From an uncultured Desulfotomaculum sp. (lineage in GTDB: Bacteria > Bacillota > Desulfotomaculia > Desulfotomaculales > Desulfotomaculaceae): a stretch of DNA of 36,010 nucleotides. The DNA lies in the NCBI GenBank assembly GCA_946411205.1, contig CAMKDG010000025.1, positions 1 to 36,010 of the forward strand. Direction: 5' to 3'. The notes below the pieces were generated by a model, which searched no databases, had not been told where the DNA came from, and worked only from the letters and a program-made list of their open reading frames with translations. The position numbers were made by a program, and so were the translations under genes. This document shows, one piece after another, positions 1 through 36,010 of the stretch (within the stretch, counting starts at the first letter, position 1; every line of letters begins with the position of its first letter).

Positions 1-627
1 ATCTTAACGTCTTATTTGCAAAAAGAAGAGTGGGATGTAAAATCCTTCTGCGACGGTAAATCTGCCCTGCAGGCGATTGATGAACGACCCCATCTCTGGA
101 TTTTAGATATTATGCTCCCGGATATAGATGGTTACCAATTATTACGGCGCATTAAAGAGGATTCCCCAGAGGTACCGGTTATCTTTATATCTGCCCGAGA
201 TGCTGATATCGACCGAATTATGGGATTGGAAATGGGCAGTGATGATTATCTGGCGAAACCCTTTCTCCCTAGAGAGTTAGTTATTCGTGCCCAGAGAGTG
301 CTGGAAAGGGTCTATGATAAGCCGGTAGGTATTGAAAACACCTTGCTTGATCTCTTACCCTATATTTTGGATGACCGCAAGAGAGAAATTCGTAAAGAGT
401 TGAATATTATTGAATTAACATCAAAGGAATACGATCTGGCCCTGATCTTTGCGAAACATAAGGGGCAGGCCCTTTCTAGGGATCAGATTATTACCTGGGT
501 TTGGGGAGATGACTACGTTGGTACAGACCGCTCAGTGGATGACCTGATCAGGCGGTTACGAAAGAAGTTGCCGGAGTTACGCATTGAAACTATTTATGGG
601 TATGGCTACAGGATGTTGACCAAATGA
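1..627 (+). CDS. OmpR-family response regulator (5' partial)
   Basis: DNA-binding response regulator of a two-component system. The reading frame is open to base 1 and begins inside the receiver domain (ILTSYLQKEEWDV). The true start and the acidic DD pocket lie outside the window, so the TTG at 16 offered by the ORF track is not the start. Visible features are the phospho-acceptor Asp in LDIMLPDIDG, the conserved Ser and Lys in FISARD and YLAKPF, and a C-terminal winged-helix domain ending in TIYGYGYRM, typical of OmpR/PhoB proteins. The stop overlaps the start of the kinase gene by four bases (ATGA), so the two are translationally coupled. The target genes cannot be deduced from the window. 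Confidence 0.95.
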   Translation: MLTSYLQKEEWDVKSFCDGKSALQAIDERPHLWILDIMLPDIDGYQLLRRIKEDSPEVPVIFISARDADIDRIMGLEMGSDDYLAKPFLPRELVIRAQRVLERVYDKPVGIENTLLDLLPYILDDRKREIRKELNIIELTSKEYDLALIFAKHKGQALSRDQIITWVWGDDYVGTDRSVDDLIRRLRKKLPELRIETIYGYGYRMLTK

Positions 628-1934
628 AAAATCTATCACTGACCGTAAAAATATGGCTGGGTATTTCCGCCGTTAGCCTGTTATTATATTTGGGCGTCAT
701 CGTAATTACGCCCCCCTTGGTGCGCGGTTTCTTTACCGACAACCTGATGGAGCCACCCCGTGAAAAACCGCTTAATCGGTTGGAGGAACCTCTAAATGAC
801 CGAGGCTTTCATATCCGCAGCTTTATCATGCTGGAAGACGGCACCACCTTGCCCGCAGAGGCACAGACAGTTTTTCATCCCTCTTTTTTAGAGGAAATAA
901 AGAAAAATGCTGAGGATCAAAAAAGGGCTAAAAAACTATACGAAAGCAAGAATGGGCAAATTCCGATTCGTTACGTCATTTCCAGGGATGTAGCCTATGA
1001 ACGTCCTCTGTACCAAATTATGTTTCTCAAAAAACCAGAGGAAGATCGATTTGTCAAGGAATTATTGTTTAATTTTATGCTCTATGTGGGGCTTGCTCTG
1101 GTGGCTACGTGGTTTGTTTCTTTGCTGATTGTGCGCTACCTTACGCGACCTCTTACGATCATGGAGCAGCATGTAAAACGCATTGCCAACCGCGATTGGC
1201 ATGAACCTCTGGATATCCAAAGAAACGATGAGATTGGGCAGTTAGCTAGATCCATTGATAGTATGCGCCAACAACTGATCAAGCAGGATGAATCCCAGCA
1301 ATTGATGTTACAAAATATCTCCCATGAATTAAAAACACCGGTCATGGTGATTCGCAGCTATGCCCAGGCCATGCAGGATGGAGTCTACCCCAAGGGAGAC
1401 CTGAATGGCAGCATCCAGGTAATCGACGAAGAAGGAGAACGTCTGGAAAAGCTGATTAAACAATTACTTTACTTAACACGCTTAGATTATCTGGCCACTA
1501 GAAAGGCAACCCTTGTAGATGTTCAGCTCGAACCATTAGTTGAGAAAATCGTCCAGCGCTTAAGGTTGCAGCGGCCGGAAATAGCCTGTCAGTTAGACCT
1601 GCAGCCGGTAATCGTTAAGGGTGATGAAGATACACTCCGGGTGATGATTGAAAATCTCTTAGAAAATCACCTTCGCTATGCGGTATCCACCTTAACCATA
1701 ACCCTAGGTGTAAACAGTGGGAAAACGGAAGCCCTGCTGCATTTATGGAATGATGGTCCCCTGGTAGAACCTACCCTGGTAAATGAAATCTTCAAACCCT
1801 TCCAGAAAGGACGGGAAGGTAAGTTTGGCTTGGGTCTGGCCATTGTACAGCGAATTTTAAAGATTTATCAAGGCCAGATCACTCTGGCCAATGAGCAAAA
1901 TGGCGTAGCTACTACCGTTAGGATACCATTGTAA
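624..1934 (+). CDS. Sensor histidine kinase
   Basis: Membrane sensor kinase paired with the upstream regulator. One transmembrane helix lies near residues 8-33, followed by an extracytoplasmic region of about 115 residues and a second helix near 150-170. A HAMP linker follows (RYLTRPLTIMEQHVKRI), then a HisKA domain with phospho-acceptor His234 in ISHELKTP. The HATPase domain has an N-box (NLLENHLRYA), LWNDGP and a G-box (GLGLAIVQRI). Its 436 residues match the classical OmpR-partner kinases. The sensed signal is unknown, because the extracytoplasmic part resembles no sensor domain I recognise. Transcription probably ends at the hairpin just downstream. Confidence 0.94.
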   Translation: MKNLSLTVKIWLGISAVSLLLYLGVIVITPPLVRGFFTDNLMEPPREKPLNRLEEPLNDRGFHIRSFIMLEDGTTLPAEAQTVFHPSFLEEIKKNAEDQKRAKKLYESKNGQIPIRYVISRDVAYERPLYQIMFLKKPEEDRFVKELLFNFMLYVGLALVATWFVSLLIVRYLTRPLTIMEQHVKRIANRDWHEPLDIQRNDEIGQLARSIDSMRQQLIKQDESQQLMLQNISHELKTPVMVIRSYAQAMQDGVYPKGDLNGSIQVIDEEGERLEKLIKQLLYLTRLDYLATRKATLVDVQLEPLVEKIVQRLRLQRPEIACQLDLQPVIVKGDEDTLRVMIENLLENHLRYAVSTLTITLGVNSGKTEALLHLWNDGPLVEPTLVNEIFKPFQKGREGKFGLGLAIVQRILKIYQGQITLANEQNGVATTVRIPL

Positions 1935-2000
1935 TGGTTGTAATAAACACAGGGTTGTCAAGGCTTGATCCAATATCTACAATTAGTATTGTATAAAGCG

Positions 2001-2042
2001 AAAGAGGGACCTCCCAATGTTCTGGGCGATCCCTCTTTTTAT
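2001..2042 (+). terminator. Intrinsic terminator after the kinase gene
   Basis: A 9-bp perfect stem AAAGAGGGA/TCCCTCTTT encloses a smaller CCCA/TGGG hairpin and is followed by TTATTTATTTTT. It ends the two-component operon. It sits between convergent genes but has a good T-run only on the + strand. Confidence 0.85.
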
Positions 2043-2100
2043 TTATTTTTCAGAATAGAGTTACCGTTACGGGCAATTTAATTGGCTTTTACGGGTGTTT

Positions 2101-3657
2101 TTAAATTTCCAGGGACCCAGTTGTGTCTGATTCCTTCATCATTCTTTTGTTTTCGACAACCTGGAAGAGTGCCAGTGTGGCAGCCAGGAAGATGTAACCC
2201 AACGAAATCATGGGAGACTGATTTAAACCTACCGCTTCGCCGTGGATAAAACCCGTAAAGGATACTACCGTGCCAAAGAGAGCGAAGCCAGCGGCTTTGT
2301 TAAATTGCTTGTCAATGATAAAGGTAGTAATCGCTCCCCAAATGAGTCCGGCCAGAATGGCACCGCCACCCAAGTGAACCAGCCCTTCAAAGAGAACACC
2401 ATTTTGCGCCAGGGAACCGACCATTTCCGGGGAAGGTGGGAATTTACCGGCAGTTTGCAGAGTATTGTTAACCAGACCACCGGCCCAAGAGGCAAAGGCC
2501 GGTATCATGGCCAGAACCACTGCAGGAGCGTGACGCTTCGGTGTTTCCTGGAAGGCTAGGGCGCAGATGAGGGCACCGATGTAAATGAGAATGGGCTGAA
2601 TGGCAGCCATTGGTATTAAAGCGAACAGTACATTCATTAAGCCTAACCAGGTAAGAATAAGCACGACGATGCCTGTAGCAATGGAGTAGCCAATGCGGCC
2701 GCCAGCCTGTTTCCAGCCTGGGTGACCAATATATACGGCGTTGGCAAAGGGACTGCCTAGCATGGTACCGGCAATACAAATGGCTCCAACACAGAGAATG
2801 ACGCTACGCTCGTTGTATTCATCACCTGTGGTGGCAGCACTCTCCACATTATCCATCGCTTCAATAAAATCATAGATGCCGAAAGGAATTGCCGTAACCA
2901 GCAAGGGTGCTATTTGGTCAAAACCTTTGAAAAGGTCACCGATGGCTAAAGAAGGGAGATGAAGGCCAAAATTAGCAAAGGATGCGCTGAGATTGGCTAT
3001 TGACATGGAACCTGTTAGCCAGCCAATGGCCGAACCCACTACGATGGCGACTAGTCCCGCCGGAAGGTTGCCGGGAAAGCGGAAACTGGCGAAAAAACCG
3101 GTAAAAACGATGGCAAAGCAGACAAAGCCGATAATTGGCGAACTAAGAATTTCCATAGAAGGCTTCATCGTAATAAAGGCCAGAGAAGTACCTGCTAAGG
3201 CTCCCAACAGGGCAGCACGGGGAGTGATGCGCCGGATAAGTGGAGCAAAAAACGACCCGATAATGCAAACAAGTCCAACGATGAAAACCCAAGCCATACC
3301 CGCCCGCCAGGCCAAGAGTGGATCGCCGGTAACTGCCTTAACGGGCAGCATAACGACCAGACAAACGATAAACATGTGGGGTACACTGGTACCTGAGGGC
3401 AGGGCGGTGACATCCATTCGGCCGGTTCGTTCCGCCAGTTTTTTCGCCATATAAGCGAAGCAGAGATTGGTGGCACAAAGCATAATGCCCACTGCTGGGA
3501 GGATGCGCCCAAACACCAATTCAGCAGGTAGCTGTACGGCAAAGAGTAAGAGTCCGGTCATTACCAGGAGGTTTAATATGCTGTTCGTGCCAAGACCAAA
3601 GAGAGCATTCCAATCACCGTGAACCCAAAGTGGGGCACGCATTTGTTGATTTGACAT
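2101..3657 (-). CDS. NCS2-like nucleobase/ureide permease
   Basis: Polytopic inner-membrane protein of 518 residues with about 12-14 hydrophobic segments. It starts with ATG behind a GGAGG site. Features resembling the NCS2/AzgA xanthine-uracil permease superfamily are the N-terminal FGLGTNSILNLLVMTGLLL, the polar DVTALPSGTSVPHMF re-entrant-like segment, and acidic residues in IPFGIYDFIEAMDNVESA where the family carries its substrate-binding glutamate. It is the last gene of the leftward arm (71 bp after the amidase gene). The likely role is uptake of the ureide or amide that the neighbouring enzymes degrade. The substrate is inferred from context only, and the subfamily could be a more distant NCS2 branch. 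Confidence 0.85.
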   Translation of the reverse strand: MSNQQMRAPLWVHGDWNALFGLGTNSILNLLVMTGLLLFAVQLPAELVFGRILPAVGIMLCATNLCFAYMAKKLAERTGRMDVTALPSGTSVPHMFIVCLVVMLPVKAVTGDPLLAWRAGMAWVFIVGLVCIIGSFFAPLIRRITPRAALLGALAGTSLAFITMKPSMEILSSPIIGFVCFAIVFTGFFASFRFPGNLPAGLVAIVVGSAIGWLTGSMSIANLSASFANFGLHLPSLAIGDLFKGFDQIAPLLVTAIPFGIYDFIEAMDNVESAATTGDEYNERSVILCVGAICIAGTMLGSPFANAVYIGHPGWKQAGGRIGYSIATGIVVLILTWLGLMNVLFALIPMAAIQPILIYIGALICALAFQETPKRHAPAVVLAMIPAFASWAGGLVNNTLQTAGKFPPSPEMVGSLAQNGVLFEGLVHLGGGAILAGLIWGAITTFIIDKQFNKAAGFALFGTVVSFTGFIHGEAVGLNQSPMISLGYIFLAATLALFQVVENKRMMKESDTTGSLEI

Positions 3658-3728
3658 AAATACTACCTCCGCTTTACAACCAATTTTTGCACAATGTATA
3701 AAATTCCATAGGGTAATAAAGGACTGGC

Positions 3729-4394
3729 CTAGGCCGAGAGGGCGGCGATGGCTTTGGATGAGTTGGAAACCCAGCCAAATATCGCTCCCTGGGCCTTAAT
3801 CATCATCAGGGCGTATTTTTGGAATTCTGGGAAATAAGAACCTACGCAATCTTCCAGGACGATACATTCGTAACCACGGTCATTGGCTTCCCGGAGGGTG
3901 GTAGTTACGCATACCTCCGTTGTGACACCGCAGAAAAGTAGCGTTTTGATACCCCGCGTCTGCAGGATGAGATGCAGGTCGGTGGCATAGAAGGCACCCT
4001 TGCCGGGTTTGTCAATAACAGGTTCACCCGCGATGGGATACAGTTCGGGGATGATGTCGTGTCCCTTTTCTCCCCGTACCAGGATGCGTCCGCAGGGACC
4101 TGGGGTGCCGATGAAGGTTTTGCCGCCCCGGGTGAGTTTCGCCGGCGGACAATCGGACAAGTCAGGGCGATGGCCTTCGCGGGTGTGGACGACCATAATG
4201 CCAGCCTTACGGGCCGCTTCCAGCACCTGTTGGCAAGGTTCGATGGTCGAACGCAGCAGAGAAACATCATTGCCAAGTAACTCACCAAAGCCGCCAGGTT
4301 CAACGAAATCACGTTGCATGTCGATTATGATGAGGGCAGTTGTAACCGGATCAAATTGTAAATCAAAGGGATCTGCCTGAATGGTCTTTAACAT
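3729..4394 (-). CDS. Isochorismatase-fold amidase, biuret-hydrolase-like
   Basis: Cysteine hydrolase of the isochorismatase/N-carbamoylsarcosine amidase fold, 221 residues. The ATG at 4394 is chosen because AAAGGAGA precedes it at good spacing; the longer ORF-track start lacks a site. Catalytic triad candidates are Asp25 (IIIDMQRDF), Lys129 or Lys132 (DKPGKGAF) and Cys162 ([11 protein letters not shown]). The segments [48 protein letters not shown] and VSNS match, from memory, biuret amidohydrolase (BiuH) and triuret hydrolase closely. Those enzymes cut biuret to allophanate plus ammonia. The neighbouring carbamoyltransferase and carbamate kinase genes support a ureide-type substrate. The exact substrate could instead be another N-carbamoyl amide. 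Confidence 0.88.
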
Positions 4395-4417
4395 AAGCAA
4401 TCTCCTTTCTTTTTTGG

Positions 4418-4801
4418 TTATTGTTTCGAGGCCAAGTAGGCCCGCCAACCACCATAAGCTGTAATTTCAGGCTGGTCTTGACAGAGGAAGGGCTCGCCCA
4501 GTACACCTAAAACGATGCTGTCGTCCTGTAGCAATACTTTGCCAATGACCAGACCAGGTGGTTCATTTAGGAGAACCGAGGCCAATCCGGCAAGCGGCAC
4601 TTGCCAAATTTCCAAATCAATGCTATTTCCTTCACCGGGGGTGCGAAGCATAGCCGGATGTCGGTCACCAATACTCCAGATACGATAACAAGCAGCCGTT
4701 TGGTCTTCGCGGACAAAGGTGGCTCCCACATCCAGCAGATTTTTATTGAGTTCGAGATCTCGCATGAGTGTTCCGTTGACCGCTAATAGGGCAGTTTTCA
4801 T
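4418..4801 (-). CDS. Stand-alone allophanate hydrolase C-terminal-like protein
   Basis: Small soluble protein of 127 residues, and first gene of the leftward arm. ATG at 4801 follows AAGGAG by 8 bases. The in-frame TTG at 4804 is less well spaced. The N-terminal [16 protein letters not shown] (a gamma-glutamylcyclotransferase-like opening), the central [14 protein letters not shown] and [12 protein letters not shown], and the end [15 protein letters not shown] resemble the C-terminal domain fused to the amidase in AtzF/DUR1-type allophanate hydrolases. That domain acts after the amidase step, on N-carboxycarbamate. Here no amidase-signature domain is attached. The stop lies 23 bp before the amidase start, so the two are co-transcribed. 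A role in processing an unstable carboxylated or carbamoylated intermediate is inferred. Confidence 0.75.
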
Positions 4802-4879
4802 CAATTTAGCTCCTTCGTTTTTTCTGTGAAATTGTTGCGTTGGTCATCTCGTAGGGAGTTTGTCGCCAATTTTAGGGTT

Positions 4880-4957
4880 ATTATAACAGGGTCAGAATTT
4901 TTTGTCTTCGTGACTTCACGCCGAAACTACCCTGGTCTGTTTGTCACTTGGTGCCAA
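4880..4957 (-). promoter_or_regulatory. Conserved regulon promoter of the leftward operon
   Basis: Read on the minus strand: TTGGCACCAAGTGACAA, 15 bases, TTCGGCG, 7 bases, then ACGAAGACAAAAAATTCT leading to TATAAT. Within this, AAGACA (poor -35) and TATAAT are exactly 17 bp apart. The same three blocks occur at the same spacing before allH (6769-6846). The weak -35 with upstream conserved sites suggests activator-dependent transcription, presumably by the adjacent PucR protein. Confidence 0.75.
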
Positions 4958-4972
4958 CACATTGACAAACAG
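4937..4972. promoter_or_regulatory. Inverted-repeat operator next to pucR
   Basis: Perfect 10-bp inverted repeat CTGTTTGTCA / TGACAAACAG separated by 16 bases, with a small TTGG/CCAA dyad inside the spacer. Its left half overlaps the conserved upstream block of the leftward operon, and its right half overlaps the likely pucR -35. One bound regulator could therefore activate the permease operon and repress its own gene. Confidence 0.6.
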
Positions 4973-4990
4973 TAGGAAAAATGATTTTAT
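4962..4990 (+). promoter_or_regulatory. Putative pucR promoter
   Basis: TTGACA at 4962-4967 and TTTTAT at 4985-4990, separated by 17 bp. The -35 is consensus; the -10 matches at 4 of 6 positions. It lies 49 bp before the pucR start and overlaps the right arm of the inverted repeat. Confidence 0.5.
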
Positions 4991-5038
4991 GGAAATGTGT
5001 GAATGATAAGAATATTTGAGGTTGGCAGGTGATTGTAA

Positions 5039-6718
5039 ATGGGAATCACAATCCGGCAGGCGCTGGCACTCCCCGAATTGGCAGAGGTACAAGTGGCAGC
5101 CGGAGCTGGCGGACTTGACCGGGTCATTCAGACGGTCTCCGTGATGGAGGTGCCGGATATCTCGGCCTTTGTGGAAGCCGGGGAGTTGTTGCTGACGACA
5201 ACGTATCCAATATGCAACAACACGAACGTTCTAGATCAACTGGTTCCCATGCTGGCTGCCCGGGGGTTGGTGGGGCTTGCCATTAAGCCCGAACGGTATA
5301 TTGACAGTATTCCCTCTCGGATGATTGAGCAAGCTAATGCACTGGATTTTCCCCTTCTCCAGCTGCCGAAAGAACCTTCCTTTACCAAAATATTAAATAC
5401 CATTTTGAGCGAAATTCTGCATCAACAAGCGAATTTGTTACGATACAGTGAATCAATCCACCGCAGCTTGACTGATTTGGTACTGCGTGGTGCTGGGTCT
5501 GATTTACTGGTGAGAACATTGTCAGACCTAATAAAACTGCCAGTTGTTTTCACGAACCCTAATATGGAGGTATTGGTTACGTCCGTTAAGGGTGAAAGCA
5601 TGGACAAACTATTTAGGGAGCTACTGCCGGCTTTTAAGGAGAAACGTGGCTTTACCAGTGTCGATGAACCAGTTCGGTACACCGTAAAGGATAGCGATGC
5701 GGTTTCAAGTGTATTTGTTCATCCGGTCAAGGCCGGTAAGGAGATTTTTGGCTATATCTGTGTTGGGGAAAAGGATGATCAGCTACTGTCCATTGGCGCC
5801 ATTGCCGTAGAGCAGGCGGCGGTAGCCTTAGCTCTGGACGTTCAGAAAAAACGAGCGGTTGAAGAAATGGAACGGCGATTTCTCAATGATTTTGTACGCG
5901 ACTTATTAGATGGACGAATCAGTTCCAGCACCGAGATGAAAGTGCGTGGCCGGGTTTATGGTTGGGATGCTGAACTGCCCTTGGTGCTTTTGGCTATCGA
6001 GATCGTGGCAGACCAAGCTTCTAGCACTTCAGTTCCGGTAAGTATAGATCATAAGATGCAGCAGCAGCAGCAAATTGAACGGGCCATTCTTCGGGAACCA
6101 AGCATTACTCCAGCCAACACGCTGGTAGCACATCTGGGAGATATCACGGCGGTTTTTCTTAAACCTGCTACCCATCATGAAGAGACAACAAAAAGAGAAG
6201 CCCGCCAACTGGCTGAGCGAATCTTAAATAAGCTGAGCACCTATGCCCATAAAGAAGGGTATCGAATCAGTATTGGCATCTCGCGAGTGTGCACGGAGGT
6301 AAAGGATTTTGGGAGGTCCTTCCGGGAGGCTTGTGAAGCGGTACAGATTCACGAACAATCGGAGCTATCTCAAACAGTGGTGCACTATGATGATTTAGGC
6401 GTTTACCGGTTATTGGCCAGAATTGACGACAGAGAGGAACTGGAACGGTTCTGTAGAGAAAGGCTCAACAAGCTTCTCGACTATGATGCAAAGAGCGGTG
6501 CAGCCTTGATTGAGACCTTGGGTGCCATCATTAAGGCGAATGGTAACCTCCAACGTGCTTCTGAATTATTGTTCATTCACTACAATACCCTGCGATACAG
6601 AGTAAAAAAAATCGAGACGTTGGCCGGTATCAAGCTCGACTCCTGGCAGGCGATGATGGAGGTGTCCCTGGCACTCAAAGCCTACCATATCCTGCAAGTT
6701 CACAAGAAGGAACTATAA
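5039..6718 (+). CDS. pucR: PucR-family transcriptional regulator
   Basis: Regulator of purine/ureide-type catabolism, 559 residues. The N-terminal PucR domain (about 5-125) carries TVSVMEVPDISAFVEAGELLLTT. A GAF-like/CdaR middle follows, and a C-terminal PucR-type helix-turn-helix (about 490-535) reads NGNLQRASELLFIHYNTLRYRVKKI. ATG at 5039 follows AGGTGA by 6 bases. In Bacillus, PucR activates ureide genes in response to an intermediate such as allantoin. Here the gene sits between the two arms of the locus and is transcribed away from the amidase/permease arm. The conserved promoter blocks on both sides are the best candidates for its binding sites. Its effector probably is the imported compound or a product. 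The gene has its own terminator. Confidence 0.93.
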   Translation: MGITIRQALALPELAEVQVAAGAGGLDRVIQTVSVMEVPDISAFVEAGELLLTTTYPICNNTNVLDQLVPMLAARGLVGLAIKPERYIDSIPSRMIEQANALDFPLLQLPKEPSFTKILNTILSEILHQQANLLRYSESIHRSLTDLVLRGAGSDLLVRTLSDLIKLPVVFTNPNMEVLVTSVKGESMDKLFRELLPAFKEKRGFTSVDEPVRYTVKDSDAVSSVFVHPVKAGKEIFGYICVGEKDDQLLSIGAIAVEQAAVALALDVQKKRAVEEMERRFLNDFVRDLLDGRISSSTEMKVRGRVYGWDAELPLVLLAIEIVADQASSTSVPVSIDHKMQQQQQIERAILREPSITPANTLVAHLGDITAVFLKPATHHEETTKREARQLAERILNKLSTYAHKEGYRISIGISRVCTEVKDFGRSFREACEAVQIHEQSELSQTVVHYDDLGVYRLLARIDDREELERFCRERLNKLLDYDAKSGAALIETLGAIIKANGNLQRASELLFIHYNTLRYRVKKIETLAGIKLDSWQAMMEVSLALKAYHILQVHKKEL

Positions 6719-6737
6719 AAATCGGAGACATTTATGA

Positions 6738-6767
6738 CAGAACAGTGAAAAGCTGTTCTGTTTTTTA
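6738..6767 (+). terminator. Intrinsic terminator after pucR
   Basis: Perfect 8-bp stem CAGAACAG/CTGTTCTG with a 7-base loop, followed by TTTTTTATTT. It separates pucR from the allH-allF-allG-arcC operon, which therefore needs its own promoter; that promoter's upstream block begins at the end of this T-run. Confidence 0.9.
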
Positions 6768-6768
6768 T

Positions 6769-6846
6769 TTGGCACCAGGTGACAATAATGCTCCTATCAA
6801 TTCGGCGGTAGCTTACGAAGACAACAAATTGTCTGATTGCTACAAT
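6769..6846 (+). promoter_or_regulatory. Conserved regulon promoter of the allH operon
   Basis: TTGGCACCAGGTGACAA, 15 bases, TTCGGCG, 7 bases, then ACGAAGACAACAAATTGT leading to TACAAT. AAGACA to TACAAT is 17 bp. Block order and all distances equal those on the minus strand at 4957-4880. A further dyad AGACAA-caaa-TTGTCT (6819-6834) lies over the -35/spacer and could be a second contact site. Confidence 0.75.
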
Positions 6847-6899
6847 GAATATAGATTCCGTAGAGAAACCAAACAAACAGATTGGGGAAGGGAAGAACC

Positions 6900-7814
6900 A
6901 TGGTTAACAGCATCCTGCAAGCAGTGTCTGTTGATGCCGGTATCATAAAAAAGATTGGCAAACCAGGATTTCTCGGCATGGTGCATAGTGTTTTTGACCA
7001 TGCCATAAATTTTACCGACATGCAGGGACATTTACTTACAGTGGTGTCCCATCATACTGACGATGCGCCACAGACCATTAGAGTCCGCCTGCCCGACGGT
7101 TATACCTTTAAGGACGCAGGGGTGATGCCAGGGTACAAGGTTACTTCCCACAGAAAAAGTTTGTCCTTTGGAGGCAAAGTACCAATAGATATAACTACGC
7201 CGTTGGTGTGGCAAGGCCATTTGCCGACCTTTCCACGGCTCGACCAAAGATCGGCATTGGTGGCAAATTTGACCGTTCTACGGGAGGTCATTCGCCACCA
7301 TGGTTCTGCTGGTGGCATGAAAGTGTTCTATGATGCTGATGTCTGTGAGGAGAAGAACCTCTTTGCCCGGGAGTTAAAGACCAGGGCCAAGCGACTACTG
7401 GATCTTCTTGGTTGTGGGCAATATACCCTGGCAGCCGAAGCTGGGCAGTCCTTACTGGGGTTGGGCTGTGGGCACACGCCAGCAGGGGATGATTTTTTAG
7501 CCGGACTTATCACGGTGTGGCATCTGCCGGAAGGGCCTTTTGATTTAGTGTATCAAGAATTAGGGCAGAAGTTGGCCGATGCTGCCCGCAGTCGGACGAC
7601 CGCAGTAAGCCATGCCATGCTGAACTTAGCAGCCAATGGTCGCGCCCGAGCCAGGGTCATCAGCCTCCTGGAAAGTATGACTGACTGCAAGAAACAATCG
7701 ATTCTTCAAGCGGTCCACGAAATACTGAAAATTGGCTCCAGCTCTGGCACCGACTTGGCAGTGGGGCTAGCAGCCGGGTTGGAACTAGGTTTGCATAAGG
7801 CCAAGTTTTACTAA
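6900..7814 (+). CDS. allH: DUF2877 protein, AllH-like carbamoyltransferase subunit
   Basis: Cytoplasmic DUF2877 protein, 304 residues. ATG 6900 with GGGAAGGGA upstream is preferred to the TTG at 6882. The family signature GLGCGHTPAGDDFLAG is intact near residue 200, followed by a C-terminal GSSSGTDLAVGLAAGL. In E. coli the homologous YlbF (AllH) is reported to form oxamate carbamoyltransferase (EC 2.1.3.5) with AllF (FdrA) and AllG (YlbE), which releases oxamate and carbamoyl phosphate from oxalurate. Here it heads the operon allH-allF-allG-carbamate kinase, the same gene set. The carbamoyl donor in this organism is unproven, since no allantoin genes lie nearby. Confidence 0.88.
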   Translation: MVNSILQAVSVDAGIIKKIGKPGFLGMVHSVFDHAINFTDMQGHLLTVVSHHTDDAPQTIRVRLPDGYTFKDAGVMPGYKVTSHRKSLSFGGKVPIDITTPLVWQGHLPTFPRLDQRSALVANLTVLREVIRHHGSAGGMKVFYDADVCEEKNLFARELKTRAKRLLDLLGCGQYTLAAEAGQSLLGLGCGHTPAGDDFLAGLITVWHLPEGPFDLVYQELGQKLADAARSRTTAVSHAMLNLAANGRARARVISLLESMTDCKKQSILQAVHEILKIGSSSGTDLAVGLAAGLELGLHKAKFY

Positions 7815-7835
7815 ACAAAGTAGAGGAGGGAAACT

Positions 7836-9380
7836 ATGGGTGCACAGGTTCAGGTTTTAGTTAAAAAGAATTCCTATCACGATTCTGTTACTTTAATGGC
7901 CCTCTCAGGTAAGGTTACGGCCTTATCCCAGGTGCAGGAAGCGGTTGTTGCCATGGCAACTGACATGAATAAAGAGCTGCTCCAAAGCGTAGGTATGTTG
8001 ACAGCTGAGGCGGCGTCCTGTGGTGCCAATGATTTAGTGATTGCTATTAAAGCGGCTAGTCTAGAAGCTTGTACCGAAGGGATTAAGGCTGCTGAAGAAA
8101 TGCTGGTCAAAAGGAAAACCGGTAAAAAGACCGACGCACCTAGGCCCGCAACTATTCGTTCAGCAGTGAAGGAAACACCCGCTGCCAATATCGCCATTAT
8201 TTCCGTTCCCGGCGAACATGCTGCTCGGGAAGCCAGAGAAGCTTTACAGAATGGCCTACACGTGCTCTTATTTAGCGATAATGTCTCCATCGAGGATGAG
8301 AAGATGCTGAAAGAGTTAGCCCACAGCCATGGCCTGCTAATGATGGGGCCCGACTGTGGTACCGCTATCATTAATCATGTGGGTCTGTGTTTTGCCAACA
8401 AGGTGCGTCACGGCAACATTGGCATTGTGGGTGCATCCGGCACTGGACTGCAGGAGATTACTGTTCTGATTGACCGTTTTGGCAGTGGTGTATCGCAGGT
8501 TATCGGTACCGGCGGCAGAGATCTGAGCGAGCAGATTGGCGGCATTATGATGCTTGATGCCTTGGACGCTCTAGGTCAGGATGAACTGACGGAAGTCATT
8601 GTATTAGTTTCTAAACCACCTGCCAAATCCGTTGCGGAAAAAATCCTGGACCGCGCTAAGGAAATAGAAAAACCCGTAGTCGTCTGTTTTATTAACGGCG
8701 ATACGGCTCAAATCGAAGCTGCTGGCGCTTATGCCGCTCACAGCCTGGAAGATGCGGCGTGGCAAGCAGTTCAGTTAGCCAAAAAGGAGCAACCCCTTAC
8801 GGCTAACCAAGATGACGCTACACCAATCCTGGCAGCAGCAACGAAGGCCAAGCTTCAGGCAGGACAAAAATATGTCCGTGGTTTGTATTGCGGCGGCACA
8901 TTATGCGATGAGGCTCAGAATATTGTGAAACGTTCCGTTGGCACGGTGTACAGCAACATTGCCAAGCAGGAAGTGTATCGGTTGCCTGATCCCCAGGAGA
9001 GCCGGGAGCATACTTTTATCGACTTAGGGGATGACACTTTCACAGTGGGCCGACCCCACCCGATGATAGAACCTAGTTTGCGTTTAGCCAGGCTGGTACA
9101 GGAGGCAAAGGACCCGGAAGTGGCCGTTATCCTATTGGATATTGTACTGGGCTATGGTGCACATAGCGACCCAGCCGGCGTTATTTTGCCGGCAATTCTT
9201 GAGGCAAGGAAGCTAGCTGCCGCCGAGGGGCGTTATCTGAAGATGATTGCTTATGTGTGTGGTACCGGCAGTGACAAACAGAATAAGGTCGAGCAGGAGC
9301 ACAAACTGGCCACAGCCGGTGTGACTTTGGCAGAAAGCAACGCAGCGGCAGCGAGGTTGGCGGCTGCCATCGTATCGTAA
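7836..9380 (+). CDS. fdrA: FdrA/AllF, acyl-CoA-synthetase-like carbamoyltransferase subunit
   Basis: FdrA-type protein of 514 residues, full length, starting with ATG behind GAGGAGGG, 21 bp after allH. Its architecture is like succinyl-CoA synthetase alpha/beta fusions. A CoA-ligase-like nucleotide-fold segment reads GIVGASGTGLQEI, followed by GTGGRDLSEQIGG. A catalytic-loop-like MGPDCGTAII precedes these, and the C-terminal part has VILLDIVLGYGAHSDPAG. In E. coli the homologue is a subunit of oxamate carbamoyltransferase. It likely provides the phosphate or carbamoyl-phosphate site of the complex (inference). It was formerly annotated as a suppressor of FtsH mutations, which is not its metabolic role. 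Confidence 0.92.
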   Translation: MGAQVQVLVKKNSYHDSVTLMALSGKVTALSQVQEAVVAMATDMNKELLQSVGMLTAEAASCGANDLVIAIKAASLEACTEGIKAAEEMLVKRKTGKKTDAPRPATIRSAVKETPAANIAIISVPGEHAAREAREALQNGLHVLLFSDNVSIEDEKMLKELAHSHGLLMMGPDCGTAIINHVGLCFANKVRHGNIGIVGASGTGLQEITVLIDRFGSGVSQVIGTGGRDLSEQIGGIMMLDALDALGQDELTEVIVLVSKPPAKSVAEKILDRAKEIEKPVVVCFINGDTAQIEAAGAYAAHSLEDAAWQAVQLAKKEQPLTANQDDATPILAAATKAKLQAGQKYVRGLYCGGTLCDEAQNIVKRSVGTVYSNIAKQEVYRLPDPQESREHTFIDLGDDTFTVGRPHPMIEPSLRLARLVQEAKDPEVAVILLDIVLGYGAHSDPAGVILPAILEARKLAAAEGRYLKMIAYVCGTGSDKQNKVEQEHKLATAGVTLAESNAAAARLAAAIVS

Positions 9381-9393
9381 AGGGGGAGCACAA

Positions 9394-10836
9394 ATGGGCA
9401 ATGTGAAAGAACTGTTCCAACAAAAGCTAACAGCCCTTACCATTGGCACTTCCATTTTTCAGGAGGATTTGGAGCAACAGGGTGTAGAGGTTATTCAACT
9501 GGATTGGCAACCCGCTGCTGGCGGAAATATGGCGTTACTTAAGGCGCTGGATAAGCTAGCAATGAATGAAAGGGTTCAGGAAGCCAATGCTCGGGCAGTT
9601 GAAATCATGCTGAGCGCCAACCCAATTTTGGTGGATATAGATGCTGCCAGCAAGGTTATTCCCGGCATGACCCGGTACACGATTTTACACTCCGGGCCGC
9701 CGATCACCTGGGAGCGAATGTGTGGTCCGATGCAAGGCGCTGTCATTGGTGCGTTACTCTATGAGGGCTTGGCGGGCAACGAAGAGGAGGCCGTAGCACT
9801 GGCCGGCTCAGGCAAGATTACCTTTGCCCCTTGCCATGAGTACGGTGCGGTAGGTCCCATGGCCGGGATTATTTCAGCCTCCATGCCGGTTCATGTGGTG
9901 CAGAACCAAACCCATGGCAATTTCAGCTATTGTACAGTTAACGAAGGTTTAGGCAAGGTGCTACGGTATGGTGCCTTTAACGAAGAAGTACTTACCCGAT
10001 TAAAATGGATTGCCGAAGAGTTGGCTCCAGCGATGAAAGCGGCCCTTGCCCTGTCCGGCGGCATCGATTTGCGCAGCCTGATTGCCCAGGCCCTTCATAT
10101 GGGGGATGAATGCCACAACCGCAACAAGGCAGGCAGTAGTCTCTTTGTCCGCCTGATCGCGCCCTACTTCCTGAAAGCTGACATTCCCCGAGATGTAGCA
10201 GTCCGAGTGTTGGAATTTATCCAGAGTAACGATCATTACTTTCTCAACCTGTCCATGCCAGCCTGCAAAGCGGCCATGGATGCCGCCCATGGTATTCCCT
10301 ACTCCAGCATTGTAACAACCATGGCCCGCAACGGCGTGGATTTTGGTATCCGAGTTAGCGGTTGTCCTAGTGATCGGTGGTTCACCGGCCCTGCCCAAAT
10401 GATTGAAGGTCTTTTATTCCCAGGTTTTACGGCCAGTGATGCCAATCCGGATATCGGTGACAGCGCCATTACGGAAACCATGGGAATTGGCGGGTTTGCC
10501 ATGGGCGGCGCTCCTGCCATCGTTCAGTTTGTCGGTGGTACCGTAGAGGAAGCTATCGCGTACAGTCTGCAAATGTATGAAATAACCACTGGCGAAAACC
10601 CCAATTATTCCATCCCAAACCTAGATTTTCGTGGTGCACCGACCGGTATTGATATTTGTAAGGTGGTACAAAGTGGTCGACTACCCATCATCAATACCGG
10701 AATGGCCCATAAGAAAGCAGGGATCGGACAGGTGGGCGCGGGTTTGGTCAGCCCGCCTCGTGAATGCTTCAACAGTGCGCTGCTGGCGTTATACGAATGT
10801 ATTGAGGCGGAAGAGGTGAGCGGCAGCAATGGATAA
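9394..10836 (+). CDS. allG: DUF1116 protein, AllG-like carbamoyltransferase subunit
   Basis: DUF1116 protein of 480 residues starting behind AAGGGGGAG, 13 bp after fdrA. Recognisable family segments are GPPITWERMCGPMQGAV, CHEYGAVGPMAGIISAS, VVQNQTHGNFSYCTVNEGLG and the Gly-rich MGIGGFAMGGAPAIVQFVGG. E. coli YlbE (AllG) is the third component of oxamate carbamoyltransferase. Length and motifs look complete. Its last 8 bases overlap the start of the carbamate kinase gene, so translational coupling with the enzyme that consumes carbamoyl phosphate is likely. Confidence 0.92.
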   Translation: MGNVKELFQQKLTALTIGTSIFQEDLEQQGVEVIQLDWQPAAGGNMALLKALDKLAMNERVQEANARAVEIMLSANPILVDIDAASKVIPGMTRYTILHSGPPITWERMCGPMQGAVIGALLYEGLAGNEEEAVALAGSGKITFAPCHEYGAVGPMAGIISASMPVHVVQNQTHGNFSYCTVNEGLGKVLRYGAFNEEVLTRLKWIAEELAPAMKAALALSGGIDLRSLIAQALHMGDECHNRNKAGSSLFVRLIAPYFLKADIPRDVAVRVLEFIQSNDHYFLNLSMPACKAAMDAAHGIPYSSIVTTMARNGVDFGIRVSGCPSDRWFTGPAQMIEGLLFPGFTASDANPDIGDSAITETMGIGGFAMGGAPAIVQFVGGTVEEAIAYSLQMYEITTGENPNYSIPNLDFRGAPTGIDICKVVQSGRLPIINTGMAHKKAGIGQVGAGLVSPPRECFNSALLALYECIEAEEVSGSNG

Positions 10837-11770
10837 GACAATTGTTCTGGCCTTTGGTGGTAATGCCATTGTAAAGTCCTGGGAAAAAGGGTCTCGCGAT
10901 GAGCAATGGAACAATATTAAAAAAACTTGCCAAACCGTAGCGGAATTACTAAAACAGGGGCATCGTATTGTCATTACCCATGGGAATGGGCCGCAAGCAG
11001 GCAATATTCTGATAAAAAATGAGATGGCTAAAGACATTTTGCCAGCCATGCCGCTGGACGTAATTGTTTCCAACACCCAGGGCGCCATTGGTTACGCCAT
11101 TGCCCAGACAATGGGTAACTACTTTGCCAGCATCGGGCTGGATATTCCTGTTGTCGCAATTGTTACCCAGGTGGTTGTTCATCCTGACGACCCAGCCTTT
11201 GAGATGCCGACTAAATTCATTGGACCCTTCTTTTCGCGTGAAGAAGCCCAGGCAATTATGCAGCAAAAGGGCCATATCATGCGGGAGGACAGCGGCAGAG
11301 GTTGGCGACGGGTAGTTCCGTCGCCGGAACCGATAGAAATTATCGAGAAGCAGACGATCAAAAAACTGTTGGATGAAGGTGTATTGGTTGTAGCTGTGGG
11401 TGGCGGCGGTATCCCTGTGGTGCGCAGCGAAGCGGGCTTAGCCGGTGTGGAAGCGGTCATTGACAAAGATATGGCCGGACAATGCCTGGCAGATGATATC
11501 GGTGCAGACATGCTGATAGTACTCACCGAAGTTGACAGAGTTTGTATCAACTTTGGTAAGCCAGATCAAAAGGAACTGCCCCACATGACGGTTGCTGAGG
11601 CCAAGAGGTACCAAGAAGCAGGGCAGTTTCCGCCAGGGAGTATGGGGCCAAAGGTCGAGGCTGCTATTCGCTTTGCCCTTTCTGGGGCTGGGCGTCAGAG
11701 CGCTATCGTTTCCTTGGAAAATGCACATAAAGTATTCACCGGTGAACGGGGTACGATCATAACACAGTGA
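10829..11770 (+). CDS. arcC: Carbamate kinase
   Basis: Catalyses carbamoyl phosphate + ADP to ATP + carbamate, which decomposes to ammonia and CO2. Its 313 residues match the usual 300-315. Motifs of the amino acid kinase fold are LAFGGNAI at the N-terminus, VITHGNGPQAGN, VAVGGGGIPV and the C-terminal PGSMGPKVEAAIRFA. It is the last gene of the carbamoyltransferase operon, so it is the functional counterpart of catabolic E. coli AllK rather than of the arginine deiminase pathway; no arcA or arcB is present in the window. It is the inferred energy-conserving step of the locus. Confidence 0.96.
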   Translation: MDKTIVLAFGGNAIVKSWEKGSRDEQWNNIKKTCQTVAELLKQGHRIVITHGNGPQAGNILIKNEMAKDILPAMPLDVIVSNTQGAIGYAIAQTMGNYFASIGLDIPVVAIVTQVVVHPDDPAFEMPTKFIGPFFSREEAQAIMQQKGHIMREDSGRGWRRVVPSPEPIEIIEKQTIKKLLDEGVLVVAVGGGGIPVVRSEAGLAGVEAVIDKDMAGQCLADDIGADMLIVLTEVDRVCINFGKPDQKELPHMTVAEAKRYQEAGQFPPGSMGPKVEAAIRFALSGAGRQSAIVSLENAHKVFTGERGTIITQ

Positions 11771-11800
11771 GTTGTCTGGTGAGACAAATACTTAATAAGT

Positions 11801-11850
11801 AGAACCTTGCATGTAGATCAATCCAACATGTAAGGTTCTTTGTTTGTTTT
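11801..11850 (+). terminator. Intrinsic terminator of the carbamoyltransferase operon
   Basis: Perfect 14-bp stem AGAACCTTGCATGT / ACATGTAAGGTTCT with an 11-base loop, apart from a single G/A offset. It is followed by TTGTTTGTTTTATTTT. It lies 30 bp after the carbamate kinase stop. Confidence 0.88.
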
Positions 11851-11866
11851 ATTTTAGAAATAGAAT

Positions 11867-11875
11867 TGGTATAAT
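11867..11875 (+). promoter_or_regulatory. Putative extended -10 promoter for degV
   Basis: TGGTATAAT is an extended -10 element with no clear -35. Transcription from here would give a leader of about 235 bases before degV, containing the strong hairpin at 12026-12077. The stretch 11881-12025 otherwise shows nothing I recognise. Confidence 0.35.
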
Positions 11876-12025
11876 GTAGAATAAAGTACTCTAACTCCGG
11901 TCATTTTCCCCGACGTATCAATAAACCTAGCAGACATATTTTCAAATACAGAGGATTGACAGACCAACAGAAAACAGTGGAAATCATTAGGCGAGGGCTA
12001 AAGATTTTTCGATAAAAAGAAAAAC

Positions 12026-12077
12026 AATAGTAAAAAGTATGCCCTTTGTGGTAAAGGAAAGCATACTTTTTACTATT
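12026..12077 (+). terminator. Very strong leader hairpin before degV
   Basis: Perfect 17-bp arms AATAGTAAAAAGTATGC / GCATACTTTTTACTATT enclose a second CCTTT/AAAGG helix. The arms are A-rich on the left and T-rich on the right, as in intrinsic terminators that work in both directions. It ends 40 bases before the degV start, so it is either an insulator after the upstream operon or an attenuator in the degV leader. Confidence 0.6.
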
Positions 12078-12117
12078 TAATGTATGCAAATTGTATCAGT
12101 ATGGGAGGTATCCATCA

Positions 12118-12978
12118 TTGGCTATTAAAATTGTCACAGACAGCACTTCCTACATGCCGCACCATTTACGAGAGGAATATGAACTATCCGTTGTCTCCCT
12201 GGGAGTTACCATCGATTCAGAAACCCTGCGGGAAGAAGAGATAGAAAATAGCAGCTTTTATGATCAGATGGCGAAGGCGAAGTCCATTCCTACCTCTTCC
12301 CAACCAGCCCCCCAGGAATTTTACAACGTTTTTGAACACCATATCAAGAATAACCATGCCGTTGTGGGTATTTTTCTCTCCTCGGCTATGAGTGGTACCT
12401 ATTCCACCGCTTGTATGGTTAAAAATATGCTGCTGGAAAAATATCCTTCTGCCAGGATAGAAATCGTGGATTCCCGATCAAATTGTTTAGAGCTTGGTTT
12501 TGCCGTGCTGGCAGCGGCCAGGGCCGCTAAGGCAGATAAATCGATGGAGGAAGTGCTGGCCCAAGCCCAATTTGTCATGAACCGCAGCCGGTTCCTATTT
12601 GTACCGGACACCCTGCAATATTTACAAAAGGGTGGCCGTATTGGAGGAGCAGCGGCACTTTTAGGTTCTCTGCTGCAAATACGCCCGATATTGACTGTGA
12701 TTGACGGGAAGACGGCCTTGCTCAGTAAAGTCAGGAAGAAAGAACGGGCTATTCAGGAAATTAGCAAAATGTTTCTATCAGACATAGAACAAAGAGGGCT
12801 GGGAGAGGCCGCTATTCATCACATTAATTTCCCCAGGGAAGCTCAAAATCTCGCTCAGCAGTTGGCAGAAAAGACTGGCACAGTTTTGCCAATATATCCT
12901 ATCGGTCCTGTTATTGGTTTGCACGTAGGTCCAGGGACATTGGGAATTGTTTATTATACCCGTGAGAAAAGGGACTAG
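12118..12978 (+). CDS. DegV family fatty-acid-binding protein
   Basis: DegV/EDD-fold protein of 286 residues. DegV proteins bind fatty acids, and FakB members present them to the kinase FakA for phosphorylation. TTG 12118 is the start: GGGAGG lies 9 bases upstream and the protein then begins AIKIVTDSTSYMP as in the family. The ORF-track start at 12091 would place the ribosome site inside the gene. Motifs are SSAMSGTYSTA, VDSRSNCLELGFAVLAAA and LQYLQKGGRIGGAAALLGSLLQIRPILTV. No fakA neighbour is in the window. It is a single-gene unit with a terminator overlapping its stop. Confidence 0.92.
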   Translation: MAIKIVTDSTSYMPHHLREEYELSVVSLGVTIDSETLREEEIENSSFYDQMAKAKSIPTSSQPAPQEFYNVFEHHIKNNHAVVGIFLSSAMSGTYSTACMVKNMLLEKYPSARIEIVDSRSNCLELGFAVLAAARAAKADKSMEEVLAQAQFVMNRSRFLFVPDTLQYLQKGGRIGGAAALLGSLLQIRPILTVIDGKTALLSKVRKKERAIQEISKMFLSDIEQRGLGEAAIHHINFPREAQNLAQQLAEKTGTVLPIYPIGPVIGLHVGPGTLGIVYYTREKRD

Positions 12979-13001
12979 CCCAAAATAACGGCCTAGTCCC
13001 T
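12970..13001. terminator. Bidirectional terminator between degV and the 4Fe-4S gene
   Basis: Perfect stem AGGGACTAG / CTAGTCCCT between convergent genes. The left arm contains the degV stop codon. T-rich tracts follow in both directions, so it can serve both genes. Confidence 0.7.
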
Positions 13002-13012
13002 CTTACTTATAC

Positions 13013-13708
13013 TTACTTCACTTTTCCCTCTACAGAAATAACCACTTCTCGCACGGGAACCTCTTTACCAGCCATTTCCAGAGCTTTTTTCAGAAGTATG
13101 GCAATACCACCACAGCAGGGTACTTCCATACGGGCTACCACAATGGTTTTGAGGTCGTTATGGGAAATAATTTGCGCTAATTTTTCCACATACCCTTGGG
13201 TATTATCCAGCTTCGGACAAGCAATGGCAATAGCCCGGTTTTTCACCAGCTTTTCCTGAAAATCTCCATAGGCGGCCATTACACAATCAGCACAGAGGAG
13301 TAAATTTGCATCCTTAAAGTAAGGTGCCGTGGGATTTACCAGATGAAGCTGGATGGGCCACTGACGCAGCCGGGATGCTTGACTACCGTTGGCGACAGGA
13401 GTTTCCTCAACTCGCTCAATGACTCGGGTATGGGAAGAAGGGCAACCACAGGCTGAGGTAGTTTCTGCCGGAGCTTTTAGTTTAATGTTAGCTCTTGTTG
13501 TGTCAAAGGACTCAGTTTCTTTTTCCACCAATTGAATGGCATCCATGGGACATTGGGGTAAGCACATGCCTAAGCCGTCGCAGTAGGATTCAGAAACCAG
13601 TGTTGCCTTGCCCTCTATTAATTGTAGTGCTCCCTGCATACAGGCACTGGTGCAAAGACCGCAACCAATACACTTATCATGATCTATTTGAATAACTTTA
13701 CGTTTCAT
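13013..13708 (-). CDS. 4Fe-4S dicluster ferredoxin-type protein
   Basis: Iron-sulfur protein of 231 residues with ATG behind AAGGAGG. The N-terminal 60 residues hold two 4Fe-4S motifs: CIGCGLCTSAC, and a modified CDGLGMCLPQCPMDAI in which the first spacing is longer than the classical CxxCxxC. After a linker, a C-terminal domain of about 130 residues carries further cysteines (LLLCADCVMAA, AIACPKLDN, VPCCGGIAILL). These could bind another metal centre or be redox active. Such proteins occur widely in clostridia and sulfate reducers, sometimes near hybrid-cluster protein genes. The likely role is electron transfer, partner unknown. Confidence 0.85.
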   Translation of the reverse strand: MKRKVIQIDHDKCIGCGLCTSACMQGALQLIEGKATLVSESYCDGLGMCLPQCPMDAIQLVEKETESFDTTRANIKLKAPAETTSACGCPSSHTRVIERVEETPVANGSQASRLRQWPIQLHLVNPTAPYFKDANLLLCADCVMAAYGDFQEKLVKNRAIAIACPKLDNTQGYVEKLAQIISHNDLKTIVVARMEVPCCGGIAILLKKALEMAGKEVPVREVVISVEGKVK

Positions 13709-13807
13709 TTAATAGCCTCCTTAAGAATACTTCTTTTATTTGATTCTTATTATAGAAAAAAAATTAGTAGAAAAGTGTTAGCTAGATCACTTTTGCAGTG
13801 TAAATTT

Positions 13808-13829
13808 TGTCTCACGGAGACATTTTTTT
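13808..13829 (+). promoter_or_regulatory. Hairpin or operator in the divergent intergenic region
   Basis: TGTCTC-acg-GAGACA followed by seven T residues. On the + strand this looks like a short intrinsic terminator with no + strand gene before it, so it may end a short leader or act as a dyad operator for the 4Fe-4S gene. A TATAAT at 13860-13865 is a possible -10 for the phosphoesterase. Confidence 0.35.
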
Positions 13830-13923
13830 GATTGTTGTGCTTGGAGAATCGTTTCAGGTTATAATAATATCTCAGATAATTAAATTTTAATTCTATAAAT
13901 GAAAAATAAAAAAGGAGTTTGTT

Positions 13924-14949
13924 ATGAGACTGGGATTTTCGATAATTCTTCTTCTCTATACTTTATTAAATTGGTTAGTGGGCAGGCAAATTTTGGATCT
14001 ATTAAAGGTAAATAAAATTGCTTTTTGGGTAGTCTTTATTATCTTGGCCTACTCGCCCCTATTGACGAGGTTAGGCTGGGTGAAATTTTTAAACGTATTT
14101 GGTAACTATTGGATGGTATTTTTTTATTACGCGGTGTTGGTGGCTTTTATAGGTTTATTTATTAAGAACACTCCGTTTATTGTTGGCTGCTATGTGCTTA
14201 TCTTCATCGCCATTATTTATGGGGTTGTCCATGCAAAAGAGATTAAACTACAGCCCTACGAAATTGTTATTCCTAAAAAAGCCAGCGATTTGCATGTGGT
14301 TATGCTAGCTGATATTCACATTGATAGTGCTAAAGGTAGTAACTACGTAGATAAAATGGTGCAGGACATTAATGCCCTCCAGCCAGATCTGGTGCTTTTG
14401 GCCGGGGATATTTTTGATGATCGGGATATTACAATTCTCAAAAAACAAAAAGAAACCTTACAGGCAATTCGAGCAAAATATGGGGTTTATGGCGTGCTGG
14501 GCAACCATGAATACTACAGTGGCAATCTGGATGAGATGATTAAGACCTTTCAGGAAGCCAATATCAAGATTCTTAAAGATGAGGTTGCTGAGGTAGCAGG
14601 GGTTTATTTAGTAGGTAGAGAGGACGCACACAAAACCAGAAAGAGCCTGAAGGAGTTACTGCACACAGTAGATCTAGAGAAGCCTATTATTCTCTTGGAC
14701 CACCAACCCGTTGCCCTAGAAGAGGCCAGAGAAAACGGGGTTGATTTACAGCTTTCAGGGCATACCCACAGGGGGCAGTTTTTCCCCAATCAGCTTATCA
14801 CCAAAAGAATTTATGAGATAGACTATGGTTATTTGGCGAAAGGTAATTTACAAGTGATTGTTTCTTCGGGTTACGGGACTTGGGGACCCCCGGTCCGCAT
14901 CGGTACCCAATCGGAAATTGTTGATATCAAGATGAAGTTTGCCCAATAG
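13924..14949 (+). CDS. Membrane-anchored metallophosphoesterase
   Basis: Calcineurin-like phosphoesterase of the YkuE/YaeI type, 341 residues; ATG behind AAAGGAG. Four hydrophobic helices occupy about residues 1-105. The dinuclear-metal domain follows: DIHIDS, LLAGDIFDD, GNHEYY, LDHQPVA and LSGHTHRGQFF, with all metal ligands present. Relatives with this topology hydrolyse phospholipid-type phosphodiesters at the membrane (YaeI acts on UDP-diacylglucosamine-like substrates), but the substrate here is not determined. Single gene; downstream G/C-rich repeats followed by CTTTTTCTTTT (about 14970-15003) may end transcription. Confidence 0.93.
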   Translation: MRLGFSIILLLYTLLNWLVGRQILDLLKVNKIAFWVVFIILAYSPLLTRLGWVKFLNVFGNYWMVFFYYAVLVAFIGLFIKNTPFIVGCYVLIFIAIIYGVVHAKEIKLQPYEIVIPKKASDLHVVMLADIHIDSAKGSNYVDKMVQDINALQPDLVLLAGDIFDDRDITILKKQKETLQAIRAKYGVYGVLGNHEYYSGNLDEMIKTFQEANIKILKDEVAEVAGVYLVGREDAHKTRKSLKELLHTVDLEKPIILLDHQPVALEEARENGVDLQLSGHTHRGQFFPNQLITKRIYEIDYGYLAKGNLQVIVSSGYGTWGPPVRIGTQSEIVDIKMKFAQ

Positions 14950-15076
14950 CTGTGCTGATAAATAATAGGCTGGCGGTTGCTTACGCCGTTGGCTTTTTCT
15001 TTTCTACCGACATAGGACAAACAGGCTTGACATATGTTTTTACTAGGAAGCCATGCAATGGGGAGGTAGAAGGGAA

Positions 15077-15169
15077 ATGGACCTAACCGTTTTTGAAATT
15101 TATATCTATCACATGGCCTTGCTATTCTATATATTGGCTGTTTGCCAATGGAATTGTCCAGATCGTTAA
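15077..15169 (+). CDS. Possible 30-residue small membrane protein
   Basis: ORF too short for the track. ATG is preceded by GGGGAGG at a spacing of 10, and the product opens MDLTVFEIYIYHMALLFYILAV, a single hydrophobic helix, with a short polar end WNCPDR. A terminator-like hairpin follows 14 bases later. The compact unit of ribosome site, ORF and terminator is the only support; I know no homologue. The rest of 14950-15356 shows no gene. Confidence 0.35.
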   Translation: MDLTVFEIYIYHMALLFYILAVCQWNCPDR

Positions 15170-15182
15170 AGGTACTAACCGT

Positions 15183-15210
15183 AAGGGGCTTCGGAGGAGG
15201 CTCCTTTTTA
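15183..15210 (+). terminator. Intrinsic terminator candidate
   Basis: Stem AAGGGGC / GCTCCTT (one G-U pair) with a 10-base loop, then TTTTTATTT. It could end the small ORF at 15077 or read-through from the phosphoesterase gene. Confidence 0.6.
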
Positions 15211-15356
15211 TTTAACAAAATCATTCTTTATACTTCTAAATATATTGTTAAGGATCAAGAATTTTTGCTTTTAGAAGGGATAAACTACATCAAGTTGCAA
15301 ATTACCCGATCATGGGCTATTAAACAATGAATTACTAGAAGAAAGAAGGGTAGCTA

Positions 15357-17498
15357 TTGTCATTACATTCAAGAGCAACAAAATACCTGTTAACTTTTTT
15401 CACACTCTTGTTTCTTTCCGTTGTAACCCTGGCGGATGAAGCTATGGCGGTGCCATTCAAGGAAACCGATAACCCGTTACTAACAAAATACCAAACCCCC
15501 CACCAGACTCCGCCCTTTACTAAAATTAAAACTGAACATTTTATTCCTGCCATCCAGCAGGCCATTGCCGAAGGAAATCTTGAAATAAAAAGTATTGTAA
15601 GTAACCCGGCTCCGGCCACCTTTGCTAACACCATCGAGGAACTGGAACGGAGTGGGCGTTTTCTGTCCCGGATTACCGGTATCTTGTTTTGGTTAAACAA
15701 TACCGAAAGCACGCCGGCTTTGCAGGCAGTAATAAAAGAAGCAACTCCCCTGCTGACGAAGTATGCCAATGATATTGCTTTAAATGAACCGCTTTTTGCC
15801 AGGGTTAAAGATGTTTATCAAAAATGCAATCGCAGTAAGCTTACTATTGAGCAGAGAACCTTGCTGGATCATACCTATCAACAATTTGCTCGCAGCGGTG
15901 TTAACTTACAGCCGCAGCAGAAGAAACGATATCGGGAGATAACCAATAGGCTATCCGAACTGTCATTATCCTTTGAGCAAAATGTTCTGGCAGAGACGAA
16001 TGCTTATCAATTGCATATTACCGATAGAAAAGAACTCCAAGGGTTGCCGGATACAGCCATTGCAGCAGCGGCAGAGGCAGCCAAGGCCAAAAAGCTTACC
16101 GGTTGGGTATTTACCTTACAGGAACCCAGCTTTATTGCCTTTATTAAATATGCAGACAACCGTGAACTGCGGGCTCAGTTATATAAAGCCTATAACTCCA
16201 AAGGCTTTCGGGGAAATCAAAGGGATAATGGAAAAATTATTAAAGAAATAGCGAATCTCCGACTGGAACTGGCCAAACTCTTGGGGTACCCTACTTTCGC
16301 ACAGTATGTTTTGGAAGAAAGAATGGCGGAAAAACCAACGGTGGTTAATGATTTTCAAGAAAAACTATATACTGCCCTGTTGCCTGCCGCCCAGGAAGAT
16401 GTAGTGGAGCTACAAAGGTTCGCCAAGCAGGCTGGGCTGAAGGATGAACTACAACCCTATGATTGGGCCTACTATGCAGAAAAGCTTAAAAAGGAAAAAT
16501 ATGCTGTCAGTGAAGAGACTTTGCGTCCCTATTTTAAGCTGGAGCATGTTCAACAGGGGATTTTTAAGCTGGCGGGCAAACTCTATGGTTTAACATTTGT
16601 CAAGAATACGCAAATTCCGGTCTATCAGACGGATGTAACAGCTTACGAAGTTTTTGATGCTAATCAGAGGTTCCTAGGGATTTTATACTTAGATCTTTTT
16701 CCGCGTGTTGGTAAAGCCGGAGGCGCTTGGAGTGGAGCATTAGTAACTCAGGAGAAAATGAAGGGTTTGGATGTACAGCCTCAGGTGGGTGTAGCTTGCA
16801 ACTTCAGCAGACCTACGGCTGCTTCACCGGCCTTGCTGACTTTGACGGAAGTAACCACGTTCTTACATGAATTTGGCCATGCCCTCCATAATTTACTCTC
16901 CGATGTTACCTATGCCCAGTTGGCCGGGACCAATGTAGAGTGGGACTTTGTAGAGCTTCCTTCTCAATTTATGGAGAATTATGCCTATGAACGGGAATTC
17001 CTAGACCTATTTGCGGTTCATTACCAAAGTGGTAAAAAGATTCCTCAGGAGTTACTGGTAAAAATTAAGGAAATGAGATCATTTCACAGTGCTTTTGGCA
17101 AGCTAAGTCAGCTACGCAGTGGCATGGTGGATATGGCTTGGCATAACATAACTTCTCCGGTTAGTGAGCCGGTAGATGTCTTTGAGAATAAAGCAAATCG
17201 TCACCCGCCGCTACTAAAGCCTGTGGAAGGAACTCTTTTGAGTACCCGTTTTACACACATTTTCTCGGGTGGCTATGCAGCGGGCTATTATAGCTATTTA
17301 TGGGCGGAAGTTTTGGAAGCGGATGCTTTTAAAGCCTTTCAGGAAAAGGGAGTGTGTAACAAAGAGACTGCCCAGGCCTTTCGAGAGTGCATTCTCTCTA
17401 AGGGTGGAACAGAAAGACCTACGGTGTTATATAAAAAATTCCGTGGTAAGGAAGCTACTCTGGATGCACTGTTGGAAAAATATCATCGTAAGAGTTAA
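15357..17498 (+). CDS. Exported M3 family zinc metallopeptidase (oligopeptidase)
   Basis: Thimet-oligopeptidase/Dcp-type M3 peptidase of 713 residues. TTG start behind GAAAGAAGG. Zinc motif HEFGHALH at 504-511 and a downstream Glu ligand in FVELPSQFMEN are intact; FSGGYAAGYYSYLWAEV and the long helical N-lobe (PEERs such as NRLSELSLSFEQNVL) match OpdA/Dcp enzymes. Most relatives are cytoplasmic, but this one opens with Arg/Lys, a hydrophobic stretch (YLLTFFTLLFLSVVTLA) and an Ala-rich cleavage-like site (DEAMAVPF), so it is probably exported to the cell surface. No Cys lipobox is seen. It likely trims short peptides for uptake. Single gene. Confidence 0.93.
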   Translation: MSLHSRATKYLLTFFTLLFLSVVTLADEAMAVPFKETDNPLLTKYQTPHQTPPFTKIKTEHFIPAIQQAIAEGNLEIKSIVSNPAPATFANTIEELERSGRFLSRITGILFWLNNTESTPALQAVIKEATPLLTKYANDIALNEPLFARVKDVYQKCNRSKLTIEQRTLLDHTYQQFARSGVNLQPQQKKRYREITNRLSELSLSFEQNVLAETNAYQLHITDRKELQGLPDTAIAAAAEAAKAKKLTGWVFTLQEPSFIAFIKYADNRELRAQLYKAYNSKGFRGNQRDNGKIIKEIANLRLELAKLLGYPTFAQYVLEERMAEKPTVVNDFQEKLYTALLPAAQEDVVELQRFAKQAGLKDELQPYDWAYYAEKLKKEKYAVSEETLRPYFKLEHVQQGIFKLAGKLYGLTFVKNTQIPVYQTDVTAYEVFDANQRFLGILYLDLFPRVGKAGGAWSGALVTQEKMKGLDVQPQVGVACNFSRPTAASPALLTLTEVTTFLHEFGHALHNLLSDVTYAQLAGTNVEWDFVELPSQFMENYAYEREFLDLFAVHYQSGKKIPQELLVKIKEMRSFHSAFGKLSQLRSGMVDMAWHNITSPVSEPVDVFENKANRHPPLLKPVEGTLLSTRFTHIFSGGYAAGYYSYLWAEVLEADAFKAFQEKGVCNKETAQAFRECILSKGGTERPTVLYKKFRGKEATLDALLEKYHRKS

Positions 17499-17506
17499 CC
17501 AAGTAA

Positions 17507-17528
17507 GCCCAAGGGTTCTCCCTTGGGC
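17507..17528. terminator. Hairpin between convergent genes
   Basis: Perfect 9-bp stem GCCCAAGGG / CCCTTGGGC with a TTCT loop, 9 bases after the peptidase stop and 13 before the end of the HTH gene. The T-tract is weak (GTTACTATT), so termination efficiency is uncertain. Confidence 0.65.
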
Positions 17529-17540
17529 GTTACTATTAGG

Positions 17541-17960
17541 TTACCAATGTAATGGCACGAGAATGCCATATCGAATAGCTAAACGCCATAAAATAACTTT
17601 TTTCATAAATAAAATACTGTCTTGAACCTGATAGCAGTCTTGCAACGCTTGATTTAAGCTGACCAAATTTAAGACCTCAGAGGAAATATCTTTTTCTTGA
17701 GGTGCCTTTAATTTATAGTAACATCCCGTTATTCCCGGCTGGTACGGTTTATAACTCTCAATTTGCAACCCCAATTGTTTTAGTTCTTGGAGGTAACGAT
17801 AAATATTACGCTCACTAACGCCGCAGGCTAGAGCCATTTGCTGAACCGTGACACCCTCTTGCCCGTGTTTTTTAAGCAAGCGTAAAATCAACCGCAGATT
17901 ATTGGTGCGATTTTTTTTACGGATCTTTTCCCTTGTATCAACCACTTCCATCAAACTCAA
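17541..17960 (-). CDS. Small helix-turn-helix regulator
   Basis: Predicted DNA-binding protein of about 139 residues. The helix-turn-helix (about residues 20-65) reads LRLILRLLKKHGQEGVTVQQ then CGVSERNIYRYLQELKQLG, like DeoR/HTH_11-type winged helices. The C-terminal 70 residues are not recognised. TTG 17960 is preferred: GGGGGGA lies 6 bases upstream. The ATG at 17951 is too far away and the ORF-track TTG at 17981 precedes the ribosome site. It lacks the ligand-binding domain of full DeoR or YafY proteins, so it may be a minimal regulator. Its leader carries several hairpins (18005-18182). Confidence 0.75.
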   Translation of the reverse strand: MSLMEVVDTREKIRKKNRTNNLRLILRLLKKHGQEGVTVQQMALACGVSERNIYRYLQELKQLGLQIESYKPYQPGITGCYYKLKAPQEKDISSEVLNLVSLNQALQDCYQVQDSILFMKKVILWRLAIRYGILVPLHW

Positions 17961-18004
17961 AGGATCTCCCCCCTTAAGCAATCAGAAATTTAAACTAATT
18001 AAAA

Positions 18005-18042
18005 ACCAGCGCCAAAGACAGAAGGCCTTAGTAAGCGCTGGT
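18005..18042 (-). terminator. Terminator-like hairpin in the HTH gene leader
   Basis: Perfect 8-bp stem ACCAGCGC / GCGCTGGT. On the minus strand it is followed by TTTT-AATTAG, just 40 bases before the HTH start. A second dyad TAAATGC / GCATTTA (18047-18072) lies immediately upstream. Together they suggest leader attenuation rather than an end-of-operon terminator. Confidence 0.5.
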
Positions 18043-18145
18043 GAATTAAATGCCAAGATACCTTCGCATTTAGCCCTACGGTCGCAGATTTATGGATTGG
18101 TCAAATCCTGTAGACAACGTAACCAATGGTATTTTGAAGCGTAAA

Positions 18146-18182
18146 GGGGGGGTAGTCAGCACAAAATGCTGACTACCCCCCC
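18146..18182. repeat. Perfect 16-bp GC-rich inverted repeat
   Basis: GGGGGGGTAGTCAGCA / TGCTGACTACCCCCCC with a 5-base CAAAA loop. There is no real T-run on either strand (only TTTACG on the minus strand), so it is not a classical terminator. It is the most stable structure in the gene-free stretch 17961-18788. Confidence 0.8.
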
Positions 18183-18267
18183 TGATAGTCCAAAATCCGT
18201 TGAACAACGCTACACGTTTCAACCCGACTTTAAAAAATATCCAGTTATCTAAAGCTTATTTTAACAT

Positions 18268-18298
18268 ACCTATTGTCACTACAACAATAGGTTTTTTA
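18268..18298 (+). terminator. Orphan intrinsic terminator
   Basis: Perfect 9-bp stem ACCTATTGT / ACAATAGGT followed by TTTTTATT on the + strand. No + strand gene lies upstream nearer than the convergent peptidase, so it may end a non-coding transcript from 18000-18270. The remainder, 18299-18788, holds only the promoter-like and repeat elements listed next. Confidence 0.65.
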
Positions 18299-18481
18299 TT
18301 GATTCGATGCAGGTAACACGTGGGGAAGAATAAATTAGTGTCAAGCATTTTGCGAAAAATGAGTAATTTTGGCCAAAATTACGGCAAGATGCGTTTTTTT
18401 AAATGTCTTGAGGCAGACAAAAAGTTACTTGGGCTGTTTATATTTATTTAAGTGAGGATAAAATTACTATTTTTCACTTGC

Positions 18482-18553
18482 TATAATGAAAAAACATTGC
18501 TAACAAAATAGCTATTTGCTACATTCCCTGTAATGTGACAAGATGTGACATTA
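18482..18553 (+). promoter_or_regulatory. Putative promoter and operator region of the TauE operon
   Basis: TATAAT at 18482-18487 is a consensus -10 without a clear -35. Downstream is a 10-base tandem repeat TAATGTGACA-AGATGTGACA (18531-18550), whose ends also form the dyad TAATGT...ACATTA (18531-18553). Repetition on one helical turn is typical of regulator sites. If this -10 is used, the TauE mRNA has an untranslated leader of nearly 300 bases. Confidence 0.4.
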
Positions 18554-18788
18554 TGTATACGCAGGGTGATAGGGAAACAAGCATGAAGAAGAAATGGTCT
18601 TGGACTAATTAATTAGCACCTATTACGAAATGACCATAAGGGGGGAGTACTAAGAGTCCTTGCAATGTTCAATGTGATCCTGTTGAAAGCACCTTTTTTA
18701 TCAGTAGAAGAATGAAAATGAAACAAAAAGTAATATTACCGTAAGTACCTTCTAATACTACAAATAGTTAGCAGAAAGGGGTTGCCCA

Positions 18789-20066
18789 ATGAGAGTAATC
18801 TACGAGGCTCTGATGAGTGCTTCCAGGGCACACGCAAAATGGGAATTAGAAATGTCGAATAATATTATTCGTAGCAGAAAGCATCTTTTAATTCTGGCTG
18901 TGATGCTGTTACCTTTAATAATTCCAGCTATTGGACATGCTGCTGATTTACCGGGCTTTATTGGTGGCAAAAATGCCTATGGACCTTCTCACTTTACGCC
19001 AGTGATGTTTTACGGATCTATGGTCGTGGGAGTCTGTGCAGGCCTAATTACCGGCTGTATTGGTGCTGGAGGGGGCTTTATTATTACCCCGGCCTTAATG
19101 AGTTTAGGGGTGAAAGGAATCCTGGCAGTGGGTACTGACCAGTTCCATATATTTGCCAAGGCCATTATGGGTACTGTGATTCATAAGAAGCTAGGTAACG
19201 TTAATGTTGCGCTGGCGGTGGCCTTTTTGGTAGGATCCGGGGTAGGGGTTACAGCAGGTGGTACTTTGAACAGAGCCTTGTTTAATGCCAACCCTGTCCT
19301 TAGTGATTTTATGATTAGTGCAGTATATGTTATTATGTTGGGTTTTCTCGGCGTATACTCCATGTATGATTTTATTAAATCGAGAGGTAGTGATAATCAG
19401 GGTGATGTCCACGGTGGACCCAGCGGGGTAACTCCCCTAGCCCAAAAATTACAGGGTATCAACCTGGCCCCCATGATTACCTTCGATGAAGACTTAACTC
19501 CCGGTGGCCGGAAAATCTCCGGTTGGTTTGTGGCCTTTTGTGGTTCCATTGTAGGTTTTGCTGCAGCTATTATGGGTGTGGGTGGTGGTTTCTTAACCTT
19601 CCCGATGTTTGTCTACGGCTTGGGGGTTTCGTCCTTTACCACCGTTGGTACCGATATCCTACAGATTATCTTTACGGCAGGCTATAGCTCCATTGCCCAG
19701 TATGCCATTTATGGTTACATTTTCTATACCTTGGCCATGGGCATGTTGGTAGGCTCTTTGTTGGGTATCCAAATTGGAGCAGCCACTACCAAGGTAGTCC
19801 CCGGCATCTATATTCGTGGTTTTTACGCCATTGCCATTATGGCAGGTTTTGTGAACAGACTTTTTGCACTACCGGAAAAGATGTCATCAATGGGTTATAT
19901 CTCCTTGAGTTCCTCTACCGGTGCACTTCTAGCCAGTATTGGTACCTGGATTTTCTTTGCCTTGGTCTTTGTTTTTGCAGGTTGGATTATCCTGGCCTTC
20001 ATTAAGGGGATACCGACCCTAAGGGCGGAATCCGCGGCTGTAAATCCGGAAGGAGGGAGCCATTAA
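18789..20066 (+). CDS. TauE/SafE family sulfite or sulfonate exporter/permease
   Basis: Polytopic membrane protein of 425 residues; ATG behind AAAGGGG. About eight hydrophobic segments form the two TauE/SafE repeats. Each carries the family glycine pattern: GLITGCIGAGGGFIITPALM near 80-100 and GFAAAIMGVGGGFLTFPMFV near 257-277. An amphipathic extension of about 35 residues (MRVIYEALMSASRAHAKWEL) precedes the first helix, a feature I associate with the versions found in sulfate reducers. A central soluble loop separates the halves. The family moves sulfite, sulfoacetate or related anions; sulfate uptake is also possible in this physiology. It abuts the next gene with no gap. Confidence 0.9.
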   Translation: MRVIYEALMSASRAHAKWELEMSNNIIRSRKHLLILAVMLLPLIIPAIGHAADLPGFIGGKNAYGPSHFTPVMFYGSMVVGVCAGLITGCIGAGGGFIITPALMSLGVKGILAVGTDQFHIFAKAIMGTVIHKKLGNVNVALAVAFLVGSGVGVTAGGTLNRALFNANPVLSDFMISAVYVIMLGFLGVYSMYDFIKSRGSDNQGDVHGGPSGVTPLAQKLQGINLAPMITFDEDLTPGGRKISGWFVAFCGSIVGFAAAIMGVGGGFLTFPMFVYGLGVSSFTTVGTDILQIIFTAGYSSIAQYAIYGYIFYTLAMGMLVGSLLGIQIGAATTKVVPGIYIRGFYAIAIMAGFVNRLFALPEKMSSMGYISLSSSTGALLASIGTWIFFALVFVFAGWIILAFIKGIPTLRAESAAVNPEGGSH

Positions 20067-20783
20067 ATGATTAGAGATCGTAAAGCATTTATTCTGGGAA
20101 TGCTAATGATAGTTTCATTCTGGTGCATTTATGCCTATATGATGAGTCCGTCCTTCGGTAATGGCAGAAATGGTTTGGAGTTTGCCGATGATATGTTTAA
20201 CGCTATTTCCAAAGGTTCCACCGTTGCCATTGTAGAAGAGGAGGCCAAGAAAGCCGAAAGATGGCAGGGAACTACCCTAGACGTAAAGATTAAAGCCAAA
20301 ACTACAGAAGAAGCAGCCCGCTGGGCGGTCCAATATCGAACGATTGAAGGTGTTGACGTGGCTGTGAATCAAGAGAAAATAGAACTAAAGGGTGATTTGG
20401 GCAATATTTATGCGACCATTGCCCAGGATAGCCTAGCCATGTACAACAACCAGGGGGATGCTTTGCAGGATAAGTATGGTAACGACCCTAGAGAAGTCAC
20501 CTATAACTGGTATAGCTCCAGTAAAGAACTATCTACGGCCTTGGATAGGCAAGAGAATTTTAAAGAATCTGCTGCCGTACAGGGCCTGCAAAGAAAGATT
20601 ATTGAACCCTCCTACAATTACTATGGTGTGGAAACGATGCATGTGAAGGACCATAAAGGAGTTATGACTTTCATGCTGGTATTCTATATGATATACACCC
20701 TATGGTACGGTTTTGCCATCTACTATCTGTGTCAGGGTTTTGGCATTACCATGAGCAAACAGGCTAAAAAGGCCGAGGCATAA
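20067..20783 (+). CDS. Conserved membrane protein paired with TauE
   Basis: Protein of 238 residues beginning at the base after the TauE stop, ribosome site GGAGGGAG inside the end of TauE. One helix near residues 8-26 (AFILGMLMIVSFWCIYAYMM) and another near 197-222 (VMTFMLVFYMIYTLWYGFAI) flank an extracytoplasmic domain of about 165 residues, rich in charged residues. I recognise no named family, but the invariant pairing with a TauE-like permease in sulfate reducers suggests an accessory subunit. This is inference from context. Confidence 0.8.
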   Translation: MIRDRKAFILGMLMIVSFWCIYAYMMSPSFGNGRNGLEFADDMFNAISKGSTVAIVEEEAKKAERWQGTTLDVKIKAKTTEEAARWAVQYRTIEGVDVAVNQEKIELKGDLGNIYATIAQDSLAMYNNQGDALQDKYGNDPREVTYNWYSSSKELSTALDRQENFKESAAVQGLQRKIIEPSYNYYGVETMHVKDHKGVMTFMLVFYMIYTLWYGFAIYYLCQGFGITMSKQAKKAEA

Positions 20784-20803
20784 AAAGCAGTAAAGGAAGA
20801 AAC

Positions 20804-20836
20804 AAGGCTGGCCTGTTGGGTCAGCCTTTCTTTCTT
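20804..20836 (+). terminator. Intrinsic terminator of the TauE operon
   Basis: AAGGCTG / CAGCCTT stem, extended by inner CC/GG pairs, followed by TCTTTCTT. It separates the TauE pair from the stress-protein gene. Confidence 0.8.
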
Positions 20837-20891
20837 ATAAATATAGGTTATAGTAAAATAGGTTTATGAAAAAGAAAAAAAGAGGTTGCCC

Positions 20892-21350
20892 ATGAAAGGA
20901 CAAATCGTATTTATTACCGATGGTTCACCATCGGCTGAGGCAGCGGGTGAAAAGGCTATCGCCTTGGCCCTAGCCATGAAGCTACCCATTAAAGCGGTAT
21001 TTATTCTTGAAGAAAGCTGGAGAAACCTACTGGGTGATGAATGGATGAGTGCTGCATCTACACGCAGTACGTTTTTCCATTGGCTTGAAGACGGACTGAG
21101 GAATCACCGGCAAGTGGTTCTTAGTGAATATACCCGCCTGGGTCAGTCGTATAACGTAGAAGTGTCAACGGATACCCGGATTGGCAAAACGGAGCAGATC
21201 ATCATAGAATTAACGGAGGAGACGGCAACCGCTTTATTGGTGTTGCCTAATCCGCATGCCACTGCTCCGGCAGCGGCAGCTGGGCTTAGGTTTAATTTGA
21301 ACCGTTTAGCGAAAAAAGTGAAATGCCCAATTTTACTTGGGTCGAGCTAG
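20892..21350 (+). CDS. Universal stress protein family
   Basis: UspA-fold protein of 152 residues. ATG 20892 is preferred: AGAGG lies 6 bases upstream. The TTG at 20886 is too close. It begins QIVFITDGSPSAEAAGEKAIALA, the usual first strand and helix. The ATP-binding Gly motif (GxxGxxxxGS) of Usp proteins is not clearly present; the end reads KKVKCPILLGSS, so it may be a non-nucleotide-binding member. The sequence around the ribosome site and start (GGTTGCCCATGA) resembles that of the TauE gene. Role in stress response or TauE regulation is unknown. Confidence 0.82.
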   Translation: MKGQIVFITDGSPSAEAAGEKAIALALAMKLPIKAVFILEESWRNLLGDEWMSAASTRSTFFHWLEDGLRNHRQVVLSEYTRLGQSYNVEVSTDTRIGKTEQIIIELTEETATALLVLPNPHATAPAAAAGLRFNLNRLAKKVKCPILLGSS

Positions 21351-21361
21351 GATAAAGAAGG

Positions 21362-22033
21362 TTACTCCAGCGCCAGGACTTTTCTTTTGGCAATTCTGCC
21401 AGAGATGAGCACCCCACCTACCACAATCAGCATCAACAGGTATTTAATAATGGGATTGACAGCAAAAAAACCTGCCAAAAAGGGTTCCTCGACGATCATT
21501 TTAGCAGCGGTAAAGGCGATGACACCGGATCCAATGAAGATAATGACCGGGAAACGTTCAATCCATTTTAGGACCAGGGTGCTGCCCCAAACCATGATGG
21601 GAACGCTAATGAGTAACCCCAGTACTACCAACAAAAAACTGCCATGGGCAGAACCTGCAACAGCCAAAACATTATCTAAACCCATCACGGCATCGGCGAT
21701 GATAATGGTACGAATGGCTTCCCAACGGTTATTAGCTGTTTTTAGCTGGTGCTCTTTTTCTTCCACCAACAGTTTATAGGCAATCCAAATTAAGAATAAT
21801 CCCCCCACTAATAGAAGACCCGGAACCTTTAGTAGCCATACCACCGCCAGGGTGGCTAAGGCTCTAATGACAATGGCTCCGATGGTACCCCAAACAATAA
21901 CCTGTCTTTGCTCCTCTTTAAGACAGTTTCTGGCAGCAAGCCCAATCACAATGGCATTATCGCCGGCGAGTACAAGGTCTATAATGATGATAGATAACAA
22001 GGCGGAGAAAAATTGTGCAGAAAACAATTCCAT
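21362..22033 (-). CDS. TerC/YjbE-family membrane protein, predicted Mn2+ exporter
   Basis: Integral membrane protein of 223 residues with about seven helices. Metal-site acidic motifs of the TerC family are present: IDLVLAGDNAIVIGLAAR in helix 1 and IADAVMGLDNVLAVAG in helix 4. The LysE-like two-repeat topology is complete. TerC proteins of Bacillus (YceF, YkoY) export manganese, partly to load exoenzymes. The complete yybP-ykoY riboswitch directly upstream fits a manganese exporter better than tellurite resistance. Start ATG is behind a GGGGGG tract. It is convergent with the stress-protein gene at 11 bp. Confidence 0.93.
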   Translation of the reverse strand: MELFSAQFFSALLSIIIIDLVLAGDNAIVIGLAARNCLKEEQRQVIVWGTIGAIVIRALATLAVVWLLKVPGLLLVGGLFLIWIAYKLLVEEKEHQLKTANNRWEAIRTIIIADAVMGLDNVLAVAGSAHGSFLLVVLGLLISVPIMVWGSTLVLKWIERFPVIIFIGSGVIAFTAAKMIVEEPFLAGFFAVNPIIKYLLMLIVVGGVLISGRIAKRKVLALE

Positions 22034-22067
22034 AAACAGCCCCCCATTCTAGATTATTATTTGCCAA

Positions 22068-22109
22068 AAAATAAAAACAACCCTTGCCAAAAGTTAGGCA
22101 AAGGTTGTT
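22068..22109 (-). terminator. Second terminator in the TerC leader
   Basis: On the minus strand AACAACCTTTGCC-taactttt-GGCAAGGGTTGTT followed by TTTATTTTTT. It lies between the riboswitch terminator and the TerC start, giving two terminators in series. Confidence 0.75.
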
Positions 22110-22113
22110 AAAA

Positions 22114-22145
22114 ATAGAAAAGACCTTTACCTAAGTAAAGGTCTT
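22114..22145 (-). terminator. Riboswitch expression-platform terminator
   Basis: Perfect 11-bp stem AAGACCTTTAC / GTAAAGGTCTT with a 4-base loop, then TTCTATTTTT on the minus strand. Its left arm contains the riboswitch 3' strand (GCAAGACCTTT), so P1 formation with metal bound competes with the terminator. Metal therefore should switch transcription on. Confidence 0.85.
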
Positions 22146-22224
22146 GCTAACAACGAGTTGTTGTTGCCAACAAAGCCGGGGCGAACCCGTCATGACGACT
22201 TTGCTGTTAAAGCTACTCCCCTTT
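22136..22224 (-). ncRNA. yybP-ykoY manganese riboswitch
   Basis: Cis-regulatory RNA on the minus strand upstream of the TerC gene. The 5' strand AAAGGGGAGTAGC and 3' strand GCAAGACCTTT are the conserved edges of the yybP-ykoY family and pair as P1. Between them are the helix CGTCATGACG, a CGGGTTCGCCCCGG hairpin region and a further AACAACAACTCGTTGTT hairpin. Mn2+ binding stabilises P1 and prevents the terminator at 22114-22145. Identified from motif and context, not by a covariance search. Confidence 0.93.
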
Positions 22225-22230
22225 AACAAG

Positions 22231-22259
22231 AGTATAGAAAAAAGGCTACTCCCTGTCAA
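22231..22259 (-). promoter_or_regulatory. Sigma-A promoter of the riboswitch transcript
   Basis: Minus strand TTGACA, 17-base spacer, TATACT, placing the start point near 22224, exactly where the riboswitch begins. The spacer contains GGGAGTAGCC, a copy of the aptamer 5' motif, which would therefore not be transcribed from this promoter. Confidence 0.88.
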
Positions 22260-22267
22260 GCAATTTC

Positions 22268-22570
22268 TTACGTGTTGGTTTCGAGATGATTTGAGAAGGG
22301 GAATCCAGGGAAATAGCGGCCTCGACCTTCTTGATTGCAATTTAGATTGAAAATTTTTGCATTGAAGTTTAAGAAATAACTCCCATATTTCAGCATAGTT
22401 TGAGAAAGATCTATAGACGTAGCTATACTGCGTAAGAAAAAATAATGATTTAACTCATAGGAATCTTCCCAATAAGCTCCATTGGTATATGCTTTGTAGA
22501 TGTTATGTAATAAGGTGTTTAGGTGAACATTCGCTAAAGAATGTGTACTAACGTAAAAGTGTGCAGACAT
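22268..22570 (-). CDS. Doubtful hypothetical protein, 100 residues
   Basis: Open frame between the SLH-gene terminator and the riboswitch promoter. The start ATG lies directly after the terminator T-run, so the only purine-rich site (GGGGG) is inside the hairpin. The product (MSAHFYVSTHSLANVHLNTL...) has no domain I know, but its codon pattern is not absurd. It may be a remnant or chance ORF. If not a gene, 22260-22572 is empty apart from promoter sequences. Confidence 0.25.
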   Translation of the reverse strand: MSAHFYVSTHSLANVHLNTLLHNIYKAYTNGAYWEDSYELNHYFFLRSIATSIDLSQTMLKYGSYFLNFNAKIFNLNCNQEGRGRYFPGFPFSNHLETNT

Positions 22571-22572
22571 AT

Positions 22573-22602
22573 AAAACCCCCATGAGAAAATCTCTCTGGG
22601 GG
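22573..22602 (-). terminator. Intrinsic terminator of the SLH protein gene
   Basis: Minus strand CCCCCA / TGGGGG stem with inner GAGA/TCTC pairs, followed by TTTTATAT, 31 bases after the stop codon. Confidence 0.85.
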
Positions 22603-22632
22603 CTTGTATAAGCTATTTGGGTTATATATTAG

Positions 22633-24219
22633 TTATATTTCCCGTTGTGTAAATGCTAATACTTTGTTATCAGCATCAAGAGCATATATCCTTAAGATTT
22701 TGTAATTTTGTAAGGGAATTTCAGTATTAGGCAAACAATTATAGGTTTCTCTTTCAAGAACTGACCCTGTGACAGGTGTAGTTATAATAGCGTTACTTAA
22801 TTCATACCTATATGAAACTGCATTAGGGTGATTTAATTGGATAATTTGAATCTTAGACGGATTACCCTCAAGTTCTGAGGAAGTAAAGTTTTCAATTTGT
22901 GGAGGAAAATCTAACAGAAGTGCATTAGCCGTAGTGTGTCCTGTCATGTCGGTTATGTCCGCAAATATACTTGACTGGAATACCGCTTCTGTCCCGGATT
23001 CTTTAGATATTGTTAGTATTTCATTGTTTTCACTCCAAGTATAAGTTAGTATAACATTATCATAAAAAGTCAATCCATTATAGACTGTTTCTTGTACGTT
23101 ATTCCTGCTAGTTTCGTTAAGTGGTTCACTAAAGGTTATTGATATAGGTTGGCCCACACTGATTTCTGTTTTTTGAGCTGGGGTTACCACTGTAGGTGGT
23201 ACATCATTAACTGTAATAGTTATGGTCTTACTTAAACTTTTATAACCATTGCAATTTGCTGTAACTGTAACATCCGACGTTCCATTTATTGAAGCGTTAA
23301 ATATCAGTTCACGAGACTCTCCCTCACCGGTAACATAGACTTGTGATAATACTGATTGATTATTGTTTGATATCGATATAATTGCATTTGCAGGAAAAAC
23401 ATTAAAACTTTTCGAGCCATTACCAAGTGAATCTACACTAAAATTACCAAGATTACTGATATTAGAACTAGGATTTGGGCTATGATGACCTCCATTCCTA
23501 TTGTGAATTGTTTGGGGTGGTAGCACAACTGGAGGTGTTGGAGGTTGATATGGGAATCCTGCAGCTACTACAGCAGAAACATCAACTATCCCTCCATCAA
23601 TTAAATTTTCAATAACAGTTTTACCAGCTTTATCCGAAGCTGATAAAGTTCCAAAAGATATACCTACAAGATCATCTTTAATTAGTTCCTTACTAGCAAA
23701 CTTTGTTGCTTCCTTAGGAGTTAAACCACCTTTGTCAGCAAGTTCAGCTGGAGCATTATTATAATCCGGTGTGTACCCAAGTTGCCTCAGAATTAGTGTC
23801 GCATAAGCCTTGCTATTTAAAGCAACTTTTGGACCAAATGTACCATCGGGATATCCATCGAAAAGGCCGTTTTTTGACGCATATGCAACCGCATTTTTTG
23901 CCCAATTTGATATAGAAGCTGCATCGGTAAATTTTGCCAGTTCAGCATTAACCTCATCCACAGTTAAAAATGATGCCTGCTGTTCTAGACCAAAGACTCT
24001 TAACAACATTACTACACCTGTTTCTCTATTGAGAGCAGTAGCAAGATCAGGATCAAAAGAGGTAGTGCTAATGCCTTTATATAGACCAAGGTCATTTAGT
24101 TTTTGGGCTTCTGCTGTATAGGTAAAGGAATCAGTAGTTGTTGCAAAGGCAGGATTAACTAACAATAAAGCCATTGTTAAAACAATTATTATAGAAATTA
24201 CTTTCTTAAAAAATATCAC
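22633..24219 (-). CDS. S-layer-homology domain surface protein with Ig-like domains
   Basis: Secreted cell-wall protein of 528 residues, GTG start behind AAGGAGGT. A signal peptide (VISIIIVLTMALLLVNPAFA, cleavage near residue 26) is followed by two recognisable SLH repeats and a degenerate third (about 30-215). The second holds the marker YASKNGLFDGYPDGTFGPK. After a Pro-rich hinge (PPTPPVVLPP) come two beta-rich modules: one like bacterial Ig domains (ITITVND) and one like the SbsA-type Ig domain (SVGQPISITFSEPLNETS). SLH repeats bind pyruvylated secondary wall polymer, so the protein coats the cell. Its base composition is more A/T-rich than its neighbours. Function of the outer modules is unknown. 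Confidence 0.9.
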   Translation of the reverse strand: MIFFKKVISIIIVLTMALLLVNPAFATTTDSFTYTAEAQKLNDLGLYKGISTTSFDPDLATALNRETGVVMLLRVFGLEQQASFLTVDEVNAELAKFTDAASISNWAKNAVAYASKNGLFDGYPDGTFGPKVALNSKAYATLILRQLGYTPDYNNAPAELADKGGLTPKEATKFASKELIKDDLVGISFGTLSASDKAGKTVIENLIDGGIVDVSAVVAAGFPYQPPTPPVVLPPQTIHNRNGGHHSPNPSSNISNLGNFSVDSLGNGSKSFNVFPANAIISISNNNQSVLSQVYVTGEGESRELIFNASINGTSDVTVTANCNGYKSLSKTITITVNDVPPTVVTPAQKTEISVGQPISITFSEPLNETSRNNVQETVYNGLTFYDNVILTYTWSENNEILTISKESGTEAVFQSSIFADITDMTGHTTANALLLDFPPQIENFTSSELEGNPSKIQIIQLNHPNAVSYRYELSNAIITTPVTGSVLERETYNCLPNTEIPLQNYKILRIYALDADNKVLAFTQREI

Positions 24220-24329
24220 ATAAGTTACCTCCTTATAAAATATTCATAAGCCATATTCGCTGTTTTATCGAAAAAACCTATACAAATTAACCGAAATATT
24301 TCGACAAAAAAGAATAACCATAAATCTTG

Positions 24330-24665
24330 TTACGTATTACAATCATAAAACGAACCTAACATTGCTATTAAAATAGAGCCGCCGCTCCGTTTATCTACCT
24401 GCTGTTCATCACAAAGTACGCAGTTTTCCAGTCCTCTACTACTACAGCACTGTTTGATATCGCAAGTCTGACAAAAGTCGATTTGTCTACCGCTCACAGT
24501 TAAACATCCGTCGCAGTTGATATCTTCGAGCTGCAAGTCAAACCCGTACTTTTCAGCGTACAATATAACAGTTTTCTGTCTTGCAACATCATCATTATTC
24601 TTAGTAGCTAGAAACGTAGGACAGTTAGAGCAGATAAGTCCGCAACGAGCTATCATTCTAGACAT
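24330..24665 (-). CDS. DUF3795 cysteine-rich protein, apparently shortened
   Basis: Small Cys-rich protein of 111 residues; ATG behind AAAGGAGAGA. The N-terminal IARCGLICSNCPTFLAT and the Cys pairs CDGCL, CQTC and CCSSRGLENCVLCDE match DUF3795, a metal- or FeS-binding family of unknown function. Family members usually continue about 30 residues past the CDE/CDD motif; this one ends in an unrelated, Ser/Gly-rich tail (KRSGGSILIAMLGSFYDCNT). The other two frames close quickly after this point, so a simple frameshift is not evident. It may be a functional short form or a decaying gene. Confidence 0.75.
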   Translation of the reverse strand: MSRMIARCGLICSNCPTFLATKNNDDVARQKTVILYAEKYGFDLQLEDINCDGCLTVSGRQIDFCQTCDIKQCCSSRGLENCVLCDEQQVDKRSGGSILIAMLGSFYDCNT

Positions 24666-24801
24666 AAGCTTTCTCTCCTTTCCTATAAGATAATTAATTT
24701 ATAATACTATGAATGTTATGTAAATATAATTAGTTAACTTAAGACAAATTAGTGAATATTACAATAAGGGAATGCGTTGGCAAATTTAGCGTTGTAAGGA
24801 G

Positions 24802-25230
24802 TTGTTAATTATAAAGGCTATTACTCTTTGGCAGCCTTACGCCTCTCTGGTGGCAAAAGGCGCAAAGCAAATTGAAACCAGATCATGGGCAACGAAGTAT
24901 CGGGGGCCATTGGCAATACACGCGGCAAAAAAACATGTAGCCCTAATACCTGGTAATATTACTGCTTCAAGAATTATCCAGGGTGTTATTCATAGTCAAG
25001 GAATTTCAATATCGAAACTACCCAGAGGTATGGTTATTGCCACATGCAATCTGGTCGAATGCGTGCTTATTACACAAGAGTTTAGTGCAAACTTGACGGA
25101 CCAGGAACTAGCTTTTGGAGACTATTCTCCGGGACGGTATGCATGGATATTAGAAGATGTCTTGCAGTTGGAAGAGCCGGTACAAGCTACGGGGAAACAA
25201 GGGTTATGGAATTGGGAGTTTAATGCATAA
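24802..25230 (+). CDS. ASCH domain protein
   Basis: ASCH/PUA-like RNA-binding-fold protein of about 140 residues. The family opening KAITLWQPYASLVAKGAKQIETRSW is complete, followed by YRGPLAIHAAKK and FGDYSPGRYAWILEDV. The start is unusual. The only standard codon is TTG 24802, directly touching the ribosome site AAGGAG (24796-24801). Correct spacing falls on ATT 24808 or ATA 24811, the latter giving MKAITL as in relatives. ASCH proteins are proposed to act on RNA or modified nucleosides; the role here is unknown. It stands alone between minus-strand genes. Confidence 0.8.
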   Translation: MLIIKAITLWQPYASLVAKGAKQIETRSWATKYRGPLAIHAAKKHVALIPGNITASRIIQGVIHSQGISISKLPRGMVIATCNLVECVLITQEFSANLTDQELAFGDYSPGRYAWILEDVLQLEEPVQATGKQGLWNWEFNA

Positions 25231-25239
25231 CACAACGAC

Positions 25240-25328
25240 AAAAAGAAGAAGCCTTCCACGGCAGTTCGTGCTGCACCAGTGGCGCCCCCTCACTATACGT
25301 CCGAATCCGAACCGGGCATGGCTTCTTC
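25240..25328 (-). ncRNA. Structured RNA or composite terminator
   Basis: Minus strand: GAAGAAGCC and GGCTTCTTC pair perfectly and are followed by TTTTT, like a terminator with a 66-base insert. The insert is GC-rich, unlike its surroundings, and can form inner helices (GCAG/CTGC within CCAC/GTGG, and CGGTTCG with CGAAC). It lies 62 bases downstream of the minus-strand oxidase-like gene, so it probably ends that transcript. I do not recognise it as SRP RNA, 6S RNA or a known riboswitch. Confidence 0.5.
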
Positions 25329-25390
25329 CAACTTAACTTAATTTTGTTAATAGTGATGTCAAGCTTAAAAATGCGATAGGGTTATTATGA

Positions 25391-25810
25391 TTAAAATTCA
25401 CATAATCTTTGCGGTTGTGTAAAATCATCAAGAATTGCCTTCCCATGCTCCAGATAAAAAACTTTAAAACTCGGATTATCTACCGTTTGGAAGGGTATTT
25501 TCAGCTCAGGTATCTGCTCAAAAAGTCTTTCTTTCTTTTTGATGTCATCATCAAATTTGATTTCACCACTGACTCTTGCCCAAGTTAAGTTTTTCGTTGT
25601 CTTTGAGTATTCAATATATGGTACAGTTGTAATCTGCTTGTAAACATCTTTGATACTTGAAGTGCAGAAATAAAGCCTTCCGTTTTCCTCAAACATGAAT
25701 CCAAATGGTCTGACCCTCGGCTTTCCATTATCAACTGTACTTAAATATCCAATAGCTGCGGGATCTTTTAAAATTGCTAGTATCTCATTCCAAATAGGTA
25801 CGTTATCCAT
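25391..25810 (-). CDS. Pyridoxamine 5'-phosphate oxidase-like flavoprotein
   Basis: Split-barrel FMN-binding protein of 139 residues; ATG behind GGAGG. Family features are AIGYLSTVDNGKPRVRPFGF at the N-terminus, GRLYFCTSSIKDVYKQI, and ARVSGEIKF. Single-domain members of this length reduce or bind flavins, F420 or haem-type ligands, and most are not true pyridoxamine oxidases. No substrate can be assigned. Transcribed alone. Confidence 0.85.
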   Translation of the reverse strand: MDNVPIWNEILAILKDPAAIGYLSTVDNGKPRVRPFGFMFEENGRLYFCTSSIKDVYKQITTVPYIEYSKTTKNLTWARVSGEIKFDDDIKKKERLFEQIPELKIPFQTVDNPSFKVFYLEHGKAILDDFTQPQRLCEF

Positions 25811-25927
25811 GAATAAACCTCCAAGATAAATATTTACTTGATTTATATTATACCCCCAATAGATTGTGATGCAAAGAACAGGGATTTGAACAAAAAATTG
25901 TTGTTACACATTACACCTATAATACAA

Positions 25928-25964
25928 GCAAAAGGCACCGCTCAGTTTTAAGTGATGCCTCTTC
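25928..25964 (-). terminator. Terminator of the CorC/HlyC gene
   Basis: Imperfect stem AGGCA/TGCCT with further pairs, followed by TTTTGCTTG on the minus strand, shortly after the stop at 25974. Confidence 0.55.
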
Positions 25965-25973
25965 ATTACTTTA

Positions 25974-27290
25974 CTAATTCTCTGGCGGTTGCTTTAAAAA
26001 CTCCAGATCAATGCGCCGGATCGTATTTTTTTCAAGCTCGGAAATACTGAATTGAATATTTTCATAAATAACCCTTTGGCCCTGTTCTGGCATTCTGTGA
26101 GATTCCTCGATAAACCAACCGCCGAGGGTAAATACTCCTTTTGCCTCTAAGGCAAGGTCAAACTCCACATTAAAATCGGCAATGGGCATTCTGGCATCCA
26201 AAGAGTATCTGCCATCCCCTAAGTTTTCAATGGCATTTCGTTCTTCATCGTGTTCGTCCTGAATTTCCCCGACAATTTCTTCCAAAATATCCTCAATGGT
26301 TAGCAAACCGGCTGTGCCACCGTATTCGTCTTCCACAATAGCCATTTGCAAATGCTTTCTTTGCATCCTTTTTAAGATTTCATCAATGGGCGTCAGCTCA
26401 GTAACCACTATTGGTTGGCGTAAAGATTGCTTGAGAAAGCTCTCCATACTAAGCAGCGTTAAATCCTTCAGACCACTAAAGCATAAATCCTTAGTATTAA
26501 TGAAACCAATAATCCGATCCTTATCTCCATCGCATACTGGATAACGGGCATACTTTTCCTCGGTGATCGTTTGCAAATTATCCTGCCAGGGTAAATTTGT
26601 ATAGAGGCACGTCATATCCGTCCGGGGAACCATCACCTCACCAGCTACCCGGTCGGCAAAGTGCAAAGAATTTCTCGCTAACTGTAATTCTGTTTGACTA
26701 ATTTCCCCACCCTCATGACTTTGTAATAAAATCATTTTAATTTCCTCTTCTGAGTGAATCGGCTGGTGTTCAGATATTGCCTGTAAGCCCATCAGCTTAA
26801 TAACCTGTCGGGCGGAACCGTTTAACAACCAAATGGCTGGATATGCTATTTTATAAAATAGGATGAGAGACGGTGAGAGGGTGAGGGTAACCTGCTCTGC
26901 CCGCTGAATGGCTAGGGTTTTGGGGGCCAGTTCACCAACAACCACATGTAAAAAGGAGATAGTAGCAAAACCAATGACAAAGGAGATGCCCTCAGCCACT
27001 GCCGTTGGCAGCCCAAAATATTGAATAACAGGATTGATTAGATTAGCTACTGCCGGTTTGCCAATCCAGCCGAGGGCCAAAGCTGTCAGGGTAATACCCA
27101 ATTGGCAGGCAGAAAGGTAACCATCCAGATTATGAATGACCTTTTTGGCAGCTACGGCCTTTTTATTACCATCATGAATCAATTGTTCAATGCGAGAGTC
27201 CCGTACTTTGACGATGGCAAACTCCGCAGCAACAAAAAAACCGCTCGCGGCAATCAGGAGAAATACCCAAAATAGGTTTAGGAGCGTCAT
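25974..27290 (-). CDS. CNNM/CBS-pair transporter (HlyC/CorC family)
   Basis: Membrane protein of 438 residues. The N-terminal CNNM/DUF21 domain has about four helices (FWVFLLIAASGFFVAAEFAIV; HVVVGELAPKTLAI). Two CBS domains occupy about 210-330 (VMVPRTDMTCLY; DEYGGTAGLLTIEDILEEIVGEIQDE), and a C-terminal CorC_HlyC domain carries FTLGGWFIEE. The family includes Mg2+ exporters and CorC-type efflux helpers; the old haemolysin label is not meaningful here. It is divergent from the FAD-dependent oxidoreductase gene by 154 bp. Confidence 0.93.
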   Translation of the reverse strand: MTLLNLFWVFLLIAASGFFVAAEFAIVKVRDSRIEQLIHDGNKKAVAAKKVIHNLDGYLSACQLGITLTALALGWIGKPAVANLINPVIQYFGLPTAVAEGISFVIGFATISFLHVVVGELAPKTLAIQRAEQVTLTLSPSLILFYKIAYPAIWLLNGSARQVIKLMGLQAISEHQPIHSEEEIKMILLQSHEGGEISQTELQLARNSLHFADRVAGEVMVPRTDMTCLYTNLPWQDNLQTITEEKYARYPVCDGDKDRIIGFINTKDLCFSGLKDLTLLSMESFLKQSLRQPIVVTELTPIDEILKRMQRKHLQMAIVEDEYGGTAGLLTIEDILEEIVGEIQDEHDEERNAIENLGDGRYSLDARMPIADFNVEFDLALEAKGVFTLGGWFIEESHRMPEQGQRVIYENIQFSISELEKNTIRRIDLEFLKQPPEN

Positions 27291-27444
27291 CTCAATCTCA
27301 GTCCTTTCTAAAACCAGACGACTTTTATTGTACCTCGGAGAGCTCTTTTCTATGAAAAAGGTCGAAAGTATTTCTTTAAACTTGCAAAAATGATTGGTTC
27401 AGTCCATAATTAATCTGTTTGAATTTTGCAAGGAGGTGTGCAGT

Positions 27445-28878
27445 ATGAAGCAGTATGATGTAATCGTGGTGGGGGCTGGCCCCGCCGGTATTTTCACCTG
27501 CTATGAGCTTGCTACTACAGCCCCGCAGCTCAAGGTGCTGCTAATCGATAAAGGGAAGGACATTTACAAACGTGTTTGCCCTATTTTGCAAAAGAAATTG
27601 GCGAAATGTCCACCGCCCACGGTAAAAAAAGATTTTGCAGGTTGTTTGCCAGCCTGTTCCATTACGAATGGTTTTGGCGGAGCCGGTGCCTATTCGGATG
27701 GTAAATTTAACATTACTACGGAATTTGGGGGCTGGATGACGGATTACCTGCAGCCCTCTGAAGTACTGGAACTGATCAAATATGTGGATAGTATCAACAT
27801 TAGACATGGTGCTAATTCTCCTACCACCGATCCCTTAACTCCAGCTGTCAAAGATATTGAAAGACGAGGCCTGGGGGCAGGGTTGAAACTTTTGCGAGCC
27901 CAAGTACGTCACTTAGGGACTGAACAAAACCTAGAAATCTTAAAAAATATTTTTGAGTTCCTCAAGGAACGGGTGGATATGATTTTTGGCAGTGAAGTAG
28001 CGGATTTACTGACAACTGCCAAGGGTGACCAAGATGCTGTCAAAGGTATTATCACAAACCAAGGGGAAGAGTTTTTAGCCAAGAAGATCGTTGTTGTTCC
28101 CGGTAGAGATGGTTCTGAATGGCTGTCCGGGGTACTTCGCAAACGCGGCTTAGAGATGATTAATAACCAGGTGGATGTGGGGGTTCGTGTGGAAACCCTG
28201 GATGCCATCATGGAAGAAATTAATGAACATCTGTATGAAGGGAAGTTCATTTATCGTACCTCGGTGGGTACTACAGTAAGAACCTTTTGCAGTAACCCCT
28301 CTGGCTACGTGGTGATTGAAAACCACAGCGGGGTGATGCTGGCGAACGGTCATGCTTATAAAGATAAAAGCCTAGGCAGTAATAACACCAATTTTGCTCT
28401 GCTGGTATCGCACAACTTTTCGTATCCCTTTAATAAACCCATTGAATATGCCAAGTCCATTTCCAGGCTGGCCAACGATTTGTCCAATGGCAGTGTGTTG
28501 GTCCAAAGATATGGTGATTTGAAAAAGGGTTGGCGGTCTACCCACAAGCGTCTGCGGGTAGGTTTTGTGGAACCTACTCTGAAAGAAGCGGAACCGGGCG
28601 ATCTCAGTCTGGTGTTGCCCTATAACACAATGAAGAGTATTATGGAAATGATTGAGGCCTTAGATAGAGTAACACCGGGCATTGCCTCAGAGCATACCCT
28701 GCTATATGGGGTGGAGGCGAAGTTTTACTCAGCCCGGCCCAAGCTAAGTGATAAATTCGAGACGGAAATATTCGGCTTATACACCGGTGGTGATGGTGCC
28801 GGGATCACCCGAGGATTGGCCCAAGCTGGAGCCTGTGGCGTAGCGATTGCCAGGGATATCATAGAAAAAGTGAAGTAG
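27445..28878 (+). CDS. FAD-dependent oxidoreductase (COG2509-like)
   Basis: Flavoprotein of 477 residues. ATG 27445 behind AAGGAGGTG is the start; the ORF track adds 17 residues ahead of it. The dinucleotide-binding motif VVGAGPAGIFTCYELA is at the N-terminus. Next come a cysteine-rich segment (KCPPPTVKKDFAGCLPACSI), the FAD-contact SYDGKF-like AYSDGKFNITTEFGG, and a C-terminal GGDGAGITRGLAQAGACGV that closes the FAD site. Such proteins are annotated as uncharacterised FAD-dependent dehydrogenases, and the substrate is unknown. Single gene with its own terminator. Confidence 0.9.
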   Translation: MKQYDVIVVGAGPAGIFTCYELATTAPQLKVLLIDKGKDIYKRVCPILQKKLAKCPPPTVKKDFAGCLPACSITNGFGGAGAYSDGKFNITTEFGGWMTDYLQPSEVLELIKYVDSINIRHGANSPTTDPLTPAVKDIERRGLGAGLKLLRAQVRHLGTEQNLEILKNIFEFLKERVDMIFGSEVADLLTTAKGDQDAVKGIITNQGEEFLAKKIVVVPGRDGSEWLSGVLRKRGLEMINNQVDVGVRVETLDAIMEEINEHLYEGKFIYRTSVGTTVRTFCSNPSGYVVIENHSGVMLANGHAYKDKSLGSNNTNFALLVSHNFSYPFNKPIEYAKSISRLANDLSNGSVLVQRYGDLKKGWRSTHKRLRVGFVEPTLKEAEPGDLSLVLPYNTMKSIMEMIEALDRVTPGIASEHTLLYGVEAKFYSARPKLSDKFETEIFGLYTGGDGAGITRGLAQAGACGVAIARDIIEKVK

Positions 28879-28885
28879 GATACCC

Positions 28886-28923
28886 AAAAAACCACCCCTT
28901 GTTTTTACAGGAGGTGGTTTTTT
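28886..28923 (+). terminator. Intrinsic terminator after the FAD oxidoreductase gene
   Basis: AAAAAACCACC / GGTGGTTTTTT perfect 11-bp stem ending in TTTTTTAT. Confidence 0.92.
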
Positions 28924-29046
28924 ATAAAGATATCTGCCGTTGGGTACTTCTCATGTCGTTACTAGTATAAAATATAAAAATAACCTTGATAAAATAGTAG
29001 ATTGTGAATATAATTGCCGGGACAATGACATGTAGAAAGGAATATT

Positions 29047-29472
29047 ATGCATTTTAATATTGAAAATTCATTAGGTTTTCTGATGAACCGAACCAACAAA
29101 AAAATGAAAAATGAATTTCTGCAGAATCTAAAGCCCTACGATGTTACCCCAGAACAATGGGCCTTGCTAAACCGTCTTTGGGAGCAGGAAGGGATTTCTT
29201 CGAAGGAGCTGGCTGAATTGACCTGTAAAGATCAGCCTAACATTGCTCGCATTTTAGATAAATTAGAAAAGAAAGAGTTAATCCTGCGACGTCCGAATCC
29301 CAGTGACAACCGCTCTTTCCTGCTTTATTTGACCGAGCGGGGCAGGCAACTGGAAGAAGAATTAATCCCTAAGGCTCTTTCTACTTTGGAAAAAGCCTTA
29401 GAGGGTATCGAAAAAGAGCAGGTGGAGAAATTAAAGCTAGTACTCAATCGGATTTATGCCAATTTGGAGTAA
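29047..29472 (+). CDS. MarR-family transcriptional regulator
   Basis: Winged-helix regulator of 141 residues; ATG behind GAAAGGA. The DNA-reading region is ISSKELAELTCKDQPNIARILDKLEKKELILRRPNPSDNRS (recognition helix plus the DxR wing). The N- and C-terminal helices form the dimer interface. MarR proteins usually repress nearby efflux or stress genes, but none is co-transcribed here; the UppP gene is convergent, 27 bp away. Ligand unknown. Confidence 0.92.
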   Translation: MHFNIENSLGFLMNRTNKKMKNEFLQNLKPYDVTPEQWALLNRLWEQEGISSKELAELTCKDQPNIARILDKLEKKELILRRPNPSDNRSFLLYLTERGRQLEEELIPKALSTLEKALEGIEKEQVEKLKLVLNRIYANLE

Positions 29473-29499
29473 CTTTTAAAGGCGAAGGAGATTCTTTTT

Positions 29500-30285
29500 T
29501 TAAAATTTACCTAAGAATTGGGCAATTAGGATGACTGTACCCAGAATCCAAACATAAATTGAGAATATTTTTAGGGAACCTTTTTGCAAAATCCTCAGCA
29601 TCCATTTAACCGCCACATACCCTGAGATAGCAGCGGCTATGGTTCCCACCAGTAGTGGAATAAAGCCAATGGATTCTGCCTGACCGCCAGCCAGCTTAGC
29701 AGTTTGCAAGACTACTGCTCCTAAGATCGCCGGCAGGGAAACGAGGAAAGAGAAACGGGCTGCGGCCTGTTTATTGATGCCTCGAAATAAAGCACCCGCT
29801 ATGGTCAGACCGGAGCGAGAAATGGCAGGCAAAATGGCGGCCCCTTGTAAGGTACCTACTATTAGGGCATCCTTAAAGGATATTTGATCCATATGCTTGG
29901 TGCCCTTTTGTTTCATATTGTCAGCCACCCAGAGAATAATCCCGGTTACCAGAAATTCCCAGCCCACTGTGACACCGGTTTTGGAAATCTCTTCAAAGAA
30001 ATCCTCAAAGGTCAAACCAATAATGGCAGTGGGAATGGTAGCGGCTACCACCAGTAAGGATAGTTTACTAAAGGGTCGCCTAATCATATAAACAACATCC
30101 TGCCAAAAAACTACCACCACTGCCAGCAGGGTTCCCAGGTGTAGCATGGTATCCAGAAATAACCCGGCTTCAGAAAGGCCCATTAGTTTTCTACCTAACA
30201 GCAAATGTCCGGTACTGCTAATGGGGAGAAACTCAGTAAATCCCTGGACAATACCCAAAATTAACGATTTTACGATATCTTCCAT
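29500..30285 (-). CDS. uppP: Undecaprenyl-diphosphatase UppP (BacA)
   Basis: Membrane enzyme that dephosphorylates undecaprenyl diphosphate to recycle the lipid carrier for peptidoglycan and other wall polymers, and gives bacitracin tolerance. Its 261 residues match the usual 260-280. Catalytic motifs are intact: the Glu-rich GFTEFLPISSTGHLLL near residues 15-30 and AAILPAISRSGLTIAGALFRG near 150-170. About eight helices. Single gene starting with ATG. Confidence 0.96.
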   Translation of the reverse strand: MEDIVKSLILGIVQGFTEFLPISSTGHLLLGRKLMGLSEAGLFLDTMLHLGTLLAVVVVFWQDVVYMIRRPFSKLSLLVVAATIPTAIIGLTFEDFFEEISKTGVTVGWEFLVTGIILWVADNMKQKGTKHMDQISFKDALIVGTLQGAAILPAISRSGLTIAGALFRGINKQAAARFSFLVSLPAILGAVVLQTAKLAGGQAESIGFIPLLVGTIAAAISGYVAVKWMLRILQKGSLKIFSIYVWILGTVILIAQFLGKF

Positions 30286-30449
30286 AAGTCACCTCGGTTT
30301 CATATATATCCAGACAACAAGCTTATTATAACAAACCAAAATATTTTGTGTATAGCAAAACTACGGAATTTTATGGATAGTGAATGGTAAAAATTGCTTA
30401 TTTTGTGATAAAATATAGAAAAGAATAGTAGCCAAGGGGAGGTAGACGT

Positions 30450-30716
30450 TTGGAAGGCTTACGGGGAGTACCCAACATTGGTAAAATTCTTGAAGAAAAA
30501 CTCATTGAGGTGGGTATTGATAGCTCGCAGGAATTGAAAAGAGTAGGCAGTCGAGAGGCGTTTCGCCGGATGAATTTACAAGGCCGCGATGGTTGTATTA
30601 ATAAGTTATATGCTCTGGAAGGAGCAGTACAGGGTGTCCGATGGCATTATTTATCAGAGGAAGTTAAAAAAAGCTTACAAGAATTTTTAGCTACGATAAA
30701 AAATAAACATAGTTAA
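30450..30716 (+). CDS. TfoX C-terminal domain protein
   Basis: Small protein of 88 residues, TTG start behind AGGGGAGG. It corresponds only to the TfoX/Sxy C-terminal domain: a helix-hairpin-helix-like VPNIGKILEEKLIEVGI, then INKLYALEGAVQGVRWHYLS. The N-terminal TfoX domain found in the competence activator is absent, as in several Firmicutes. It may bind nucleic acid or protein, but a role in competence is not supported here. Followed by a strong terminator. Confidence 0.88.
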   Translation: MEGLRGVPNIGKILEEKLIEVGIDSSQELKRVGSREAFRRMNLQGRDGCINKLYALEGAVQGVRWHYLSEEVKKSLQEFLATIKNKHS

Positions 30717-30739
30717 AGAGAATTTAAAATAGGTTTTAG

Positions 30740-30783
30740 GATTTAAAGAGCGTTGCCAGCTTGTGGGCAAGGCTCTTTAAATC
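30740..30783. terminator. Bidirectional terminator
   Basis: Perfect 12-bp stem GATTTAAAGAGC / GCTCTTTAAATC with an inner GCC/GGC helix, between the TfoX-like gene and the convergent DUF1624 gene, whose stop codon it touches. Confidence 0.85.
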
Positions 30784-31464
30784 TTAAAATATCAGATAAA
30801 AAAACAAGAGAAGAACGGGCTGATGAATGAGGTAAATCAGTAAAGAATGCTTACCAAGGGTAGACAATAGGCCGTATCTAGGTCTAAAATAAAACAGACT
30901 TTTCTTATCGTGGTAGAGAATTTTTCCCCAGGCCACCCCGTAGAGGAATAAACCAAACCAGGGAATTAATGGATAATAATCCGCGGAAACGAAATTTTCT
31001 GCTGGCAGGCCCAGAGGGGCTAACCAATTGCTACTTAGGGTGATATTATCCAAGGCAATACCAGCCAGGATAATGACAGTACCCTCAAAAAGAAGCAATA
31101 CGGGCTTCTGTTGCTTAAACAAGGGATAAAGGAGAATACTGGCCCCAAGAAAATGAAGTATGCCAAAGATGATATTTGACTCTGGGACAGTGATAGCAGT
31201 AGCCAGGGTAATAAGCATACCCCAAAGAAGTAGCTTGATGCCCCGCTTGATATTACTTCTACTTAAGGAACTGCTAATGCCGGCAATAATAATAAATAAA
31301 GTTGCGGCAGCCTTACCGATATAATAAACAAGGCCCTGGTCGTACTGAATCGGTACCTGATAAAATGCATTTAGATCATAAATAAAGTGAAATATCACCA
31401 TTAGCAATATGGCTGCACCACGTAAAAAATCAAGTTCCCATATACGAACTCTGGAAGATTTCAT
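30784..31464 (-). CDS. DUF1624 heparan-acetyltransferase-like membrane protein
   Basis: Polytopic membrane protein of 226 residues. ATG 31464 is preferred because AAAGGA lies 8 bases upstream; the ORF-track start adds 14 residues without a site. About seven helices; the first holds ELDFLRGAAILLMVIFHFIYDLN, the hallmark of DUF1624/HGSNAT-type acyltransferases, with the conserved His. The family moves acyl groups across membranes, and the acceptor here is unknown. No partner gene in the window. Confidence 0.85.
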   Translation of the reverse strand: MKSSRVRIWELDFLRGAAILLMVIFHFIYDLNAFYQVPIQYDQGLVYYIGKAAATLFIIIAGISSSLSRSNIKRGIKLLLWGMLITLATAITVPESNIIFGILHFLGASILLYPLFKQQKPVLLLFEGTVIILAGIALDNITLSSNWLAPLGLPAENFVSADYYPLIPWFGLFLYGVAWGKILYHDKKSLFYFRPRYGLLSTLGKHSLLIYLIHQPVLLLFFYLIF

Positions 31465-31640
31465 TGGACAGATCCTTTTAAACAGAGTAAAAGTTACAGT
31501 AAACAACTTGCTGCTATTGGTTTATTTTACCTCACACCCGTTATTAGAGCAAATGGCAGAATGAACACATCCCCGGAATGGGAAGGCGAGTTTAAGGGAA
31601 TTTCTAAGACAATAGTTCAGATAAACATAAGGAGCGGATA

Positions 31641-32819
31641 GTGGTTACTACGACAGATATTGTGGTTTTAGGAGCAGGCTACGGCGGTATTCGAGCTGCC
31701 CAGCAGTTGAGCAAGTACTTAAGGGGTCACAAAGACATTCGCATCGTGTTAATTAACCGACAATCCTATCATACACTGATGACGCAACTGTATGAACCAG
31801 CTGTAGGTACTAAACAATGCCAAGATATTATAGTGCCTCTGCAAGACTTTTTGCCCGAAGATAAGGTGTCCTTTATAGAGGGTACTGTGACAGCAATTGA
31901 TACAGCCAAACGGCAGATTTTTTTAGAGGGAGAAGCTGCCCCAATTTCCTTTGCTTATCTGGTAGTTGCTTTAGGCAGCAGGACGGAGTACTTTGGTATC
32001 GAAGGCTTACAGGAATATAGTCGCAGTTTGAACGACATTCAGAGTGCTAAGGGGATTTTTAAACGAGTACAAAATATCCTATCAGATAGGACCTCTACAC
32101 CAACCTTTGTGGTTGGTGGTGGTGGACTTACCGGTGTGGAGTTTGCTGGTGAACTGGCGGATTATTTGAAAAGGGTGTGGGGTGAGCAAGGGGCAAAAAG
32201 CAAAGTGGTTCTTATTGAGTCAGCGAACCAACTGCTCCCTGGAATGTCCGAAGGAACTTGCCGGTATGCCCAAAGAACCCTGGAGAAATTGGGAGTAGAG
32301 GTGCTAACCGGCGTGTTGGTGAAAAAAGTAACCGATGATGTGGTGTATTTGTCTTCGGGTAAAATCATTCCTTACTCCCTGTTAATGTGGGCCGGTGGTA
32401 TTAGTGGTAATTCTGTATTAAAAGATGCGGGACTACAAACAGACCAACGGGGTAGGCTTCTGGTAAATCAATTCCTTCAATGTGTGGGGGAGACTCGTAT
32501 CTATGGGGTAGGTGACAGTGCGCTGGTAAAGGACCCTGCTACGGATCGCCCGATATTACCGACCGCTCAGGCAGCACTGCAGCACGGGGCAGCAGCAGCT
32601 TACAATATTTACGCCGAGATTACCGGATTACCCCCCAAAATTTACCGGCCTAGCTTTATCCTTTTGTGCATTACCATTGGTAAGAAGCAGGGGTTAGGTG
32701 AAAGTGAAATCTTTAAAATCAAGGGGGCACCAGCAGCCTGCTTAAAGAAGCTGATACCCCATAAATATTTTTATTCGCTGGGGGGATTTAAACTCTTGAG
32801 GAAACGTCTAGTAAAATAG
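31641..32819 (+). CDS. NDH-2-like NADH dehydrogenase / FAD-dependent oxidoreductase
   Basis: Two-Rossmann-fold flavoprotein of 392 residues. GTG start behind AAGGAG at 6 bases. The FAD motif is VLGAGYGGIRAAQQLS at the N-terminus, the NADH motif VVGGGGLTGVEFAGELADY lies near 155-175, and the FAD-contact Asp follows in IYGVGDSALV (near 290). The C-terminal end (KKLIPHKYFYSLGGFKLLRK) is basic and amphipathic, consistent with membrane attachment. Type II NADH dehydrogenases pass electrons to menaquinone without proton pumping. Single gene ending in a hairpin. Confidence 0.92.
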   Translation: MVTTTDIVVLGAGYGGIRAAQQLSKYLRGHKDIRIVLINRQSYHTLMTQLYEPAVGTKQCQDIIVPLQDFLPEDKVSFIEGTVTAIDTAKRQIFLEGEAAPISFAYLVVALGSRTEYFGIEGLQEYSRSLNDIQSAKGIFKRVQNILSDRTSTPTFVVGGGGLTGVEFAGELADYLKRVWGEQGAKSKVVLIESANQLLPGMSEGTCRYAQRTLEKLGVEVLTGVLVKKVTDDVVYLSSGKIIPYSLLMWAGGISGNSVLKDAGLQTDQRGRLLVNQFLQCVGETRIYGVGDSALVKDPATDRPILPTAQAALQHGAAAAYNIYAEITGLPPKIYRPSFILLCITIGKKQGLGESEIFKIKGAPAACLKKLIPHKYFYSLGGFKLLRKRLVK

Positions 32820-32857
32820 CCATTGGCCGTTGGCTTTTGGCTTTTTAGGCCAATGGC
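32819..32857. terminator. Hairpin between convergent genes
   Basis: Perfect 10-bp stem GCCATTGGCC / GGCCAATGGC whose loop holds a near-tandem TTGGCTTTT repeat. Its left arm begins at the last base of the dehydrogenase stop codon. There is no long T-run after it on the + strand. Confidence 0.55.
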
Positions 32858-32866
32858 AACTATAGA

Positions 32867-33469
32867 TCAGTCCTCAGGGTTGATATAGGTGTTACCGTCT
32901 AGAGGGAGCAATAACTGCAGTCCAGGTGTACACCCGACCAGCCCTACCAAATAGGCTGTGAAGAACTTTCCTGCGGTTAGATTTTGATTGGGCACTGTAA
33001 GCATCACTTCATCGGAGCTGGCTAGCTTTAACTGCAGTGTATAGGTGCCAGGGTCTATGGCCAGGTAGTCTGTCACCTCCCGATAACCTACGTTATTAAA
33101 CAAGCGATAGTTGTTAAGGATGACATCTACATTGGCGGTGAAGGGGGACAAATGGGCAAAACGTAACTTTAATTGGCCGGGGGGGATAGTTTCTTTAGGG
33201 TCTGGGATTAACTGCAGTGCCAGATCCTGCAATCTGCCTACCAGAGCTAAGGTGGCGATGGTTTGAGGAGGGATGGTAATGTTAGCGGTGGTAATGGGGT
33301 TTGTTCTGTTGCCTGCCGGATAGACCCTAACGTTATAGGTTCCCGGTGCCAGCTCGAGGTAGTCTGTAAAATTTCGGTATGAGAGGTTTTGGGCCAAGAT
33401 AATATCATTGGCCAGCACATCCACAGCAGGTGCATCCGGAGATGCATTGAGGATGCGAATATTGGACAT
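32867..33469 (-). CDS. DUF4397 domain protein
   Basis: Beta-rich protein of 200 residues; ATG behind AAAGGTGT. It consists of two similar halves: RILNASPDAPAVDVLANDII...YRNFTDYLELAPGTYNVRV and RFAHLSPFTANVDVILNNYR...YREVTDYLAIDPGTYTLQL. This duplication is characteristic of DUF4397. No signal peptide or anchor is seen, although many relatives are surface proteins, so the location is uncertain. Single gene, function unknown. Confidence 0.88.
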   Translation of the reverse strand: MSNIRILNASPDAPAVDVLANDIILAQNLSYRNFTDYLELAPGTYNVRVYPAGNRTNPITTANITIPPQTIATLALVGRLQDLALQLIPDPKETIPPGQLKLRFAHLSPFTANVDVILNNYRLFNNVGYREVTDYLAIDPGTYTLQLKLASSDEVMLTVPNQNLTAGKFFTAYLVGLVGCTPGLQLLLPLDGNTYINPED

Positions 33470-33600
33470 AGTATCACACCTTTCCCTATGCTAAGAAATA
33501 CTAATGTGTTCCTTTTATAGCATATGATTGATAGGGATTTAGTGATTCACCGAATCAGTCTTTATCGTATCGGAAAGTATACAGCTTTCCTTGGACAAAT

Positions 33601-33640
33601 AAAAAGCCGCAGGCTTATTGAAAACAGCCTGCAGCTTTTA
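33601..33640. terminator. Bidirectional terminator
   Basis: AAAAAGC-c-GCAGGCT / AGCCTGC-a-GCTTTTA stem with one mismatch. A-rich on the left and T-rich on the right, so it can act on either strand. No + strand gene ends here; the minus-strand neighbours are DUF4397 (upstream part) and the 157-residue protein (downstream). Confidence 0.7.
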
Positions 33641-33689
33641 TTCCCGGAGAGGGTGTTTATCCATTATGACTAAGGCCTAAGATGAGAAA

Positions 33690-34163
33690 CTAAAGGCGGA
33701 TAACGGCTTTGTTGTTTCTGATGGCGAAAACAAAGATAGCATACATAAAGGGTAAGAGAAAGGCAACAATTGTCATGACAACAGCATGGGGAGTATATTG
33801 TTTAAACAGGGTATAGGTTACAATAATATAAAAGATGAGGTAAAGTACACCTACTATGGTAGTAAGAATCGGGATTGGGGTCAAAATGCTATAAATAACG
33901 GGTGCAAGCAACAATATCCATTCTAGGTGTGGCACAGCCCAACTACCAATCTTTACCTCCTTGACGACTTTTCCCAGTATATAATACTGTACAATGGGAA
34001 TGAAGGCTAGCCAACTGTTCTCTACATTGGCCCGTTGGGCCAATTTGTAAAGTCCGTAACTGAACAACAAGTAGAGGCCGCCCAGGGCGAAAAAGGTAAT
34101 CACTAAGGTAATACCACTAATCGCCAAAAGCATCCCCAGGATTCCAACTGCGGACATGGACAT
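33690..34163 (-). CDS. Small four-helix membrane protein
   Basis: Membrane protein of 157 residues with about four helices; ATG behind GGAAGG. The segment YGLYKLAQRANVENSWLAFIP, followed by YYILGKVV, resembles DUF5684-type proteins of Firmicutes, which are often near signal peptidase genes. No enzymatic motif. Function unknown. Divergent from the EamA transporter by 132 bp. Confidence 0.8.
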   Translation of the reverse strand: MSMSAVGILGMLLAISGITLVITFFALGGLYLLFSYGLYKLAQRANVENSWLAFIPIVQYYILGKVVKEVKIGSWAVPHLEWILLLAPVIYSILTPIPILTTIVGVLYLIFYIIVTYTLFKQYTPHAVVMTIVAFLLPFMYAIFVFAIRNNKAVIRL

Positions 34164-34234
34164 CTTCCTTTCGACATAAAAATTCCTTGCTCCGGGATAA
34201 ACCCATAGGCCTTTATTTCCAGAATATGTTTATA

Positions 34235-34251
34235 GGGGTCATCTTGACCCT
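34235..34251. promoter_or_regulatory. Dyad in the divergent intergenic region
   Basis: GGGTCA-tct-TGACCC, a 6-bp perfect inverted repeat between the divergent membrane protein and EamA genes. It could be an operator. No regulator is identified. Confidence 0.3.
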
Positions 34252-34295
34252 GTAAATAGAACAAAATAAAATCAAATCAAAGGTTAAAGAAGCGG

Positions 34296-35222
34296 GTGAA
34301 TATTGTGAATTATTTTTATTTAGGAGTATTGCTGGTATTTCTTTCTGCAGCTGGGTTTGGCTTAATTCCCATTTTTGCTTTGTATGCCTACGGGGGAGGA
34401 GCTTCGGTAACCACTCTGTTATTCGGTCGGTTTGCCTTGGCAGCAATTTTCTTCTTAAGTTACCTGCTTTATAAAGAAAGAAAAATTTCCGTTCGGCTAT
34501 CCCAATTGAAGTATCTCTTTCTAATGGGTGGGGTTATCTATACTTTGCAATCGTATCTTTATTTTTCATCAGTTAAATATATTCCAGCCTCACTGGCGGT
34601 GTTGGTGTTTTACATTTACCCGGTCTTTGTAGCGTTACTCTCTTCTTGGCTAGATAAAGAGGAGTTACATAAAAAGATTATCTTTTCGATTGTTTTATCA
34701 CTGGTAGGTCTTACACTGGTGTTGGGTATTTCCTTTGGGGGCATCAATCTTACCGGAGTACTGCTGGCGTTTGGAGCAGGTTTGGTATATTCAGCCTATT
34801 TAGTGCTGGGAAACAGGATTGTTAAAGAAACGTCAGCGATGGTAACCAGTGCCTTTGTTTGTCTGTCTGCTGCCATTTCTTTATTCGTCATCGGGACTTC
34901 CACGGGCACTTTGGATTTTAACCTCGCCAGGGAAGCTTGGCTAGCCATCCTGGGGGTAGCCTTGTGTTGTACTGTGCTAGCCATTTTTACTCTCTTCCGT
35001 GGTATTGAATTGATCGGGTCAACTAAGGCTTCCATTTTAAGTATGATTGAACCACTGATTACCATTGGATTCTCTGCAGCGTTGTTTAACGAACGATTAT
35101 CTTTCTTGCAGATGCTAGGGGGAGCTGCAGTTTTGGCAGGGGCAGTGCTGGTAATTTCCTCCAGAGATAGGAGCGAAACAACAACTAAATCAGTCTCACA
35201 GACTAAGGGAGCAGATTGTTAG
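34296..35222 (+). CDS. EamA/DMT-family transporter
   Basis: Ten-helix drug/metabolite transporter of 308 residues with two EamA repeats (about 8-140 and 150-290). The second repeat ends in the typical IEPLITIGFSAALFNERLSFLQMLGGAAVLAGAVLV. GTG start at 34296 with a weak site; GTG 34305 is an alternative that would remove three residues. Substrates in this family are amino acids, nucleosides or drugs and cannot be assigned. Ends in a strong terminator. Confidence 0.9.
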   Translation: MNIVNYFYLGVLLVFLSAAGFGLIPIFALYAYGGGASVTTLLFGRFALAAIFFLSYLLYKERKISVRLSQLKYLFLMGGVIYTLQSYLYFSSVKYIPASLAVLVFYIYPVFVALLSSWLDKEELHKKIIFSIVLSLVGLTLVLGISFGGINLTGVLLAFGAGLVYSAYLVLGNRIVKETSAMVTSAFVCLSAAISLFVIGTSTGTLDFNLAREAWLAILGVALCCTVLAIFTLFRGIELIGSTKASILSMIEPLITIGFSAALFNERLSFLQMLGGAAVLAGAVLVISSRDRSETTTKSVSQTKGADC

Positions 35223-35247
35223 GGAGCAGAAAAACTGCTCCTTTTTT
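35223..35247 (+). terminator. Intrinsic terminator after the EamA gene
   Basis: Perfect GGAGCAG / CTGCTCC stem with an A5 loop and TTTTTT tail, starting just after the stop codon. Confidence 0.93.
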
Positions 35248-35294
35248 ATACTTTCAGAAAATAAAAAATTTCTATTGACGAAAATTTAAGAAAA

Positions 35295-35342
35295 CCTAAG
35301 GCTTTTGCCTGTGTCAAAGATTTAGGCACAAGCTATTTTTTT
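35295..35342 (+). promoter_or_regulatory. Possible attenuator in the glycogen phosphorylase leader
   Basis: GCCTGTGTC (35307) pairs with GGCACAAGC (35325) in 8 of 9 positions, followed by seven or more T residues, like a terminator. An overlapping alternative, CCTAA (35295) with TTAGG (35322), would exclude it. This lies about 120 bases before the phosphorylase start. Nothing else was recognised in 35248-35463. Confidence 0.4.
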
Positions 35343-35463
35343 ACTAGAGATAAACAAATTATTTTTATACTTGTATACCAATATTTACCAAAAGGTGTTA
35401 AAATCATAGGCAAATTCATACAATGTTACGTGGTGCTGATTTTTGATTTGAAGGAGGGGCAAG

Positions 35464-36010
35464 ATGTATCCGTACCGTACAGTATCCGTTATTCCTGAAT
35501 TGCCTGAGCCCATTAATCGGTTAAGTGAGCTGGCCAGAAACCTCTGGTTTAGCTGGCATCCTCAGGCCCAACTGCTATATAGCAAGCTAGATTCCCTGCT
35601 GTGGGAAGAGGTTAACCATAATCCGATTAAACAATTACTTTATGTGGATGACGACAAATTGAATCAGGCAGCAGCAGATCCCCAGTATCTTGCAATGTAC
35701 CACCAAGTGTTGGCTGATCTGGATCACTATCTGGGTGGGCAAACCTGGTTCCAAAGAACCTATCCGAATTGTGCTAATCAACTAGTTGCTTATTTTTCAG
35801 CTGAATTCGGTGTCCATGAATCCAATCCGGTCTATAGCGGCGGTCTGGGCTTACTGGCCGGAGATCATTGCAAATCAGCCAGTGACTTAGGGGTACCCTT
35901 CGTGGGTGTTGGTATTCTGTATAAACAAGGATATTTTTGTCAACGCATTAGTAAAGATGGTTGGCAGGAAGCCCATTATAACTTTATGGACTTTAACGAA
36001 ATGACGGTCA
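35464..36010 (+). CDS. glgP: Alpha-glucan phosphorylase (3' partial)
   Basis: Glycogen/maltodextrin phosphorylase releasing glucose 1-phosphate. The gene runs off the window after about 182 codons; it was missed by the ORF track because it has no stop. ATG is behind AAGGAGGGG. The segment begins MYPYRTVSVIPELPEPINRL, then ARNLWFSWHPQAQLLY, and reaches AYFSAEFGVHESNPVYSGGLG with LAGDHCKSASDLGVPFVGVG. These are the N-terminal motifs of the short, archaeal/clostridial type of alpha-glucan phosphorylase. The PLP-lysine region lies beyond the window. Confidence 0.93.
   Translation, partial: MYPYRTVSVIPELPEPINRLSELARNLWFSWHPQAQLLYSKLDSLLWEEVNHNPIKQLLYVDDDKLNQAAADPQYLAMYHQVLADLDHYLGGQTWFQRTYPNCANQLVAYFSAEFGVHESNPVYSGGLGLLAGDHCKSASDLGVPFVGVGILYKQGYFCQRISKDGWQEAHYNFMDFNEMTV

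Follow-up and report, generated by a model that had tools for sequence, protein, structure and literature searches.

Triuret is a urea-like waste compound. It has been reported in human urine, and the gene of its hydrolase, trtA, occurs in only 1-2% of genomes (PMC7948467). The product of TrtA is carboxybiuret, an N-carboxylate that decarboxylates spontaneously (half-life about 20 min), and six consensus positions tell TrtA from BiuH (PMC7948467). For the carbamoyltransferase AllFGH, oxalurate and oxamate are the only established substrates, and phosphorolysis of oxalurate is reversible (PMC11326118). According to the main text of PMC12625717, trtA/biuH are co-located with allFGHK in nitrifiers. 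This arrangement is known, as are the AH_C family, its fold and the crystal structure of a free-standing member. An E. coli gene cluster resembling the locus described here has been compared with the Rut pathway in one paper (PMC12928451) and was listed earlier without a pathway. In the open-access literature, no paper was found that links a free-standing AH_C protein to TrtA or ties the E. coli operon to triuret, and no enzyme activity of any free-standing AH_C protein.

The free-standing AH_C gene and its protein

The window, that is, the whole stretch of 36,010 nucleotides analysed from an uncultured Desulfotomaculum sp., carries an AH_C gene at 4418..4801 on the minus strand. Its reading frame starts with ATG at 4801, ends with the stop codon at 4418-4420 and specifies 127 aa. 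The start codon is preceded by a good ribosome binding site (GAAGGAGCTAAATTGATG), and the plus strand of 4418-4801 is closed by five in-frame stops. A chance reading frame is ruled out because homologs of 59-77% identity span many phyla; the gene is genuine. A tight operon on the minus strand begins with it and continues, after 23 nt, with a cysteine hydrolase gene (4394..3729) and, after another 71 nt, with a permease gene (3657..2101). A profile search detected no other PF21986 gene in this genome. The gene was not found in eight congeneric genomes or in 91 further relatives, and a search of 399 genomes from the phylum gave, apart from its own, just three remote matches (34-40% identity). 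Because of this patchy presence the gene is considered sporadic and was probably acquired horizontally.

The protein matches the Pfam AH_C family (PF21986) with E=2.7e-37 and 127.9 bits (cut-off 27) over profile positions 3-123 of 123, while the GGACT match of 17.3 bits stays under the cut-off of 22.8. An amidase-signature domain is absent from the reading frame and from the operon, and the operon's hydrolase is isochorismatase-like. Both observations confirm the original prediction, which had described an allophanate-hydrolase C-terminal-like domain not fused to an amidase-signature enzyme, first in an operon whose amidase has another fold. The predicted structure (pLDDT 87.5) matches best 5C5Z, the E. 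coli protein c4763 (TM 0.91), followed by the C domain of K. lactis allophanate hydrolase/urea amidolyase (4ISS/5I8I, TM 0.87-0.88), whereas gamma-glutamylcyclotransferases and relatives rank below (TM 0.53-0.71; 0.53-0.65 for GGCT/GGACT proteins). The structural comparison thus came out as the prediction had expected. Sequence searches with a profile built from 41 homologs ranked the families likewise and returned no cyclotransferase. Plain gamma-glutamylcyclotransferase identity was rejected on fold, profile and gene context.

With c4763 the protein shares 59% identity. In the tree, its close homologs form one clade, separated from the fused AtzF and K. lactis domains by a 100/100 branch; a more distant free-standing protein (L050) groups with the fused domains. 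The free-standing members constitute a separate, old family, so that the separateness noted in the original prediction is correct here but not new, a crystal structure having been available since 2015. Thirty-five alignment columns are invariant across the 41 homologs. The free-standing proteins are marked by VNGTLMRG (VNGTLMRD in the window sequence itself), DRHPAM and Glu80, the fused C domains by V[VC]G[AL]H[LM], Ile or Val at position 80 and the lack of DRH. GAH[LM] is present in five of six fused domains aligned, with GLHM in the sixth, and is missing from the window protein; His12 and like residues of the fused domains are also missing from the free-standing members. In two partial matches to the GGACT profile, Glu80, which is invariant in the free-standing clade (alignment A1), lies at the margin and aligns with roughly position 74, presumably close to the catalytic Glu of cyclotransferases, which stands where the helix following the E.Y/W strand ends. 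Pocket chemistry therefore probably differs from that of the AtzF C domain. Since Glu80 is present and the GAH motif missing, the same half-reaction should not be assumed, and since His12 and the like are missing, the published decarboxylation need not transfer. The strictly conserved polar residues suggest that AH_C may act as a catalyst.

Locus L077 (G441, 8371-8790) encodes an AH_C protein that stands alone but is of the fused, AtzF-like type; an ABC importer and two PII-like genes lie nearby. This protein represents an independent splitting of the domain.

Partner genes in the window and its genome

The cysteine hydrolase (3729..4394, minus strand, 221 aa) finds its best PDB match in TrtA (6XIX, 60% identity, E=1e-80), with BiuH second at 56%. 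All six TrtA markers are present (F35, N41, A134, E160, Y187, I205) and none of the six BiuH alternatives, and the catalytic residues D24/K129/C162 and Q202 are kept. These residues point to the triuret hydrolase type, with triuret as the presumed substrate. The NCBIfam BiuH model NF050097 yielded 288 bits and did not reach its cut-off of 370; an identity as BiuH, first hinted at by NCBIfam, was replaced by TrtA upon residue typing. When relatives were typed by the same six positions, taken from PMC7948467, nearly all were clean TrtA or BiuH; exceptions include the Peptoclostridium protein (four of six TrtA markers) and a few single-residue deviations.

The third gene of the operon (2101..3657, minus strand) specifies a polytopic membrane permease of 518 aa. 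It matched neither a Pfam nor an NCBIfam model nor, by sequence, any PDB entry, and its predicted structure has a pLDDT of 43. Homologs of 49-56% identity lie beside TrtA in L003, L011, L028 and L055 and beside BiuH in L005. The permease recurs beside TrtA in Verrucomicrobia, Proteobacteria, Paroceanicella and Peptoclostridium; the Peptoclostridium homologs are annotated as xanthine permease. The permease probably belongs to an unnamed transporter family for the uptake of triuret or related ureides.

Upstream of the operon, the divergent intergenic region (4802..5038) contains one promoter-like site, AAGACA-17-TATAAT at 4908..4880 on the minus strand, which is not above chance. On its other side, within 5039-11770, plus-strand genes follow for a PucR-family transcriptional regulator (5039..6718; PF07905, E=1.3e-31, PF13556 and PF17853) and, in one cluster, for all three AllFGH subunit families and a carbamate kinase. 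These are an AllH-like subunit (DUF2877) of an oxamate-carbamoyltransferase-type enzyme (6897..7814, alternative TTG start at 6882; PF11392, E=9.6e-26), an AllF/FdrA-like subunit (7836..9380; NF004760, 511 bits, cut-off 433), an AllG (YlbE/DUF1116)-like subunit (9394..10836; PF06545, E=2.4e-100) and a carbamate kinase of AllK/ArcC type (10829..11770; TIGR00746, 403 bits, cut-off 358).

In the rest of the genome, profile searches revealed GatA as the sole amidase-signature protein. AtzF, AtzE and BiuH are absent, urease was not found above the cut-off, and a second hydrolase of TrtA/BiuH type was not detected. Ureidoglycolate dehydrogenase, AllD, was not found with one query run without a positive control. 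Another contig of this genome (C28, L063) carries a hydantoinase-like amidohydrolase gene beside an M20 peptidase gene, which recalls hydA/ygeY, a gene pair known from anaerobic purine degradation.

Gene neighbourhoods of AH_C in other genomes

Among 44 genome loci, TrtA and/or BiuH is encoded in the fetched stretch in 11, and an AtzE-family amidase directly downstream of AH_C in 12, two of which have AtzD upstream as well. Two loci match only by a BMP-type ABC transporter, and 19 have neither. A TrtA/BiuH homolog is present elsewhere in 17 of the 24 tested genomes that have none in the AH_C stretch, against the 1-2% of genomes for which trtA has been reported (PMC7948467). The relatives with TrtA/BiuH belong to five bacterial phyla, those with AtzE to cyanobacteria and Rokubacteria. 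Homologues near fdrA and other ureide genes had been suggested as a check on the original prediction, and the ureide link does hold in five bacterial phyla. The closest homolog, at 77% identity (L002, Sporomusaceae UBA7701), lies beside an aminotransferase gene in a genome without TrtA, which counts against a ureide reading.

Many of the positions of AH_C come after enzymes expected to make allophanate or a related N-carboxylated urea. Five verrucomicrobial, proteobacterial and cyanobacterial loci (L003, L005, L011, L028, L018; one cyanobacterial) combine BiuH, a cupin and AH_C without AtzF, and similar cassettes of Sulfitobacter and Enterobacter hold full-length AtzF. What is missing from the BiuH-cupin-AH_C cassettes is a consumer of allophanate. 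The cupin is a candidate for TrtB. In a genome of Bacillota (G405, L078, 3287-8692), two DUF1989 genes, a biotin-dependent carboxylase of urea/guanidine type and a free AH_C gene stand in a row, and neither a fused AH_C nor any AH_C domain besides the free one was found in that genome. We take this order to be the layout of guanidine degradation, in which AtzF stands last. In several cases, AH_C thus occupies the place where AtzF would be expected. AtzF above the cut-off was detected in none of 26 AH_C genomes and a full-length urease match in 23, but these counts are weak as evidence because the base rates in cyanobacteria are already high for ureABC (85%) and low for ah (13 of 308; PMC6737895). 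On a Paroceanicella plasmid (L055, 7540-11939), an AtzH-like gene is divergent from a TrtA-type hydrolase gene, and the unnamed permease, AtzG and AtzE come after the latter; this is another pairing of a triuret hydrolase with a carboxybiuret hydrolase.

The combination of TrtA-type hydrolase, AH_C, AllF, AllG and carbamate kinase was observed in the window, in E. coli, in Photobacterium (L047) and at one Rokubacterium locus (L012). At least 80% of the operon is contained in 1,550 of 5,426 complete E. coli genomes, more than a quarter, on chromosomes and plasmids. Such a region is annotated, in L049 (7012-14225) and comparable E. coli records, as cysteine hydrolase, DUF2877, FdrA, DUF1116, carbamate kinase, "glutamyl-tRNA amidotransferase" and cytosine permease; the operon also occurs on conjugative plasmids from poultry and human isolates. 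Identities between the window and E. coli amount to 80% for the hydrolase, 59% for AH_C, 44% for AllF and 52% for AllG, and the permease and regulator families differ. In the tree of AllF and AllG, the window groups with Peptoclostridium and K-12 YahF/YahG, the c4763-type E. coli proteins with Photobacterium. This suggests that the sets were assembled separately, more than once, and repeated assembly in turn argues for a functional link. AH_C is not indispensable, because Peptoclostridium has a TrtA-AllFGH-carbamate kinase operon without it.

A possible route for triuret and its alternatives

These arrangements are consistent with AH_C being a free-standing enzyme that acts on an N-carboxylated ureide in triuret catabolism, most simply as an allophanate decarboxylase, with AllFGH making carbamoyl phosphate; we hold this general assignment with about even confidence. 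Carboxybiuret is the aza-homologue of oxalurate, with one inserted NH. The permease would import the ureide, and the TrtA-type hydrolase would convert triuret to carboxybiuret and NH3. The AllFGH-type carbamoyltransferase might then split carboxybiuret by phosphorolysis into carbamoyl phosphate and allophanate, and carbamate kinase would use the former to form ATP. AH_C would decarboxylate the unstable allophanate to urea and CO2 and thereby draw the reversible phosphorolysis forward, so that the route would end in NH3, ATP, CO2 and urea. By analogy, the route can draw on published enzymes for the cleavage of triuret by TrtA, the phosphorolysis of oxalurate by AllFGH and the formation of ATP by carbamate kinase. 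As a complete ATP-yielding pathway from TrtA through AllFGH to carbamate kinase, with free AH_C as allophanate (N-carboxyurea) decarboxylase, in anaerobes and in c4763-carrying E. coli lineages, it is proposed tentatively, at clearly less than even confidence.

The main alternative leads to the same end products by another order of steps: AH_C would stand in for TrtB and decarboxylate carboxybiuret to biuret, which AllFGH would phosphorolyse to carbamoyl phosphate and urea. AH_C does adjoin trtA in the window, L017 and L044, no cupin/TrtB candidate was found at the window, E. coli, Photobacterium and L012 loci, and in Paroceanicella the equivalent place is taken by an AtzH-like decarboxylase gene. 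However, AH_C and the cupin occur together in L003, L005, L011, L018 and L028, so that AH_C does not simply replace the cupin, and the view that it is no more than a substitute is weakened; moreover, biuret does not have the carboxylate of oxalurate. We regard this order of steps as doubtful, though worth serious consideration. AllFGH and carbamate kinase could also serve oxalurate as in E. coli, apart from the triuret genes, with AH_C as a non-catalytic chaperone or delivery factor. AllFGH is proven on oxalurate (PMC11326118), and the main text of PMC12625717 reads the co-location with triuret genes as two separate pathways. Yet AllD, the source of oxalurate, escaped detection in the window genome, with the reservation given above for that query, and the strict conservation of polar residues in AH_C speaks for catalysis, which makes this arrangement unlikely.

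Two further alternatives start from the protein family. AH_C could be the detached half of an allophanate hydrolase, some amidase hydrolysing allophanate and AH_C decarboxylating N-carboxycarbamate, as family, fold and the AtzE amidase neighbouring AH_C in 12 loci would allow. Against this stand GatA as the only amidase-signature protein of the window genome, a control E. coli genome with an AH_C domain and zero PF01425 proteins, and the free-standing members with Glu80 and without the GAH motif. We consider it improbable as an account of the family, and a split AtzF with an amidase partner was rejected for these two genomes on the amidase searches. The original prediction that AH_C replaces the second half-reaction is accordingly unlikely in the strict sense of N-carboxycarbamate after an amidase. 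Lastly, a gamma-glutamylcyclotransferase-like enzyme without ureide link would agree with the cyclotransferase fold, the NGTL motif, the weak GGACT matches and the place of Glu80 in two of them, but AH_C ranks first by a wide margin in structure and sequence, E. coli YtfP was not matched by the 41-homolog profile, and ureide genes surround AH_C in many phyla; this is very improbable. Returning to AH_C as an enzyme of N-carboxylated ureides, the predicted handling or decarboxylation of a carboxylated intermediate is well supported by gene context once the intermediate is taken to come from the cysteine hydrolase, and the original interpretation is, as a whole, partly supported.

A role as allophanate decarboxylase would be a candidate function for a family of small proteins that is widespread and has a solved structure. 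To our knowledge, no function of c4763 is known; this "uropathogenic-specific" protein would gain one. More than one in four complete E. coli genomes carry AH_C with its entire operon, and there the label glutamyl-tRNA amidotransferase is misleading. Triuret would become a source of nitrogen and energy for urease-negative bacteria, the AllFGH family would gain a second substrate, and allophanate a second enzymatic fate, decarboxylation to urea, besides hydrolysis.

Compared with described systems, the C domains of AtzF and of K. lactis allophanate hydrolase/urea amidolyase (4GYR, 4ISS, 5I8I) share Pfam family and fold with AH_C at 26-27% identity, but are fused to an amidase, have the GAH motif and Ile/Val at position 80, and form the separate 100/100 clade. 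TrtB (cited in PMC7948467) and AtzH (PMC6219798) are, like AH_C, small proteins beside makers of N-carboxylated ureides, whose decarboxylation has been reported or proposed for them; the folds of AtzH and of the cupin candidate, which neighbours trtA, are unrelated, and the cupin co-occurs with AH_C in several loci. The oxalurate pathway of E. coli, AllFGH-AllK (PMC11326118), has homologous carbamoyltransferase subunits and carbamate kinase, whereas the window couples them to a TrtA-type hydrolase and AllD was not found in its genome by the search described. The nitrifier clusters also combine triuret/biuret hydrolases with allFGHK; in its main text, PMC12625717 does not mention the gene for AH_C and regards the pathways as two separate ones. 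The nearest counterpart is c4763 (5C5Z), a structure from 2015 entitled "a uropathogenic E. coli-specific protein" and annotated in E. coli as glutamyl-tRNA amidotransferase. It is equally free-standing, of equal length and with equal signature residues, and its operon also includes a TrtA-type hydrolase, AllH/F/G and carbamate kinase. In E. coli, however, it is the last enzyme gene of the operon, accompanied by a cytosine permease and a LysR regulator, while in the window it is the first, accompanied by the unnamed permease and PucR.
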